From: Shewanella psychromarinicola
Lineage (GTDB): Bacteria > Pseudomonadota > Gammaproteobacteria > Enterobacterales > Shewanellaceae
Reading direction: 5' to 3'
NCBI RefSeq assembly: GCF_003855155.1
Contig: NZ_CP034073.1
Coordinates: 372,001-436,000 of the forward strand
Length of the DNA: 64,000 nt
Shown: positions 1 through 64,000 of the stretch, piece after piece
Layout of the letters: each line of letters opens with the position of its first letter
Position numbering within the stretch: the stretch's first letter is position 1
Program-made: the position numbers and the translations under genes
Notes under the pieces: model-generated
Told to the model about the DNA's origin: nothing
The model's database searches: none
What the model saw: only the letters and a program-made list of their open reading frames with translations

Positions 1-595
1 ACGAGAACTGGTTAATGGCAACATTATTATTGCCAGAAATTTGATTAACTTGCATCACGCCTTGCGCATCCAAAAAACTGTCTGGAGCAATTTCGGCCTG
101 ATAATATGATAATTGATAAGATGAAGGTGCCAATTGGCTCGACACTTGGGTTAGCGCGTCATCGTTTAACCCTTGACCCATGATGGTTTCAAGGGTTGAA
201 TCCATGGCAATACTGCCTATATTGGCTTGCATATTTTGCTCACCACTCACTTGATTAATACTTGCTAACCCTTGAAATAATGCAAAAGCTTGGCTGTCTA
301 TTACCGTAATGCGTTGCTTGTTGGGTTCTGATTGCGAAGTTAATTGCGGTGATAGGATGTAATTAATCGTTTGAATGGATGCACTGTGGCCTATAGCGTG
401 GCTATTAGACTGAATATTAAAATCGCCAGCGGCTTGATTAATACTTGCCCGACCTGCACCTTGCATCACGTGTGAGCCAATGACACTTGAGTCATCAGCG
501 TAAGATTGCGCAGCTAGCAATAACACACCAAGCGGTATTCCTCGCGTCAATGACAACGGCAATATATTGCGATGTAGTCTGCTAATAATATCCAT
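1..595 (-). CDS. Secreted protein with amyloid-like (Fap/curlin-like) repeats, 3' end outside window
   Basis: An open frame starts at the ATG at 595 and runs off the left edge, giving at least 198 residues. The N-terminus is a signal peptide with a hydrophobic core and a likely cleavage after AQSYA. The mature part repeats a loose motif of the form INQ-x-x-G-x-x-N-x-Q-x-N: ASINQAAGDFNIQSN, ASINQVSGEQNMQAN, and VNQISGNNNVAINQ near the edge. Such Asn/Gln/Gly-spaced repeats are typical of bacterial functional amyloids; the AAGD-x-N-x-Q-x-N form recalls the FapB/FapC repeats of Pseudomonas more than CsgA. The repeats are seen directly; amyloid or adhesin function is inference. A near-perfect sigma-54 promoter lies 34 bases upstream and a sigma-54 activator gene lies next to it on the same strand, so expression is probably controlled by that activator. 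The rest of the operon, which would settle the identity, is outside the window. Confidence 0.7.
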   Translation of the reverse strand, partial: MDIISRLHRNILPLSLTRGIPLGVLLLAAQSYADDSSVIGSHVMQGAGRASINQAAGDFNIQSNSHAIGHSASIQTINYILSPQLTSQSEPNKQRITVIDSQAFALFQGLASINQVSGEQNMQANIGSIAMDSTLETIMGQGLNDDALTQVSSQLAPSSYQLSYYQAEIAPDSFLDAQGVMQVNQISGNNNVAINQFS

Positions 596-628
596 AAAAT
601 ATTCCTTCCATACTTGATACAAGGTTAT

Positions 629-644
629 AGCAACCCTTGTGCCA
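629..644 (-). promoter_or_regulatory. Sigma-54 (RpoN) promoter of the amyloid-like gene
   Basis: Read on the minus strand the sequence is TGGCAC, five bases, then TTGCT. This matches the -24/-12 consensus TGGCAC-N5-TTGCW at every defined position. It sits 34 bases upstream of the start codon at 595. The adjacent activator gene keeps its GAFTGA loop, as needed to work on RpoN polymerase. Confidence 0.85.
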
Positions 645-696
645 AAGATAAAAGTTTATATATTTCATGTAGATAGTAATTTTAAAATGAAGGGGA

Positions 697-714
697 ATTC
701 TTAATATTAAGAAT
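697..714. promoter_or_regulatory. Perfect 18-bp palindrome, candidate activator site
   Basis: ATTCTTAAT followed by its exact reverse complement. It lies about 55-70 bases upstream of the -24 element. It shares the TCTTA...TAAGA core with a second inverted repeat at 762-781. It is a likely enhancer site for the sigma-54 activator encoded next door; binding is inferred. Confidence 0.55.
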
Positions 715-761
715 GTAAATAGCTAGATTATTGATATCTATATTAATTTTATTTTTAGCCT

Positions 762-781
762 GAATCTTATTCTTAAGATTC
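762..781. promoter_or_regulatory. Second inverted repeat (GAATCTTA-N4-TAAGATTC), candidate activator site
   Basis: Two perfect 8-base arms separated by TTCT. It carries the same TCTTA/TAAGA half sites as the palindrome at 697-714 and lies about 65 bases further upstream of the sigma-54 promoter. It is just downstream of the stop codon of the activator gene. Confidence 0.55.
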
Positions 782-819
782 GATAAGCAAACAATATGAT
801 TATCGCAATGTTAACAAGA

Positions 820-2142
820 CTAGATCAGTTCTAAGTCATGCTTGTCCATGAGTCGATAAAAGGTCGCTCTAGAAATATCTAAATAACTTGCTGCTAGTTC
901 AACATGACCATCTGCAATCAAGATTGCTTGTTGCAATGCTTGTTTTTCAGCATTGTCTTTTAAGGTTTTAAGCGAGAGCGCGATATGACGCTTTTTTTCG
1001 ATATTGATTAACTCTAAGTTTTGAGCAGTGATCTGCTGCGTGTCGCTCAATACAACCGCACGACGAACACGATTAATTAACTCGCGGACATTACCAGGCC
1101 ATGGATAATTTAATAATGCATGGCAAGCGGACTGCGACAATGGCTTAGTCGCAAGCCCATATTCATCCGAATACACCCGAATAAATCGATTGGCTAAACC
1201 GATGATATCATCACGTCTTTCTTTTAATCTTGGAGTTTCAATGGTAATGCCATTTAAACGATAGTAAAGATCTAAGCGAAACTTACCTTGATCAATAGCA
1301 TTTTCTAAATTGACATGAGTAGCGGCTAAAATACGCACGTCAGCCGATTGCGGCATACTACCGCCAACGGAGTCATACAAGCCTTCTTGTAAAAAACGCA
1401 GTAAATTGACTTGTAGTTCAGCGGGTAAATCGCCAATTTCATCTAAAAATAATGTTCCGCCATTAGCCAGTGCAATTTTGCCCTTTCGGGAACTTGTGGC
1501 CCCCGTAAAGGCGCCTTTTTCATGACCAAATAACTCAGACTGAATTAATCCTGCCGCCATAGCGCCACAATTAACCGTAACAAAAGGTCCGTCTTTTCTG
1601 GCAGATAATTGATGTAACTGGGTCGCCACTAATTCTTTGCCCGTGCCAGATTCACCTCTAATAAGCACGGGGATATCGGTCGGGGCCACTCGCCCAACTT
1701 GACGGAATAACTGTCGCATGACGTCTGATTGATACGCAAATTGCTCGTTATCTTTACACTGTGATTCAAGCTGCGGAGCATGCTGCTGCTTTAATTTAGA
1801 CAGACCGAGACCATGACCCAAGCACTTCGCTAATCTTTCAGGATCAATTGGACTGGTGTAAAAATCCCAAGCAAATTGGGCAATAAAAGTGGTAATTTCT
1901 GCAATGTCGAGTTGTGGTTTATTTATGAGTACAATGATATGGATCCTGGGATCTAACTCTCTCACCAGGTTAGTGATTTCATTTATAGTATTTTCTGTTC
2001 GAAGATCGATTAAGCACAGAGCACAATTAATAGGTATTTTATTTTTATTATACTTATCAATATAGTGAAGTTGAAAGTGTAATCCACAAAGCACCTCGTT
2101 TAGCTCATTACACCGAAAACCTGCCATTAATAATGGTTCCAT
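820..2142 (-). CDS. Sigma-54-dependent transcriptional activator (VpsR-like)
   Basis: A 440-residue bacterial enhancer-binding protein. The N-terminal ~130 residues form a degenerate receiver-like domain with an Asp at the end of a beta strand (LIDL) but no clear acidic pocket. The AAA+ domain follows, with Walker A GESGTGKE (about 163-170), an intact GAFTGA loop (210-215) that contacts sigma-54, and Walker B TLFLDEIG. A Fis-type helix-turn-helix is at the C-terminus (ASYLDISRATFYRLM). The start at 2142 is preferred over an upstream in-frame codon at 2184 because a GGAAGGAT ribosome site precedes it. Architecture and the poor receiver resemble VpsR-type regulators of biofilm matrix genes. The only nearby sigma-54 promoter lies downstream, in front of the amyloid-like gene, making that its probable target. 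The target assignment is inference. Confidence 0.85.
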   Translation of the reverse strand: MEPLLMAGFRCNELNEVLCGLHFQLHYIDKYNKNKIPINCALCLIDLRTENTINEITNLVRELDPRIHIIVLINKPQLDIAEITTFIAQFAWDFYTSPIDPERLAKCLGHGLGLSKLKQQHAPQLESQCKDNEQFAYQSDVMRQLFRQVGRVAPTDIPVLIRGESGTGKELVATQLHQLSARKDGPFVTVNCGAMAAGLIQSELFGHEKGAFTGATSSRKGKIALANGGTLFLDEIGDLPAELQVNLLRFLQEGLYDSVGGSMPQSADVRILAATHVNLENAIDQGKFRLDLYYRLNGITIETPRLKERRDDIIGLANRFIRVYSDEYGLATKPLSQSACHALLNYPWPGNVRELINRVRRAVVLSDTQQITAQNLELINIEKKRHIALSLKTLKDNAEKQALQQAILIADGHVELAASYLDISRATFYRLMDKHDLELI

Positions 2143-2228
2143 GTTGATATCCTTCCGATACAGTGAACACAAAAGTGCTAACACAAGGTTAGCCAGTGCA
2201 TTTTATCTATAGATATAACTGGATAATG

Positions 2229-2433
2229 TAACGTCTTAATCTCAGTTCGGGATAATAAACGTTTATCAAACAGTCCTTTGCTCCGCTAACTGTGTTGCAT
2301 TGACTTGCAATAGACCGGCTATTGACGCGCCAATGCGCCTTGTTAGCAAAACAAATGACAGGTTTGATAAGAAATAGGCCAAACATTCTGATTTGGACTT
2401 ACTTATCCCATCTATTAATCCGAGTTGAGGTTA
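2229..2433. repeat. Palindromic intergenic repeat with inverted ends
   Basis: Imperfect terminal inverted repeats are visible: TAAC...CTCAGTTCGGGATAATA on the left and, reverse complemented, TAACCTCAACTCGGATTAATA on the right. Inside lies a second, perfect pair (TTTATCAAAC / GTTTGATAA). No coding frame is present. It looks like a MITE-like or hairpin-forming interspersed repeat. The rest of the gap (2434-2931) shows no gene. Confidence 0.5.
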
Positions 2434-2931
2434 CTTAAATATAAACTCAGAGTAATCACTCATCGCTTATATCATCGGTAACGCAATAGATAACAAAGAT
2501 AATCACTCATAAAAACTATCTTCATCTGACTCAATATTCATCCATGAGCAGAACGACACTTTGCCCGCTTTTAATCACCTTTGTAACGGTTTCTCACCCC
2601 AGATTAACCGCAACGATGACTATCTTCAGTGTCTCTGCTATATCCAGCCACATCTTTTTTATGATCTAAGTATGGTATAGATGCATCAATAGTATAGAAA
2701 AAATCAGTAATTATATTGATATCACGGTAAGTTTAACGGCCAGACAAATTATCAACATAAATCCATCACTCAAAAATGACCTACACGTGTACAAGTATTC
2801 AAAGTGCTATTAAATAGCCGAAACAACTGTGTTATAACTGTCACTTAGAATAAACGTTACCTAGCCTAGCGGGCAGTAACATCGTTAAACATAACCCCAA
2901 TATGGATATCTAGGGCCCTAAAGGAACCATC

Positions 2932-4116
2932 ATGATTAAACACAGCGCTTTTATAATGTTAAGTTCATTGGTATTAGCCACGCTATCGAATGCAGTTAAT
3001 GCAGGACAACTCCAAAAAAACATTGAAGAGATGCGTGTATCAAAGGCTGGGCAAACAATGCCGCAGGTGGTTAATCGTTATCAAGCTATCAGTGATACTT
3101 TAGAGGTCAAGTTAGCCCAATCCAATGATGAGTTAGCCGTTACCGAAATGGCGGCGCATCAAGGACACAGGTTATGGCAGCAAGCCGTACGCGATGTACA
3201 ATCGGGGCACAGTGACGATCGCTCGTTGTACTGGAGCCGTCTAAGTATGCGTAACGTTCTAAAGCAAGAAAGAGTCGGATTTAATGTTGCCGACTGGCAA
3301 CGTGATATTTTGGTCAAAGCGGTTGAGAAATCGTCTCGCGGTTTTAGCGATATTGAATTTTTACCCGATACCCAAATTAATATTTTAGTGACCGGTTTCG
3401 ATCCCTTTTTTCTTGATAGAAATATTGGCCAAAGTAATCCATCAGGCTTAGCGGCTTTAGCATTTGATGGCTATCGTTTTGAGATTAATGGTAAAAAAGC
3501 ACAGATAGAAACCGTGATGATCCCTGTGAGATTTAGCGATTTCGACAATGGTATTATCGAATCGTTACTCACGCCCTTTTATCGTGAAAACAGTGTCGAC
3601 ATGGTCTTTACCATTAGCATGGGCCGGGAAAATTTCGATATCGAACGTTTTCCTGGACGTAACCGCAGTGCAGAGGCACCAGACAATTTAAATGTATTAA
3701 CCGGCGCCAGTCACAGCAATCCTAAAGCGCCGTTATTTAACGGTGGCACTTCTTCCGATGGAAAATTAAATGGCCCTGAGTTTGTGCAATTTTCTCTGCC
3801 CGTTGAAGCAATGGCAGCGGTTAAAGGTCATTGGAGCGTCAATGACAATCATCAAATTAACACCTTATCTAGGGGGCAATTTAAGGCATCATCACTGGCT
3901 GAATTACAAAATGAAATTTCAGTTGAAGGTTCTGGTGGGGGCTATTTATCTAATGAAATTTCCTATCGCAGTATTTTACTTCGAGACCAATTTAACTTGA
4001 ACTTACCCGTAGGACACATTCATACTCCACGTATTAAAGGCTACGACTCACAAGTAGAGTCAGACATCGTCGAGCAAATTCGTGCCATGATAGCCGCAGC
4101 GGCGAGCACTCTGTAA
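2932..4116 (+). CDS. Exported pyroglutamyl-peptidase-like protein with Ser in place of the catalytic Cys
   Basis: 394 residues with a signal peptide (cleavage probably after NAVNA, residue 24), about 120 residues without recognisable domain, then a peptidase C15-like domain. The C15 landmarks can be followed: the TGFDPF loop (154-159), Glu238 in FDIERF (equivalent to the catalytic Glu), and His364 in GHIHTP. The position of the nucleophile, normally Cys in Y-V-C-N, reads YLSNE, so residue 340 is Ser. The Ser340-His364 spacing of 24 equals the Cys-His spacing in classical pyrrolidone carboxyl peptidases. The domain also carries a long insertion between Glu and Ser. It may be an inactive or re-purposed member acting in the periplasm. 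Ribosome site AAAGGAACC precedes the ATG. Confidence 0.75.
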   Translation: MIKHSAFIMLSSLVLATLSNAVNAGQLQKNIEEMRVSKAGQTMPQVVNRYQAISDTLEVKLAQSNDELAVTEMAAHQGHRLWQQAVRDVQSGHSDDRSLYWSRLSMRNVLKQERVGFNVADWQRDILVKAVEKSSRGFSDIEFLPDTQINILVTGFDPFFLDRNIGQSNPSGLAALAFDGYRFEINGKKAQIETVMIPVRFSDFDNGIIESLLTPFYRENSVDMVFTISMGRENFDIERFPGRNRSAEAPDNLNVLTGASHSNPKAPLFNGGTSSDGKLNGPEFVQFSLPVEAMAAVKGHWSVNDNHQINTLSRGQFKASSLAELQNEISVEGSGGGYLSNEISYRSILLRDQFNLNLPVGHIHTPRIKGYDSQVESDIVEQIRAMIAAAASTL

Positions 4117-4187
4117 TGTCAAAAGACTAATATAAAATGTCTATGCTTTGCTTGCTTGAGTCTCTCATTGAATATTCGTGTAGGTAA

Positions 4188-4811
4188 GTGAAGCATTTCA
4201 TCATGTTTAAAAATATCTTCAATCTCACCCAGCGCGCGCACCAAGCGCTAACGCAAGACATCCATACAAAGGGGTCTTCGTTATCAGTAGGGCCTCGAAC
4301 CCACCAATCGCCAAACACTGCCGTTAGCGATCCGTTACAACAGCAGATATTGGCCAAAGTCGAAGCAGACTACCAATTAGCAGAGCAATATTTCAAACGT
4401 CAATTTCCTCGTCCGAGCGTACATTTTAGCTTACGCGGAAAAAGCGCGGGGACGGCGCATTTACAAACCAATAAACTGCGCTTCAATCCTGTTTTACTAA
4501 CTGAAAATCCAAATATTTTTATTAACGAAGTGGTACCACATGAAATTAGCCATTTGGTGTGTTTCCATCTATTTGGTAAAGTAAAACCTCACGGTAAAGA
4601 ATGGCAAAGCGTCATGATGACAACATTTAGTATTACGCCAAAGACCACTCACCAACTCAATATCCAGTCCGTCAGTGGTCAACAATTTGAATATTTTTGC
4701 GGTTGTGGCAGTGTGCAATTAACCATAAGACGTCACAACAGAATTGTGCGAGGCCAGACTCAATATCGCTGTCGCCGTTGCCAACAAACATTAACCCCTT
4801 TTAGCACCTAA
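4188..4811 (+). CDS. sprT: SprT-family zinc metalloprotease-like protein
   Basis: About 207 residues. The SprT domain is clear: HExxH reads HEISH, a third His follows in KPHGKEW, and a C-terminal zinc ribbon has FCGCG and CRRC. The N-terminal ~45 residues are poorly conserved in appearance; the first codon here is GTG, and an ATG at 4203 is an alternative start. SprT proteins are conserved in gammaproteobacteria and commonly sit just upstream of endA, as here, but their substrate in bacteria is not settled. Family identity is safe; function is only by family. Confidence 0.85.
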   Translation: MKHFIMFKNIFNLTQRAHQALTQDIHTKGSSLSVGPRTHQSPNTAVSDPLQQQILAKVEADYQLAEQYFKRQFPRPSVHFSLRGKSAGTAHLQTNKLRFNPVLLTENPNIFINEVVPHEISHLVCFHLFGKVKPHGKEWQSVMMTTFSITPKTTHQLNIQSVSGQQFEYFCGCGSVQLTIRRHNRIVRGQTQYRCRRCQQTLTPFST

Positions 4812-4912
4812 CATTATCAATTGCGTCATCGCATGCGATGGATTAACATCAGCCAAAATGACAGGCTAAGCCTGCACTGTAATGATGTTTTTTGTTAATT
4901 TTAGGGTTTATT

Positions 4913-5485
4913 TTGCGCTTATCATCCACACTCTCTTGGTTCTTTTGGGTGTCGCTTCTGTGCGGCATTTTTTCATCCACACTTATCGCGGCAGAACATT
5001 CCAGCAGTTTCGGTCAAGCCAAAAAAATGGCTAAAAAGATTTACCAACAACACTTACCACTCAGCACCTTCTATTGCGGCTGCGATATCGCCATCGCAGG
5101 AAAATTATGGCAAGCGGATCATGCTAGCTGTGGTTATAAAGTTAGAAAACAAATCATTAGAGCCAACCGTATCGAATGGGAGCATGTGGTTCCCGCATGG
5201 GAATTTGGTCATCAACTGCAATGCTGGCAAGACGGTGGTCGAAAAAACTGCAATAAAAATAATGCTGCATTTAAAAAAATGGCAGCCGATTTACACAATC
5301 TTGTTCCTGCTGTAGGTGAGGTGAATGGCGATCGCAGCAATTTCCGTTTTAGTGATTGGGGCGGAAAAGCGGATCAATACGGGCAGTGTAAAATGATTAT
5401 CGACTTTAAAGGCCGCAAAGCACAACCCCCCAAACAAGCAAGAGGGCCTATCGCTCGAACTTACCTTTATACCCGTGATCATTAA
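4913..5485 (+). pseudogene. endA: Endonuclease I, 5' part (gene split by IS630)
   Basis: The N-terminal three quarters of periplasmic endonuclease I: signal peptide ([11 protein letters not shown]..., ending near LIAA), then the nuclease core with the active-site motif [10 protein letters not shown] and the [14 protein letters not shown] segment. A TTG start at 4913 preceded by AGGG is preferred to another in-frame TTG at 4892. The frame is interrupted after RTYLYTRDH at 5482 by a transposon; the stop codon at 5483-5485 belongs partly to the insertion. The missing C-terminal piece lies at 6574-6753. Joining the two with a single TA restores a continuous endonuclease I reading frame. The truncated product lacks the C-terminal lobe and is probably inactive. 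Confidence 0.85.
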
Positions 5486-6570
5486 AAATGCTTGATTTTG
5501 TCCCAAATGGGATCATCATAGCCCCATGAAACAAATTACACTCTCGCCAGAACAAAAAGTAGCATTGGAAACTCGACATAAAAGCTCGAGTGATAGGCGT
5601 GAGTGTGATCGCATTAAAGCCATTTTACTACGCGATGAAAATTGGCCAACGCCAATGATTGCCCAAGCGTTACGTATTCACGAAACGACCGTAGTTCGAT
5701 ACATTGATGCCTATGCTCACGACCAAAAACTCACGTGTAATAGTGGCGGCTCCTTAAGTTATCTGAGTCAAGAGCAAACTGAACTATTGATTGCACACCT
5801 GTGTGAGGTGACCTACTTGCATAGCCATCAAATAGTCGCTTATATCTCAGAACAATTTCAGATTAAGTACACAGTGTCAGGCCTCAATAAATGGCTGCAT
5901 AAACATCAGTTCAGCTATAAAAACCCTAAAGGGGTTCCTCACAAATTTGATGAAGACAAACAAACGGCTTTCATTGAATATTATGAGCAACTAAAATCCT
6001 CGTTAACCCCTGATGAACCGTTATTATTTATGGATGCGGTTCATCCGACCCAAGCCACAAAAATCACCGCTGGCTGGATAAAAAAAGGCGTTGATAAACC
6101 GATAGAAACGACGGGAAGCCGAACCCGTATTAACGTGGTTGGTGCAATCCGACTTGGTCACTTAACAGAAGCGGTCATTGAGCAATATAGCAAAACGGTT
6201 AACGGTGCATCCATCATCGATTTTTTAAACCAAATTAGAGCGCGTTACTCAACAAGTGGTGTTATCCATTTGGTGCTTGATGGCGCTGGATACCATCGAA
6301 ATGCCTTAGTGGTTAAAGAGGCTAAAAATCTGAATATAACATTGCATTACCTGCCACCTTATAGTCCAAATTTAAACCCAATAGAACGATTGTGGAAGGT
6401 GATGAATAAACATGCGAGGAATGGGCAATACTTCGCAACGACAAAAGAATTCCGACGAAAAATCAATGACTTTTTTAGCATCACCCTCCCCGATATTGCC
6501 GATACACTCGGTGATACAATTAATGATAACTTTCAGAAATTAAAAACTGCAGTTTGAATTCACTTGAGTA
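5485..6570 (+). mobile_element. IS630-family insertion sequence in endA
   Basis: About 1.09 kb bounded by TA dinucleotides at 5483-5484 and 6571-6572, as expected for IS630/Tc1-type insertion at TA. The boundaries were chosen because removing the element plus one TA re-creates an in-frame endA. Terminal inverted repeats are weak (roughly half of 22 positions match), so the exact ends may be off by a few bases. Confidence 0.7.
5526..6557 (+). CDS. IS630-family transposase
   Basis: 343 residues. The N-terminal half carries two helix-turn-helix modules (MIAQALRIHETTVVRYI; then a winged helix ending in YKNPKGVPHK). The C-terminal half is a DDE integrase-like domain with Asp in LLFMDAVHPTQ, Asp in HLVLDGAGYH and Glu in NLNPIERLWK. 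The frame is complete with no stops, so the enzyme may still be active. It is transcribed in the same direction as the host gene endA, which it splits. Confidence 0.92.
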   Translation: MKQITLSPEQKVALETRHKSSSDRRECDRIKAILLRDENWPTPMIAQALRIHETTVVRYIDAYAHDQKLTCNSGGSLSYLSQEQTELLIAHLCEVTYLHSHQIVAYISEQFQIKYTVSGLNKWLHKHQFSYKNPKGVPHKFDEDKQTAFIEYYEQLKSSLTPDEPLLFMDAVHPTQATKITAGWIKKGVDKPIETTGSRTRINVVGAIRLGHLTEAVIEQYSKTVNGASIIDFLNQIRARYSTSGVIHLVLDGAGYHRNALVVKEAKNLNITLHYLPPYSPNLNPIERLWKVMNKHARNGQYFATTKEFRRKINDFFSITLPDIADTLGDTINDNFQKLKTAV

Positions 6571-6573
6571 TAT

Positions 6574-6753
6574 ATGCAACAAACCTATGGTCTGCAAATC
6601 AGTAATAGCCAACAAAAGTTGTTTAACGCATGGAACAAAATGCAACCAATCAGCGCCACGGAATGCCAACGTGATACCTTAATCGCTGCTAACCAAGGTA
6701 ATCATAATGATTTTGTATTCAAACAATGCCAAAATAACGGCTTAGTTCGTTAA
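6574..6753 (+). pseudogene. endA: Endonuclease I, 3' part (gene split by IS630)
   Basis: A 59-codon open frame, QQTYGLQISNSQQKLFNAWN onward, matching the C-terminal end of endonuclease I (the LFNAWNK-x-x-P segment, then ECQRD and QGNHNDFV). It is in frame with the 5' part at 4913-5482 once the insertion and one TA are removed. It has no ribosome binding site of its own and is unlikely to be translated usefully. Confidence 0.85.
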
Positions 6754-6803
6754 TTGACGATCAAGCTCCCCCTTGAACAATTGGTTAAATAAGGTCAACA
6801 CTG

Positions 6804-7544
6804 ATGAGAGTCCCACGCATTTTTCAGCCCCTAGACAATTTACAACAAGGGCAAACGCTTCAATTAGATGAGGATGGTGTCGCCCATATCGGCCGAGTAT
6901 TGCGAATGGGCATAGGGGACCACATCAGCTTGTTTAACGGTGATGGTAATGATTACTTAGCTGAAATTATTGAAATAAGTAAAAAATCCATCACTGTCAA
7001 CGTCTTAAGTTGTCAAGCTAACAACAACGAATCAACATTAGACTTGCACTTAGGTCAGGTAATTTCTCGTGGTGACCGAATGGAATTTACGATCCAAAAA
7101 TCGGTTGAGCTAGGCGTAACAAGGATTACACCCTTATTTTCAGATCGTTGTGGTGTCAAACTTAATGGTGATCGCTTAGAGAAAAAACAACAACAATGGC
7201 AAAAAATTGTCGTCAGTGCTTGTGAACAATCTGGCCGCAGTATCGTACCGGTTGTTCGCCCTGCAATGACATTGGCGCAATGGTGTGAAGAATCTACCGA
7301 AGCCTTAAAACTGAATTTACACCCAAGAGCTTCACACGGCATTAATGGCTTACAGTTAACCGATCAACACCACAAAGTAAGATTATTAATTGGCCCAGAA
7401 GGCGGCTTATCTGACGAAGAAATTGCCATGACCGAAACTGAGCATTTTACCGATATTTTATTGGGGCCAAGAGTGCTGCGTACAGAAACCGCATCATTGA
7501 CTGCTATTACTGCATTACAAGTTAAATTTGGCGATATTGGTTAA
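6804..7544 (+). CDS. rsmE: 16S rRNA (uracil1498-N3)-methyltransferase
   Basis: 246 residues, the normal length for RsmE, a SPOUT-class enzyme that methylates U1498 of 16S rRNA. The N-terminal PUA-like domain starts MRVPRIFQ. The SPOUT knot motifs near the C-terminus are clear: [13 protein letters not shown] and [11 protein letters not shown], which build the AdoMet site and dimer interface. It lies between the broken endA and gshB, the usual order in Shewanella and relatives. The gap to gshB is 41 bases and no terminator is seen, so the two are probably cotranscribed. Confidence 0.95.
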
Positions 7545-7585
7545 CCCAAACCGATATCATCTTGGATATTATTAAGGATAAACAC

Positions 7586-8539
7586 ATGATTAAGCTCGGC
7601 ATTGTTATGGACCCTATTAGCGACATTAACATCAAAAAAGATACCAGCTTCGCGATGTTATTAGCCGCACAGGCACGTGGCTACCAATTGTTTTATATGG
7701 AAATGCATGATCTTGCGATGGTCAACGGCAAAGCCATGGCCAACATGCGTGAATTATCGGTAAAGCAAGATGCTAACCAATGGTTTACATTAGGCGAGTC
7801 AATTGATACCCCGTTGGCAGATCTTGATGTGATCTTAATGCGCAAAGATCCACCATTTGATACCGAATTCATCTACGCCACTTATATGCTGGAACGGGCG
7901 GAAGAAGAAGGCGTATTAATCGTTAACAAGCCTCAAAGCTTACGTGATGCCAATGAAAAACTGTTTACAGCATGGTTTTCTGAGTTTACGCCAGACACTC
8001 TTGTGACCCGTGATGCTAAACGTATTCGAGCGTTCCACCAATTGAAGCAAGATATTATTTTAAAACCATTAGATGGCATGGGCGGCACGTCTATTTTTAG
8101 AGTGAAAAAAGATGACCCTAACGTCGGGGTCATTATCGAAACGCTCACCAGTTATGGCCAGCAGTTCGCAATGGCTCAAGCCTTTATCCCTGAGATAACT
8201 CAAGGTGACAAGCGTATTTTAGTGGTTGACGGTGAACCGGTTCCATACGCATTAGCGCGTATCCCGATGAAAGGTGAAACCCGTGGCAACCTAGCGGCTG
8301 GCGGCAGTGGAGTAGCCCAGCCATTATCAGAAAGTGATTGGAAAATAGCCCGCGCCATTGGTCCAGAATTGAAAAAACGAGGCCTTATTTTTGTTGGTTT
8401 AGACATCATTGGTGATAAGTTAACTGAAATCAATGTCACCAGCCCAACCTGCATTAGAGAAATTGAAGCCGCATATGACGTTGACATTACCGGCATGCTT
8501 ATGGATGCCATCGAAGCCCGTATCAATCAGCAGAAATAG
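7586..8539 (+). CDS. gshB: Glutathione synthetase
   Basis: 317 residues from the ATG at 7586, which follows a TAAGGATA ribosome site; an upstream TTG at 7562 is rejected for lack of one. GshB joins gamma-glutamylcysteine and glycine using ATP. ATP-grasp features are present: the KPLDGMGG phosphate loop, the MAQAFIPE segment, GDKRILVVDG, and the metal-binding Glu and Asn in the EINVTSPT motif. The N-terminus (KLGIVMDPISDINIKKDT) matches E. coli GshB. It follows rsmE in what looks like a short operon; the alkaline phosphatase gene starts only 8 bases downstream. Confidence 0.97.
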   Translation: MIKLGIVMDPISDINIKKDTSFAMLLAAQARGYQLFYMEMHDLAMVNGKAMANMRELSVKQDANQWFTLGESIDTPLADLDVILMRKDPPFDTEFIYATYMLERAEEEGVLIVNKPQSLRDANEKLFTAWFSEFTPDTLVTRDAKRIRAFHQLKQDIILKPLDGMGGTSIFRVKKDDPNVGVIIETLTSYGQQFAMAQAFIPEITQGDKRILVVDGEPVPYALARIPMKGETRGNLAAGGSGVAQPLSESDWKIARAIGPELKKRGLIFVGLDIIGDKLTEINVTSPTCIREIEAAYDVDITGMLMDAIEARINQQK

Positions 8540-8547
8540 GATTAATC

Positions 8548-9915
8548 ATGCATTTTCTATCTACCTACCAACGAATAATTAGCAGATTATTATTGGTCTC
8601 TAGCTTGGTCGTAACGGGTGCAATGGCTGATGAAGTCGTTATTTCGCCTATTGAGGCCAACACAACCAGTAATAATGTGCCGACTGTCGGTCCTTCAAGA
8701 CCGACAAATATTGTTATTATGATTGGCGATGGTATGGGACCTGCTTACACCACGGCCTATCGTTACTATAAAGATAACCCTGAGACAGAAGAGATTGAAC
8801 AAACGGTTTTTGATCGCTTACTCGTTGGTATGGCAAGCACTTACCCTGCTTCTGTCAGTGGTTATGTAACCGACTCGGCGGCATCGGCAACCGCATTATC
8901 TACTGGGGTCAAAAGTTATAATGGTGCTATTGCCGTTGATACCGAAAAACGCCCACTGACAACCTTAATGGAAAGAGCAAAAGCATTAGGCTTGTCAACT
9001 GGCGTAGCGGTTACCTCCCAAGTAAACCATGCTACACCTGCGGCATTTCTTGCTCACAATGAAAGTCGTAGTAATTATATTGATATCGCACAGGCTTATT
9101 TAACCACCGATGCTGATGTCATCCTTGGCGGTGGCCAGCAATATTTCACCCCAACATTGCTTGAGCAGTTCACCGCTAAAGGTTACCAACACATTAGTGA
9201 ACTCTCCCAACTTGAGTCGGTTCATCACCCGAAAGTATTAGGGCTATTTGCCGATGTACAGTTACCTTGGGGGATTAATGATAAAAAAGCGCATAAACTC
9301 AGTCATATGACGCAAAAGGCACTCGATTTACTGTCGCAAAATAAGCAAGGTTTTGTGTTATTAGTAGAAGGCAGCTTAATTGATTGGGCGGGTCACAGTA
9401 ACGATATTGCTACCGCGATGGGTGAAATGGATGAGTTTGCAGCCGCAATTGAAGTGGTTGAACAATTTGTTCGTCAAAGTAAAGACACCCTGATGGTTGT
9501 GACAGCCGATCATAATACCGGTGGGTTGTCAGTGGGCGCACACGACAAATACGAATGGCATCCTGAAGTACTGCATAAGGTTCAAGCTAGCCCAGATGTG
9601 ATTGCCACGCGTGCTATTGCCGCAGAGGATTGGCAGACCATAACCGCAACACTATTGGGGTTTACCCCAAGCGAAGTAGAATACAGTCAATTGCAAACTG
9701 CACGTATGCAAGGTAATGAGCCACTTGCTATTGCACTGCGAAAATTAATTGATATTCAATCTAATACCGGTTGGACAAGTGGCGGCCATACCGCCATGGA
9801 TGTTCAGGTATTCGCAGCGGGCCCCGGCGCCAGATTGTTTAGTGGCCATCAAGACAATGTTGATATAGCCAATAAAATGTTTAGCTTATTACCACAATCG
9901 GTACAAACGCCTTAA
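8548..9915 (+). CDS. Alkaline phosphatase (PhoA family)
   Basis: 455 residues with a signal peptide (cleavage near GAMA, residue 27), hence periplasmic. The metal and nucleophile motifs of the alkaline phosphatase superfamily are visible: IMIGDGMG (first Asp ligand), TDSAASATALSTG with the phosphorylated Ser, LLVEGSLIDWAGH (Glu/Asp/His ligands), VTADHNTGG and GGHTAMDV. The domain order is that of classical dimeric PhoA-type enzymes. The gene starts 8 bases after gshB with its own AGGATTA ribosome site. A strong hairpin follows the stop. I see no clear Pho box upstream, so phosphate control cannot be claimed. Confidence 0.9.
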   Translation: MHFLSTYQRIISRLLLVSSLVVTGAMADEVVISPIEANTTSNNVPTVGPSRPTNIVIMIGDGMGPAYTTAYRYYKDNPETEEIEQTVFDRLLVGMASTYPASVSGYVTDSAASATALSTGVKSYNGAIAVDTEKRPLTTLMERAKALGLSTGVAVTSQVNHATPAAFLAHNESRSNYIDIAQAYLTTDADVILGGGQQYFTPTLLEQFTAKGYQHISELSQLESVHHPKVLGLFADVQLPWGINDKKAHKLSHMTQKALDLLSQNKQGFVLLVEGSLIDWAGHSNDIATAMGEMDEFAAAIEVVEQFVRQSKDTLMVVTADHNTGGLSVGAHDKYEWHPEVLHKVQASPDVIATRAIAAEDWQTITATLLGFTPSEVEYSQLQTARMQGNEPLAIALRKLIDIQSNTGWTSGGHTAMDVQVFAAGPGARLFSGHQDNVDIANKMFSLLPQSVQTP

Positions 9916-9923
9916 TTGCTGCC

Positions 9924-9960
9924 TAACACAATCCCCGCTATCAAAGTGGGGATTGTGTTA
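9924..9960 (+). terminator. Hairpin after alkaline phosphatase
   Basis: TAACACAATCCCC and GGGGATTGTGTTA form a near-perfect 13-base stem around a short loop. It lacks a long T run but is well placed to end the rsmE-gshB-phosphatase unit. Confidence 0.6.
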
Positions 9961-10002
9961 ATATCAGCAGGTATTTTATCACTAGCATTATGAGCAACCG
10001 AC

Positions 10003-11040
10003 GTGTTAACAAATCCTTCTCAAGCCTTAATTAGAAACAGCAAATATTTTCATAAACATAATGTGTTAGTGCTCAACTATGAAGCTGATACTTTTGCGCA
10101 TCAATGTCTTGAGTTTGCAGAGAATGTCACTGCCCTAGCGCTGGATTTTAATCATCACCTAACATTGTCATCCTATGCTAATAATAAATTGCAGTGCTAT
10201 TTTGGCCATCAGCTGCCTGACTCATTAGTTGATACAAAATTTGACACGGTTATTATTTACTTTGCAAAAGCTAAACCGTTAATGGGTTACTTACTGCAAC
10301 TTGCGGCGCAGCATTTACGTATCGACGGCCAATTAATGATTGTGGGTGAGAATAAAGGTGGGATTAAATCAATTGATAAACTCACGCCTGATTATTACTC
10401 CCCCCCCATCAAACAAGATAATGCCCGTCATTGTTTAGTGTATGTCAGTTATTTAACTCAAGTAGCACCCAGGCTATCAATCAGTGATTGGGTAAGCCAA
10501 TATTCATTAGATACACCACAAGGTAAACTGCAAATTTGCAATGTGGTAGGGGTCTTCAGTGAAAAGCGTCTCGATCAGGGCACCGAACTATTACTGTTGC
10601 ATTTACCAAACAACTTACACGGCAGAGTCCTCGATTTTGGTTGTGGTGCAGGGGTCATTACGGCGGCATTGCTAAAAGCCAATCCAAAGCTAGCCATGGA
10701 ATGTATTGATATCAATGCGATGGCATTGCTGTCATGTGAATTAACCCTTGCAGCCAATAATATGCACGCAAAAATCTATCCTTCTGACGGATTTAATCAA
10801 ATTACCGGTAAATTTGATGGCATTATTTCCAACCCACCGTTTCATGATGGGTTAACCAGCACCACCGACATTGCGACCCAGTTTGTTAAATCCAGCGCAA
10901 TCAGTTTGGCGCCTAAAGGCGTCTGGCAAATTGTTGCTAATCGCCACCTGCCCTATGCTGATACCATTGCGACTCATTTTGGTAAAGTGAATGTGTTGGC
11001 TGAAAACAATAAGTACAAATTATATCTCCATCAACGTTAA
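10003..11040 (+). CDS. rsmC: 16S rRNA (guanine1207-N2)-methyltransferase
   Basis: 345 residues, typical for RsmC, which methylates G1207 of the small-subunit rRNA. The start is GTG; the protein then begins [11 protein letters not shown], matching the conserved MLTNPSQ start of the family. RsmC has two methyltransferase-like halves: a degenerate N-terminal one, and a C-terminal catalytic one with the AdoMet motif [10 protein letters not shown] and the NPPF signature (SNPPFHDG) of N2-guanine methyltransferases. It stands alone; DUF342 follows after 185 bases. Confidence 0.95.
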
Positions 11041-11225
11041 TCCCAAGATCGAACCTCCCGTGACACAGCTTCAGTTATGGACAACAAAGCGAGCTTACTG
11101 CTGGAAATGGAGATTAAAATCGGCTAAATTTACTGCAAGGTAAAATAGTAAACATTTTTGAATTTATGTCGTTACTATTTTATTTCCAGTATTGATCTGA
11201 TATAAAAATAACAACAAAGGATGCT

Positions 11226-12893
11226 ATGTTAGAGCCTTCACTAATCGCACTAAGCGCAGATAAAAGTAAAGCCGAATTACGCATAATTCCCAATACTCAT
11301 GGTCCCGTGCTAGAAGAGGATATCAACGCCTTACTAACACAGGCAACTTTTGCAATGTTGTTTCCCATTGCCCCTGCCATTAATAAAGCGGTCACTGAAG
11401 TCAATGCGCTTTGCGGCCAAAATCTAGGGGATCACGAACTGTTTTTTGCGATAGCTGAACGTAAAGATGGTGCAGTGGACATCAATATCAATGACGATAA
11501 AATGCAAGCTAGTATGAAAATCACCTCAGCTTGGGGCGGTAAAGACATCACCCTATCAGACGTACTTAATACCCTCAAAAATCAAAAAATTAAAATGGGC
11601 TTAAGTAAACCTAACATTATGGGGTTAATGCAACGCTTATCGATTTTACCACCAGGGGAATGCTGTGAGGGCGTTATCGCCTGCGGTAAAGCGGCAGTGA
11701 ATGGCGAAAATGCCACATTAACCCGTAAGGTAGCTCTGGCGCGAGAACGTTTATTACAACCTCAAGAACGTGAAGACGGCTCGGTCGATATGCGTAATTT
11801 AGGCGCATTAATTACCGTTAAGCCCACCGATATATTAATGATTAAGACCCCAGCAACCACTGGTAGCCCAGGATTCAATATCCATGGTGATGTACTGCAA
11901 CAAATCACAGGTCAAGACAAACCCATGGAGCCCGGTACAGGCACCGGCTTACACCCTAAGGATCCAAACAAACTCATCGCCACAGTTCCAGGCCAACCGG
12001 TTGAAAACCGTCAAGGCATGCAAGTCGACGATATACTGCAAATTAAAGATGTTGATGTTCGCTTTGGCCATGTGAATTTTAAAGGTAGTATTTTAATTAC
12101 CGGCGATGTGCATGAAGGGATGGAAGTCAAAGCCAGTGGTGATGTTACCGTCATGGGGTTTGTTGACTCAGCCACCATTGAAGCGCAAGGTGACGTTATT
12201 GTCAGCAAAGGCATCATTGGTCGGTTAATTAAAGACCAAGAGCTCAGTACCAAGATTACCGCCACCGGCCAAATTTGTGCCCAATTTGTACAATATTCTC
12301 ATCTAGAAGCACAGGGCAATATTTTAGTCACTAAACAGTTGTTACACAGTCATTCAACGTCAGGAGGCTGCATTACCGTCAGTGATGCTCAATCACGACG
12401 CGGTGACTTAGTCGGCGGTAAAGCCACCGCGGCAAAGGGGATTAGGGCTATTGTGCTTGGCGCTAAAGCCAGTACCAAAACCGAACTATTTTGTGCTATG
12501 CATCAAGGTGAACTAAAGCTACAACTCAAAGAACTGGATGCCGGCATCAAAGGCATGGTTGTCGCCGGATTAGAACTCGAGGCCAGACTGCGTAAATTGC
12601 CCCCCAAAGCTGAATGGCAAAGTGATGCGGGTATGGTAGAGCAAGTCAAAATGATGCTTGACCAAAAGAAGCAGATGACCGAGGAGCAAACAAAGGAAGA
12701 AGTAGAATATAATCAAAATCTTATTGAAGTAGAAAATTACTATAATAATTACTTTATCAAAGCAGAAAAATACATTTTTAATAACGTGGAAATTCATATT
12801 GGCAATGCGTTTAATCGCACCCAACGCGAACATGCCTCATGTGTTGTTAAAAATGTGAATCAAGAAATTTCATACGATTACAGCAACCGTTAG
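11226..12893 (+). CDS. FapA/DUF342-family protein
   Basis: 555 residues. The central part is the glycine-rich, beta-helical DUF342/FapA domain (from about residue 140 to 430), with repeated GDV and ASGDV-type turns (ILITGDVHEGMEV, ASGDVTVMGFVD, AQGDVIVSKGI). A charged, predicted coiled-coil tail follows (about 440-520), rich in Lys/Glu/Gln. The family is named for flagellar assembly protein A of Vibrio, where it helps place polar flagellar components, but many members lie outside flagellar clusters, as here. No signal peptide or membrane segment, so cytosolic. The role in this organism is not shown by the neighbourhood. Confidence 0.8.
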   Translation: MLEPSLIALSADKSKAELRIIPNTHGPVLEEDINALLTQATFAMLFPIAPAINKAVTEVNALCGQNLGDHELFFAIAERKDGAVDININDDKMQASMKITSAWGGKDITLSDVLNTLKNQKIKMGLSKPNIMGLMQRLSILPPGECCEGVIACGKAAVNGENATLTRKVALARERLLQPQEREDGSVDMRNLGALITVKPTDILMIKTPATTGSPGFNIHGDVLQQITGQDKPMEPGTGTGLHPKDPNKLIATVPGQPVENRQGMQVDDILQIKDVDVRFGHVNFKGSILITGDVHEGMEVKASGDVTVMGFVDSATIEAQGDVIVSKGIIGRLIKDQELSTKITATGQICAQFVQYSHLEAQGNILVTKQLLHSHSTSGGCITVSDAQSRRGDLVGGKATAAKGIRAIVLGAKASTKTELFCAMHQGELKLQLKELDAGIKGMVVAGLELEARLRKLPPKAEWQSDAGMVEQVKMMLDQKKQMTEEQTKEEVEYNQNLIEVENYYNNYFIKAEKYIFNNVEIHIGNAFNRTQREHASCVVKNVNQEISYDYSNR

Positions 12894-12929
12894 CAGATTA
12901 AACCAACCCACATTGATTTACAGGTAACT

Positions 12930-13301
12930 ATGCAACACATACATTGGCCCGCCATACTGCAATTTGATCAAGATGATGAATTAATGTATCTGGCAAACCA
13001 CCAAGACTGGTTAAGCTTTATTTGCGCCAATCAATTTACCGTCTGCTTGCACGATAAACTGATCGACACCGCAGGTTGCATTTACCACATTGAAACCGCT
13101 GAACAAGTCGACGTTGCCAACAATAATGTGGCACAACTCCCCTACTTGGTGAAACAAGACCAGCAAATGAACGTACTGCAAATGTTGCCTCTTGTCCGTC
13201 AATTTGGCCAGTTTCAAGGCCATTGTTGCAGTGCAAAGATAATCTTTACGACCGTTGAACAAGGTATCGCCACCGTTGCCGAATTAGAACAGCTTTATTA
13301 A
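12930..13301 (+). CDS. Small conserved protein (DUF4144-like)
   Basis: 123 residues, cytosolic in appearance, starting 36 bases after the DUF342 gene and preceded by ACAGGTAA. The sequence (HWPAILQFDQDDELMYL..., ending VAELEQLY) resembles the short DUF4144 proteins of Shewanella and related genera; this assignment is from memory of the family. No catalytic motif can be recognised. It probably shares a transcript with the DUF342 gene. The 180 bases that follow hold no gene. Confidence 0.6.
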   Translation: MQHIHWPAILQFDQDDELMYLANHQDWLSFICANQFTVCLHDKLIDTAGCIYHIETAEQVDVANNNVAQLPYLVKQDQQMNVLQMLPLVRQFGQFQGHCCSAKIIFTTVEQGIATVAELEQLY

Positions 13302-13516
13302 AAGCGTGACTTCCGCTTTAGATAACAGCCCATATCACAGCGTTTTTACTGTTATCAACCTTAACCTTACCGACGTAATGCTTAGCTTAATCACTCAGTC
13401 ATAAACCTAAGATTAAAATTAAGATTAACGAATATAATTGTCGAACCCATTGAGCTAGTGACATCGCTCTGGCAAAATGCCCGATGCTCAACGTCCATAA
13501 CCCCAGAGAATCCTTA

Positions 13517-14653
13517 ATGGAATTATTAAATATTGAATGTCTAGGTAAACGTCTGCGATTAGAAGGCTCGATTGCGGGTTGGCAGCAACTTTATTGGGAC
13601 AATCAACTGGTATCGCAAAAGTCTGCGAGTGCTTCCGACCAAGCCTTTCATATCCATTCATTTGAACTGACAACGCACACATCCGTCCCGACTGAAACCA
13701 ATACTAACGATGACGAAACCGTTAAGCCAAGTATTGGTTCACTTCCAGTACGATTAGAAATCGATGTTAACTGGCAGCCATTCCAGCTTGATTACTGCTT
13801 ATTAATTGATGATGAAACCATCACCCAAGGGCAAAGAACCGTTGAAGAGATTGAACGTCAAACCCCTGAAGTCGCCGCGGTAAAAACTCAAAAAATCAGT
13901 GTTGTTGGACTTGCATCATTAGGTTTTAAACTGTTAAAAAGTGCCAAAGTGGTTAAAGTCCTTTTTGCTGGAGCTAGTGTTGCAGCCTATTCTTGGCTAT
14001 TTTCATTTCAATTTGCCTTAGCACTCATCGGTTGCTTAATGTTCCATGAATACGGTCATATTCGAGCAATGAAGCATTTCGGTATGAAAACAAAAGGTAT
14101 CTATTTAATCCCTTTTGTTGGTGGCTTAGCGTTAAGTGATGAGCGGATCAACACCCGTTGGCAAGACGTGTATATTTCAATTATGGGCCCCACTTTTGGG
14201 CTGATTTTATCAATTATTTGTGTCGGACTTTATTGGATAACAGGTAACATATTCTTTGCTGGGTTAGCGGCATTCAATGCCCTGCTAAATCTATTTAATT
14301 TACTGCCCATTTTACCGCTTGATGGCGGCCATATTCTGAAAAGTATTAGCTTCTCCATGAACAGCTTAATTGGCCTGGTCGCCTGTGCCGCGGGTGCCGC
14401 TATAGGGGTCTTTATCAGCTATAGCTTAGGCTTAGCGCTTCTCGGCTTTTTGCTGCTTATTGGCAGTATCGAAATCATTGTCGAATGGCGTGGACGCCAC
14501 CAAAGCCATTTATTACCCTTAGATCGTTACGGACAAATTTTCTCTACCGTATGGTATTTGCTCACAGTGGCAAGCTTAGTAGGTATTATTTGGTACTTTG
14601 CCGCTTCAGGCGACGAGATGTTGGCCATTCCACTGCAGATTTTAGGCAGCTAA
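13517..14653 (+). CDS. M50-family membrane metalloprotease (site-2-protease-like)
   Basis: About 378 residues from the ATG at 13517 (MELLNIEC, weak AGAGAA ribosome site); an in-frame ATG at 13484 is possible. The N-terminal ~140 residues are soluble. The membrane part starts near residue 145, with HExxH as HEYGH in the second segment and the second zinc-ligand motif LPLDGGH further on, both diagnostic of M50 intramembrane proteases. Several more hydrophobic segments follow. Unlike RseP it has no PDZ domain between the two motifs; it resembles the compact FtsH-independent S2P-like class. The substrate is unknown. Confidence 0.8.
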   Translation: MELLNIECLGKRLRLEGSIAGWQQLYWDNQLVSQKSASASDQAFHIHSFELTTHTSVPTETNTNDDETVKPSIGSLPVRLEIDVNWQPFQLDYCLLIDDETITQGQRTVEEIERQTPEVAAVKTQKISVVGLASLGFKLLKSAKVVKVLFAGASVAAYSWLFSFQFALALIGCLMFHEYGHIRAMKHFGMKTKGIYLIPFVGGLALSDERINTRWQDVYISIMGPTFGLILSIICVGLYWITGNIFFAGLAAFNALLNLFNLLPILPLDGGHILKSISFSMNSLIGLVACAAGAAIGVFISYSLGLALLGFLLLIGSIEIIVEWRGRHQSHLLPLDRYGQIFSTVWYLLTVASLVGIIWYFAASGDEMLAIPLQILGS

Positions 14654-14715
14654 TTAACCGCCCATATAATGAGTTCCTATTACAACGTTTCTATTTCAGA
14701 GAACTCAAAACGGAT

Positions 14716-14750
14716 AATAATAATGCCTGCAATATGCAGGCATTATTATA
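14716..14750. terminator. Terminator hairpin, probably bidirectional
   Basis: AATAATGCCTGCA pairs with TGCAGGCATTATT across a three-base loop, with A and T runs on the two sides. It lies between the M50 protease gene and the convergent AstE-like gene. Confidence 0.75.
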
Positions 14751-14812
14751 GCTGTTTTACAAAGCAACACCGAGAGGATTTAGTATCAAAACGGGGGGTT
14801 GATAACATCACA

Positions 14813-15928
14813 TTAGTGGGTTATCGAAAACACCTTGGTCATCACCTTATACAGTTCAGTCCCTTGGTGAACTGACGCTGAAGCAAAGTGTAAAATTGGC
14901 ACGCAATCCATGGGTAAACTAATGGCTTGATAAGCCTGTTCAGTGCCATAAAGATCAATGCGTAAAATATTCACCAATGGTTGCCCTGCTGCTAACGGCT
15001 CACCCAGTACCGCGCGATATTCGATTAAACCAGCTTTAGGTGCATGAAACTTTTTGTAGTCACATAAGTAACAACCAAATCGAGGCATATCTGCTGGAGT
15101 GACTTTTTCAGCAATCACACCACGATAACTTAAATAAGCCAATATGCCTTTGGCATCTTCTAACGCGTCGGCTAAATCAATTCGTTCTTGACTGGCGAGC
15201 TCTAAGGTAAATGCAGACACGGGTACCGAAAACTCACGACCTTGGCTCGCGGCATATTCGGTTAACTGCCACCATGGACAAAACGTGGCTTCATCCATCG
15301 CTCCGCCAAAACTATTAGGCATAATCAGCGTGTATGGGATCGAAAAAAATCTCGCCGCATCCGCATCATACTCAGGGCAATACAAATGCTTGCACGACTT
15401 AGGCCCAGTATGTAAATCAAGCACTATATCTGCTTGATGTGCCATGGTTTGTAAACTCACAGCCAACCGATGACCGGTAGAGAGCCCAAAAGGGAGCTCC
15501 AATCGAGCCTGACAAGCTCCAACCAACATTGAACGATAAGCCTGAAACAGTTCATTATCGTTTAAATGTTGATGCTCGGTATACCAAGCTTGCACCTTGA
15601 TGTTGTGATCAAAATACTCTCGGTTCCAATTCACCCCAGTTATCGGATCAAACCGTCCTAAGGTAAACTCACCACTCTTTTGATTAATCCCTAATGGATT
15701 GGCCAATGGCGCAAGCGTAATATCACCTAGTACTTGATAACCTTCTAACAAGGTCATCAGTTGATAAATCACTGCATTTCCCTGCACTTCGGCACCATGA
15801 ACATTGGCCTGAATATAAACGCTGGGCGAAAACAACTCACTGCCAGAGAATGTATATAACGGCACGGTCAATGCTTGCCCCGTCGCCAGTTCTCCGACCT
15901 GCACTGACGATTGTATTGCTTTAGTCAT
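14813..15928 (-). CDS. Succinylglutamate desuccinylase/aspartoacylase-family zinc deacylase
   Basis: 371 residues of the AstE/AspA branch of M14 carboxypeptidase-like enzymes. The zinc ligands are visible: HGAEVQG (His and Glu) near residue 45 and VLDLHTG (His) near 170. A substrate-carboxylate Arg is likely in NWNREYF. The C-terminal beta domain is longer than in AstE itself. The gene stands alone, away from any arginine-succinyltransferase cluster, so the true substrate (an N-acyl amino acid or an amide) is not known. A large palindromic repeat separates it from lysC, upstream on the same strand. Confidence 0.8.
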   Translation of the reverse strand: MTKAIQSSVQVGELATGQALTVPLYTFSGSELFSPSVYIQANVHGAEVQGNAVIYQLMTLLEGYQVLGDITLAPLANPLGINQKSGEFTLGRFDPITGVNWNREYFDHNIKVQAWYTEHQHLNDNELFQAYRSMLVGACQARLELPFGLSTGHRLAVSLQTMAHQADIVLDLHTGPKSCKHLYCPEYDADAARFFSIPYTLIMPNSFGGAMDEATFCPWWQLTEYAASQGREFSVPVSAFTLELASQERIDLADALEDAKGILAYLSYRGVIAEKVTPADMPRFGCYLCDYKKFHAPKAGLIEYRAVLGEPLAAGQPLVNILRIDLYGTEQAYQAISLPMDCVPILHFASASVHQGTELYKVMTKVFSITH

Positions 15929-15934
15929 ATGATG

Positions 15935-16248
15935 ATACCAATCTCATTAAATATCTGGTCAGTTCAGAGTCTCTCAGGTTTTTCAATTCAAGGCGCATTG
16001 ATGTAGAAATGGTTGTTCCCTTTTAAATCGATGCAACACAGAAGTGGAATACCTGAGAGACTCCATTCTGGCGGGTTTCAAAGTACTTTATGCTTCGTTA
16101 GATATTTTCAAAATACGACGGCATGGATGCTGGAGGTAGAGTAACGCAGGAGCTTGTTACCGAGAATAACTATTCGCTTCAATCATCTGCCTTGCCTACA
16201 GCACTTTGAACTCCCGCTGAAAGATCGCATATTTAATAGGATTGGTAT
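15935..16248. repeat. MITE-like repeat, copy A
   Basis: Terminal inverted repeats are clear: ATACCAATC-xx-ATTAAATAT at the left and the same motif reverse complemented at the right, where it overlaps the last base of the lysC stop codon. Inner segments TTGTTCCCTTTTAA, TTTATGCTTCGTTA and GAATAACTATTCGCTTCAATC recur in slightly changed form in the repeat at 37635-37901, so these are copies of one family. No protein frame is present. Confidence 0.75.
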
Positions 16249-17654
16249 TACTCAAACAGATTTTGATGCAAGGCATTAACCACTTGCGCCGCTTCCGACT
16301 CTGCCACTAGGACACATAAATTATGTGGGCTGGCGCCTTGGCAAATCATCCTTACATTATGGTTTTCCAGCACCTTAAATACGCGACTACAAACACCCGC
16401 AGTCGATGCAATACGATTACCTATAATGGCGATTAAGGCTAAGTTCTCTTCGACGCGAACACCACAATGCTGCGATAACTCTTGCAATAATGACTCACTT
16501 AACAAGCCGTGTCCGCTCGAATCAGAACCGGTTTTATCTAAGGTCAATGCCACGTTAACTTCAGAGGTGGTAATGAGATCCACCGAAATTTTATGTCGAG
16601 CTAAAGTCGCAAACGTTTCTGCTAAAAAACCCTGAGCATGTAACATTTGTAAGCTATGCAAGTTAAGTAATGTTTGATCGCGGCGCAATGCCACAGCTCT
16701 AAATACTGGGGTATCGTCTACTTGATGGCGGATCCAAGTTCCGCCCATTTCAGGGGCTTTACTTGATCCCACAAACACCTGAATTTTTTGTCTCACAGCC
16801 GGTAAAATGGTGGCGGGATGCAATACTTTAGCGCCAAAGGTGGCCATCTCAGCCGCCTCATTAAAGCTAATTTCGGCAATGGGACGCGCATTAGGGGCAA
16901 GCCGTGGATCAGTGGTATAAATACCGGCGACATCGGTCCAAATTTCAACCGCTGTGGCACGGAGCGCTTCAGCCAGTAATGCCGCCGAATAATCACTGCC
17001 ACCACGGCCTAATGTTGTGGTTCGGCCACTGTCATCAGCTCCAATAAATCCTTGGGTGACAATGATATAACGAGCAAGTAAGGGTTTTAAAAAATCACCA
17101 GCAAGCGTTGAAATGACTTCAATCTGTGGTTCTGCACGGCCAAAATAGCTGTCGGTACGCAGCACCTGACGCACATCGAAATGATTTGAAGCGGTGCCTT
17201 TTTCCCGAATAACCGCTGAAAATAAAATCGATGAACATTGCTCACCCGTTGACAGCAATTCGTCCATAATCGCTTTGCTGCGATCAAGTTCTAACGATTC
17301 ACTTAATACTGACATTCGGCTCAGAATTTTATCAATACTGGCCGCCACGTCTTGTGGACGGCCTAATTCATCGAGAATCGCATATTGAATTTGAGCAATT
17401 TGCTTAAGGAGTACTAGTCGTCGTTCATCGTTGACATTAGCTTGAGTCAGCTCAACTAATAAATTGGTGACACCACTGGAGGCACTCACCACCACGAGAC
17501 GAGTGGCTTGGTTAGCCAAGACAATATTGGCACAACGACTCATAGAGGCGTAATCAGCAACCGACGTACCGCCAAATTTGGCTACGACTAATTCTGATGT
17601 GGCTATTTCAGGCACCACGGTTTCAAGAACAACAGTTTCAGAGATAATGCTCAT
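16248..17654 (-). CDS. lysC: Lysine-sensitive aspartokinase III
   Basis: 468 residues from the ATG at 17654, which follows a strong GGAGG site; an in-frame TTG at 17678 is rejected. Aspartate kinase motifs: VAKFGGTSVA at the N-terminus, the TLGRGGSDYSA loop, and EIWTDVAGIYTTDPR. Two ACT domains follow (about residues 310-468), as in monofunctional, lysine-inhibited LysC. It phosphorylates aspartate, the first step to lysine, threonine, methionine and diaminopimelate. A lysine riboswitch in the leader (17791-17960) confirms the link with lysine and adds control at RNA level to feedback inhibition. Single-gene transcript. Confidence 0.95.
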   Translation of the reverse strand: MSIISETVVLETVVPEIATSELVVAKFGGTSVADYASMSRCANIVLANQATRLVVVSASSGVTNLLVELTQANVNDERRLVLLKQIAQIQYAILDELGRPQDVAASIDKILSRMSVLSESLELDRSKAIMDELLSTGEQCSSILFSAVIREKGTASNHFDVRQVLRTDSYFGRAEPQIEVISTLAGDFLKPLLARYIIVTQGFIGADDSGRTTTLGRGGSDYSAALLAEALRATAVEIWTDVAGIYTTDPRLAPNARPIAEISFNEAAEMATFGAKVLHPATILPAVRQKIQVFVGSSKAPEMGGTWIRHQVDDTPVFRAVALRRDQTLLNLHSLQMLHAQGFLAETFATLARHKISVDLITTSEVNVALTLDKTGSDSSGHGLLSESLLQELSQHCGVRVEENLALIAIIGNRIASTAGVCSRVFKVLENHNVRMICQGASPHNLCVLVAESEAAQVVNALHQNLFE

Positions 17655-17769
17655 ACTGATGCCTCCGCAGTTTGCCAAAGACTAGAAAATAAGACGTGAT
17701 TTACTAACATGATATACGCTCCGAACACACTACGTTCGAAGAGCCTGGTGCTAAGATAACGCACCCTTA

Positions 17770-17975
17770 TAGAAGGGAAACAGCAATCATCACCAGAAGC
17801 TCTCCACCAAAAAAAGGTGACAATCGTTAGGATTCAGCCTAAACGACCGATATCAATGTTCGCCAAACAAACTGATACCTCGGCGCTAATCTCCATCATA
17901 AGTTGTCATCGGACTGGCATCCTCTCACTTACTACCTAGTTAACGCTCCTCTTCTGTTTCTCCCGAAGGAGAGCT
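17770..17975 (-). promoter_or_regulatory. Lysine riboswitch (L box) of lysC
   Basis: On the minus strand the leader carries, in order, AGAAGAGGAGCGTTAACTA, GATGCCAGTCCGATGACAAC, GCCGAGGTAT and GGCTGAATCC, which align with the E. coli lysC leader aptamer. The closing helix P1 is formed by AGAAG (17951-17955) and CTTCTGG (17793-17799). Downstream, CCCTTCTATAAGGG (about 17762-17778) is a short hairpin that could belong to the expression platform. The aptamer is 110-300 bases upstream of the lysC start. Confidence 0.9.
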
Positions 17976-18147
17976 GTTGAAAATAGCAACAAATGCCCTA
18001 ACAAGTCAATCAACAAACCCAGTAAAAAAACACTGTTTTGATAAAAATATCTTTGTTGTTAGATAATCTGTCGTAGCGATAGCGGATCTGTCATTGTTCT
18101 ATATTAGAAAAAAGCCAATATATACGCAAAAAAAACCAAATAACGCA

Positions 18148-18186
18148 ATTAATCGAGACAATATATATTTTATTGTCTCGATTAAT
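18148..18186. terminator. Long perfect hairpin between DUF3293 gene and lysC leader
   Basis: ATTAATCGAGACAA pairs perfectly with TTGTCTCGATTAAT around an 11-base AT loop. It lies just downstream of the DUF3293 gene and upstream of the lysC leader, so it most likely terminates the former. Confidence 0.65.
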
Positions 18187-18234
18187 GACTCAAAACATTC
18201 AGTAGCGATTAAGCGCTCTAAATTAACCCAGCGC

Positions 18235-18678
18235 TCATCCAGTATAGAAACTAATCTCTGGCAGTTCATTAACCAGCCGTAATCGCTGATTAAATGCGCC
18301 CATTTCAACGTCAGGTTTGATGGTATCAAGACACGCAACCAGAGATATCAAACCTTGATTAACGTAATAAATTGCATGTTGATTAAACTCTCTTCCTAGC
18401 TCAACAGCCTGTTCTTTATCAATAAAAACTGCCCAGCTTTTTTCCATATGTGACCAATCAGCGGCCGCACCGATTAAGGCACGATAGGGCCGATTATACT
18501 GTTGGATTTTAGATTGAAGCTGATGATCAAGTAAACGATTTTGACTCGGTGAGAGGCTAGTCCCCCGGGGGTTATGAGCGGTAACTATAGCAAATGGGAA
18601 ATCATTAGAAAGGCGTTGGGTGAACAAAAAATGAGTCGTTTGATATTCATACCACAATGTATCGATAACATTTTCCAT
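18235..18678 (-). CDS. DUF3293-family protein
   Basis: 147 residues, cytosolic in appearance. The layout YxxT-x-FxFTQR near the N-terminus, FAIVTAHNPRG around residue 30, then NRLLDHQL and W-x-HMEKSWAVF match DUF3293 proteins, small single-domain proteins of unknown function found in many proteobacteria. The NPRG and aromatic residues are the conserved core. It has no operon partner: the gene upstream (arcA) is divergent and a strong hairpin follows downstream. Confidence 0.75.
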   Translation of the reverse strand: MENVIDTLWYEYQTTHFLFTQRLSNDFPFAIVTAHNPRGTSLSPSQNRLLDHQLQSKIQQYNRPYRALIGAAADWSHMEKSWAVFIDKEQAVELGREFNQHAIYYVNQGLISLVACLDTIKPDVEMGAFNQRLRLVNELPEISFYTG

Positions 18679-18845
18679 AATATTTTTTCGTTAATTAAGC
18701 CAAAATGAGTCTAACAATTAGGTTAGATATCGAAAAGATTTGCGATCTAATCACCAGTTTAATACTTAAAAATCATTTATTATTATCAACTTAGTAATAT
18801 TAATCTTTTATATACTTGACTGTTATATTAATTTTTTAACATTTA

Positions 18846-18859
18846 ATTTGTTAACAAAT
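18846..18859. promoter_or_regulatory. 14-bp palindrome in the arcA upstream region
   Basis: ATTTGTTAACAAAT is a perfect palindrome about 500 bases upstream of arcA, in the 675-base gap shared with the divergent DUF3293 gene. It may be an operator for either gene. The regulator is unknown. The remaining gap is AT-rich and shows no gene. Confidence 0.35.
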
Positions 18860-19271
18860 GCCTAAAACGAGTACAATAGCATCACGCACTATTAAATCAT
18901 TGTAGCAAAGTTGGCTACATACACCTGAAAATCTCAGCATATATTGTTGTGAGCGTGAAGATTTATTGATGTAAAGTTTACAGTCGTACTAAATTTGTTC
19001 TACATTTGATAACACATTAATACGATTAAATAAGTTTGCGACAGGAAGGAACTATCTTTCTAAATGGCATTCATAGTAAGTAAGCCTAGGTGCAACAAAT
19101 TTTACACCACTTTTTACACCATCATGCATAAGTGTAAACGCGTACCTTAGCGTAATGGCAATTAGTTAACGCAAGCAGACTCAGTAACCCGCATTAAGCG
19201 TTACGTCATCGAGTTTATAGAGAGTGTTTAATTCAGGGTAGACATAGATAAACACCCAAAAATATCGGAAT

Positions 19272-19297
19272 AATAGCGCATATGTTAACGCGCTATT
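19272..19297 (+). promoter_or_regulatory. Stem-loop in arcA leader
   Basis: AATAGCGC and GCGCTATT form a perfect 8-base stem with a 10-base loop, 57 bases upstream of the arcA start codon. There is no T run, so it is unlikely to be a terminator; it may be an mRNA leader structure. Confidence 0.35.
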
Positions 19298-19353
19298 GCA
19301 ATCTATTAGCACACCGTGGCTAGAATCGAATTTTATAAAATCAGGTATATATT

Positions 19354-20070
19354 ATGCAAAATCCGCACATTTTAATTGTTGAAGATGAAGCAGTAACTCG
19401 TAATACATTGCGCAGTATTTTTGAAGCTGAAGGCTATGTTGTCACCGAAGCCAATGACGGCGCAGAAATGCATAGAGCCATGCAAGAAAACAAGATAAAC
19501 CTTGTTGTTATGGACATTAACTTACCAGGTAAAAACGGCTTATTATTAGCACGTGAACTACGTGAAATTAATAACATCGGTCTTATTTTCTTGACCGGTC
19601 GAGATAATGAAGTTGATAAAATTTTAGGGCTTGAAATTGGTGCCGATGACTATATCACTAAACCATTCAACCCTCGCGAATTAACGATCCGTGCCCGTAA
19701 CCTGTTAACTCGCGTTAATAATGCGGCGGCAGAGACCGAAGAAAAAGGTTCTGTTGAGTTTTACCGCTTTAACGGCTGGAGCCTAGAAATTAATAGCCGC
19801 TCTTTGGTTACTCCACAAGGTGAATCTTACAAGTTACCACGCAGCGAATTTCGTGCGATGCTTCATTTTGTTGAAAATCCAGGCAAGATTTTAACTCGTG
19901 CTGATTTACTGCTAAAAATGACCGGCCGTGAGTTAAAACCCCACGACCGCACTGTTGATGTAACGATCCGTCGTATCCGTAAGCACTTTGAAAGCTTACC
20001 TGACACGCCAGAAATCATCGCGACTATTCACGGTGAAGGCTATCGTTTTTGTGGCGACTTAGAAGCTTAA
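19354..20070 (+). CDS. arcA: Aerobic respiration control response regulator ArcA
   Basis: 238 residues. Receiver domain (1-120) with the acidic pocket Glu-Asp-Glu at 10-12 (VEDEA), the phosphorylated Asp in VVMDINLPG, and Lys in ITKPFNPRE. The C-terminal winged-helix OmpR-type DNA-binding domain ends [14 protein letters not shown], close to E. coli ArcA along its whole length. ArcA represses or activates respiratory genes when oxygen is low. In Shewanella the partner kinase is split (ArcS/HptA) and is encoded elsewhere; no kinase gene lies here. The unusually long upstream gap suggests several promoters. Confidence 0.96.
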
Positions 20071-20074
20071 TCCG

Positions 20075-20113
20075 CTTAAGTTAACCGTTTAAGTTAACCG
20101 TTTAAGTTAACCG
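20075..20113. repeat. Three tandem copies of a 13-bp unit
   Basis: The unit TTTAAGTTAACCG occurs three times head to tail (first copy starts with C), directly after the arcA stop codon and before its terminator. It was probably created by replication slippage. Confidence 0.85.
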
Positions 20114-20116
20114 CAA

Positions 20117-20149
20117 TAAAAAACCAGGTGGGTCTCACCTGGTTTTTTT
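20117..20149. terminator. Terminator of arcA, usable in both directions
   Basis: AAAAAACCAGGTG pairs with CACCTGGTTTTTTT around GGTCT. It ends arcA on the plus strand, and its A run would serve the convergent peptidase gene. Confidence 0.9.
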
Positions 20150-20187
20150 ATGTCTGCTTTTTAACTAATCATTTAAAAAGATATCGC

Positions 20188-22491
20188 TTATTTCAACTGT
20201 TGATCTAAAAATGCCGCTAATGATTTATACAAATAATTACGGACTTTCTCACCGCGCATTGAATGCTTAGACCCCGGGTAATCCATCATCTGGAACAATT
20301 TACCTTCATCTTGTAATGCCTTATACACTCGAGTGCTGTTTTCAAACAGTACATTGTCATCAGCCATGCCGTGATACATCAATAAGCCCGACTGATAATC
20401 TTTGACGTAAGGTAAAATACTGCTGGCGTCGTAACCTTGTTTATTGGTTTCTGGGTTGCCCATATAACGTTCAGTGTAATGGGTATCGTACAAACGCCAA
20501 TCGGTTACTGGCGCCCCTGCTATAGCGGCTTTAAAATAACCTGGCGCCTTAAACTGACTCATTAACGCCATGTAGCCGCCATAACTGTGGCCATAAATGG
20601 CAATGTTATCACCATCAACGAAAGGTAAACTGCGTAAATAATCTACCCCGACCTTTTGGTCACTCACTTCCGCATCACCCATATTTTGATAAATTACATG
20701 CTCAAATTGAGTACCTCGATGAGCCGAACCCCGATTATCTAACTGGAATACAACATAACCTTGCTGCAGTAAATACTGAGTAAAATAATCCGCTTCGCTC
20801 CAGCTATTGACCACTAACTGCGCATGCGGCCCACCGTATACCCTAACCACAACCGGATACTGTTTAGCTGCATCAAAAGGAACCGGTTTAAATAATCGAT
20901 ACTGCAGTGCTTGGTTATCTTCAGCGGTTACTTGACCAAACTCAGGCATTTGCCATAAACCCGCATAATCATTCAGAGGATGGTTGTTATCAATTTCATT
21001 TTGCTCAACCCAAGCTAAATGCTTGCCAGTATCATTGTGTAAACTTATTTGTGGCGGTTGCTGTAAGCTACTAAAGTAATCTAAATAAACCGGCTTTTTA
21101 TCCGCAAATACTGCCTCATGCATACCTGATGCTTGGCTAATTCGCTCAATGGAGTCCATACCTTGTTTCAAGTTAACCCGATACAAATGACGCTCGACCA
21201 CGCTGTTTTTACGACCGCTAAAATATACCCAGCCCGTGGCTTCATCGACAAATTCAAGCGCATCGACCGTCCAATCACCTTGGGTTAACTGTTTAAGTTG
21301 CTTACCTTGTAAGTCAAATAAGTACAGGTGATGAAAACCATCACGTTCAGAGCCCCAAATAAAGGCCGATTGTTGCTTGAGAAAGTGCAAGTCATTGTTT
21401 AGGTTAACCCAAGCGTTACTGTGTTCTTCGATCACCGTTGTTACTTGTTTCGGTTTGGTTATCGAAACTATGCGTAAGTCCAATGTTTGTTGATCGCGGC
21501 TTTGCCATTGAAATGACACCCGTTGACTGTCTGGCAACCAATCAACACGAGGTAAATACATGTCTTTTTGTTTGCCTAAATCAATCCAGTTTATGCTTCG
21601 ATCTTTTAAGCTAACCACTCCCAACTCAATCTCAACGTTAGCTTTGCCAGCATAAGGGTAACGCTGCTCGGTTAATTTAATACCGTCGGCATAAATTTCA
21701 TTACGGGTCACTAACTCAACACCCGTTTCATCGATTCGAGTAAAGGCAATAGCAGACTCATCGGGCGCCCACCAATATCCTGTCATGCGATCCATTTCTT
21801 CTTGGGCGACAAACTCTGCCATGGCATTTTTAATCGGCCCTTTACCATCGGTCGTTAACGCACTGACTTTGTGTGTGTCCAAGGCTAATATAAATAAATT
21901 TTGATCGCGTACAAACGACACAAAGTGGCCTTTAGGTGACAAACGCGCATCGGTGGCAAAGCCTGCTCCAATCGCTAATTCAACCACGTTATTCGTTGGA
22001 ACATCAAATAAGTACAATTTACCCGCAGCCGGAATTAAAATATGTTGGCTGTCTTCAGACCAAAAATACTCCATGATCCCTTGGCCATAAATACGTTGGC
22101 GCTCACGGCGAGCTTTCTCTTCATCAGACAATTCCCCTGCGTCTAATTGTTCCGCATTAATCAACACGCTGCGCTTACCTGTCGCGATATCCATTTGCCA
22201 TAAATCATAGAAATGCTGGTTATCAGCTCGACTCGATAAATAAGTCACCCGCTTACCATTAGGTGACAAGGCTAATCCACGAGGACTTGAACCTGCTAAT
22301 GCCGGTGACGCATTAATACGCTCAATGGTCAGTGGCATATTATTACCTGGTATAGCAGTCAATGTCGCGGTGGTAGATGAGTTCATAATGCTGCCTTTAA
22401 CGTTTGCTGTTACTGAAAAAACCGGGCTGGAAAAAAGAAGTGGCACGACAGATACTGCCGCTAAAGCATGATGCTTCCATGTTGTTGTCAT
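20188..22491 (-). CDS. Dipeptidyl peptidase IV family serine peptidase (S9B)
   Basis: 767 residues with a signal peptide (core AAVSVVPLLFSSPVFS), so periplasmic or outer-surface. The N-terminal beta-propeller (DPPIV_N) runs from about 60 to 500. The alpha/beta-hydrolase domain follows, with nucleophile motif GHSYGGYMA, the catalytic Asp in MADDNVLFEN and His in KHSMRG. The paired Glu of DPP IV enzymes, which bind the free amino terminus of substrates, is present in the propeller (FVAQEEMDRMTGYWW). It releases Xaa-Pro dipeptides, useful for growth on protein. Good ribosome site AGGATTAATAATA before ATG. Confidence 0.92.
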   Translation of the reverse strand: MTTTWKHHALAAVSVVPLLFSSPVFSVTANVKGSIMNSSTTATLTAIPGNNMPLTIERINASPALAGSSPRGLALSPNGKRVTYLSSRADNQHFYDLWQMDIATGKRSVLINAEQLDAGELSDEEKARRERQRIYGQGIMEYFWSEDSQHILIPAAGKLYLFDVPTNNVVELAIGAGFATDARLSPKGHFVSFVRDQNLFILALDTHKVSALTTDGKGPIKNAMAEFVAQEEMDRMTGYWWAPDESAIAFTRIDETGVELVTRNEIYADGIKLTEQRYPYAGKANVEIELGVVSLKDRSINWIDLGKQKDMYLPRVDWLPDSQRVSFQWQSRDQQTLDLRIVSITKPKQVTTVIEEHSNAWVNLNNDLHFLKQQSAFIWGSERDGFHHLYLFDLQGKQLKQLTQGDWTVDALEFVDEATGWVYFSGRKNSVVERHLYRVNLKQGMDSIERISQASGMHEAVFADKKPVYLDYFSSLQQPPQISLHNDTGKHLAWVEQNEIDNNHPLNDYAGLWQMPEFGQVTAEDNQALQYRLFKPVPFDAAKQYPVVVRVYGGPHAQLVVNSWSEADYFTQYLLQQGYVVFQLDNRGSAHRGTQFEHVIYQNMGDAEVSDQKVGVDYLRSLPFVDGDNIAIYGHSYGGYMALMSQFKAPGYFKAAIAGAPVTDWRLYDTHYTERYMGNPETNKQGYDASSILPYVKDYQSGLLMYHGMADDNVLFENSTRVYKALQDEGKLFQMMDYPGSKHSMRGEKVRNYLYKSLAAFLDQQLK

Positions 22492-22659
22492 TATTATTAA
22501 TCCTTGGGCAATTCAATCCGCCCACATTTTGCCTTAATTTGCTCTAAAACCAAAACCCGACACAACAATCGCTGAAATTAGCGCTATTGTGGGGTATGAT
22601 TTGCTGCATAATAATGTACAAAATCGACCTTAAACCTCACACATGTCATAGGAAATACC

Positions 22660-23652
22660 ATGCAGACTTTGGCACAAACCCTTAGCGCACAATCCGTAAA
22701 CTCGTCTTTAACCCAATTATTATTCACCTTAGCGGACACCTCAAAAGCCATTAGTGTTGCGGTTCGGCGCGGCGCCTTAGCAGGCGTTTTAGGCGCAACC
22801 GATCAAGAAAACGTTCAAGGCGAAACCCAGAAAAAACTGGATGTGATCACCAATGACATGCTTAAAAATGCTCTCAAAACCGATGGCCATGTTCGCGGTT
22901 TAGCCTCAGAAGAAGAGGATTACGTGGTTGAAGTTAATACTCAAGGTGAGTACCTAGTGTGTTTTGACCCGCTCGATGGCTCATCAAATATTGATATTAA
23001 CTCATTAGTGGGCACCATTTTTTCAATCTTGCCAGCACCTACCGGTGCGCTAAATGAGCAAAGCTTTTTACAAGCTGGCCGTCAACAAGTGGCGGCGGGT
23101 TATGTATTATATGGCCCATCAACCATGATGGCGTTAACCACTGGCCAAGGCACCCAGTTTTATACTCTTGATCCCGACAGCCAAGAATTTTTACTCACCG
23201 ATGATAACGTTCAAATCACCCCAGACACGGCTGAGTTTGCCATTAACATGTCAAACCAACGTTTTTGGGAAGCGCCAGTGCAAACCTACATTGCCGATTT
23301 ATTACTCGGGGAAATAGGCCCACGCGAGCAATCATTTAACATGCGTTGGATTGCTGCAATGGTAGGTGATGTGCATCGTGTATTGTGCCGTGGTGGTATT
23401 TTTACCTATCCTACCGATAATAAAAATCCAGCCAGACCATTCAAATTGCGCTTAATGTACGAAGCTAACCCAATGGCATTGCTGGTTGAGCAAGCTGGCG
23501 GAAAAGCTTCAACGGGTTATGAAACGATTTTGGATATTCAGCCAACGGCAATCCACCAGCGTGTTGCGGTAATTTTAGGCAGCGCCAACGAAGTGGACAC
23601 CTGCTTGAGCTACCACGGTATTGATTACAGCGAAGAGCCATCAATTGATTAA
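22660..23652 (+). CDS. fbp: Fructose-1,6-bisphosphatase class 1
   Basis: 330 residues, the usual length. Motifs: the metal-binding LASEEED and [11 protein letters not shown] loop, the 6-phosphate site ending in PTDNKNP, and [13 protein letters not shown] [20 protein letters not shown] near the C-terminus. It hydrolyses fructose 1,6-bisphosphate in gluconeogenesis, fitting an organism that lives on lactate and amino acids. ATAGGAAAT precedes the ATG. Transcribed alone, with a terminator just after the stop. Confidence 0.97.
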
Positions 23653-23667
23653 TTAAGTATGTTATAG

Positions 23668-23692
23668 AAAAACCGCCTGTTGGCGGTTTTTT
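23668..23692 (+). terminator. Terminator of fbp
   Basis: AAAACCGCC pairs with GGCGGTTTT around TGTT, followed by a T run. Confidence 0.9.
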
Positions 23693-23783
23693 CATTTCTG
23701 CGCTGCAGTTGAACTCATTGATGATCTGACTGAAGCGAATAAACACAGTTAACCAAAATACAAATTTGAATCATTAGGCAAGA

Positions 23784-23803
23784 GTAAAGAAGCATTTCTT
23801 TAC
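23784..23803. promoter_or_regulatory. Inverted repeat upstream of CadC-sensor-like gene
   Basis: GTAAAGAA and TTCTTTAC are perfect 8-base arms with four bases between. It lies 55 bases upstream of the start at 23859, in the promoter region, and is a candidate operator. Confidence 0.4.
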
Positions 23804-23858
23804 AATAACTTAAATACCCACTACGTTATTGAAAGGATATTAATAAAGGACTATAACG

Positions 23859-25058
23859 ATGCCGCCCGCCAGATCATCGAATAAAAATAAATATATTGCG
23901 GCGTTTTTACTTTTACTGCTTATTAGCATGAGTGCTTATGCTTATCTGATGCCCACTAAAGCCCCAGCAATAGAAACTGGCACTATTTTAGTGCTTCCAG
24001 TGCAACTGGCAACAGGCAGCACAGACTCGCAATGGAATCCCTATGCCGCGATGGATGTGCTTATCAATCAGCTAAATGTCGGTGTTAGTTACCCATTACT
24101 GCAAACCGAAGATATTATCAATATCATCTCGCTTATCTCTAATGATCACTTGAGCCAAGCTGTCGATATTAAGCAATTAATGGCCGTCTCCGGCGCGGGA
24201 TTAGTGATTGAATCCCGTATTACCAGCGCCAATAATCAATATCAATTAGCGTTTACATTACATCAGCAGCATAATACAGAAGCGGGCGTCGTTAACGCTT
24301 CAAGTATCGAGCAAGCTATATTAGCAACATCAAGCTTGATTACTCAGCAGCTCAATCCACAACACAATCCACAACACAACCCACAACACAATAAGACAGC
24401 AACTCAATACCATTCACGCTATAGTACACCGCTGTTGTTCAGTGCAATGACACAGCTACAACTTGGTGACACTAAGGCTGCTGAGCAGCACTTATCCAAG
24501 CTCATACACTCCACACCCGACAACTTAGTTGCCATGCGTCTACTGGCCAGCATCCAATTGCAGCAACATCAATATGAACAGCTTAATACCACATTGATAG
24601 CAGCAATCGACCAAGCTACACATCAGCAAGATGAGCGAGAGCTAGCCAGACTCAGATTGTTATTAGCGCAAAGCTACACCGAAACCGACAGGATAGAACA
24701 AGCATTAGGCGTACTTACCATTGCAAAAACCAATGCTGCTAAAGTGAAAGACTGGCTAACATTGGGCTATATTTCACAGCTTGCAGGCATGATAAACCAG
24801 CGCATAGGTCGTAATGATAAAGCCAGGGAGCAGTTTAAAAAAGCCATTGAATATCATCAAATGATGAACTATCCCATCGGGCAAACACAGGCGTTGAATG
24901 AATTGGCAGAACTTGAGGTGATTGAGTTCAACTACCCACAAGCTTACCGCTATATTAATCGCTCTTATGAACAAGTTGCTCATCGCGGTTTAGATCATTT
25001 AGAAAAGTCTACATTCAAGATTATGACCAAGATAGAAAATAAAATGCAGCATAGATAG
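23859..25058 (+). CDS. Membrane-anchored periplasmic sensor-like protein with TPR repeats
   Basis: 399 residues. A single membrane segment (about 12-30) is followed by a periplasmic region. The start of that region (TILVLPVQLATGSTDSQWNPYAAMDVLINQL) resembles the start of the periplasmic half of CadC-type regulators, but the cytoplasmic winged-helix DNA-binding domain that should precede the membrane segment is absent, and no frame for it lies upstream. The C-terminal ~200 residues are helical with TPR-like spacing (AEQHLSKLIHSTPDNLVAMRLLA; DKAREQFKKAIEYHQ). A short NPQH repeat occurs three times near residue 168. Function is unknown; the CadC comparison is inference from sequence pattern. Confidence 0.6.
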   Translation: MPPARSSNKNKYIAAFLLLLLISMSAYAYLMPTKAPAIETGTILVLPVQLATGSTDSQWNPYAAMDVLINQLNVGVSYPLLQTEDIINIISLISNDHLSQAVDIKQLMAVSGAGLVIESRITSANNQYQLAFTLHQQHNTEAGVVNASSIEQAILATSSLITQQLNPQHNPQHNPQHNKTATQYHSRYSTPLLFSAMTQLQLGDTKAAEQHLSKLIHSTPDNLVAMRLLASIQLQQHQYEQLNTTLIAAIDQATHQQDERELARLRLLLAQSYTETDRIEQALGVLTIAKTNAAKVKDWLTLGYISQLAGMINQRIGRNDKAREQFKKAIEYHQMMNYPIGQTQALNELAELEVIEFNYPQAYRYINRSYEQVAHRGLDHLEKSTFKIMTKIENKMQHR

Positions 25059-25136
25059 CATCTACTATATTCGACACAACAGGTTCGTAAACATAAGACC
25101 TTAAACATAACACTTTAAACATAACACCTTAGACAT

Positions 25137-25166
25137 AAAAATGGCCTGCTATGCAGGCCATTTTAT
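25137..25166. terminator. Bidirectional terminator
   Basis: AAAATGGCCTGC pairs with GCAGGCCATTTT around TAT, between two convergent genes. Just before it, a 12-14-base unit with core AACATAA occurs about four times in a row (25090-25136). Confidence 0.9.
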
Positions 25167-25185
25167 TAATACAGCTAAACGAATC

Positions 25186-26445
25186 TTATACTTTCTCAGC
25201 TGCAATTTTTGCAGTCTCAAGCTGATGCGCTTGTTCAGTTTGATCGACAATGGTTAATACCGCAGTATCACCAACCACGTTACATGAGGTTAATACCATA
25301 TCGATAATACGGTCTAGTGCAGCCACAATGACAAATGCCTCTACTGGTAAGCCTAATTGGTAAATCAGTACCCCAATCATCACCATACCACCACCAGGCA
25401 CACCACCTGCACCCACTGACAATAAAAACACACTAAACAGTAACGACGGGATTTGATCATTGCTGATTGGCATACCAAAGGCGTTAGCCACAAAGAATAT
25501 CGCAATAGTAATGTAAATCGACACCCCGCCCATGTTCATGGTTGCACCCAGTGGCACACCAAAACCAGCCACCGCTTGACTCACACCTAGCTTGTCAGTA
25601 AGGGTACGCATGGTTACCGGAATAGTGGCGTTTGAGCTAGCGGTAGACAATGAGAATAGTATTTGTTCTTGGGTTTTTTCTCTGAACGTTTTCGCTGAAA
25701 TAGGGGTGAATAGGCTGACAGCAAATGGATATACGATAAAAATCCAAATCAATAATAGGGCTAAAATAAGCACTAAATATTCAACAACACTGACAAAAAT
25801 TTCAGGTTCTAAGGTTGCACCTAATTTAAACATCAAGGCAAATACCCCGTATGGCGCTAAACTCATTACCACCGAAATTAAGCGCATCATGATTTTATTG
25901 GCAGTTTGAAACCCTTTTACCGCCCCCTCAACGGAATGCCCCAATGATTTGATCACGCCGCCTATTAATAGCGCCATAAAAATCACTTGCAGCATATTGC
26001 CAGAGGTGAAGGCTGAAAAAGGATTATTTGGCACTATACTGACAATTAACGACATTAAATCTGGCAGTTCTGTCGCGGTAATATCCAGCGAACCGCTGCT
26101 CGACATATCCACCCCTTTACCGGGTTCAAATACCATCGCGACGGTAAATGCAGCTAAAATGGCTATCATGGTATTGATAATATAAAAGCCAAAGGTTTTA
26201 CCACCTAAACGGCCAAAGCTTTTTAAATCTTGTAACTCACACACACCGCAGACAATACTCACAAACACCAGTGGGACCACTAGCATCATGATCATATTGA
26301 CAAACATAGTGCCGACACCACTTGCCAGACTCACTAATGTGCCACCAAAAAAAGCATTATCGGCTAATAAAAACTGCACAATACTGCCAAGCACAACCCC
26401 TAGAAATAGACCGATAAAGATCCGTGCTGAAAGTGATTTTGTCAT
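25186..26445 (-). CDS. Dicarboxylate/amino acid:cation symporter (DAACS family)
   Basis: 419 residues from the ATG at 26445, placed after AAGGGAAAAAA; a longer in-frame start at 26499 has no ribosome site. About eight membrane segments and two re-entrant loops, as in GltP/GltPh. Family motifs: the serine-rich hairpin (FSLSTASSNATIPVT), the GATMNMGG transport signature, and the C-terminal ALDRIIDMVLTSCNVVGD region with the Asp and Asn that bind substrate and sodium. Substrate is probably a C4-dicarboxylate, glutamate/aspartate or a neutral amino acid; the specificity is not readable here. It is transcribed alone. Confidence 0.9.
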   Translation of the reverse strand: MTKSLSARIFIGLFLGVVLGSIVQFLLADNAFFGGTLVSLASGVGTMFVNMIMMLVVPLVFVSIVCGVCELQDLKSFGRLGGKTFGFYIINTMIAILAAFTVAMVFEPGKGVDMSSSGSLDITATELPDLMSLIVSIVPNNPFSAFTSGNMLQVIFMALLIGGVIKSLGHSVEGAVKGFQTANKIMMRLISVVMSLAPYGVFALMFKLGATLEPEIFVSVVEYLVLILALLLIWIFIVYPFAVSLFTPISAKTFREKTQEQILFSLSTASSNATIPVTMRTLTDKLGVSQAVAGFGVPLGATMNMGGVSIYITIAIFFVANAFGMPISNDQIPSLLFSVFLLSVGAGGVPGGGMVMIGVLIYQLGLPVEAFVIVAALDRIIDMVLTSCNVVGDTAVLTIVDQTEQAHQLETAKIAAEKV

Positions 26446-26762
26446 TTTTTTTCCCTTCGAAATGCAACATCGGTTGCTATTTATTATTATTGCACCCAAT
26501 CCTAGGTGTGTTTTATTATTCGAGCGCAGTGATATTGAGACATTGACACCGATAATTCAATCATCATTAGAACAAAGCTGACCACTTATACTCTGTATTA
26601 ATTGAACACACCCACAAAGAGCATAATAAACAGAATGTTGACTATGATAAAACCTTGAATGATGAGTGTTGAACTGTGGTAAAAACCCACTTAACACAAG
26701 TTCAATGGTGCTTAATTAGTGGTGAGTACTTAATGGCTGATGGTCAACAATGATCATAGCGG

Positions 26763-27782
26763 CTAAAAGTGCAGTAACGACAATACGAGCTTTTTTGCTT
26801 GCATGTGCTGTTGCTTAATACTGACGTGATAACGCACAACCCAAGCTACTAGCTGGTCCCAATCCGCTGATAAACCTATGGCGTTGGCAGTATCATCATA
26901 GGTCAATGAGCCAAGCGAATGTTGATGTGATAAAGGCGGTTGATGAGTATGTGTCATCGGCGCCACATTGTTGTTAGCGGCCAATATCTTGGTCAGATAA
27001 GCTAACTGACGATGCTGCTTATGAAAGTCTGCCGTTGAATTAATTTGCGGCAACGCCAATAGTGTCGCCGGTGCACGGAGGGCTAATTGAGGCACAATGA
27101 GACGTTGGCAATGATCTAGGGTGTTGGCGATCATTAACCCAGCGGGATCCAAGTCGGTAAAGGCAATCACCTGTATTTTTGTCGGGTTAATTAAGTGTAA
27201 AAAGCGCTTTCGCCCTGCGGGAGAATAGTGATGGCTACCACGATATAACACCATACTATTGTCGATGATTGTCTGTAAATCTGGCGCAAATGAATAGCCA
27301 AACAGGTTATCAAAGCTGTCGAGGTTTTCGACCACAATTAGATTAGCGATATTCAGTCGCTGGCAAAGTGCTAGTGCACTATCGACTTTTAATCGCAGTG
27401 AACAATTATGCATCATCATTAAGTCGACCGCTGGATCAGCCACTAGGGCTTGAGCAATCCTAGAGGAAAGTTTGATTAATACGTAATCGGCTTCTGGGCT
27501 GATATTTGCGTATTTTTCATTGGCACTGTGGTGTGACATCTGCTGGCGGGCCATATCAAAATCAAGCGAGAGAATATCTAAACCCGAATCAATTTGAGCC
27601 ATTTCACGCAGTAAAATATAATCGCTAGAGGTTAAATATAGGTGTTTTTCAGCGCCATCTGGCTCACCTATTTGCCACAGATGATATAACGTCTTCCAAC
27701 TAGCATTGAAAGGCACACGCGGCAAACGTTGCTTTGCAGCGCGGGCCATTATGTGTAACTGACTTTTAGTTATGCTAGCCAA
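26763..27782 (-). CDS. Toprim-domain nuclease subunit of MksBEFG/Wadjet-like system (JetD/MksG-like)
   Basis: 339 residues, last gene of the condensin operon. The Toprim fold is recognisable: Glu152 in LIVVENLDSF, then Asp210-x-Asp212 in IAFTDLDPAG, the acidic residues that hold metal in topoisomerase/primase-type nucleases. The N-terminal ~120 residues are probably a DNA-binding or dimerisation part. In known Wadjet systems this subunit cleaves plasmid DNA after loop extrusion by the SMC complex. The start is uncertain: TTG at 27782 (overlapping the previous gene by 13 bases) or ATG at 27749; neither has a strong ribosome site, so translation is likely coupled. Assignment rests on the Toprim residues plus operon context. 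Confidence 0.8.
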   Translation of the reverse strand: MASITKSQLHIMARAAKQRLPRVPFNASWKTLYHLWQIGEPDGAEKHLYLTSSDYILLREMAQIDSGLDILSLDFDMARQQMSHHSANEKYANISPEADYVLIKLSSRIAQALVADPAVDLMMMHNCSLRLKVDSALALCQRLNIANLIVVENLDSFDNLFGYSFAPDLQTIIDNSMVLYRGSHHYSPAGRKRFLHLINPTKIQVIAFTDLDPAGLMIANTLDHCQRLIVPQLALRAPATLLALPQINSTADFHKQHRQLAYLTKILAANNNVAPMTHTHQPPLSHQHSLGSLTYDDTANAIGLSADWDQLVAWVVRYHVSIKQQHMQAKKLVLSLLHF

Positions 27783-28990
27783 AGTTCAACATCATGAATA
27801 ATGAAGTTACCGTTATACACAGGATCGGGATTACCTATGGGTTCGAGCTCAAAATAATTTTTATGCTCTTCAGCTAAACCGTCATAACCACCAATAACTT
27901 GATACAGCCAGCTTTCGGCGTCCCATTCGAGTTGTTTTTCAGTCAAATAACTTAAGGCTGATTGACGTAATCCTGAATCAATCACTTCACAGAAATATTC
28001 ATCTACGGCTATTTTAAGTGGGTTTTCTGGGATATCAAAATCCTCACTGTCGCCCATCTCAAAGGTAACATTGTGTTCACGCAGCTCGGCGGGCAAGGCG
28101 TCACGGCGAATGGCTTTAACTTGTGCCACCAAACTCATCATTTCAAGTTCATGATGTGGATTAGCAACATCAACACTAGCAGGGGCTATGAGCGCTTCAG
28201 CACAATTAAATAAAACCGGAACAGCTTTATGAACCACATGGTTTTCGGGTTGGTAATCAGGATGCATGCTGGTGTGTAGTAACCAGCCTTTTAGTAATAG
28301 TGTGCGCCCTTGTATTTGCCTAAATCGCCCAAGTAACTCATACAATCTCGCTTGGACAATACTCAACTCTTGGGTGCATTGGCTTAAGGTTTCTTGCAAA
28401 CTGATCATCAGTAAGCGGCGCAGTTCGCGAATATCACCAGCGATTTCGCCTAACTCGCTAAATTGAAACATCTCTAAGCCGTTTAGCAACTCTGAAACTT
28501 GGCTTTGGGCTAATTCGTTTTCACGGATTTTCGCAGTAATGGTGCCAACATAACCAAATTCGTTGTTAATTCGACTCCACAAGACCCGGATCGAATAACG
28601 TAGACTGTCGGTAAAGCTGTACACATGTTCATTTAAATCAGCTAAATAGGCTTCCGCAGCACTGAAATCCACATCACGGCGGGCTTCTTTATAATGATCG
28701 GCTAAGGTTTTTATTGTCGCCAGTGCTGAGCCAACGTTGGCATCAATCTGCCGATTACGTTCATCGCTTAAGGCTTCTTCTAATAATGCCCGCACCGAAC
28801 GCTTTAAGCGCAGTTCTTGATCGGGTTCTGGGCGCCATAAAATGCCATTTTTTTTCAGTTTATCGATAACATTTGCATCATGAGCGGTGTCATTAATCGA
28901 TCCCGCTAAATATGCGTCCATGATGACATCGGCATGCCGCCCGAGTTGTTTGAGCAGCTTTACCCCAGCTTGGTGTAAGTTGCTGCTCAT
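27770..28990 (-). CDS. MukF/MksF-like kleisin (JetA-like)
   Basis: 406 residues, third gene of the operon; its ATG overlaps the previous stop codon (ATGA). The N-terminal ~100 residues look like a winged-helix region, the middle is helical and charged (EAYLADLNEHVYSFTDSLRY; QSQVSELLNGLEMFQFSELG), and the C-terminus is acidic and ends with a small domain (PVYNGNFIIHDVELWLA). This is the layout of MukF/MksF kleisins, which bridge the SMC ATPase heads and bind the MukE-like subunit. It is shorter than MukF. The family is often mis-annotated because sequence identity is low. Identity is inferred from operon position and pattern rather than a signature motif. Confidence 0.75.
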   Translation of the reverse strand: MSSNLHQAGVKLLKQLGRHADVIMDAYLAGSINDTAHDANVIDKLKKNGILWRPEPDQELRLKRSVRALLEEALSDERNRQIDANVGSALATIKTLADHYKEARRDVDFSAAEAYLADLNEHVYSFTDSLRYSIRVLWSRINNEFGYVGTITAKIRENELAQSQVSELLNGLEMFQFSELGEIAGDIRELRRLLMISLQETLSQCTQELSIVQARLYELLGRFRQIQGRTLLLKGWLLHTSMHPDYQPENHVVHKAVPVLFNCAEALIAPASVDVANPHHELEMMSLVAQVKAIRRDALPAELREHNVTFEMGDSEDFDIPENPLKIAVDEYFCEVIDSGLRQSALSYLTEKQLEWDAESWLYQVIGGYDGLAEEHKNYFELEPIGNPDPVYNGNFIIHDVELWLA

Positions 28991-29640
28991 ATTAACTCCC
29001 TTTGGGTCGAGGTTTCGGCCTGAGATTCAAGACTTAAGCCTTCTGTTTCATCAATAAAGCGGATCACTTCGTATAAATAATCTAACTTGCCAGTGGCAAT
29101 ATAAATCTGCTTTTCACTATTGGGTTTGGTTAAATAACCTAGCTCCACTAACCGTTTAAACACCAATTTAATTTGACCATCAACGTTAGTGCTTATTGAG
29201 CCAAATAAACGATAATGGCTCAATTTAGTTAACTGCTCTCTAAAGGCTGGCGTATCCTCGATACGCGCTTGTAAATCGGTTAAGCGAATAGGCGCGCCTT
29301 CGCTCAGCGGTGCATCTTGGCCACTGGCTTCTTGCACTAATACTAGCCATTCCACTAAGGGAATAAGTCCTGAGCAAATGTCTTTAAATTGCGATGAAAT
29401 AACTTTGCGCTCAGCCTCTCCTAACTGCAAATAGCCGCAAAAAAATACCTCACCTTCGCCAGCACTGCCAATGGTACGATTAATTTGGTTAAGGTAGGTT
29501 TCCACTCGGTCACGAGTACTATTGTTTTTAAGCGCACGCCAGCCATCTTCATTGGTTACTCGGCAAATAAATTCACCTCGTAATAATTGTTCTATTAACG
29601 CACCCGTCCCTACTAAGGTAGTTTCAGTCGATTCAGACAT
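28987..29640 (-). CDS. MukE/MksE-like winged-helix subunit (JetB-like)
   Basis: 217 residues, second gene of the operon. Its ATG overlaps the stop codon of the SMC gene (TAATG) and its own stop overlaps the next start (ATGA), so the subunits are translationally coupled. The predicted fold is all helix plus winged helices (GALIEQLLRGEFICRVTNEDGWRAL; FKRLVELGYLTKPNSEKQIYIATGKLDYL), the pattern of MukE/MksE proteins that clamp the kleisin. No catalytic residues. Assignment depends on size, winged-helix look and position between SMC-like and kleisin-like genes. Confidence 0.78.
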   Translation of the reverse strand: MSESTETTLVGTGALIEQLLRGEFICRVTNEDGWRALKNNSTRDRVETYLNQINRTIGSAGEGEVFFCGYLQLGEAERKVISSQFKDICSGLIPLVEWLVLVQEASGQDAPLSEGAPIRLTDLQARIEDTPAFREQLTKLSHYRLFGSISTNVDGQIKLVFKRLVELGYLTKPNSEKQIYIATGKLDYLYEVIRFIDETEGLSLESQAETSTQRELI

Positions 29641-32600
29641 TAGATGTGCTCCTTGGCAGTGTCGGCACTATTGGTGTCAGTACTGTTCATTTCAATGCGA
29701 GTTCTGTCAGCATTCGCGCTACGCTGCGACAAACGCGCAGCTAATGGGTTGGCTTTGGGTTTAACTACTTGCAGTTTTTTAGTTTGTTTATTAATGATGT
29801 AACGGTTGGCAAACAGGTTTAGCACTTCGGACTCTGGGTTAGGGAACGCACCCAATACACTGATGTTATTGTTTTCACAGGCATCGAAGATTTTTTTCAC
29901 GTTGGTGTGATGCAAAGTCCCTAACTCATCGATTGGCCAATGAATGGTCACATTGGCTTTGCCACGCAATAAACGAGTAAACGCCAATAAGAATTTACAT
30001 AAAATCAAGTATGCCATACCGTGGCTAGACGACTCGTTTAATTGGCGATCGGTGCGAATAATTAAGTCGCTGTTACCTTCTTTTAAACGCAATTCAATTT
30101 CTAACAGTTTAGCAATGCCGCCGGTTAACGCTGCGCGGCCAATAATCTCTAACGCACGGCGCATTGAGTTAGTGTAGTGCTCGTCCGGTAGTTGGCTAAA
30201 ACCATCTGCTTTCCACGCTTTAAAGGCTTTAACAAACACTTCAAGTTCAGGCCAAAACTCAAGTTCACTAATACGTGAGCGAATGCGTACCGCCGATTCA
30301 GAGATCCCATCAAGGAACAATTCTTCACCCACTTCACGGGTAATACGCGCACTTTGGCTGGCAATACGGCGATCGATATCCGTTAATACATCATAAAAAG
30401 CAGCAAGACTAATACCGAAGTTACGCCCTTGATCGCGGATAGTCCTTAATGACTGTGGCACCATTACATTCAATAATTGTCCGAGTTGGGGTACCAACTT
30501 ACGGTAGTCGAGCAGGCGAATACCTTTGTCGTTGACAAAACTAGACTCATCACGGGCACGTTCCCAAAACTCCGCTAAACTTGAGCCTGATTTACTGGCA
30601 ATGACCGAGTCAAAGTGATCAACATACTGTTTCACAGAGCCCATTAAGTAATCACGTTTTAGCAATAAATCCTCGCCTTGGCGTAAACGTTCACCAATAC
30701 TGCCAGTAGCGTCATCATTATTGGCGGGTAATTTGAGCTCAGCTAACTTGCGCATTACCGCACGCAGCTTGGTGAGATTTTCAGACGCCTCAACTTGGGC
30801 GGCATCACAGGCTTTACGTTCGGTTTCTAAGCTGTCACGACGGTGTTTGATTTCAGTCGTTTTCGCTTTTAGCAGTTGCTCCAATTCCAGCGTTGCTCGC
30901 TTAACATCGGCTAATTGAGTTTGCACTTTAGGCTTTCGAACTAGCCAGGTATGTTGATACCAATCATCAAAACGCAGTACATCACTGCGACGCTGTTCGG
31001 CGTGACTAATATTGGCTTCAAGATCGCGAATTTGTTTTTTCAACGCCAAAATGGTGCCTTCATCAACACCACGAGACTTAAGCTCATTTTTATACCAGGT
31101 TTCACCGGCTTTTTGTTCGGTTTTAGCATTCGCACGGCGTTGTTCAATATTGGCTTTAATTTGCCCTAATTGATTATCAATGGCGCCGACAACCTCTTGC
31201 CAATAAGCATTTTTTTCCATTCGCGCTTCAAGCGCCTGCTCTTTTTGCTCACTTAACCAACCAAGATGTTGATTGCTAAGTAGCTTGAGTTCGTTATCAA
31301 GTTGCACTAATCTTTTGTTCGAATCGATTTTACGATCTGCAACAGCTTGATTGATTTTTTGTTGTTCGTTGCGTTTTTCATCAAACAGGCGGCGTAAGTC
31401 TTCACGGCTATTTTTGTAGGCCGTGCGGGCAAAGGTGAGCTCGCGAGTGATGCTATCAAGTGCCGCATTCATGGCAACCAGTTGATCTTCCGCTTCGGCA
31501 TGCATTTCTTTTGCACTTTGCAGTGCTTCTTCAGCCTTGGCTAGGCGAATACGTAAGTCTTGCTCTGTGGCAGCGTACTCTGGCACATCAATGGCTTTAA
31601 GATCGAGATTGACCCCAAATAGCGCTTCACTGCTGTCTTTGGTTAAACTTGGGTGTAGGTCACTACGATGTAACAGCTCTGGCGCGATAACTTTACCAAA
31701 GGTGTGCTCCCAACCGTGGGCTTCTTTGCGCAAAAACTCCAACAAGGTATGCGACTGCGGGAACAACATATGGTGCAGTTCTTCTTTGGCATTTTCTCTA
31801 TCACTGACGCGAATACTGGAGATGCGCAGTGCTTCGTTGGCTTGGTCGCGTTTGGCCCGTTGTTTACGTTCTTCTGTGGTTAAGCGGTCGACTTTTTGGT
31901 TACAGGTTTCTTGTTCTTCATCGGCTAAACTAATGCGCTCATCGAAAATTGCTAAGCGCATTTTTTCATCTTCAGTGTAGGTAACCCCAGCCACTTGATG
32001 TTTCAACTCTGCTGCCGTTAATTTGAGTTGATATTCTTGTTCGCTAAACTTAGCTTTACCCGCATCGGTTTGCTCACGCCATTGCAGTTCTAACTTAGCA
32101 AGATAGTCATTAGCAAGCTCGCGCTGCTTATCTCGCGCTTCACGTTGAGTGTCTTGTTCAAGATGTAACACTTCAAGTTCACGATGCAATTGTTCAGCTA
32201 TTTTGCTACGACGCGCATTAAAGGCGGCTTCAATATCTTGGTGTTTTTCGGTTTGTAATTTATGACGCTCATTAAGGTTTTCAACATCACTGCGCCAATT
32301 AGGCAGATTATCTAAATCAGCTTTGGCTTGTTCAATGTCAGCATCTAAAAAAGCGCCATGCTGGTCTTCAATAGTATTGAGTTCATCTTCAAACTTGCCA
32401 GCGTCGCCTTTTGCTGCCGATAACTCTTGGTTTAACTCATCACGAACCTCTTTCCACTCTTCATCTAATAAACGTAACTTGAGGTTTAATTCTTTGCCAT
32501 GAGATTGGTTGCCTTCTTGACGCTCAGCTTCAAGGGTTTCATCACTTCGATAGCCGCGGGATAAACTGGCTAAGCGTAATTCGGTACTTAATAGCTGATC

Positions 32601-33374
32601 AAATTCTTGTTCGAGCTTGTCGTATTCTGGACGGATTTGTTCAAACCCTTGCACCAGTTGGCTTTCACGGATCCAGATTTCAACATGCTGAGGATTAAGA
32701 TGTGACGTGGGTGGATTAACGCCATCTTCTTCTAAAATGGCGGCGATCATTGATTTAACCGTTTCCATTTTACCCTCTTTCGAGTGCACGGCTTTGGCTA
32801 ATTTTTCAATATGACGCAAGCTATGATCGCCGTCACACAGCGAAAATTGACGTGCGTAAGTCCGCAGCTCATTGCGGTTACTGCCGGTATTTAACAAGCT
32901 ACGATCGTTTTGAATGATCGCGCGGAACTCTCGGGTATTTAATAGGTTAGTATGAGCAATGCCATCACGTTTTACTTCGCGACCTAACTCAGCCATTGAG
33001 TGACAAATAACAGTATCGCCATTACGTGACTTAATGTAATGCTCTAGTTCAAATCCTCGCGCAATAAAGCGGTAATTGACCCCTTTACCATCGCCAGCAG
33101 AAGCTAAAACAGCTTGATAAAGTAAACCGTCATCTTTTTGATATTCATAGATAATGTAGCTTGAGTCATGGGGTAAATACCAACGTTCAAAACTGTCACG
33201 CGTTGACGGCACCACACGGCTTGGATACTCGCCATAAAATACCGGCACCAAGCGTTGTAAGGTTGTTTTACCTGAGGCATTGGTACCACATATATTGGTG
33301 TGACCCTTTAATAACAGTTCGACAATACCCGGTAGGTGGGTATTAATTAACACGATTCTAATCAAGCTTGGCAT
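29640..33374 (-). CDS. MukB/MksB-like SMC ATPase (JetC-like)
   Basis: 1244 residues, first gene of the operon. The N-terminal head has Walker A GTNASGKTT (30-38). The C-terminal head has an ABC signature-like loop NESSSHGMAYLI (1113-1124) and Walker B ending HWPIDELG (Asp1149-Glu1150). Between them lie two long charged coiled coils (roughly 240-550 and 620-930) around a short hinge-like stretch near 560-610 (HGWEHTFGKVIAPELLH). The short hinge and overall plan fit MukB/MksB/JetC rather than Rad50 (no CxxC zinc hook) or classical SMC. It is expected to extrude DNA loops with the kleisin and MukE-like partners. Transcribed first, which differs from the usual F-E-B-G order. Confidence 0.85.
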   Translation of the reverse strand: MPSLIRIVLINTHLPGIVELLLKGHTNICGTNASGKTTLQRLVPVFYGEYPSRVVPSTRDSFERWYLPHDSSYIIYEYQKDDGLLYQAVLASAGDGKGVNYRFIARGFELEHYIKSRNGDTVICHSMAELGREVKRDGIAHTNLLNTREFRAIIQNDRSLLNTGSNRNELRTYARQFSLCDGDHSLRHIEKLAKAVHSKEGKMETVKSMIAAILEEDGVNPPTSHLNPQHVEIWIRESQLVQGFEQIRPEYDKLEQEFDQLLSTELRLASLSRGYRSDETLEAERQEGNQSHGKELNLKLRLLDEEWKEVRDELNQELSAAKGDAGKFEDELNTIEDQHGAFLDADIEQAKADLDNLPNWRSDVENLNERHKLQTEKHQDIEAAFNARRSKIAEQLHRELEVLHLEQDTQREARDKQRELANDYLAKLELQWREQTDAGKAKFSEQEYQLKLTAAELKHQVAGVTYTEDEKMRLAIFDERISLADEEQETCNQKVDRLTTEERKQRAKRDQANEALRISSIRVSDRENAKEELHHMLFPQSHTLLEFLRKEAHGWEHTFGKVIAPELLHRSDLHPSLTKDSSEALFGVNLDLKAIDVPEYAATEQDLRIRLAKAEEALQSAKEMHAEAEDQLVAMNAALDSITRELTFARTAYKNSREDLRRLFDEKRNEQQKINQAVADRKIDSNKRLVQLDNELKLLSNQHLGWLSEQKEQALEARMEKNAYWQEVVGAIDNQLGQIKANIEQRRANAKTEQKAGETWYKNELKSRGVDEGTILALKKQIRDLEANISHAEQRRSDVLRFDDWYQHTWLVRKPKVQTQLADVKRATLELEQLLKAKTTEIKHRRDSLETERKACDAAQVEASENLTKLRAVMRKLAELKLPANNDDATGSIGERLRQGEDLLLKRDYLMGSVKQYVDHFDSVIASKSGSSLAEFWERARDESSFVNDKGIRLLDYRKLVPQLGQLLNVMVPQSLRTIRDQGRNFGISLAAFYDVLTDIDRRIASQSARITREVGEELFLDGISESAVRIRSRISELEFWPELEVFVKAFKAWKADGFSQLPDEHYTNSMRRALEIIGRAALTGGIAKLLEIELRLKEGNSDLIIRTDRQLNESSSHGMAYLILCKFLLAFTRLLRGKANVTIHWPIDELGTLHHTNVKKIFDACENNNISVLGAFPNPESEVLNLFANRYIINKQTKKLQVVKPKANPLAARLSQRSANADRTRIEMNSTDTNSADTAKEHI

Positions 33375-33719
33375 GATAATCCTTTTCCAAACAGCTCACA
33401 TTGCAGTGACGAAGAAGCAAAATAGGGCTGAAAAAAATAACGTCTATTTATTCAATTTACGTAAAGTAAAACAAACGCAGGCTGGAGGCAATTTTCAACG
33501 ACAGAAATTGGCTTTATAATACGCTAAATAATTCAAAAATGACGGCTAACAATTCAGCAAATAGCCAGAAACTGTCGATGGATAATAACTGTATTCTCTA
33601 GGGTAACAGCAACAGCGCTGAGCAGAAGACTTTTGGGGCAAGGAATAAACACAAATACGCACAGATTTCTCCCCGGGTATTATCTATGCTACTGCGCTAG
33701 AAACCAGATATTTGATGTT

Positions 33720-33790
33720 CGATATTTGAAGTTTGAAGTTTGAAGTTTGATATTAGCCGTTAGATATTAGCCGTTAGATATTAGCGCTTA
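33720..33790. repeat. Short tandem repeats in long non-coding gap
   Basis: GAAGTTT is repeated three to four times, then a 14-base unit with core GATATTAGCCGTTA about three times. The surrounding 957-base gap (33375-34331), between the condensin operon and ahpF, holds no convincing intact gene. On the minus strand near 34165-34085 a 29-codon stretch (GLAFKTADATKAIRDVIQKP) followed after its stop by more protein-like sequence may be a decayed gene I cannot identify. Confidence 0.5.
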
Positions 33791-34253
33791 TACAAGATTA
33801 TTTATAAGCTTGTAAATTGTGAGCTTGCATGGCTCTGCTCATTAGCAACCATCAAGTCCTTGCCGCCCTATACTTCGGCCAAAAATACCAAGTTATTGGT
33901 AACATGTGCAGCAACCAAAAACGCTACTTTGTGGCAGAAGTTATATTGAGTATTAGTAATAATAGTAGTAATAGTACTACTACTGTCAATCTTAGGCTGG
34001 ATAAAGCATAGCACTGCGCCGGGATCTTGAGCATAGCGCTCATTTTCTGATGATGTATTAATGGCCGCATATATGGTGCTAACCGATAATTAAGCCGCGA
34101 CTTTTGGCTTTTGTATTACGTCACGAATGGCCTTGGTCGCGTCTGCGGTTTTAAAGGCTAATCCAGGTACTTGATCACAACGACGGCAAAATCTTATCGA
34201 TGTTCACCGGCTCGAACGATTTCAATCACGGCGTTTGAGGCCTATAAACATGA

Positions 34254-34285
34254 AAAAAATAGCCCGTAAATGTGGGCTATTTTTT
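34254..34285. terminator. Terminator downstream of ahpF
   Basis: AAAAAATAGCCC pairs with GGGCTATTTTTT around GTAAATGT. Symmetric A/T flanks would let it work in both directions; ahpF ends about 50 bases away. Confidence 0.85.
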
Positions 34286-34331
34286 ATTGGCTGAGATAAC
34301 AAAGACCTCATATTACTCAATCAACAAAACC

Positions 34332-35897
34332 CTATGCGGCTTTAACCTCTACTTCTTCAGAATGTCTGATAAGGTAATCAAATGCACCTAGAGATGCTGA
34401 TGCACCACTTCCCATAGCGATAATAATTTGCTTATAAGGGGTATCCGTCACATCACCTGCGGCAAATACACCAGGGATAGATGTTTGACCACGGCCATCA
34501 ACAATGATTTCACCACGAGGAGTCATTTCAACCACCCCTTTTAACCACTCGGTGTTAGGTACTAAGCCAATTTGGACAAAGATACCTGCTAATGTGACTT
34601 GATTGCTTTCACCTGTAGTGCGATCTGTGTAAATCAAACTGGTTACGCGAGTGCCATCACCTTTGACTTCTGTGGTCATGGCCTGAGTAATAATGCTGAT
34701 ATTACCCATTGATTTGGCTTTACGCTGCAGTACGTCATCGGCACGTAACTTACTGTCAAACTCAAGCACGGTAACGTGTTCAACAATGTTTGCAAGGTCG
34801 ATAGCCGCTTCAATACCTGAGTTACCACCGCCAATCACCGCAACACGCTTACCTTTATATAACGGGCCATCACAGTGTGGGCAATAGGCTACGCCTTTAT
34901 TACGGTACTCTTTCTCACCGGGCACATTCATTTCTCGCCAACGTGCACCAGTAGCCAATACTATCGTTTTACTGCTTAGGATTGCGCCACTTTCTAGGGT
35001 TACATCAAACAAACCGTTTTGCGCTAAACTCAGCGCGCGTTGGTTTTGCATAATGTCGACATCATAATCCTTAACATGGGCTTCAAGGTTAGCCACCAGT
35101 TTAGGGCCTTCGGTTTTAGACACTGAAATAAAGTTTTCAATACCGACGGTTTCGGCGACTTGACCACCAAATTTATCAGCAACTATGCCGGTATTTAAGC
35201 CTTTACGAGCAGAGTAAATTGCCGCTGCTGCACCAGCAGGGCCACCGCCTACGACTAACATGTCAAAGACTGATTTTTGATTAAGTTGCTCTGCTTGTCT
35301 GCCTGCGGCATTTTTATCTAACTTGTTTAGTACTTCAACGATGCTAATCGCGCCGACAGAGAAGGCTTCGCCGTTTAAAAATACTGATGGAACCGACATG
35401 ATATTGCGATCGCTCACTTCCTGTTGGAAAAGCGCTCCGTCAATCATCACGTTAGTAATATTGGGGTTAATTGCTGCCATCATATTGAGTGCTTGGATCA
35501 CTTCAGGACAAGTTTGGCAACTTAACGAAACATAGGTTTCAAAATGATATTCACCAGGTAGCATACGGATTTGTTCAATGATCTCCGCATCCAACTTAAT
35601 AGGATGTCCGCCGCTGTGTAATAACGCTAGCACCAATGAAGTAAATTCATGGCCCATTGGCAATCCTGCAAAGGTAATATTGGTTGCAGCTTGCGGGTTG
35701 ATCACGCTCATGCTCGGTGTACGCTTACCTTGCTGATAAGTGACTGAGACTAAATCCGCTGAGTCAACAATATCTTGGGCTAAGCTGGTTAATTCTTGTG
35801 CTTTGTTTGAGTCATCTGCAGATACGACAAGTTCAACTGGGCGCTTGAGGTTTTGCAGATAGGTTTTCAGTTGACTTTTTACATTCGCATCTAACAT
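34332..35897 (-). CDS. ahpF: Alkyl hydroperoxide reductase subunit F
   Basis: 521 residues, the usual length. The N-terminal double-thioredoxin domain holds the redox pair in LSCQTCPEV. The flavoprotein part has the FAD motif [12 protein letters not shown], the active CxxC in AYCPHCDGP, the NADH motif [12 protein letters not shown], and the C-terminal FAD motif FAAGDVTD. It passes electrons from NADH through FAD and two disulfides to AhpC. It follows ahpC on the same strand after 111 bases with a hairpin between them, which may lower its expression relative to ahpC. Confidence 0.97.
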
Positions 35898-35939
35898 AAC
35901 AACTCCTAAAAATGGGCAATAATCGATGAATTAAAAAGT

Positions 35940-35970
35940 GCTAGTCAGTGCCGGGGGAACACCGACTAGC
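35940..35970 (-). terminator. Intercistronic hairpin between ahpC and ahpF
   Basis: GCTAGTC-x-GTG pairs with CAC-x-GACTAGC on the two arms. There is no T run, so it could be a partial terminator or an RNA-stabilising structure setting the AhpC:AhpF ratio. Confidence 0.5.
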
Positions 35971-36008
35971 TGGAGATGATATTACTAACCTAAGGGTGAA
36001 CTGAGCAG

Positions 36009-36578
36009 TTAGATTTTACCGACAAGATCAATTGAAGGAGCTAATGTTGCTTCGCCTGGCTGCCATTTAGCTGGACATACTTCGCCATCATGAGTAGCAA
36101 CATACTGTGCGGCTTGAATTTTACGAAGCAGTTCTGCAGCGCTACGGCCAATACCTAGGTCATGAATTTCAGCTACTTTCACTTCGCCTTCTGGGTTGAT
36201 GACAAAAGTACCACGTAGTGCTAAACCATCGTCTTCAATCATTACACCGAAGTTACGAGTGATAGCGCCTGTTGGGTCACCGATCATTGGATAAGTAATT
36301 TTGCCAATGGTGTCTGAACTTGAATGCCAAGCTTTGTGAGTAAAATGGGTGTCAGTTGATACTGAATACACTTCAACGCCCATAGCTTGTAGCTGCTCAT
36401 AATGATCAGCCATGTCGCCTAATTCAGTTGGACAAACGAATGTGAAGTCAGCTGGGTAGAAAAACACTACCGCCCACTTGCCTAATAAATCTTGCTCTGT
36501 AACGTCAACGAAAGCACCATTATGAAATGCTGTAGCTTTAAAAGGTTTGATAGTGCTATTGATGATAGATTGTGTCAT
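36009..36578 (-). CDS. ahpC: Alkyl hydroperoxide reductase subunit C (peroxiredoxin)
   Basis: 189 residues from the ATG at 36578 (GGAG six bases upstream); a start at 36590 is less likely. Typical two-cysteine peroxiredoxin: peroxidatic Cys in FTFVCPTEL (about 47) and resolving Cys in GEVCPAKW near the C-terminus. It reduces hydrogen peroxide and organic hydroperoxides and is re-reduced by AhpF, encoded downstream. The upstream region has two ATAGT motifs (about 36700-36742) that recall OxyR half sites, but their spacing does not fit the full consensus, so OxyR control is only a suggestion. Confidence 0.97.
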
Positions 36579-36796
36579 GTCATGCTCCATTTAGATTTAC
36601 ATTAAACCCGATACCAATATGGTTTCGGTGATGATAAGCAAACTGTGCTCGTCATCTGATGTAGCCATAATAGCGATGGAGAATCATTAAGTATAACGAA
36701 TAAAAACTATCACCTTAATCGGTTTTTTGCATTAGACTATTTTTTTGAAAGCATATGTTTTGAGAGCATATCTTGGGCGAGATATATTAATCGTCA

Positions 36797-36830
36797 AAAC
36801 CGACTAACGTCATAGGGCGATAGTCGGTTA
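36797..36830. terminator. Hairpin downstream of the spermidine-synthase-like gene
   Basis: AACCGACTA pairs with TAGTCGGTT around a 14-base loop, between the gene ending at 36864 (minus strand) and the ahpC promoter region. Confidence 0.5.
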
Positions 36831-36863
36831 ATAATGTCGATTAATGATATTTTCAGGTGAGAC

Positions 36864-37607
36864 TTATTCCCAGGGGCCGAATCGAGTTAGCACTCGGCTA
36901 ATATTGATATCGAGCTTTTGTGAAAGCGCTTGCAGCTCTTGCTTATTATTGGCGGCAGCAAAACAATTGGCTTTATTGGTGGCAAACACCACCCAATTTC
37001 CACCGCCGGTTAAACAGGCAAAGACCTGGTTAAAATGCTCATGAAGAGTGTCACGCAATTGTAAATCTCGGCTGTGCTCTTTCCAACAATTTAACACTAA
37101 AAAACCATCGGTTTTAAGTAGCGATTTTGTTTGCTCAATAAATTGGCTGGTCAGTTGTTGCTTATCGACACCTTTGTCACTGTAGATATCGGCAAAAATC
37201 ACATCGACTTTTTTGTGATCTGCTTGGGCTAAAAACACATAAGCATCTTGATGCACGACAGTGAGTTTTTTACTCAATGGCAGCTGAAAAAAACGCTTAG
37301 CGACTTCAATCACTTGTTGGCGCAATTCAACCGCGGTAATTTTAATCGCCGCATCAAAATGCCTGAGTGAATGCACTAATGCCCCACCCCCTAGACCTAA
37401 AATAATCACACTTTTGGGTTGTGAGAATAACAGCACAGCCAACATGGCCTGAACATAAGTATGTTGCGGTACATGAGGTTGACTCTTATCCATTTTACTT
37501 TGTTCATCATTATCACCAAATGACAACACCCGATAGTCACCATCATCGAGTACACAAAAATCACCCAATCTATCACCGTCGACGTGCAATACTTTATAAT
37601 CAGACAT
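36864..37607 (-). CDS. Spermidine-synthase-like methyltransferase-fold protein
   Basis: 247 residues with the Rossmann-like fold of the spermidine synthase family: LGLGGGALVHSLRHF (nucleotide-type glycine loop), a downstream acidic residue in ITAVELRQQVI, and VIFADIYSDKG in the place of the catalytic Asp strand. Polyamine-binding residues of true SpeE are not all present, and no speD lies nearby, so it may be one of the orphan, uncharacterised members. It is transcribed alone, with a MITE-like repeat immediately upstream. Confidence 0.75.
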   Translation of the reverse strand: MSDYKVLHVDGDRLGDFCVLDDGDYRVLSFGDNDEQSKMDKSQPHVPQHTYVQAMLAVLLFSQPKSVIILGLGGGALVHSLRHFDAAIKITAVELRQQVIEVAKRFFQLPLSKKLTVVHQDAYVFLAQADHKKVDVIFADIYSDKGVDKQQLTSQFIEQTKSLLKTDGFLVLNCWKEHSRDLQLRDTLHEHFNQVFACLTGGGNWVVFATNKANCFAAANNKQELQALSQKLDINISRVLTRFGPWE

Positions 37608-37634
37608 ACTTCACTCTGTGAGGAGTCTTGCCTA

Positions 37635-37901
37635 TATACCCGTTCCACTTGAAGATGCTCGTTTCAGGAAACCTGAGCGAATCATAATCAAGGCACATTT
37701 TTTTGTTAAGGGTTGTTCCCTTAAAAACAAATGTAACGATGAGTATGTTTTGCTCAGGTTTCCCCAAAGGGCTGGTTTATAAACGCTTTATGCTACGTTA
37801 TTGATTTCGACAATAGAATAACTATTCTCTTCAATCAATGCCTTGCCTAAAAGCGTTTATAATTCCAGCTGAATCCTGCATTTTCAGGTGGAACGGGTAT
37901 A
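37635..37901. repeat. MITE-like repeat, copy B
   Basis: 267 bases with terminal inverted repeats: TATACCCGTTCCAC-x-TGAA-x-ATGC on the left, and the same motif reverse complemented on the right. Inner blocks (TTGTTCCCTTAAAA, TTTATGCTACGTTA, GAATAACTATTCTCTTCAATC) match copy A at 15935-16248. Lies in the gap between the spermidine-synthase-like gene and the interrupted mscS gene. Confidence 0.8.
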
Positions 37902-38022
37902 CATGGCAGCAAGATTTTTCTACTTTAAAACCTTATTATACCCCAGAACGCACTAGGACGTGGCGGCGAAATTGTGCCTTCGCCACTCCATTTTAATCAC
38001 CATAACCAGATAGGAAATCGAC

Positions 38023-38408
38023 ATGCTTAATCATTTATTGATGATCATTGTTTATTTGGCAGTGTTCTTTGTTGCCCAACGTCAGCTCAACAAATGGATC
38101 CATCTGCAAGCAGAAAAGAAACAAGTCAGCGAAGTTCGTAGTCGGCTCATTTCTCGTTTAATTTCGTATTTATTATTTTTTGTGACCTTGTCGATCATGG
38201 CGGTGTCACTGGGTTTAGGTTATCAAGAGGTATCGCTCTTTGTGTCGTCGGCCTTTGCAGTATTAGGCGTGGCCCTATTTGCCCAATGGTCGATATTGAG
38301 CAATATCACCGCTGGCGTATTGATCTTTTTTGCGTTTCCTTACCGTATCGGCGATCGAATAAAAATAGTCGATAAAGAAGAAAATATGAGTGGCATTATT
38401 GTCGAAAT
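38023..38408 (+). pseudogene. Small MscS-family channel, 5' part (split by IS66)
   Basis: The first 128 codons of a small mechanosensitive-channel-like protein: two or three membrane segments, then the pore-lining helix and the start of the beta domain (VLIFFAFPYRIGDRIKIVDKEE, then MSGIIVE). The frame is cut by an IS66 element after GTCGAAAT at 38401-38408. Joined to 40773-40950, it makes a continuous 187-residue protein. In the present state the frame reads four bases into the IS and stops at once, giving a pore without most of its beta domain, which is unlikely to gate normally. Confidence 0.85.
38401..38408. repeat. Target-site duplication of IS66, left
   Basis: GTCGAAAT, repeated exactly at 40765-40772 on the other side of the element. 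Eight bases is the duplication length known for IS66 elements. Confidence 0.95.
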
Positions 38409-38489
38409 GTAAGCGCTCAATTAACCGCACATACCAATAATCTTCAAATGTGACATGATTATTTCCTAACTAAATCTAGGAAAATAATC

Positions 38490-38792
38490 ATGTCAAAAAA
38501 CGATAAAATACAATACTGGCAACGCATTTTTCAGCAGCAAACTGAAAGTAAATTAACCAAAGCTGAATTTTGTAAAACCAATGACTTAACCCTATCTACA
38601 TTTTATGCGTGGACTAAAAAACTTAACCCGCATTCGTCATCAACTAAGCAAAAAGTGGTGCCGCTGATTTTTCTTGAAATTAAACCTGACCAGCCACTCA
38701 CGCTGGCATTGCCCAACGGCTATCTGTTTTCTTTTCCAGCCTCATTAGCGCCAAGCAAATTACAACAATTTTTACGCGTGCTATCAGCATGA
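38490..38792 (+). CDS. tnpA: IS66 accessory protein TnpA
   Basis: 100 residues, the small first ORF of IS66 elements. A helix-turn-helix is visible in SKLTKAEFCKTNDLTLSTFYAW, followed by a short basic and then hydrophobic tail. It is required for transposition together with TnpB and TnpC, probably for DNA binding at the ends. Its stop overlaps the start of tnpB by four bases (ATGA). Confidence 0.9.
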   Translation: MSKNDKIQYWQRIFQQQTESKLTKAEFCKTNDLTLSTFYAWTKKLNPHSSSTKQKVVPLIFLEIKPDQPLTLALPNGYLFSFPASLAPSKLQQFLRVLSA

Positions 38793-39139
38793 CACCACAT
38801 AAGCAGATTTATCTTGTTACCGGCCATACCGACATGCGTAAAGCCATTGATGGCTTATCTTTAATCGTCAGTGATGTATTGGAAATGGATCCGTTGAATC
38901 AAGCCTGGTTTATTTTTTGTAATCGCCACCGGGACAAAATTAAGATTTTATTTTGGGATACTAATGGTTTTTGGCTTTACTATCGGCGGCTAGAAAAAGG
39001 TCGCTTTAAGTGGCCTGGCGCTAACGACGAACAAGACGCGCTGACAATCAACCAGCATCAGCTAAATTGGTTACTATCAGGCTTATCGTTAGAAGTATCC
39101 CATGGGCATAAACCCTTAAATGGCCTGACAGTGAGGTGA
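38789..39139 (+). CDS. tnpB: IS66 accessory protein TnpB
   Basis: 116 residues, IS66 Orf2 family. The hallmark segments are TGHTDMRKAIDGLSLIV at the N-terminus and FCNRHRDKIKILFWDTNGFWLYYRRLEKGRFKWP in the middle (read as two shorter blocks). It is coupled to tnpA by a 4-base overlap. Its biochemical role in IS66 transposition is not established. Confidence 0.93.
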   Translation: MTPHKQIYLVTGHTDMRKAIDGLSLIVSDVLEMDPLNQAWFIFCNRHRDKIKILFWDTNGFWLYYRRLEKGRFKWPGANDEQDALTINQHQLNWLLSGLSLEVSHGHKPLNGLTVR

Positions 39140-39223
39140 TCATCACTGGATCGCTAAATAGCGGTTGCATGATCAAATACAGCAGGCAAACTAGCGCTAT
39201 CTATTGGTCTTGAACGCTAATTA

Positions 39224-40729
39224 ATGACAACTGAACAGCCTGATAATATTGAACAACTAAAAAAAATGCTGGCAATGTTGCAGCATGAAAATCAGGTGCT
39301 CAATGCTAAAAATAAAGACTTGGAAAACCGCCTTAATATCGCTTTGGAACAATTGCAACTCAACCGCAATAAGCAGTTTGGTCAACGCAGTGAGAAAATG
39401 CCGAAAGGCACATTCAATGAAGCTGAGCAGGATCAATCCACAAATAAAAATGAAAATAAACAACAAGGTAAAACGGGTCGAAAACGATTACCTGAGCACC
39501 TTGAACGTGAAGAAAGATCTTATACTCTTGACAGCCCTATGTGCGATTGCTGTGGTCATGTGATGCGTGAATGCGGTGTGCAAGAAAGCGAACAAGTCAA
39601 CATTATTCCAGAGAAGATCAGCGTCATTAAGCACAGGCAAACCAAGTATGCTTGCCGTGAATGTGAAACAACATCAACCAGTACCTCTGTCATTACCGCG
39701 CCTAAGCCTGCACAGCCGATCCCCCAGAGTATCGCCAGCCCTGAAGCGCTTGCGGCTGTGGTGACCGCCAAATACTGTGATGCCCTACCGCTTTATCGGT
39801 TAACCGACATATTTGCCCGTGGCGGTTTAAATATTAGCCGCGCTACACTGGCCAATTGGTGCATAGCCAGTGCCGAATTAGTTAGGCCGTTAATTGCTGC
39901 GATGAAAGCTAATCTACTCGCTCAATCAACGCTGTGCGCAGATGAAACAACGGTGCAAGTATTGGATGAACCAGATAGAAAAGCAGCAACTAAATCCTAT
40001 ATGTGGGTCTATCGCAGCAATGAATTTAGCGATAACCCTGTTGTTATTTATGATTATCAACCGAGTCGTGCACGCAGTTGCCCAGAAGCATTTCTAGCAG
40101 ATTATGCCGGATATTTACAATGTGATGGTTACAGTGTTTACGACAATATAGAAGGAATAATGCCAGTCGGGTGCTGGGCACACGCCAGACGCAAATTCCA
40201 CGATGCCTTAGCGGTGCAACCGAAGAAAACCGGCAAAGCAACAGTCGGTATCAATTATATTCAAAAACTGTATGCAATAGAAAAGCGGGCAAAAACATTA
40301 CCGCCCGATAAGCGAAAATCACTCCGGCAGGAAAAGGCTGAGCCAATCTTAACATCGTTGCATGAATGGTTAGAAAAAAGCGAGAAAACAGTCCTGCCCA
40401 AAAGTAAAATTGGGGTAGCAATCAAGTACACATTGAATCAGTGGGAAAAACTGAGGCGTTACCTTGAATCAGGTGAATTAGGCATTGATAATAATGTCAC
40501 TGAACGCGATATCAGGCCGTTTACGACGGGGCGGAAAAACTGGATGTTCTGCCAATCGGTAAATGGTGCAAAAGCCAGTGCTGCACTTTATAGCTTGGTG
40601 ATGACTTGCCGTGCCAACGATATTAACCCGTACTTTTACTTCCAAAAACTTTTCACGGAACTGCCACAACGGGATAAATTTGCTGATTTAAGTGATTTAT
40701 TACCTTGGCATGCCGATCTAAAAGCTTGA
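39224..40729 (+). CDS. tnpC: IS66-family transposase TnpC
   Basis: 501 residues. The N-terminal leucine-zipper-like coiled coil (about 5-55) is followed by a basic Gln/Asn-rich linker, a zinc-binding region (CDCC near 107 and CREC near 145) and the DDE transposase domain: Asp in TLCADETTVQ, Asp in LQCDGYSVYD, Glu in NNVTERDIRPF. The C-terminal IS66 tail (NDINPYFYFQKLF) is intact. The frame is complete, so the element may be active. Confidence 0.95.
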   Translation: MTTEQPDNIEQLKKMLAMLQHENQVLNAKNKDLENRLNIALEQLQLNRNKQFGQRSEKMPKGTFNEAEQDQSTNKNENKQQGKTGRKRLPEHLEREERSYTLDSPMCDCCGHVMRECGVQESEQVNIIPEKISVIKHRQTKYACRECETTSTSTSVITAPKPAQPIPQSIASPEALAAVVTAKYCDALPLYRLTDIFARGGLNISRATLANWCIASAELVRPLIAAMKANLLAQSTLCADETTVQVLDEPDRKAATKSYMWVYRSNEFSDNPVVIYDYQPSRARSCPEAFLADYAGYLQCDGYSVYDNIEGIMPVGCWAHARRKFHDALAVQPKKTGKATVGINYIQKLYAIEKRAKTLPPDKRKSLRQEKAEPILTSLHEWLEKSEKTVLPKSKIGVAIKYTLNQWEKLRRYLESGELGIDNNVTERDIRPFTTGRKNWMFCQSVNGAKASAALYSLVMTCRANDINPYFYFQKLFTELPQRDKFADLSDLLPWHADLKA

Positions 40730-40764
40730 TGATATCGGGCTCCACCGCTTAATTGACCGCTTAC

Positions 40765-40950
40765 GTCGAAATAAGTTTGTTTCACGTATTGATCAAACGC
40801 GATGTCGGCGATGTAATGACTTACCCTAATAGCTTAATGCTCCAAAAAGCAGTGATTAAATTGCCCGAACCTCGAACGGCTAATACGTTTTCAACAAGCA
40901 ACAAAACCAAAGCAAAGATTAATGCGAACCGGGCCAAATGGCTTAAGTAA
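40765..40950 (+). pseudogene. Small MscS-family channel, 3' part (split by IS66)
   Basis: Begins with the second copy of the target duplication GTCGAAAT. Read in the frame of 38023-38408 it continues VEISLFHVLIKRDVGDVMTY, PNSLMLQKAVIKL, the end of the MscS beta domain with its typical YPNS motif, and ends in a short basic tail at the stop 40948-40950. No start signal of its own. Confidence 0.85.
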
Positions 40951-40974
40951 TCCCGAGGCCGCCACTTGATGATC

Positions 40975-41368
40975 TATACCCAAACGACCTCGATATGCTA
41001 GATCCAACATGTCGAGAAGTGACAAAATTCAAGGTTCTAGGAATAGCGCGCCTACGGCTGCTAGAGCGACCTTCGGCCGGCTAGGTTCGGGCTGTTTCAG
41101 ACAAGATAGCAAGCGATAACAAGCGAACGCTGCGCTCAGGGATGGGACAGCTTCGCTGCTAAGATTTTATAGCATCTAGCCGCGAAGCGTCCTAGCAGCG
41201 CAGCGATCTAGGCTCTTGCTATAAGATTTTATAGCATCTAGCAGCGAAGCGACCTAGCACCTAGAAATAGTGATCTTAAACAGAGCGACGCCATTGTGTT
41301 CAATCACTGCCTTGTTCCGTTATCCTACGGGAGCTCTGAAACGAGCATGTTGAAGTGGCTTGGCTATA
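40975..41368. repeat. MITE-like repeat, copy C, with internal direct repeats
   Basis: Ends resemble those of copy B: TATACCCAAACGACCTCGAT on the left, and TATAGCCAAGCCACTTCAAC on the reverse-complemented right. CTGAAACGAGCAT near the right end matches copy B. The inside differs: TAAGATTTTATAGCATCTAGC followed by GCGAAGCG-x-CCTAGC occurs twice (41160-41195 and 41222-41258), with further CTAG/AGCG-rich palindromic units. This fills the 453-base gap between the mscS remnant and the hydrolase gene. Confidence 0.7.
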
Positions 41369-41403
41369 TGTGTACTTAAGCTCAACGCAGACATGCAATA
41401 AGA

Positions 41404-42141
41404 CTAGTTTAATACTCGATGAAAAAACGCCACGGCTTGTAAGTACATTTGCAAGGCTAAAGCGGCATCAAAACGTTCACCTTCATCGCGCATAAAAGCA
41501 TGCTGGGCATTGACTTCAAGCCAAGTAAAGTTTGCATTCACCTGTTCAAGTTTTTGGTAAATAAGCTTACGGCCTTCTTTACTGACATGGGGATCTTGTT
41601 TACCAAAGACCATCACTAATTCGCCTTTGATGTCATCGGTACGGGTGAGTGAATCATTACCGACTGCACAAGGTAAGGTGTTTGAGTGGATATCGGTTGG
41701 GTACAAACAAAAAGCGCCACTGATGTCTGGATTTAATGCCGTACGATAAGCCAAATGGCCGCCAAGACAGACCCCCATCGCGCCCACTTTGTCACTGCAA
41801 AATGACTGAGCTCGGGCAAAATCGACTAGTGCTTGGGTGTCGCTGTCATGTTGCTCTAAGGGTTTAGCCCACTTATCTTGATTACCCTTATCTTTTCCGG
41901 CTTCATCATAAGCCAGTACCGTCCCAATAGGATTGAGCTCATGAAAGACTTCTGGTACCAGCACCACAAAACCATGCCCAGCCATAATTGTGGCAGAACG
42001 GGCTATCGGCGCAGTTTGCTGGAATATTTCTGAGTAGAAAATAATTGTCGCGAATTGGCCTTTAGTATCCGGGCGATAAAGCGTAGTGCGCATTAGGCCT
42101 GTGGCGGTTTTAATATCGTGAATTTCAGTGGTTGTAATCAT
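41404..42141 (-). CDS. Dienelactone hydrolase family protein
   Basis: 245 residues, alpha/beta hydrolase of the dienelactone hydrolase family. Nucleophile motif GAMGVCLGGHLAYR with Cys in the nucleophile elbow (G-x-C-x-G-G), the Asp in VFGKQDPHVS, and the His in NAQHAFMRDEGERFD, forming the Cys-Asp-His triad of this family. No signal peptide, so cytosolic. The natural substrate is unknown; most chromosomal members of this type are not part of chlorocatechol pathways, and nothing nearby suggests one. Confidence 0.88.
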   Translation of the reverse strand: MITTTEIHDIKTATGLMRTTLYRPDTKGQFATIIFYSEIFQQTAPIARSATIMAGHGFVVLVPEVFHELNPIGTVLAYDEAGKDKGNQDKWAKPLEQHDSDTQALVDFARAQSFCSDKVGAMGVCLGGHLAYRTALNPDISGAFCLYPTDIHSNTLPCAVGNDSLTRTDDIKGELVMVFGKQDPHVSKEGRKLIYQKLEQVNANFTWLEVNAQHAFMRDEGERFDAALALQMYLQAVAFFHRVLN

Positions 42142-42240
42142 AATATTCCAGTTATTTTACACTATCCCTAATACTGATTATGGCTGCTAAATGTTAAAAT
42201 TGCCTATGTATTCACAGCCATTTCAGTTAACTCGAACAAA

Positions 42241-43230
42241 TTAAAACAGCTCGTTATTACAAACTTGCCCAGCCGTCAACTGAGTCACATTGGTTAATGT
42301 TGTTGAAGCAATCGCGTTGAGAGCTTCTTCCGTTAAAAAGGCTTGGTGGCCAGTAAAGATCACATTATGACAAGCAGATAAGCGACGGAAGATATCATCT
42401 TGAATGATTTCATTTGATTTATCTTCGAAAAACAGGCCTTTTTCATTTTCATATACATCAAGCCCTAATGAACCAATCTGGCCATCCTTTAACGCTTCCA
42501 TCGCGTCAAGTGCATCCAATAAGCCGCCTCGACTGGTATTAATCACCATCACGCCTGGCTTCATTTGACTAAAACTGACTTTGTTAAGTAAATGATGGTT
42601 ATCTTTGGTTAACGGGCAATGCAAACTGATAATGTCGCATTGTGGGTACAGCGTATCTAAATCAACATATTCAACACCAAGGTCGACTATGACTTGATTA
42701 GGGTATGGATCATGGGCAATCACTTTACAGCCAAAGCCTAATAATATTTTAATGGTGGCTAAGCCAATTTTGCCCGTGCCTATGACTCCAACTGTTTTGC
42801 CAAACATATTAAAACCAACTAAACCCGATAAGGCAAAGTTAGCGTCACGAGTACGTTGATAAGCTTTATGAATTTTACGGTTTAATGTCAACATCAGGGC
42901 CACTGAATGCTCAGCGACTGATTCAGGTGAATAAGCAGGCACATTGACCACTTTCATCCCTAAGCGCTCTGCTGCCACTAAGTCGACATTATTAAACCCC
43001 GCACAACGCATGGCGATTATTTTTGTACCCCCTTTTGCAAGCTCAACTAATACCTCTTCGCATAAGGAGTCGTTGACGAATGCGCACACGACTTCATAGC
43101 CTTCGGCTAATTTTACGTTTTGCATGCAAAGTCGATAATCAAAGTATTCAATATCAAGATTAAAGGTGTCGTTAATACTATTAAAGTGACGAATGTCATA
43201 AGGCTTTGCGCTAAAAAATCCAATTCTCAT
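42241..43230 (-). CDS. ldhA: D-lactate dehydrogenase (fermentative)
   Basis: 329 residues of the D-2-hydroxyacid dehydrogenase family, closely LdhA-like throughout (IGFFSAKPYDI at the start). NAD-binding motif GVIGTGKIGLATI, catalytic Arg in INTSRGGLLD, Glu in the DVYENEKGLFFED stretch, and catalytic His in FTGHQAFLT. It reduces pyruvate to D-lactate under oxygen limitation. It stands alone, about 100 bases upstream of the hydrolase gene on the same strand. Confidence 0.95.
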   Translation of the reverse strand: MRIGFFSAKPYDIRHFNSINDTFNLDIEYFDYRLCMQNVKLAEGYEVVCAFVNDSLCEEVLVELAKGGTKIIAMRCAGFNNVDLVAAERLGMKVVNVPAYSPESVAEHSVALMLTLNRKIHKAYQRTRDANFALSGLVGFNMFGKTVGVIGTGKIGLATIKILLGFGCKVIAHDPYPNQVIVDLGVEYVDLDTLYPQCDIISLHCPLTKDNHHLLNKVSFSQMKPGVMVINTSRGGLLDALDAMEALKDGQIGSLGLDVYENEKGLFFEDKSNEIIQDDIFRRLSACHNVIFTGHQAFLTEEALNAIASTTLTNVTQLTAGQVCNNELF

Positions 43231-43530
43231 AAGGTTCCAAATGCGTTAATGGCGCTACCGCGATCGTTTATAACAATTTACCGCAATAGTCGCGCTCAAA
43301 ACAGGGGTTAATTGTATGTGAATTAACGGTTATTGTCGTCAATATCACAGTGGATAAAGATGAAATTGTGATCCACATTACCCCTTATGGATAGCACCGA
43401 CAATAATAACGCGGCGATATTGTTTGCGTGATTAACGCCAATGAAAAAGCCTATCGATTGGATTGGATCGCGTCTGTCATTGCAATATCTAACCGCAACG
43501 CTTTTTCCGACTGGAGGTAACGGATGATAC

Positions 43531-43755
43531 TTAATGCTCTTTAGCAAACATAACCGCTTGTTCACCTGCAATACGTCCAAAGATCGCAATATCATAAATG
43601 GCATTACCAACTAACCGATTCGCGCCACAAACAGCTCACATCATGTCAGCCATTTAGGATAAAACTCAGCCCCCGTTTTCTGGCGCCGCATTGGCTATCC
43701 CCATGACACAACCGGACACTAAAAAAGCCAGCACGGATGTGGACCATTGGTTCAT
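43531..43755 (-). pseudogene. Remnant of a periplasmic flavocytochrome c (fumarate reductase-like)
   Basis: Two ends of one gene survive with the middle missing. From the ATG at 43755 the frame reads a signal peptide (MNQWSTSVLAFLVSGCVMGI, then ANAAPENGG) and stops. Shortly after, at about 43626-43531, the typical C-terminus of the flavocytochrome c/urocanate reductase family appears: GANRLVGNAIYDIAIFGRIA, then GEQAVMFAKEH and a stop. Haem motifs and nearly all of the FAD domain are gone, consistent with a large internal deletion. No gene is convincing in the rest of the 43231-43986 gap. Confidence 0.7.
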
Positions 43756-43986
43756 CAACCTATTCTCAGTTCACTCTATTTGCAATGATTAAACTAGCGC
43801 CGATCTAAAGAGGTATGCCGTTGGCAAGAACACACCACAAAAGCCATCCTCTGCGGAGAGTTAATGCTATCAAGACTGAATAAAATGAGTAATGACACTG
43901 ATATTGGAAAGAACTGCTGCTCATATCACTGTTTTTATGCATTGAAATTGTTAATGTTAGCGTAATGTTAATACTCTAGCGAAACT

Positions 43987-44406
43987 ATGAATCATAAAAA
44001 AGATTTGCCTGTATCAAGCCTTCGATTTTGGATTGAACGAATAAGTAAAACCTCACTCAGGGCTTTACATATTATTGGGGTCGTGGGCAGTGGTGGTGGC
44101 ATGATCTTCAATCTTGAACTATCTCTGTGGTTTAATTATTGGCTTATCGCAATCACATCTGGCGTATTATTAGTGAGTTGGGAGATCATTAGAGATTGGC
44201 GGTGGCTAATTCAACTCAAAGGAGTGTTAACCTTACTAAAAGTTATACTGTTAGGATTGTTTATTCAACTAAGCGAATGTAAATCGGAATTAGTCATCTT
44301 TATTATTCTATTATCTGTTATTGTATCCCATGGACCGGCTGGATTACGCCACTACTCGATAGTGCATCGGAAAGTGATTCAGAGCAAAAAAGAAATAAAA
44401 GGCTAA
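43987..44406 (+). CDS. Small integral membrane protein
   Basis: 139 residues with about four membrane segments: around 25-45 (ALHIIGVVGSGGGMIFNLEL), 48-66, 78-95 and 102-118. Charged loops and a basic C-terminal tail (HRKVIQSKKEIKG). The pattern of a His in the first helix and HGPAGLRHY in the last resembles the CopD/DUF2214-like cytochrome-b561-type small membrane proteins, but I do not recognise a named family. It is followed 32 bases later by another small membrane protein, and the two are probably cotranscribed. Confidence 0.65.
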   Translation: MNHKKDLPVSSLRFWIERISKTSLRALHIIGVVGSGGGMIFNLELSLWFNYWLIAITSGVLLVSWEIIRDWRWLIQLKGVLTLLKVILLGLFIQLSECKSELVIFIILLSVIVSHGPAGLRHYSIVHRKVIQSKKEIKG

Positions 44407-44438
44407 CTTGCCACAATAGATGACTTTAAGGACATGGG

Positions 44439-44729
44439 ATGTTCCCTTACCCAGATCAATATCGCGTTGCAATGCCGCCAATGACTACCGCTTTTATGGT
44501 GGTTTGGGCACTGACTAGTCACGCCATTTTTGTCGATGCTAGTCCGTTTTCACTCTATCCACTGCTGGTGCTATTTCCCGCAGTCATAGGCGCGCACCTG
44601 CATTTAATTTGGCTAGCAAAAGGCATGAGTCGTCTTGATCAATGTTTTTATGCATTGGTGCATATTCCGCTCGCGTTCGTAGTGTGGACATTCACCATCA
44701 TGCACGTCAACGGCCATGCATTCTCTTAA
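44439..44729 (+). CDS. Small membrane protein, unknown
   Basis: 96 residues with three predicted membrane segments (about 17-32, 38-58 and 70-90). Conserved-looking His residues sit in GAHLHLIW and in ALVHIPLAF and MHVNGH. MPPMTTAF (44472) is an alternative start. Position right after the preceding membrane-protein gene suggests a two-gene unit, perhaps a membrane complex. Function is not recognisable. Confidence 0.55.
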   Translation: MFPYPDQYRVAMPPMTTAFMVVWALTSHAIFVDASPFSLYPLLVLFPAVIGAHLHLIWLAKGMSRLDQCFYALVHIPLAFVVWTFTIMHVNGHAFS

Positions 44730-44826
44730 ATCGACGCTTTCGCCTTATCAGTAGTATATAATTCAATGCTTACACATCATAAGCCCTAACGGTCTCTCTG
44801 CCGCGAATTGAATCACGAGAACAACT

Positions 44827-45504
44827 ATGGACGATTTCATTTACAACCCTCCAACCACTCCATGGCTAGATATTGTATATCAAGACAAAGATATTCTTGT
44901 CGCAAATAAGCCCTCAGGACTGCTATCGGTTCCAGGAAGGGAAGCCATTTACCATGACAGTATTTATTCTCGTGTTTTAGCACAACATCCTAATGCCCAC
45001 ATTGTGCACAGGTTAGACATGGCAACCTCAGGGGTCATTGTCGTCGCACTTCGGCGCAATGCTGAGCGTGAATTAAAACGTCAATTTCGGGATAGAGAAA
45101 CTGCCAAAACCTATTTTGCTCGCGTTGCTGGCCATATGAAGCCTAATATTACTCAAGTCAATCTGCCTCTGATTTGCGATTGGCCCAATAGACCCAAACA
45201 AAAAGTTGACCATACTATTGGTAAGGCTTCTGTGACGTTAGTTGAAGTCGTAAGCTATGGCGCTAAATCAACACTAGTGAAACTCACTCCTATTACTGGA
45301 CGTTCACATCAACTTCGCGTCCACATGATGGCATTAGGCCACCCGATCCTTGGTGATGGATTTTATGCCGATCCTTTAGCAAAAAGATTATCACCTCGAC
45401 TACTTCTGCATGCGGCAGCATTATCAATCACTCACCCTTACTCACAACAAGCAATGCATTTTGAATCCGCCGTCACGTTCATGGCCCCTACGGCAGATCA
45501 ATAG
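44827..45504 (+). CDS. rluA: Dual-specificity pseudouridine synthase (23S rRNA U746 / tRNA U32)
   Basis: 225 residues, aligning along its length with E. coli RluA. Catalytic Asp in VHRLDMATSG; other family blocks are NKPSGLLSVPGR, LICDWPNRPKQK and ITGRSHQLRVHM with the conserved Arg. No S4 domain at the N-terminus, as expected for RluA. It modifies U746 of 23S rRNA and U32 of several tRNAs. It stands alone, and asnC starts 100 bases downstream. Confidence 0.95.
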   Translation: MDDFIYNPPTTPWLDIVYQDKDILVANKPSGLLSVPGREAIYHDSIYSRVLAQHPNAHIVHRLDMATSGVIVVALRRNAERELKRQFRDRETAKTYFARVAGHMKPNITQVNLPLICDWPNRPKQKVDHTIGKASVTLVEVVSYGAKSTLVKLTPITGRSHQLRVHMMALGHPILGDGFYADPLAKRLSPRLLLHAAALSITHPYSQQAMHFESAVTFMAPTADQ

Positions 45505-45604
45505 TAAAATTAAACATTGTTAATACCCATGCGAATTTTAGTAGCTATTGTGCATTGAAAGTCGTAAATTTATGGCCAATTAATGGTTTGTAAGGCTTAA
45601 TACC

Positions 45605-46066
45605 GTGGATAGCTCATTTCAACGTGACGAATTAGACAATCGGATTCTTACCGCACTTATGCAAGACGCCAGAACACCTTTTGCGGAACTGGCAAAACGT
45701 TTTAATGTCAGTGCAGGAACGATTCATGTTCGCGTTGAAAAAATGAAACAAGCTGGCATTATTACTGGCGCACAAATCACCGTCAATCCAAAGGCACTCG
45801 GTTATGATGTTTGCTGCTTTATCGGCATCAATTTAAAGAGTGCTGGCGATTATCCAGCTGCGATTGCCAAGCTAAATGAATTAGAAGAAGTAGTGGAAGC
45901 CTATTACACCACCGGAAATTACTCGGTATTTGTAAAGGTAATGTGCCAATCTATCGATGGATTGCAGCATGTATTGATTAATCGTATTCAATCTATTGAT
46001 GAAATCCAGTCAACCGAAACACTTATTAGCTTACAAAATCCCATCGTAAGATCAGTAAAGCCATAG
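45605..46066 (+). CDS. asnC: Lrp/AsnC-family regulator AsnC
   Basis: 153 residues starting at GTG (45605). N-terminal helix-turn-helix (AELAKRFNVSAGTIHVRVEK) and C-terminal RAM ligand domain. The sequence is close to E. coli AsnC over the whole length, for example MKQAGIITGAQI, AYYTTGNYSVF and VLINRIQSIDEIQSTET. AsnC in E. coli responds to asparagine and activates asnA, which is usually divergent; here asnA is not adjacent, so the target may have moved. Confidence 0.9.
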   Translation: MDSSFQRDELDNRILTALMQDARTPFAELAKRFNVSAGTIHVRVEKMKQAGIITGAQITVNPKALGYDVCCFIGINLKSAGDYPAAIAKLNELEEVVEAYYTTGNYSVFVKVMCQSIDGLQHVLINRIQSIDEIQSTETLISLQNPIVRSVKP

Positions 46067-46361
46067 ACTATGGAGGGCTTTACTGTCCTCCAGCACCACA
46101 CCCCCTCCAATAATTGTCAAACCTCACAAATCAGTATCAGACCTACATCACAAATTTACACACATATGTTAACAACTATTTACTGCATTATTGGGTTTTG
46201 GTATTACTTTTGTTATTTTTTTGTGCTACAAATACTTCCGATGCGCCACAGAGTGCAACACAAAAGCGAAAATAATCTAAACATCATCACTGAATATTCA
46301 TCGTGTTACAGCGATACCCCACCCCCCACATTGAGTGATGTCTAAAAACAAGGAAGAAGTT

Positions 46362-49300
46362 GTGAAGACAAAATTAGCCCTAGCCATTTCAGCTGCACTG
46401 ATATCAAGTGCTACTTATGCGAATACACAATATAGCTCTAACCAAGCAGGCATTGAACTTCTGTCAGCTGAAAAAAACAACAAACCAGTGGTCAAATATA
46501 ACAGCGTCGTAGCTCCTCAACGTTATATTGTCGAATTAGCGTCGCCTGCAATTGCAAAATATCAAGGTGGAATTTCCACTTTAGTCTCAACAGCGGTTAA
46601 AGACAAAAACAGCAAACTAGACATTCAATCAGCTCCAGTTAAAAGCTATGCATCTCATCTGAAGGCCGAACAAGCTGCATTTACAAAAGCCCTTTCAAAG
46701 GTTGCTTCAAATGCTAAAGTTGAGCGTCAATTTAAGACATTATTTAACGGTGTAACTATTGTTGGTCAAGGATTAACCGTTGAACAGATTATGGCTATTC
46801 CAGGGGTTATATCTGTCTATCCTGAAGCTATGTACAGCACTAACATGGATGCTTCACATGAAATAATTAACAGCGAAGCGATGTGGAATGCTGTTGAGGG
46901 CATGGAAAATGCTGGTAAAGGTATTCGTGTTGCCATTATTGATGGTGGTATTCGTCCTGAAAACCCAATGTTCTCAGGAGAAGGTTTTGCCGCTCCTACA
47001 GCTATGATGCCAACTGATGACTACTGCTCAACTGTGGATAGTTCATTTTGTAACGATAAACTCATTGTTGCACGTTGGTCACAGCCTACATTCCCTGTAT
47101 GTGCAGATGAATACATGAGCCCATTAGGGTTTGGTGGTCACGGAACTCACGTTGCAGGTACTGCTGTTGGTAATAAAGTAGAAACAACATTTAAAGGCAT
47201 TGACGTTACATTATCGGGCGTCGCTCCAGCCGCGTATTTAATGGCATACAAAGCACTTTATTCTACAGAAGACTGTAGTGGTGGCAGTGGTTCTAACATC
47301 ATGCTGATGGAAGCATTAGAACATGCCGTTAATGATGGCGCTGATGTTATTAACAATTCATGGGGTGGTGGCGCTGGCGCAGATCCTTCAAGTAGCCCAT
47401 ACAAAACAATGTTTGAAGCTGCAGAAGCTGCAGGTGTTGTGGTTGTAAGTGCCGCTGGCAATGATGGTAGCGCCCCTAAAACGGTAGGTTGCCCTGGTTG
47501 TATTGAGTCAGGTATTACAGTTGCTAACAGCACGACAGGCCGTTACTTTGCTAACAGCTTTAATACTGGTGGTGATGATTTATTAGCGATTCCTGGATCA
47601 GATACCATCATTGATATGGACATCTCTGGACCAGTTATTGCTGCATTTAATATTGATGCTGAAAACGCTGAAGGTTGTGATGTATTTGCTGCAGACTCAT
47701 TTAAAGATGGTATTGCACTAATTTCACGTGGCATTTGTAACTTTAGTGACAAAGTGACTAACGCTGAAGCTGCTGGCGCAACTGCCGTTGTTGTTTATAA
47801 CAACCGTACTGGTGCACCTATCCCAATGTCAGTACCGGGTATTACCTTCCCATCAGTTATGATTTCCCAAGATGACGGCATGGCGATTCTAGATTCAATG
47901 GGAGACAGTGCGACTCAAGGTACTATTGGCGCTGAAATTAAGCGTATTATGGTTAGTGGTCTTGCCGATACAATCAATCAGTCTAGCTCTCGTGGTCCAA
48001 ATGGCAATGAGAACATTCTTAAGCCTGATCTAGCGGCTCCAGGAACTAACATTTTATCGGCTTTCTCACCTGATGACGGTGGAGAAGACTTTAATATGAT
48101 TACTGGTACGAGTATGGCTAGCCCACATGTTGCAGGTGCTGCTGCACTTTTAAGTCAACTACATCCTACATGGTCAGCAATTGATATTAAAACAGCGCTG
48201 ACATCAACATCTAAAATAGATGGGATTTTAGATGACGACGCATCTACACCGGCAACACCTTTTGCCATGGGTGCAGGTCGTATGGATCTCGATGCAGCAG
48301 CAAAAGCAGTATTAACGTTTGATAAGCCTTCTATCGCTGCTGACTCGTGTGTAGGTATCTGTACATTTACTCGTACGGTTTACAATAAAAGTGATGAAAA
48401 ATCATCTTGGGCACTTTCTGCAAGTTCTGATGCTGCAGGCCTAATGATTTCACCAACAACGCTTGAACTTGAAGCCGGTGCATCTGCAACCTTCACCGTC
48501 ACTGTTGATTCAACATTCAGTGAATATGGTGAGTGGATATTCGGTAATGTCATGATCTCTAGCACTGAAGGTAAGCAGAATGCTCATCTTCCATTGGCGG
48601 TACTCGCTAAAGAGTCAAGTGATTCATCATTAATCTCAGCGTTTACAACTGACACTGATATTTCTGTTGCTGATCCTTTCACAATAAAATCTGTTGTGAA
48701 TAACACTATGTTTGAAAACACGGTAACTCTGACGGCTACGACTCCTAAAGGCACTAAGCTTACATCAAAAGATGATGTATCTGTGGTCCTGAACGGCGCC
48801 TCGCAAAATGGTCTATCTGTTGATGAAAAAACTGGCGTAGTCACTTGGGTTGGTTCAATGGACTTACCTGAAATGGTCACGACTAGTGGCACAGGTACAT
48901 ATCCTAATATTACCGCTCTTGGCTTAAGTCAAACACCTGCTTGTTTAGACGGTTGTGATGAAACTTCATTTGTATTTAACGTACCGGCATTTAAATACAA
49001 TGGACAAACTTATACCGCAATTACTATTTCGGATAACGGCATAGTCATTCCTGGTAATAGTTCAACAGCAGGCACTTATGCTAATAAAGAACTACCTGAT
49101 AGCTCAAATCCAAATAATATCCTTGCACCATTCTGGTCAGATTTTGATTTAAGTGATGGTACAGTTGGCGATACTGGTGGTGGAGCAATATCTCTTGGTG
49201 TCGTGAGCACTGGAACAGCTTCATTCTTAGTTGTTGAATGGAATGATGCGCAACTTTGGAACGATGCTTCTGGAGATAAATACAGCTTCAGCGTGTGGTT

Positions 49301-50225
49301 AAAAACGGGCGATACTGAAGAAGTCACGTTTAACTACTTCGATATTCCTGGTATGCCAGCTAACGTAACCATTGGCGCTGAAAACATCAGTGGTAGCATA
49401 GGTACAACTCATTACTTTAACGGTGTAGGCACATCTGTTACCAATGATGACTGGGTTGAAGTAAGATCAACTACTGCAGGTAGTGTTGAGCTTGCTTATA
49501 AAGCAATGGTTACTGAGTTTAGCTTCGGCCAAGCTGACGCCCCTTCACTTGATGAAGATACTTCTATGGAAGGTAATGTATTAGATAATGATACTAAGCC
49601 AGACCAAAAGGTCGCTCGTACTCAAGTAACCGGTGATGGCATGACAGCTAAGGCTCAACGCTTAATCGATGTGTCTCCTGTTGGACAATTAGACACTGTT
49701 GTTCTTGTTGATGAAGTGACTAATGGTGAACTCACCTTAGCAGCAGATGGTGCATTCACTTATACACCAACAGCAGACTTTACTGGCACGGATACATTCT
49801 CTTATACATCAACTGATGAAGAAGGGAATTTGAGCACGCCTACACAAGTTGTTATTACGGTAAATAACGTTAATGATGCTCCAACGGTTGCGCCTTCAGG
49901 AATGAATAGCGCTGGTGGATTCGTAGTAACAGCAAAAGCAAATGGTAAAGACATCGATGGTGATGCTTTAACTTATAATTGGGTTCAAACTGGTGGTAAG
50001 AGTGTTAGCTTTACCAACGGTGGTCCATCAATTCTGTTTACTGCTCCAGTTGGTGATGACACCTTCACGTTTACCGTAACCGCATCAGACGGTGAAATGA
50101 CAAGTGCACCGGGTACAGCAACCATTAATATCAACGAGGAAGTAGAGCAATCTTCTGGTGGTTCTATGGGTTGGTTAACGGCACTATTACTACCATTAGC
50201 TGCATTACGTCGTCGTAAGCACTAA
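46362..50225 (+). CDS. Secreted subtilisin-like serine protease with GlyGly-CTERM tail
   Basis: 1287 residues from the GTG at 46362 (AAGGAAGAAG just upstream); an in-frame GTG at 46335 is less likely. Order: signal peptide (LALAISAALISSATYA), I9-type propeptide (RYIVELASP), S8 catalytic domain with Asp in VAIIDGG, His in GGHGTHVAG and Ser in GTSMASPHVAG, a PA domain inserted between His and Ser (about 430-530), a fibronectin-like domain, a lectin/jelly-roll-like region, a cadherin/VCBS-like repeat (SMEGNVLDND...GTDTFSYTSTDEEGN) and a PKD-like domain. The tail GGSMGWLTALLLPLAALRRR is a GlyGly-CTERM signal, pointing to rhombosortase processing after type II secretion. It is a large extracellular or surface protease for protein breakdown. 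Confidence 0.93.
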   Translation: MKTKLALAISAALISSATYANTQYSSNQAGIELLSAEKNNKPVVKYNSVVAPQRYIVELASPAIAKYQGGISTLVSTAVKDKNSKLDIQSAPVKSYASHLKAEQAAFTKALSKVASNAKVERQFKTLFNGVTIVGQGLTVEQIMAIPGVISVYPEAMYSTNMDASHEIINSEAMWNAVEGMENAGKGIRVAIIDGGIRPENPMFSGEGFAAPTAMMPTDDYCSTVDSSFCNDKLIVARWSQPTFPVCADEYMSPLGFGGHGTHVAGTAVGNKVETTFKGIDVTLSGVAPAAYLMAYKALYSTEDCSGGSGSNIMLMEALEHAVNDGADVINNSWGGGAGADPSSSPYKTMFEAAEAAGVVVVSAAGNDGSAPKTVGCPGCIESGITVANSTTGRYFANSFNTGGDDLLAIPGSDTIIDMDISGPVIAAFNIDAENAEGCDVFAADSFKDGIALISRGICNFSDKVTNAEAAGATAVVVYNNRTGAPIPMSVPGITFPSVMISQDDGMAILDSMGDSATQGTIGAEIKRIMVSGLADTINQSSSRGPNGNENILKPDLAAPGTNILSAFSPDDGGEDFNMITGTSMASPHVAGAAALLSQLHPTWSAIDIKTALTSTSKIDGILDDDASTPATPFAMGAGRMDLDAAAKAVLTFDKPSIAADSCVGICTFTRTVYNKSDEKSSWALSASSDAAGLMISPTTLELEAGASATFTVTVDSTFSEYGEWIFGNVMISSTEGKQNAHLPLAVLAKESSDSSLISAFTTDTDISVADPFTIKSVVNNTMFENTVTLTATTPKGTKLTSKDDVSVVLNGASQNGLSVDEKTGVVTWVGSMDLPEMVTTSGTGTYPNITALGLSQTPACLDGCDETSFVFNVPAFKYNGQTYTAITISDNGIVIPGNSSTAGTYANKELPDSSNPNNILAPFWSDFDLSDGTVGDTGGGAISLGVVSTGTASFLVVEWNDAQLWNDASGDKYSFSVWLKTGDTEEVTFNYFDIPGMPANVTIGAENISGSIGTTHYFNGVGTSVTNDDWVEVRSTTAGSVELAYKAMVTEFSFGQADAPSLDEDTSMEGNVLDNDTKPDQKVARTQVTGDGMTAKAQRLIDVSPVGQLDTVVLVDEVTNGELTLAADGAFTYTPTADFTGTDTFSYTSTDEEGNLSTPTQVVITVNNVNDAPTVAPSGMNSAGGFVVTAKANGKDIDGDALTYNWVQTGGKSVSFTNGGPSILFTAPVGDDTFTFTVTASDGEMTSAPGTATININEEVEQSSGGSMGWLTALLLPLAALRRRKH

Positions 50226-50263
50226 TAATAGTAATCATTAATTTGGCCTTGCCAAAATGATGT

Positions 50264-50295
50264 AAAAAAACCAGCTGTTAACAGCTGGTTTTTTT
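50264..50295. terminator. Bidirectional terminator
   Basis: AAAAAAACCAGCTGTTA with its reverse complement forms a perfect stem flanked by A and T runs, between the convergent subtilase gene and the gene at 50328. Confidence 0.93.
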
Positions 50296-50327
50296 ATTGG
50301 CTAAAGCAATAGACTTTATAAGGTTAG

Positions 50328-51026
50328 TTATTCATTTTCATCCGATTCATCAGCATGAGCTGAGGCTTCAAACTGCTCTACATTCGCAAATTTACCGAAC
50401 CAAAAATCTGAGCTGATCATCTTAAACTGACGGGATAAGTCTTCACTTGATACTGATTCTAATTGCCACAATATCCCAGGAGCTTCTGGGAAATGGGTAC
50501 CCGTGATTTGATCTTCATATAATCGATGTAATAACGCATCGGGAGATAATCCGGATGCCAGAAGGCGGACCATAGCAGCATGCAATGACTCATCAAAAAT
50601 ATTCAAATCTTCGGCATCTGTTGCAGTAACATTAACCATAAACTCAACACCAGAAGGCTCGGCAAATACACCATTAAATGCTTCTCTCAATAATGAATAA
50701 GCACTAAAAAAACCTTCATGAAGCAAGCAGTCAGAATATTCCTCCCACATTCTGTCACCCATCATGTCATTACTTAACTGATCAATTTTACCTTCAGGCA
50801 ATTCACTGAATAAATGAGTCAAGACGATTTTAGCGGCTTCATTTGGCTCTAAATCATTTAGAGACATCATGCACATTTCTCTAAGTTCAGTAGCCTCCAT
50901 TCCTTCTAAATCATCATTTAAGCCCATAATAGCCATCAATTGAAGGTATTCTTCATTTGACCAGGCATTAGGGATCTTATTGATTTTACGAAAAGAACCA
51001 ATTTGAACATTAAATTGTGCTGGCAT
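50328..51026 (-). CDS. Conserved hypothetical acidic protein
   Basis: 232 residues, strongly acidic, no signal peptide or membrane segment. Mostly helical in appearance (LMAIMGLNDDLEGMEATELR; AKIVLTHLFSELPEGKIDQL), with an acidic tail SAHADESDENE. Preceded by AAGGAGTTTCC, a good ribosome site. I do not recognise a family. The following 51027-51400 stretch upstream is AT-rich and shows nothing. Confidence 0.7.
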   Translation of the reverse strand: MPAQFNVQIGSFRKINKIPNAWSNEEYLQLMAIMGLNDDLEGMEATELREMCMMSLNDLEPNEAAKIVLTHLFSELPEGKIDQLSNDMMGDRMWEEYSDCLLHEGFFSAYSLLREAFNGVFAEPSGVEFMVNVTATDAEDLNIFDESLHAAMVRLLASGLSPDALLHRLYEDQITGTHFPEAPGILWQLESVSSEDLSRQFKMISSDFWFGKFANVEQFEASAHADESDENE

Positions 51027-51402
51027 GGAAACTCCTTCTTATCAGCGTCAAAAAGTGACGCACATAGGACAAACTAAAGCCCCGCATGTACGATCGCAAG
51101 ACTGTATGAGAGGGAAAACAACGCACATCAGATCACACAATACCTAAAAACATATAAGATACTGATAAAAAAGGGTTTATTTAAAATATAAAATATCCAT
51201 AATTATATTAAACTTTGTTTATATGACCTTAGTTTAGCGCATAAATACAACAAATCATTTCTAGGTCATTTATATTTAGTATGTAAATTGGATTACAAAG
51301 AACAGAATTCACCTGTGATGATTTACCATTAATGTCGCGTCTTATAATCAGTCACTCGCGACATTGTTAACTTTATCAGCAATACAACCGCGGGCATCAT
51401 CC

Positions 51403-52052
51403 CTACGGCATAAAGACGCATACTCTGTAGGGTCGGCTCAAAGGAGTTTTCAAGATACACCCATATGGGTTCGTACTCTGACGGTGCTTTGGGTGCGGCA
51501 CAAAGGGAGCAACATGTAAAAAACGACTGACGTTAACATGGTATATTGGGCCATTGATGTGGATCGACTCTTGCTCATTCAAATACTGATGCTTGGTATA
51601 CCCCTTGGTCACACCCTGCCGCCAGCTTGTACTTGATAGAAACGCATTACCAGGAACGATTTACGCAGGTTGGCCAAATACATTATAGTCACGAGGCTGC
51701 AATACCGCCCCCCATTATGGCATCTATTAAGGTATCGACACTGGCCAAGTGGTTACGTAACTCATGCTAAAACAGTAATTGATTTCCCAAGCAGCCCACA
51801 TAGGCTTGCATGTTAATAGTCTAGTTACCAATATAGGTTTTTTCAACGATCCTACCAAGCGTCACTTCAGGCTCAAAACGACCGACATAGTAATGTAGAG
51901 CCACCGTATCATCTTGTTTTTTAATTTACTTAAAGCGATTACCATTTACATCATAACTAAACAAACTACTGAGACTATTACGCGCAACACTTGGCCGTTT
52001 ACCTTGGTATTTATAGCTTAACGTAACCCCATCATCTGTTAGCGTCAATGGT
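51403..52052 (-). pseudogene. Decayed RHS/YD-repeat protein, C-terminal core
   Basis: On the minus strand, broken frames show RHS landmarks in order: GVTLSYKYQGKRPSVARNSL and FSYDVNGNRF (YD repeat) near 52050-51930, then LHYYVGRFEPEVTLG and VEKTYIGN, then LRNHLASVDTLIDA, and finally KGYTKHQYLNEQESIHINGP with RFLHVAPFVPHPKHRQSTNP, the RHS-associated core that normally reads GRIYDP-x-x-GRFL-x-x-DP. Several stops and frameshifts separate the pieces and no toxin tail or full shell is left. It is a remnant of a polymorphic-toxin type gene. Confidence 0.75.
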
Positions 52053-52107
52053 AGAAGAAAATAGTGTTTACAAGGATATTAGTCATAAAATCAATAAATT
52101 AAGAGCA

Positions 52108-52145
52108 TTAAAAAGCCCCGTTCAATTAAGAACGGGGCTTTTTAA
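52108..52145 (-). terminator. Terminator of tRNA-Leu
   Basis: AAAAAGCCCCGTTC pairs with GAACGGGGCTTTTT around a six-base loop, directly downstream of the tRNA on the minus strand. Confidence 0.9.
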
Positions 52146-52149
52146 ATAA

Positions 52150-52234
52150 TGGTACCTGAGGTCGGACTCGAACCGACACGCCGCGAAGCAGGGGATTTTG
52201 AATCCCCCATGTATACCAATTTCATCACTCAGGC
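52150..52234 (-). tRNA. tRNA-Leu (anticodon CAA)
   Basis: 85 bases including an encoded CCA. Minus-strand sequence starts GCCTGAGTG and ends CTCAGGTACCA, giving a 7-bp acceptor stem with a G-T first pair. Anticodon stem-loop GGGGGATTCAAAATCCCC holds CAA; a long variable arm (TGCTTCGCGGCGTG region) marks a class II tRNA; the T-arm reads TCGGTTCGAGTCCGA. Confidence 0.93.
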
Positions 52235-52634
52235 AAAGATTTTAAGCTATTTTAGCTTTGCAAAGTAATCTGATTAGTCCAAATATCTTTGCAAAACAAT
52301 TTTAGTGAATTGACTCTTTATGACCAACACTCAAGTATTATACTTACTCAAATATCGATACTCAATGCGATTATATTTATCTGAGTATAGCCATGTCTTT
52401 AGGCTGCTACTGAGTTACTGTGCAACTCAAACCACGTATCAACAAAGTTTGTCACAATTAAGTGTTGGCGATTATACCTTTGCATTTAATAATCGCAAGC
52501 CCTTTACCTATTCTTTTCTATAAAAAACACTCAACTGCTCAAAAGTCATTCATAGTCCTAACTGAGATGAAACAGAGGTGTTTTGTGAGTTAAGAAGCAA
52601 TTTTACAAAAAAATAACATCACGACGACTAAAAA

Positions 52635-52648
52635 TTGATCAAGATCAG
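52635..52648 (+). promoter_or_regulatory. FNR-type box upstream of DUF3149 gene
   Basis: TTGATCAAGATCAG matches the FNR consensus TTGAT-N4-ATCAA with one mismatch at the last base. It lies 61 bases upstream of the start codon at 52709. CRP boxes are similar but contain GTGA/TCAC; these are absent. In Shewanella the FNR homologue is EtrA. Confidence 0.6.
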
Positions 52649-52708
52649 TATTGCGGTGTAATTTTGACTTTATGATGATCATGATTTCACATTCCGAGGA
52701 TAAATATC

Positions 52709-52840
52709 ATGGCATTTTGGTTAGATTTAATGTTTGGTAACGCTATAGGATTTCTTTCTATGATGGTGATCTTCTGTACCTTCGGAATAATGTCTTATCT
52801 AATGTGGATGTTTGTTGTGAAGTCTGCACCGACTAAGTGA
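52709..52840 (+). CDS. DUF3149-family membrane micro-protein
   Basis: 43 codons: MAFWLDLMFGNAIGFLSMMV, then one long hydrophobic helix and a short tail KSAPTK. A good ribosome site (GAGGATAAATATC) precedes the ATG. The MAFWLDLMFGN start and single membrane span fit the DUF3149 proteins of gammaproteobacteria, whose function is unknown. An FNR-type box upstream suggests induction when oxygen is low, so a role beside a respiratory complex is possible but unproven. Confidence 0.8.
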   Translation: MAFWLDLMFGNAIGFLSMMVIFCTFGIMSYLMWMFVVKSAPTK

Positions 52841-52948
52841 GTAGCTTACTAGGCTAAGTTTTTTACTGCTTATTATTCATAATCATTATGGATACTTCCT
52901 TGCGAATGATAAATTGGCGACAAAACACATGAAGTGTTTTTATGCCAG

Positions 52949-52979
52949 ATTGGGGGCTTTATAGGCCCCCATTTTTTTA
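52949..52979 (+). terminator. Terminator after the DUF3149 gene
   Basis: TGGGGGC and GCCCCCA-like arms (TGGGGGCTTTATAGGCCCCC) followed by seven T. An extra small stem (AAAACACATGAAGTGTTTT) lies just before it. Confidence 0.88.
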
Positions 52980-52997
52980 TCCACTCAGACCGACTTC

Positions 52998-53034
52998 TAA
53001 CCGCAACTAACCACAACTAACCACAACTAACCAC
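52998..53034. repeat. Four tandem copies of a 10-bp unit
   Basis: The unit CTAACCACAA (first copy CTAACCGCAA) repeats head to tail immediately downstream of the SieB-like gene on the minus strand. Short slippage repeat; no known function. Confidence 0.8.
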
Positions 53035-53038
53035 GATA

Positions 53039-53647
53039 TTAGGCTGCATGCTTGCGCGATTGAACCAAGCCATTAATAAAATGTGGTCGCGTTTTGATCA
53101 GATAATTCATTTCATCTGCACTCGGCTCACCAGCAGGTAAACGTAATACATCACGATTTAAATAATTACGTGCTTGCATAGAAATTTTGTATTCCGCCGT
53201 TGGGCCTTGTATAGCATAGTGACGTTCATTGCCTAGCATTTCGAGTATGCTAGTGTTAACTAAATTTTTAACCGCCAACTCATTTTGCGGCAAGGTTAAA
53301 ATAGTCTGCCCTTGTAAAAAAAATTCACGTAGCAAGGCTCTTTCTGCAGGATCAAGTAGTTTTACTTTTACTTCAATAGTCTCTACTGTACGTTTTTGAC
53401 GTAAATATACGATGGACTCATCGACAACAAAGGCAAAAATTTGGCTTAAAAAATAGGCCACACCAATAATTAAGCCTAAGCCAATAAACTGACCATATTC
53501 GCTAACGAGTTTGTCTAACGATAAACTCGCCAATAAATATTTAGGCGCAAACAGTAAGCTGGTGCAGGTTACGATAATCCAAGACATTACACTTACGAAC
53601 AAACGTTTACTGTTCAACATCTTAATTGTTCCTGTTTTCATTTTCAT
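53039..53647 (-). CDS. SieB-like (superinfection exclusion B family) membrane protein
   Basis: 202 residues with two membrane segments (about 15-42 and 52-75), then a cytosolic helical region (LLDPAERALLREFFLQGQTI) and winged-helix-like C-terminal part. This plan, two N-terminal membrane helices then an L-x-x-E-x-x-x-LR-x-F segment, resembles SieB proteins, which in lambdoid phages abort infection by other phages. Chromosomal relatives in Shewanella are common and their role is untested. The start at 53647 (MKMKTG) may be replaced by the ATG for MLNSKR. Assignment is from pattern memory and should be treated as tentative. Confidence 0.5.
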   Translation of the reverse strand: MKMKTGTIKMLNSKRLFVSVMSWIIVTCTSLLFAPKYLLASLSLDKLVSEYGQFIGLGLIIGVAYFLSQIFAFVVDESIVYLRQKRTVETIEVKVKLLDPAERALLREFFLQGQTILTLPQNELAVKNLVNTSILEMLGNERHYAIQGPTAEYKISMQARNYLNRDVLRLPAGEPSADEMNYLIKTRPHFINGLVQSRKHAA

Positions 53648-54046
53648 CAGTGATCACCCGCAGTGTCATATTTTTGAACTTATAGAGTTAAAGCAAAATA
53701 TATGCCATAAATTAGTAGGTAGCCTGGTATTTATGTATGTTTTCCACACTAGATTTGGCCTATCCGACTACGCTTTGAGTAAAAGTATCCCATTGAAATT
53801 AACACCATCGAAATTCACTGTAAAATCAGTATTTTGGCAGGTAAATCATCTCCATGATTTTTCATATTGAAGAAAATAGACTGATCGTTATACGATAATG
53901 AAGACAAAGCTCTATGACTCGAAAATTAACGCTTTCTATCGTATATTGAGTTGTTTTATGACTATGGTGACAACGGCTTATTAGCTCGGGAGTGATGAGT
54001 AAAGTGACCTAGGCGGAATGGACCGGGAGTTTTGGATATAGAAGTA

Positions 54047-54118
54047 GTACATATAGACCTGCTAGCAGTCGGTATATATGTCATTGATGAACGTTTTTAT
54101 CAACACCCAACGCCATAG
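54047..54118 (+). pseudogene. Fragment resembling the N-terminus of an HD-GYP protein (DUF3391)
   Basis: A 23-codon stretch reads VHIDLLAVGIYVIDERFYQH, then PTP and a stop. This resembles the start of DUF3391 domains that precede HD-GYP phosphodiesterases (L-x-VG-x-YV). No start codon and no HD-GYP domain follow. It is a probable remnant in a decayed region (53648-54822). Confidence 0.35.
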
Positions 54119-54146
54119 ATTAAGCCAATAAGCACACATAACCTAC

Positions 54147-54337
54147 ATGTCTATCCGTGATGATAGTAATCAAGAATGGCACTTTGATGAATATAAGAAA
54201 ACGGCCATCATCGAGAGGCCATTGCCCTCAATTTATACCAATAATGAAAATATTCCTGTTGCAACGCTCATCGAACAAGCCGATCTCAATGTCATTTACG
54301 ATCATTTGGAGAATAAAGCACGCAAACACTCTTTTTA
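54147..54337 (+). other. Open frame of unknown origin ahead of a microsatellite
   Basis: 64 codons from an ATG at 54147 (MSIRDDSNQEWHFDEYKKTA, then a protein-like stretch up to LENKARKHS) without a recognisable domain. The frame then enters a 15-bp tandem repeat that encodes FYSSL pentapeptides and ends soon after. Composition up to the repeat is protein-like, so this may be the surviving part of a larger broken gene rather than a functional one. Confidence 0.35.
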
Positions 54338-54441
54338 CTCTTCGTTATTCTACTCTTCGTTATTCTACTCTTCGTTATTCTACTCTTCGTTATTCTACTC
54401 TTCGTCATTCTACTCTTCGTTATTCTACTCTTCGTCATTCA
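54338..54441. repeat. Microsatellite: about seven tandem copies of a 15-bp unit
   Basis: Unit CTCTTCGTTATTCTA, seven copies with two T-to-C changes. As the unit is a multiple of three, it adds or removes FYSSL pentapeptides without frameshift in the frame entering from 54147. Contiguous copies without spacers, so not a CRISPR. Confidence 0.95.
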
Positions 54442-54539
54442 ATATCTGCCATTACTGACGCCCTAATTTGGCCTAAACGATAGTGATATTTCTACCACTA
54501 TATGTCGAAGTAACCATAAATGTTGATCAGGGGTTACCG

Positions 54540-54815
54540 TTATACCCGTTTGCTCACCCAAGCGATCAGTAACCTTATATCAATGTGTATTCTCGTGCTG
54601 TTAAACATGCTGCGCACGCGAAAACTCACATTAATGTGGTGACTGAACCCGATAGTATTCATCTGAAAATTTAAACGTAATAGCGCCGTCATTGCCAATG
54701 ATATCGCCAAAGATATTTTTGAACACATCTTCACTGCCGCTTGGCGGACTAATGTTGGTGGTTAGCGACCTACTGATATTGGTAGAAACTGAAATAGAAG
54801 CCTTAAAGGTTTAAT
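54540..54815 (+). pseudogene. Possible remnant of a sensor histidine kinase (ATPase end)
   Basis: Broken plus-strand frames read LTQAISNLIS, then in another frame VYSRAVKHAAHAKTHINVVT and EPDSIHLKI, then GAVIANDIAKDIFEHIFTAA. This order recalls the N box (NL-x-x-NA), the following beta strands, and the G1/F box (IA-x-x-IFE-x-F) of histidine kinases. At least two frameshifts or stops separate the pieces, and no glycine-rich end is left. Tentative. Confidence 0.45.
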
Positions 54816-54822
54816 AAGCATA

Positions 54823-55626
54823 TTAAGCGGACTTAGCGGCTAATTTAGTCAGCACACGACTAACAGCAACAAAGGCAAACGTTCCCGTTACCATGGTTAT
54901 GGCGCCAAAACCAGAAGCGCAGTCCATTCGCATACTGCCTTCGGCATTTGCCTTAGTATTGCAAACCGTACCATCAGCTTGGGGATAGACTAAATGTTGG
55001 CTCGAAAATACCGCATCAACAGCAAAACGACGTTGGAGGTTTTTAGTAAAATTATAATCTCGGCGTAACAAATTACGCACTTTGGCCAATAAAGGGTCTT
55101 GTACTGTCTTAGCGAGATCGGTCACTTGTATGAGCGTCGGATCCGTTTGTCCACCCGCCCCACCGATGGTCACTAAAGGTATTTTATTGCGCTTACACCA
55201 AGCAATTAAACCTGCTTTGGGTTTGACGGCATCAATACAGTCAACCACATAATCAATATTGCCCTCTTGTGAGGCGGGCTTAAAATACTCAGCGAGATTT
55301 TCTAAACTAATAAAGTCTTCTACTTCATTAACCACACACTCTGGGTTAATTTCACGAATGCGCTTTGCCATAACCTCAACCTTTGACTGGCCAATAGTCG
55401 AGGTTAATGCGTGTATTTGACGGTTGGTATTAGTGACACAAATATCATCTAAATCAATGAGGGTGATCTGTCCTATACCACTTCTTGCTAACGCTTCTGC
55501 GACCCAGGTTCCGACACCACCGATACCCACAACGACTACATGAGCTTTCGAAAAAGTCGTCAGTGCTGCTTGGCCATATAAACGGCCGACACCCGCAAAA
55601 CGATGAGTATAAGATTCTGACAACAT
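54823..55626 (-). CDS. tcdA: tRNA threonylcarbamoyladenosine dehydratase
   Basis: 267 residues of the E1-like ThiF/MoeB superfamily, TcdA (CsdL) branch. ATP-binding motif GIGGVGTWVAEALARSG, then LIDLDDICVTNTNRQIHAL with the Asp and Arg that position ATP, and VVDCIDAVKPKAGLI. A C-terminal hydrophobic stretch (GAITMVTGTFAFVAVS) is typical of TcdA. It dehydrates t6A37 in tRNAs to the cyclic form ct6A. It is transcribed alone; the usual csdA-csdE partners are not next to it. Confidence 0.95.
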   Translation of the reverse strand: MLSESYTHRFAGVGRLYGQAALTTFSKAHVVVVGIGGVGTWVAEALARSGIGQITLIDLDDICVTNTNRQIHALTSTIGQSKVEVMAKRIREINPECVVNEVEDFISLENLAEYFKPASQEGNIDYVVDCIDAVKPKAGLIAWCKRNKIPLVTIGGAGGQTDPTLIQVTDLAKTVQDPLLAKVRNLLRRDYNFTKNLQRRFAVDAVFSSQHLVYPQADGTVCNTKANAEGSMRMDCASGFGAITMVTGTFAFVAVSRVLTKLAAKSA

Positions 55627-56228
55627 GAGTTACGCCCTAATTAACAACTATTTTTCGCGGCCAATTTTATACGATTTATCCTCAAAGCTAAATGCTTGTC
55701 ACGATTAGCTCAATATTAATCTTGTTATTGTCAGTTTGGGCTCCATGAAGAACACCAAATAGTCACATTTTTGAATAATCGATATTGATGATAAAAAATG
55801 ATTAACTAAAATCTCCAAGTAAAAATCATTTATCAAAAAAAGTTTTAAACCCGTTCAATTAATGATCCGATTAAAATCAATATGTAAAATTTATGATTAA
55901 ATATTCATAATATGTAAATTAATACGCCAAAAAATTACACTCTCGCAACCTTTGCGGTTGAGCGACAGCCTGTTTATAACCCAATAGAAAATCTCTTAAA
56001 GATCTAGATTAAAACAATTCAGTGACTTACATATACCAATGCCCGTGGTGGTCACAGATTTACATACCTATTTTCATCTGGTGCCAGTTTTTTGATCCAG
56101 GCCACACTTTGAAAGGAGTAAATCTGAAAAAATGTGCCCCAGATTGTTACAGAGTATAATCTGCAACAAACTTCACTAACTAAAACCATGAAAAATGGAT
56201 ATAGAACATAACGTTCTAGGGAGCATGA

Positions 56229-57284
56229 ATGATGAAAAAGACTTTAATCTCTGCATCGGTAGCATCTGTACTTACATTAGTTTCTTTCGCTACACTTGCT
56301 GAAGGCCCAAGTTTCTATGGTCGTTTAGATTTGGCTGTGAGCAACTCTGATCAAGGCGCGACAACTCAAAACACTAAAGAAGGCACTGTATTAGAAAGCA
56401 ACTTTTCTAACTTAGGTGTTAAAGGTAGTGAGCGCATCAATAACGATATTGAATTGTTATACAAAATGGAATTCCAAGTTGAAAACACTACTCAAACTAA
56501 AGACAAGAGTGGTGATAATGTTGTATTTAAAGCGCGTAATACCTATTTAGGTCTTAAAACTAATGCTGGTACAGTGTTAGTCGGCCGTAACGACACCGTA
56601 TTCAAACAGATTGAAGGTGGTTTCGATGCATTTGGTAACACAAATGCCGATATTGATCGCATGATTGACGATCAAGATCGTGTCGCCGATGCTATTTGGT
56701 ATTATTCTCCAATGGTCGGTGGTTTAGTCACATTAAATGCAACCTATTTAATGGAAGACAACTACACCGATGACGCCGGTAAAGATTCTTATGATGACCA
56801 GTATGCATTGAGTGCTACTGTTGGTGATAAGAAATTCAAAGCACACCATTTCTACTTAGCTGCTGGGTATAACACGATTAACGGAACTGATTCTTACCGT
56901 GGTGTGGCCCAAGTTAAATTAGGCGACTTTAAAGTTGGTGGTTTATTTCAAAATACAGAAAGCCAAACAAATGACCAAGAAGGTGATTCATTCTTAGTTA
57001 ATGTCTCTTACAACCTAAACGGCGTAAATCTAAAAGCTGAATACGGTCAAGACGATGCAGGTTATGGTAAATACTTCAAAAACAGCGTTTCTAATGCTGG
57101 ATCGGTTACTGGCACTGACATTAATGTAACCCAAATAACTGTGGGTGCAGATTATCGTGTATCTAAGTCAACTTTGCTTTATGGTCACTATGCAATGTAT
57201 GAAGGCGATCATAAAGTTGCCTTAGCAAAAATTGATTTAGAAGATGACAACATCTTTACTGTTGGCGTACGTTACGACTTCTAA
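56229..57284 (+). CDS. Gram-negative outer membrane porin
   Basis: 351 residues. Signal peptide MKKTLISASVASVLTLVSFA ending in LA-E, then a mature chain beginning PSFYGRLDLAVSNSD and ending with Phe (VGVRYDF), the outer-membrane insertion signal. Alternating beta-strand pattern with acidic Asp/Asn-rich loops, as in the OmpC/Porin_4 type trimeric porins of Shewanella and Vibrio. The PEFQ-like LYKMEFQVEN segment and the VGRNDTVFKQIEG region (loop 3) are in the expected places. The 602-base upstream gap has no gene; the AGGGAGCATGA ribosome site suits either of two adjacent ATGs. Confidence 0.92.
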   Translation: MMKKTLISASVASVLTLVSFATLAEGPSFYGRLDLAVSNSDQGATTQNTKEGTVLESNFSNLGVKGSERINNDIELLYKMEFQVENTTQTKDKSGDNVVFKARNTYLGLKTNAGTVLVGRNDTVFKQIEGGFDAFGNTNADIDRMIDDQDRVADAIWYYSPMVGGLVTLNATYLMEDNYTDDAGKDSYDDQYALSATVGDKKFKAHHFYLAAGYNTINGTDSYRGVAQVKLGDFKVGGLFQNTESQTNDQEGDSFLVNVSYNLNGVNLKAEYGQDDAGYGKYFKNSVSNAGSVTGTDINVTQITVGADYRVSKSTLLYGHYAMYEGDHKVALAKIDLEDDNIFTVGVRYDF

Positions 57285-57324
57285 TCATTCTGGTACTAGC
57301 TTCGGCTTAACACCTAAATGAGTT

Positions 57325-57356
57325 AAAAAATGCCAGTCTGTGAAGACTGGCATTTT
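57325..57356 (+). terminator. Terminator of the porin gene
   Basis: AAAAAATGCCAGTCT pairs with AGACTGGCATTTTT around GTGA-like loop bases. Confidence 0.92.
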
Positions 57357-57454
57357 TGTGTATGCAATATTGGTGTTTGCAATACCGTTTTGGCAATCTC
57401 AACTGATTGTCGATGTTAAACGGGGATAATAAACTGCGCAGTAAAAGAGTCCGG

Positions 57455-57759
57455 TTAAGCGATCACTTGATTAAACACTTCAACATGATGTGACTCAACC
57501 AGTTCTGGCATTACATGGTGAAAATAATGTTGAATAGCCTCTTTGGCGCAATGTTGATCAAATGCTGCACGATCAACAAACTTTTCAACAAAGGCGACTT
57601 TATTGTCGTCATCAATACTGACATTCAGTTCATAACGAATACAGCCTACCTCACGTCGAGTATCAGGCACTAAACTCGCCAATGCCGCCACTAAGGCGTC
57701 ACGTTTGCCCGCTTTAGCCACAAATTGGGCCACACAAACAATTTGCTGGGTGTTAATTG
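57455..57759 (-). pseudogene. YgiN-like antibiotic-biosynthesis monooxygenase, main part (5' end cut off by ISAs1)
   Basis: A short ABM-domain protein: VAQFVAKAGKRDALVAALAS, REVGCIRYELN, VEKFVDRAAFDQH and a C-terminal VEVFNQVIA, the plan of YgiN-type quinol monooxygenases. Its first codons are missing: an ISAs1 element starts at 57760. The true start (ATG at 59026, with AAGGAAAAATA before it) is on the far side. Removing the element and one copy of the 10-base duplication gives an intact 105-residue gene beginning MSDYAINTQQIVCVAQF. The remaining part could still be translated from the internal GTG at 57733, but would lack the first strand's lead-in and its own promoter. Confidence 0.88.
57750..57759. 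repeat. Target-site duplication of ISAs1, left
   Basis: GTGTTAATTG, repeated exactly at 59004-59013 on the other side of the element. Confidence 0.93.
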
Positions 57760-59003
57760 CAGGGCGACCGCATGAGTGTTCATTATTTAGTCGGCACGCA
57801 TAATCCAGCGATTAATACTTTCTCTAGAAATTCAGGATTCATTAAACAACGCTTTCGTTTACCAACAATGCTCAACTTTGTCGGTTCTTTTTGCAGCATG
57901 TTTAGAGACATGTGCCTTAAGTAAGCGAGATTTTCAGCGCCGTTATTTTTGTAGATCTGGCATGAATCTTCATTCATGCTGACATCCAGAACCCAGTGCA
58001 TTGACTCGATCCCCCAATGTTCGCGAGTCGCACTTAAAGCTTGCTCTGCTGATAACACTTTCGAACTAATATAGTAACGATACTCAAGGCTCGCCGCCTT
58101 ACCTTTAACAGCCCTAAAGCTTTCAACCATAACGATGGATTTTAGTGCTTCCCAATGTGTAAAATCACCGTCAAGTGCAGCTGAACTCAGCACATAGCAG
58201 GTTCGGTTTTCAATACGACCATGACCAGTTTCTATATTGACATGGTCATCACTTAAGCCAGCTGAACGGTGCGAACTAAACGCTTTATTTACCGCTTTAG
58301 CTAAGTTGCCTTGATTGTTTTTTACCGCCAATAGGTAATCGCCACCTTTGTCGACAATCGTTGTAGCAATAGCCGTTTGACAGCCCATAGCATCGATTGT
58401 CACTAGTGCTCCGCGCAGGTCTAGCATTTTCAATAAGGTTGGAATGGCTGTGATTTCATTACTTTTTTGCTCTGCTTTTAATTGACCCAGTACCAGCTTA
58501 TTCGCTGAGGCATAAGCGCTTATCATGTGGATAGTGCTGCTTCGATCATCACGATTATATGACCCACGTAGCGTCTTTCCATCAATCGCAATGACTTCTC
58601 CATTAGTCAGCTGGTGAACTGATTTCATCCATGCGAGAAAACATGCATTAAAGCTATCAGGATCAATCATAGAAACTATCCTAGCAATGGTATCGTCAGC
58701 AGGGATCCCATCGATGAACATTTTTTGTTTTTTGAACCAAGAATGGTGACCAAGAATGTATTCTCGGATCTCGAACCAGCCATTGGAACTCGCAATAACA
58801 GCGCACAGCGAACCGAACAGTATATCGAACAGGGGATAGGTGACTTTTGCACTTTGGCGGTGGTCGTCAATGGCACTAAAATGCTGCTTGAATGATTCGA
58901 TATACATAATCTGACTCCTGAAAAAGGAGTATAAGATCACAAGCACGTGATCAGGTCAATATCCTTCTAAAATCGCTCAAATAACGTTCACGATCTGGCC
59001 CTG
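57760..59003 (-). mobile_element. Complete ISAs1-family insertion sequence
   Basis: 1244 bases. Ends are inverted repeats: CAGGGCGACCGCATGAGTG on the left and CAGGGCCAGATCGTGAACG on the reverse-complemented right. A perfect 10-base target duplication flanks it. It carries one intact transposase gene and disrupts the 5' end of the YgiN-like gene, which otherwise starts 14 bases after elaA. Confidence 0.93.
57783..58907 (-). CDS. ISAs1-family (H-repeat type) transposase
   Basis: 374 residues from ATG at 58907 (MYIESFKQHFSAIDDHRQS), after AGGAGT; an in-frame upstream start at 58946 is less likely. N-terminal DDE_Tnp_1-associated domain (FDILFGSLCAVIASSNGWFE), then the DDE catalytic part: Asp in VIAIDGKTLRGS, Asp in LVTIDAMGCQ and Glu in REHWGIESMHWVLD. 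No stops, so potentially active. Confidence 0.95.
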   Translation of the reverse strand: MYIESFKQHFSAIDDHRQSAKVTYPLFDILFGSLCAVIASSNGWFEIREYILGHHSWFKKQKMFIDGIPADDTIARIVSMIDPDSFNACFLAWMKSVHQLTNGEVIAIDGKTLRGSYNRDDRSSTIHMISAYASANKLVLGQLKAEQKSNEITAIPTLLKMLDLRGALVTIDAMGCQTAIATTIVDKGGDYLLAVKNNQGNLAKAVNKAFSSHRSAGLSDDHVNIETGHGRIENRTCYVLSSAALDGDFTHWEALKSIVMVESFRAVKGKAASLEYRYYISSKVLSAEQALSATREHWGIESMHWVLDVSMNEDSCQIYKNNGAENLAYLRHMSLNMLQKEPTKLSIVGKRKRCLMNPEFLEKVLIAGLCVPTK

Positions 59004-59013
59004 GTGTTAATTG

Positions 59014-59026
59014 CGTAATCTGACAT
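59014..59026 (-). pseudogene. YgiN-like monooxygenase, start codon fragment
   Basis: ATGTCAGATTACG: the original start and first four codons of the gene whose body is at 57455-57759. The ribosome site AAGGAAAAATA lies just upstream, 14 bases after the elaA stop, showing that the two genes formed an operon before the insertion. Confidence 0.8.
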
Positions 59027-59040
59027 TATTTTTCCTTACA

Positions 59041-59499
59041 TTAATAAATTAATAACATATCAAGATGCTCAATGCCGTCTTCAAGGTACACATCTGAATT
59101 CACAACAAAACCATGTTGTTGATAAAAATGACGTAAATAATCTTGCGCCCCAATCTGGATATTGTCATTGGGCCAATGTTGTTTTGCAATGGCAATAGCA
59201 GCTTGCATTAATTGATTAGCGGCGCCATGGCCTCGTGCCGATTTAGCGACAGCAACACGGCCGATACTGGCCTGAGGATAACTGATGCTAGGCGCTAACA
59301 CGCGGCTATAAGCCACTATATTGCCGAGTTCATCTTGCCCCAGTAAGTGCCTTGTTTGCGGATGTTTATCTTTACCGTCTAACTCAGGATAAGGGCAATT
59401 TTGTTCCACCACAAACACATCGACTCGTAATTGTAATAAGCCGTAAAGCTGTTCAAGCGTCAATTCAGAAAAACCAAGGTCTAACCATTCTAATGTCAT
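59041..59499 (-). CDS. elaA: GNAT-family N-acetyltransferase (ElaA)
   Basis: 152 residues. ElaA signature at the N-terminus (ELYGLLQLR-x-DVFVVEQNCPY-x-ELDGKD), followed by the GNAT acetyl-CoA loop (IGRVAVAKSARGHGAANQLM, with the R-x-x-G-x-G/A pattern) and HFYQQHGFVV near the C-terminus. The acceptor substrate of ElaA is unknown. It was the first gene of an operon with the YgiN-like monooxygenase, now broken by ISAs1. Confidence 0.93.
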   Translation of the reverse strand: MTLEWLDLGFSELTLEQLYGLLQLRVDVFVVEQNCPYPELDGKDKHPQTRHLLGQDELGNIVAYSRVLAPSISYPQASIGRVAVAKSARGHGAANQLMQAAIAIAKQHWPNDNIQIGAQDYLRHFYQQHGFVVNSDVYLEDGIEHLDMLLIY

Positions 59500-59558
59500 C
59501 ACAAACCTTATTTATCTCTGCTCTACTCTCGTCATACTCGCACGCCATATTAGCATGA

Positions 59559-61190
59559 TTAATGCACCTCGCTGGGCTCATCTGACTGGCTTTTTTCTGG
59601 TGGTTTACGGATAAATAGTACGGCTAATACGGCGATAAAAAGAAAACATGCCATAATAAAAAACACATCATTATAGGCTTGAATATACGCTTGTTGTGAC
59701 ATGTTTTTAGCAAGCAAAGCATAAGCCTGTGAATTAGCGCTCACCACATCAGACCCCGCCGTTTGCAGTATCGAACTGGTATGGGCTATATAGTTATAGG
59801 CTTGCGCGCTGACGGCAGGTAACGTCTCTTTAATATGCGCTAAATGAACCCTTGCGAGGTTATCGGTTAAGGTTGCTACCAACGCAATACCAAACGCCCC
59901 GCCTAAGTTACGCATCACATTGAGCACCGTCGATGCCGAGGCATTTTCATGTGCTTGAAGATGCATTGTCGCCAAAATACTAATAGGTACCAAAATAAAC
60001 GGTTGGCCTATAGCTCGCACTATTTGCGAGGCAATCATCTGATCGCCAGCATAATCAATAGTCATATGGCTATTCATATAATAACTGGTCGCAAATAAAG
60101 CAAACCCAAACGCCGCTAAATAACGCGGATCAAATTTTTGCATTAATTTTGGCACTAATGGCAGCACCAACAGCTGTGGGAAGCCCATCCACATAATCAC
60201 TTCACCTATTTCTAACGGGGTGTAATCATGAATTTGTGATAGATACAGGGGGATCATGTAAATCGCCCCAAATAGCGCCATACCCAGTAAAAAGTACGCC
60301 ACAGTCGATAAGGCAAAGTCTCGCTGAGCAAGAAGACGAATATTAACTAATGGTTGCGCTTTACGCAGCTGGATCCAAATAAATAAACTGATATTAACCG
60401 CTGCAATAATAGCGAGATTACGAATAAGATCAGATCCAAACCAGTCTTTACGATTGCCTTCTTCTAAAACAACTTCTAGGCAGCCCATACCCAATGCCAT
60501 GGTCACAATGCCAGCATAATCTGCGTTTTTTAACTTATCCCAAATAATCGGTTTTCGCTCTAAACCATAAGCTAACATCGCCATCACTAATAAACCTGGC
60601 GGGACATTGATATAGAATAAATAATGCCAGCTAAATTGTTCAGTTAACCAACCACCCAACGTCGGCCCGATGGAGGGCGCAAATGTGGCTGTCACCCCAA
60701 ATAGCGCCATGCCTATAGCACGCTTATTATCGGGTAAATACTCAAGAATGAGTCGAAATGCTAACGGAATTAATGCCCCGCCAAAAAAGCCCTGTAAAGC
60801 GCGAAAAGCAATCATAGCTTCGAGGTTCCAAGAGAAGGAACATAATATAGAAGCGACAATAAACGCAGCGGTAGTCCACAGTAAATAGCGACGAGTCGAT
60901 AACCCAGTGCTCAGCCAACCCGACAGCGGAATGGCGATCATCTCCGCCACTAAATAAGCGGTAGCAATCCAGCTACCTTCCTCTAAAGTGGCCCCTAAAC
61001 TGCCTTGAATTTCTTTCATCGACGCATTGGTGATTTGAATATCCAAAATCGCCATAAATGCGCCAATTAATCCACCAGCAACGGCCACCCAAGATCGCAA
61101 ACTACCACGCTGATAACCTATCGGTTTGTTATCCACTGTACTCACAGGACTGACTTCAGAAGTATTGACCTCAAAAGCTGATTGGCACAT
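59559..61190 (-). CDS. emrB: MFS multidrug efflux pump, EmrB/QacA (DHA2) subfamily
   Basis: 543 residues from the ATG at 61190, which starts one base after the emrA stop and follows AGGGCATTGAT; a longer frame start at 61289 overlaps emrA and is unlikely. Fourteen membrane segments as in DHA2 transporters; motif A-like GWLSTGLSTRR, motif D1 near the first helix (GAFMAILDIQITNASM) and motif C region (TFAPSIGPTLGGWL). With EmrA and an outer-membrane TolC channel it would export hydrophobic drugs or bile-like compounds. Cotranscribed with emrA, divergent LysR regulator upstream. Confidence 0.93.
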   Translation of the reverse strand: MCQSAFEVNTSEVSPVSTVDNKPIGYQRGSLRSWVAVAGGLIGAFMAILDIQITNASMKEIQGSLGATLEEGSWIATAYLVAEMIAIPLSGWLSTGLSTRRYLLWTTAAFIVASILCSFSWNLEAMIAFRALQGFFGGALIPLAFRLILEYLPDNKRAIGMALFGVTATFAPSIGPTLGGWLTEQFSWHYLFYINVPPGLLVMAMLAYGLERKPIIWDKLKNADYAGIVTMALGMGCLEVVLEEGNRKDWFGSDLIRNLAIIAAVNISLFIWIQLRKAQPLVNIRLLAQRDFALSTVAYFLLGMALFGAIYMIPLYLSQIHDYTPLEIGEVIMWMGFPQLLVLPLVPKLMQKFDPRYLAAFGFALFATSYYMNSHMTIDYAGDQMIASQIVRAIGQPFILVPISILATMHLQAHENASASTVLNVMRNLGGAFGIALVATLTDNLARVHLAHIKETLPAVSAQAYNYIAHTSSILQTAGSDVVSANSQAYALLAKNMSQQAYIQAYNDVFFIMACFLFIAVLAVLFIRKPPEKSQSDEPSEVH

Positions 61191-61191
61191 A

Positions 61192-62286
61192 TCAATGCCC
61201 TGCAGTCGCAGATATAGCTTGGCCAACCAGCGCCTTAGCAAGTGCATGTGATTGTGCTGCAGACTCTGTATCGACTTCAACCACCGCACTCAAACCAGGT
61301 AGAATACGCCCTATAGCGAATGACGGTTGATCATGCTCAAGACGAATGCGCACCGAAATACGCTGGACAATCTTAGTAAAATTACCGGTAGCATTTTCAG
61401 TGGGTAACAAGCTAAATTTAGAACCCGATGCGGGTGCCAAACTGTCGATGAATCCGCTGAACTCATCATCAGGATAGGCATCTAAACTTACCTTAACGGT
61501 TTGTCCTGCTTGCATGTGCTCAATTTGAGTTTCTTTAAAGTTAGCCGTTATCCATACTTGGGTATCTGGCACTAAGCTAAACAATGCTTGACCAGGCTGA
61601 ACATACTGACCGACCATTGCACCGCGCTTACCTATAATCCCTGAAAATGGCGCAGTAACGCGCGTATCGACCAGTTGAATATTAGCTAACTCGACACTGG
61701 CCATAGCCTGTTCTACATCCGCTTGCACTTGCAATAACTGAGCATTCAACACCGATAACTCACGTTGTTTAGCGACTAACGCAGCTTGCGCTTCATCAAC
61801 ATGCGCCGATGCAGAGTCGAAACCCGCCTGCAGTTGGTCAACATCATTTTGTGAACTGTAATTACTGACTTTTAATTTCTGTGAACGTTGTAATTGTTGC
61901 TGGGCAATTAATTGCTCAGATTGTGAGGCCACTACAGCAGCCTTAGCTTGATTAATTAACGCTTGCTGCAAGTCAACTTTCGCCGCTAAGGTTTGTAGGT
62001 TAGCTTGCCAGCTGGCTAACACCGCCTTACCTTGGGCTAGCTTGGCCACAAATTGGCTGTCTTCAAGTTGAGCCAGTAGCTCACCTTTGCTGACATGTTG
62101 ATTGTCAACCACCGCAGACTGGACAATATAACCTGGCACTTTGACACTAATATTAGAAATATCCGCCTCAACATAGGCATTATCCGTTGACTCGATAAAT
62201 CGAACTTGTAACCACCAATAAACACCTGCGACAACTAACACAGCGATAATACTTGGCACTAACACTAACCGCTTATTGATAGACAT
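61192..62286 (-). CDS. emrA: EmrA-like membrane fusion protein (HlyD family)
   Basis: 364 residues. N-terminal membrane anchor (about 8-24, VPSIIAVLVVAGVYWWLQV), the lipoyl-like barrel split on both sides (VKVPGYIVQSAVVDNQHVSKGE and VTAPFSGIIGKRGAMVGQYV, read in parts), a long alpha-helical hairpin between them (about 75-195), and a C-terminal beta barrel (VWITANFKETQIEHMQAGQT). It links the EmrB pump to an outer-membrane channel in the periplasm. First gene of the emrAB unit. Confidence 0.93.
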   Translation of the reverse strand: MSINKRLVLVPSIIAVLVVAGVYWWLQVRFIESTDNAYVEADISNISVKVPGYIVQSAVVDNQHVSKGELLAQLEDSQFVAKLAQGKAVLASWQANLQTLAAKVDLQQALINQAKAAVVASQSEQLIAQQQLQRSQKLKVSNYSSQNDVDQLQAGFDSASAHVDEAQAALVAKQRELSVLNAQLLQVQADVEQAMASVELANIQLVDTRVTAPFSGIIGKRGAMVGQYVQPGQALFSLVPDTQVWITANFKETQIEHMQAGQTVKVSLDAYPDDEFSGFIDSLAPASGSKFSLLPTENATGNFTKIVQRISVRIRLEHDQPSFAIGRILPGLSAVVEVDTESAAQSHALAKALVGQAISATAGH

Positions 62287-62382
62287 GTTTGACTCCTAAT
62301 TTATTCTGCTCTAGTTTACTACTGTTTCCTTTAGTTTATTAGATAGTAAAAATTCAACCCACTGTTTCACAGGTGTAACAAT

Positions 62383-63321
62383 ATGGACCTCAATCGCGTT
62401 CAAATTTTCTCCCAAGTAGTAGAACAAGGCAGTTTTACCGGTGCAGCCAAAGCCCTGGGAATAACCAAAGCCACTGTGAGTCGCAAGGTTGCTGAACTTG
62501 AAGTTGATGCCGGGGTGCAACTACTGTTTCGCACCACAAGATCATTAAAACTGACTGAAGCAGGTTCGAGTTATTACCATCGCATCAGTAAAATTCTGCA
62601 AGATTTACAAAATGCCGAAGATCTCCTCAGCGCCAGCCAGCAAGAGATTAAAGGCAACTTAAAAGTGATTTGCCCTATCGAGCTCGGTCAATTATATCTA
62701 GGTCGTATTCTTGCGCAGTTTCTGGCGACTTATCCTAGTATCACCATTGATGCAGAACTCACTAATCGGAAAGTGGATGTGATAGAAGAAGGCGTCGATT
62801 TTCTCTTTCAAATTACCGAACAGCACGACCCTAAGCTGCAAAGTTACGCACTCGTCACCGCCAGTAGACTCTTAATGGCAAGCCCAAATTATCTCAAGCG
62901 TCATGGCACACCACAACAACCGCAAGATTTAATGAACCACACCGCGATTAAATTACAGTCTGCCCACATTGATGGTAGTTGGCGGATTTTTGATGGTAAC
63001 CAATGGGTCGAACTCGATCCTCCAGCACAGCTAAAGGTTAATAATGTCACCTTTGCCCGCGAAGCGGCAATTGAAGGCTTAGGGATCACTGCAGTGCCGG
63101 TTTTTATTGCGCAAGAAGCCATCGATAGTCAACAACTGATCCCGATATTAGAAGATTTCCCGATGATGCAAACCAAGGTCACACTCAGCTTCCCACAGCG
63201 TGTTTATCTGCCGCGTAAATACCGCGTTTTCGTTGAATTTTTATATGCGGCCTTATTTGAACGCTGGGGTGAGGGTGTACTTGAAATTCCCGATTTTGTC
63301 CTGCAAAACAATCATAATTAA
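62383..63321 (+). CDS. LysR-family transcriptional regulator, divergent from emrAB
   Basis: 312 residues. N-terminal winged helix (FSQVVEQGSFTGAAKALGIT followed by KATVSRKVAELE), linker helix, then the LysR substrate-binding domain with ...GNLKVICPIELGQLYLG and the C-terminal half ending in FVEFLYAALFERW. The gap to emrA is 96 bases, which should hold both promoters, so it most likely controls emrAB and itself. A related group (QseD/CrgA-like) also lies next to efflux genes. The inducer is unknown. Confidence 0.92.
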   Translation: MDLNRVQIFSQVVEQGSFTGAAKALGITKATVSRKVAELEVDAGVQLLFRTTRSLKLTEAGSSYYHRISKILQDLQNAEDLLSASQQEIKGNLKVICPIELGQLYLGRILAQFLATYPSITIDAELTNRKVDVIEEGVDFLFQITEQHDPKLQSYALVTASRLLMASPNYLKRHGTPQQPQDLMNHTAIKLQSAHIDGSWRIFDGNQWVELDPPAQLKVNNVTFAREAAIEGLGITAVPVFIAQEAIDSQQLIPILEDFPMMQTKVTLSFPQRVYLPRKYRVFVEFLYAALFERWGEGVLEIPDFVLQNNHN

Positions 63322-63588
63322 AGATGGCATTTTTAGCACAAAATAATCTATAGGATATATAGCTATTTTTAACTGGCTAGGTGCTAATATCAACTTACTA
63401 GGTGATTAATTTCGATTATAGAGGTAAGTTCTTTCACACAATTATTTGCAATATCAATGTTAAGTTTGGTTCAGTAAATTGTTAAAAGGCTAAGTGAGTA
63501 TCTGGTGACTGATTAATAGGCACATTCGATACTGGCACAGAAATTACTATTTATTAGTCACGCATGATGCGTACTAGGAGTCATACCA

Positions 63589-63711
63589 ATGAGCAAAGAA
63601 CGTAATAATTCAAAAGAAGCGAAGAAAAAACCGGCATTGTCATTAAAAGAAAAACGCGCGGTTAAGCACGCTAAAAATGAACCTGAAAATTTTGCCAGTA
63701 AAATCAAATAA
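63589..63711 (+). CDS. Very small basic protein
   Basis: 40 codons after a good AGGAG ribosome site: MSKERNNSKEAKKKPALSLK, then EKRAVKHAKNEPENFASKIK. Lysine-rich (about a third Lys/Arg), no membrane segment. The strong ribosome site and protein-like composition support translation. Function unknown; similar short Lys-rich proteins occur in Shewanella, but I cannot name a family. Confidence 0.65.
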   Translation: MSKERNNSKEAKKKPALSLKEKRAVKHAKNEPENFASKIK

Positions 63712-63827
63712 CCTGTAACTGGTTTTACGTGTAAATAGCGGTTGTTACAGGCTATTTTGCGAGTCGCTTTTTTATAATCCCTATTTGCTTATAAAAAGCT
63801 TCATGTACAAATATTATCAGCAACATA

Positions 63828-63859
63828 AAAATACCGAACCAATGGCTCGGTATTTTTGT
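63828..63859. terminator. Terminator, probably bidirectional
   Basis: AAAATACCGA pairs with TCGGTATTTTT around ACCAATGGC, between the small basic protein gene and a minus-strand gene entering from the right edge. GTTAGTAGCTTA is repeated twice just after it. Confidence 0.8.
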
Positions 63860-63893
63860 TAGTAGCTTATGTTAGTAGCTTATTTCACCGACA

Positions 63894-64000
63894 TTAACAC
63901 TTGTACTTCACTGCCACTTTAAACTGCCAAACAGATTTGTTGATGTCATAAGTATGGAAACTATAGGTCTCGATACTATCTTGCCCAAATGGAATAGAAT
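63894..64000 (-). CDS. C-terminal end of an unidentified gene (5' part outside window)
   Basis: 34 codons and a stop in the minus frame entering from the right edge: SIPFGQDSIETYSFHTYDIN, then KSVWQFKVAVKYKC. Protein-like with beta-strand alternation; a terminator lies just downstream. Too short to identify. Confidence 0.45.
   Translation of the reverse strand, partial: SIPFGQDSIETYSFHTYDINKSVWQFKVAVKYKC

Follow-up and report, generated by a model that had tools for sequence, protein, structure and literature searches.

A core second condensin of Shewanella that occurs with and without a Toprim subunit at one chromosomal site

Shewanella species have a second condensin alongside Smc-ScpAB, encoded by the genes of an SMC motor (B), a predicted KITE subunit (E) and a putative kleisin (F), and it is core to the genus and mostly vertically inherited. 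We consider it probable that this is a housekeeping-like complex, with an inferred role on the chromosome, from which a plasmid-cutting module (G) has been dropped in some lineages and kept in others. One orthologous operon, usually at a single site, is found across the genus with and without the nuclease gene, and its motor is equally constrained in both forms. Within the open-licence PMC literature, surveyed mostly by listing, we found no report of a Shewanella DUF3584/DUF7281 condensin and no mention of DUF7281, and none of the DUF3584 papers concerned condensins by title.

The window, the whole 64,000-nucleotide stretch of Shewanella psychromarinicola DNA that was analyzed, contains a four-gene operon on the minus strand at 26763-33374 in the order B-E-F-G. 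The four reading frames of the preliminary description were confirmed from the sequence, as were its overlaps at all three junctions, which measure 1 nt (B/E), 4 nt (E/F) and 13 nt (F/G). B (29640..33374, minus strand) encodes an MksB/JetC-like SMC ATPase of 1244 aa whose match to DUF3584 (PF12128) scores 1649 bits and spans profile positions 1-1191. The translation shows a Walker A motif, GTNASGKTT, at residues 30-38 (33261..33287, minus strand). An alignment of 18 SMCs upheld the claim of an SMC-like ATPase carrying all three motifs: G30, T31, N32, G35, K36 and T37 of Walker A, S1116, S1117 and G1119 of the signature region, and the Walker B Asp-Glu pair D1149/E1150 (29925..29930, minus strand) were invariant throughout. 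The long coiled coils of B are attributed from family membership. A sequence search of B against the PDB gave no match, MukB included, and neither JetC nor MukB was among the best 60 of the 82 matches to its profile, those 60 being mostly coiled-coil-like, short P-loop or Rad50 fragments.

E (28987..29640, minus strand; 217 aa) is an MksE/MukE-like predicted KITE subunit that matched PF21980 (MksE) at 9e-6, its 26.6 bits lying slightly below the cut-off of 27, while a relative at locus L109 scored 34.0 bits, above it; E had no credible match in the PDB. For F (27770..28990, minus strand; 406 aa), an AlphaFold2 model (mean pLDDT 73.9, pTM 0.41) predicted an N-terminal part that is helical apart from a short strand, a long helical middle, a disordered linker and a C-terminal helix-hairpin. 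A MukF-type fold had been set in advance as a point on which the identification of F could fail, and it was borne out by Foldseek, where the top matches of the model were chains of MukBEF complexes (4.0e-4 and 6.8e-4), followed by a chain of a JetABCD complex (7.7e-3) and MukF(1-287) (1.0e-2). On the model, F is a kleisin of MukF/JetA architecture; a profile of F found no credible match in the PDB, and MukF is indicated by the structure model alone. Relatives of F bear the name "phosphoenolpyruvate carboxylase" in NCBI records.

G (26763..27782, minus strand; 339 aa), a Toprim nuclease-like subunit, begins with a TTG codon and overlaps the end of F. It matched DUF7281 (PF23947) at 7e-27 and is not of the DUF3322/DUF2220 kind, in keeping with the earlier remark that it is not obviously of that type. 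The Toprim glutamate E152 (27327..27329, minus strand) and the metal-binding motif D210-x-D212 (27147..27155, minus strand), all three residues having been named previously, were present in every one of the 40 aligned G proteins, including that of the window. The Toprim fold that had been proposed was recovered in a structure model, which matched MksG, topo VI-A and JetD about equally. Together these results describe G, at the level of a model, as a fourth subunit of JetD/MksG fold with intact Toprim acidic residues.

The preliminary description had called the operon Wadjet/MksBEFG-like. The resemblance stood insofar as the complex belongs to the MukBEF-type condensins and includes a Toprim protein of the JetD/MksG class, and it fell short of the PADLOC Wadjet I-III models: in the window, the PADLOC 2.0 models found no JetA and no JetB, a JetC match of 2e-4 over only 42 residues and a JetD match of 0.015. 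No JetD_C was found in the window's genome. A relative from Azomonas matched JetC3 (5e-5), JetB1 (0.003) and JetD1 (3e-5), again with no JetA. Both the window and the complete DUF3584 loci that were inspected show B-E-F, followed by G if present, so that the order noted earlier is real and is the normal arrangement of a separate DUF3584 and DUF7281 family rather than a scrambled Wadjet operon. Corynebacterium glutamicum MksBEFG, by contrast, has the order mksFEBG (PMC10123090), and Shewanella further differs from it in having B-E-F without G in about half of its genomes. The complex is like MukBEF in the modeled kleisin F and in an SMC with long coiled coils, and it is unlike MukBEF in that PF04310 MukB was not found in the window's genome. 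The possibility of MukBEF standing in was excluded, the genome having ScpA and no MukB. Pseudomonas aeruginosa MksBEF is described as a nuclease-free, MukBEF-like condensin alongside Smc-ScpAB and as a reported chromosome organizer (PMC7485682), and its probable origin is given as loss of JetD (PMC10586767). By description, not by sequence, the G-less forms of Shewanella are alike in being nuclease-free beside Smc-ScpAB, whereas Shewanella, unlike P. aeruginosa as described, has forms with and without G at one site.

The DUF3584 SMC was present in 129 of 129 Shewanella genomes and in 14 of 47 genomes of the same order; outside the order, a class sample of 274 yielded four full-length matches and one fragment above the cut-off. 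Wadjet I-III (JetABCD) systems differ in this respect, their distribution being described as sporadic (PMC10586767). DUF7281 was found in 62 of the 129 Shewanella genomes, 60 of which have the gene downstream of a DUF3584 SMC and 59 next to the main one. Among the 70 genomes without G at the main SMC, 67 had no DUF7281 at all and three had one elsewhere (G063, G397 and G416). S. oneidensis MR-1 carries all four genes. Downstream of the operon and outside the machine lies a symporter-type gene (25186..26499, minus strand; putatively DctA), which marks a conserved chromosomal site. In 62 of the 70 other loci of the genus, F is followed within 3 kb by a homologue on the same strand, and this shared site led us to reject a mobile or island location for the window's copy.

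B, E and F are under strong purifying selection that is equal with and without G and is at or below the level of ScpA and ScpB. Median dN/dS values were 0.026 (B), 0.022 (E) and 0.025 (F) with G and 0.028, 0.019 and 0.026 without it, compared with 0.030 and 0.033 for ScpA and 0.050 and 0.049 for ScpB, in comparisons whose pairs share taxa and in several cases have dS above 1. The median for G was 0.126, about five times that of B, E or F. A search for differences between forms with and without G gave 20-residue windows with z of about 3 at F 41-75 and B 726-745. We do not read these as interface residues freed where G is missing, since the search ran over many windows and also gave strong values with the opposite sign at the C-terminal end of B.

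In the mechanism that we propose, BEF would extrude loops on the chromosome, with a benefit independent of G. Where G is present, it would cut a small circle once the motor had reeled that circle in completely, so that a single machine could both maintain the chromosome and restrict plasmids. Extending the total-extrusion model published for Wadjet, we suppose that the chromosome itself would be too large to be reeled in fully and would thus escape cutting. Where a lineage has discarded G, only the chromosomal task would be left, which is what a review suggests for P. aeruginosa MksBEF. The leading alternative, which we regard as unlikely while still giving it real weight, is a pure anti-plasmid system in which BEF acts on foreign circles only, in all species, and in G-less species hinders plasmids by binding, compaction or partition failure or borrows a host nuclease. 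The closest characterized relatives, Wadjet and C. glutamicum MksBEFG, do target plasmids, and the latter is reported to have no detectable chromosome role (PMC7083940 for both statements on MksBEFG). The catalytic residues of G, intact throughout the alignment, and the four-gene makeup of all eight plasmid-borne relatives also agree with such a function. Against it stand the presence of the SMC in every Shewanella genome, unlike the sporadic Wadjet, the housekeeping-like dN/dS that is unchanged without G, the agreement with the ScpAB tree, and the lack of any DUF7281 in nearly all genomes without G at the main SMC. One observation weighs instead against our own reading: extra contigs were seen in 5 of 15 genomes with G and in 2 of 14 without G at the operon (more than one contig, among genomes of at most three contigs from a 71-genome sample); in that sample, extra replicons were not visibly absent where G is present, and contig counts did not separate the two groups.

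The complex could also be a chromosomal condensin whose G subunit is a topology or break-making helper, similar to topo VI or Spo11, that works on the cell's own DNA and is no defense nuclease, a reading to which we give little credence. The core status of the SMC fits it. In the PDB, a profile of G matched SPO11 best (0.0013), then a DUF964 protein (0.0028, over its N-terminal portion) and topo VI-A (0.024); MksG came in at 1.1. The structure comparison, however, ranked MksG, topo VI-A and JetD about level, and G is patchy and fast-evolving. G has the Toprim fold in common with topo VI-A and Spo11, yet it is encoded with an SMC complex, and 20 aligned G proteins had no invariant or nearly invariant tyrosine before Y180, in the N-terminal domain, which leaves strand passage via a CAP tyrosine unsupported.

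The history of the operon bears on how the two forms arose. The SMC tree largely agrees with Smc-ScpAB, and BEF and ScpAB distances correlated at r = 0.89 (n = 69, three replaced operons left out), a value reached in 0 of 999 permutations. At L096, L097 and L099, a different copy of the whole operon seems to have taken over the original position. For the patchy G, loss, apparently repeated, is the better-supported direction, because most of the distant outgroups have G, its between-clade tree is that of the motor, and one remnant persists. G was present in 13 of 15 named Pseudomonadaceae and Chromatiaceae loci, one of the other two stopping at a contig edge, in all four full-length class-level loci outside the order, and in all eight plasmid loci. 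Closer relatives were divided: in the same order outside the genus, 6 of 13 classifiable loci had G (L094, L095, L098, L104, L106 and L109) and 7 lacked it (L100-L103, L107, L108 and L110), and G was absent from Neiella and Parashewanella. The G data fit the between-clade order of BEF (p-AU 0.50), and a control with one clade moved was rejected at p-AU 0.001, but with p-SH of 0.10. The full BEF topology was rejected by the G data on 48 sequences (AU and KH, not SH) and also on 28 sequences, which indicates that G was reshuffled within clades and makes regain through recombination possible. In the 2.5 kb after F at 48 G-less loci, one clear remnant was found, the others giving no match or one at chance level; at L034, the final 41 codons of G remain, and the sequence following F matches the beginning of G at L031 over about 55 bases, a net loss of about 0.5 kb. 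A G-less ancestral condensin that gained G several times through recombination with four-gene operons would accommodate the within-clade disagreement, the apparent replacements and the G-less majority of same-order relatives, but it is the least probable reading given the between-clade agreement, the mostly G-bearing named and distant outgroups, and the L034 remnant.

We see an even chance that Shewanella presents a natural series in which a plasmid-defense SMC machine is turning into a housekeeping condensin or also serving as one. About half of the species would then use a single complex to fold the chromosome and to kill small circular DNA, and the others, having lost the nuclease independently and repeatedly, would be left with a pure condensin. 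A 2023 review regards the question of how Wadjet is related in evolution to other SMC complexes as unresolved and notes that no JetABCD system has been documented to extrude chromosome loops (PMC10586767). With operons that have and lack G at the same site, the loss-of-nuclease model can be tested by comparing close relatives and by work in S. oneidensis MR-1. If the reading is true, it gives a Wadjet-type motor a role on the chromosome even with the nuclease still attached, and the proposed origin of MksBEF is visible at the scale of a genus. It would also correct the "phosphoenolpyruvate carboxylase" annotation of the kleisin F and would assign a function to two uncharacterized Pfam families, DUF3584 and DUF7281.

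The four open reading frames, their overlaps and their motifs are borne out by the window sequence as the preliminary description had them. In Pfam searches, the SMC ATPase (B) matched DUF3584 with 1649 bits, the 217-aa protein (E) matched MksE with a score slightly below the cut-off, and the 339-aa Toprim protein (G) matched DUF7281, while the 406-aa kleisin (F) had no credible family match. The PADLOC search gave only remote Wadjet matches for the operon proteins, and NCBIfam held no model for them close to its cut-off. Relatives of F (window 27770 to 28990; e.g., P0088 to P0200) are labelled "phosphoenolpyruvate carboxylase" in many NCBI records, a label unsupported by the structure model of F. 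The operon sits in a 5.13-Mb single-contig genome, and G shares 98% identity with a protein of an S. psychromarinicola MAG. The intergenic region on the 5' side of the operon is long, about 0.95 kb (33375 to 34331), with short direct repeats, spotted by eye, near 33730 to 33800.

The DUF3584 SMC was found in all 71 same-genus genomes and in 14 of 47 same-order genomes among the 118 relatives searched, and a direct search of the genus found it in 129 of 129. ScpA, the kleisin of the standard condensin Smc-ScpAB, is likewise present in 71 of 71 genus genomes. SMC loci were fetched from 84 genomes (85 counting the window). In 62 of the 70 other genus loci, the same symporter-type gene is found no more than 3 kb downstream, oriented like the operon. 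The median gap between the F stop and this gene is 1,253 bp in loci that have G and 527 bp in those that do not. Three loci (L096, L097, and L099, from genomes G004, G021, and G027) carry a distant four-gene operon 5' of the same symporter-type gene; the L099 B protein is only 22% identical to that of the window, L096 and L097 cluster with it, and these operons are apparently in-place replacements of the resident one. SMC scores are similarly low in G395, G429, G433, and G439. With the three replaced operons excluded (n = 69), BEF distances correlate with Smc-ScpAB distances at 0.89, a value equalled in 0 of 999 permutations, and 36 splits are common to the BEF and ScpAB trees (65 and 66 splits). 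The BEF phylogeny thus largely tracks Smc-ScpAB.

The putative nuclease gene is distributed patchily. G follows F in 29 of the 70 other genus loci (30 of 71 with the window), and DUF7281 occurs in 31 of the 71 sampled genomes, one copy (G063) being distant from the operon. Genus-wide, DUF7281 was found in 62 of 129 genomes, and in 60 of them it lies on the strand of a DUF3584 SMC match, 2.3 to 2.7 kb downstream. The copy in G397, one of the 60, adjoins a second, divergent SMC, which leaves 59 beside the main SMC; among these, G417 has its G in two fragments, and the SMC of G435 is divided between two contigs. The two remaining copies, in G063 and G416 (a 34-bit match), lie elsewhere. The orphan of G063 (L115, 6748 to 7653) adjoins a Na+/H+ exchanger gene, and the resident operon there has no G. 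In G397, the main SMC without G and the divergent SMC with its adjoining G (C31:20514-24077, C26:93968-100370) appear to be two separate machines in a single genome, one nuclease-free and one nuclease-bearing. Among named records (best 80 of 196 loci), G is present in 30 of 63 Shewanella loci. The operon of S. oneidensis MR-1 (G061) also has G. Small extra contigs occur in two near-complete genomes with G (G036:C1, 13,375 bp; G019:C2, 22,708 bp); should these be circular plasmids, restriction would be incomplete.

Selection was compared by pairwise Nei-Gojobori dN/dS in 13 pairs with G and 17 without; a dS filter of 0.02 to 2 left 12 to 15 usable pairs per operon gene and 12 to 17 for ScpA and ScpB. 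The medians, descriptive because pairs share taxa and several G dS values exceed 1, were 0.026 with G and 0.028 without for B, 0.022 and 0.019 for E, and 0.025 and 0.026 for F; the same pairs gave 0.030 and 0.033 for ScpA and 0.050 and 0.049 for the KITE protein ScpB. Constraint on the motor is therefore at least that on ScpA and ScpB, and the similar BEF medians indicate that absence of G leaves the motor unrelaxed. G itself evolves under purifying selection (median, 0.126), and E152, D210, and D212 are retained in 40 of 40 G proteins.

Parsimony, which cannot separate gain from loss, requires G to change state at least 9 times on the 83-row BEF tree, at least 10 times on the 73-row ScpAB tree, and at least 11 times on a 100-row tree that includes named outgroups and leaves one row unscored. 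The direction of change was read from the outgroups, G's own tree, a remnant in locus L034, and the split gene of G417. Among the best 80 of 196 named loci, 13 of 15 from Pseudomonadaceae and Chromatiaceae have G, the exceptions being Pseudomonas sagittaria, without G, and a contig that stops too early. The class sample showed B-E-F-G in four of four full-length loci, and G is present in eight of eight plasmid loci, the D-x-D-x-x-G pattern not being found in L288. Counting against G as ancestral, the named Neiella and Parashewanella loci have no G; of 13 classifiable order-level relatives (a 14th contig stops early), 6 have G and 7 do not (L100 to L103, L107, L108, and L110). The main clades reappear in G's own tree. 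With 28 G sequences (26 genus, 2 outgroup), the between-clade order of BEF was accepted (p-AU 0.50), and a control with one clade moved gave p-AU 0.001 but p-SH 0.10. The complete BEF topology was rejected (p-AU 1e-5), so G was exchanged within clades; with 48 sequences that topology was rejected by AU but not by SH, and 24 of 45 splits were common to the G and BEF trees, versus 0 to 1 in five shuffles. In L034, the final 41 codons of G survive (95% identity to the G of L032) and about 55 bases 3' of F match the start of the L031 G. Its DNA match to its nearest relative, L033, ends inside F, and about 675 bases are replaced by about 170 unmatched bases; L033 and L031 both have G. The G of G417 is broken in two, possibly by sequencing error.

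Relatives hold other SMC/Toprim loci. Besides the resident operon, L113 (G070) and L114 (G024) carry a second system in the order F-E-B-G, with a 1529-aa MukB-like SMC and a 316-aa JetD_C protein (families searched in L113 alone). L112, a stretch without a DUF3584 SMC from a genome that has MukB (G081), encodes a lone 338-aa JetD_C/DUF7281-like protein (5153 to 6169) adjoining a pentapeptide-repeat protein. The plasmid loci (L286 to L293) are distant B-E-F-G operons on large plasmids (107 to 910 kb; four typed conjugative); in the Enterobacter hormaechei plasmid an IS256-like element interrupts the SMC gene, and in one Vibrio campbellii plasmid both SMC and kleisin are split.

A MukBEF-like SMC with a Toprim nuclease is a kind already known, and the Shewanella B-E-F-G family is a distinct variant of it. 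Unlike Wadjet, it has the B-E-F-G order and DUF3584 and DUF7281 proteins, and it falls outside PADLOC's Wadjet models; it is also core throughout one genus, with the nuclease repeatedly absent. No published description of this variant was found in searches of open-licence papers.

Beyond the components, model folds, active-site conservation, distribution, and history established here, the likeness to MukBEF, Wadjet, and MksG suggests that BEF(G) would extrude loops and cut DNA. The total-extrusion model, as reviewed in PMC10586767, implies that the motor also acts on the chromosome, which would presumably be spared cutting because its size keeps it from being reeled in completely. Chromosome upkeep beside Smc-ScpAB is reported for Pseudomonas aeruginosa MksBEF in PMC7485682; Corynebacterium glutamicum MksBEFG is a counter-example, with no chromosome role according to PMC7083940. 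Where the nuclease is absent, the retained motor must serve some purpose independent of cutting, and by analogy chromosome upkeep alongside Smc-ScpAB would be the simplest such purpose for the G-less motor.
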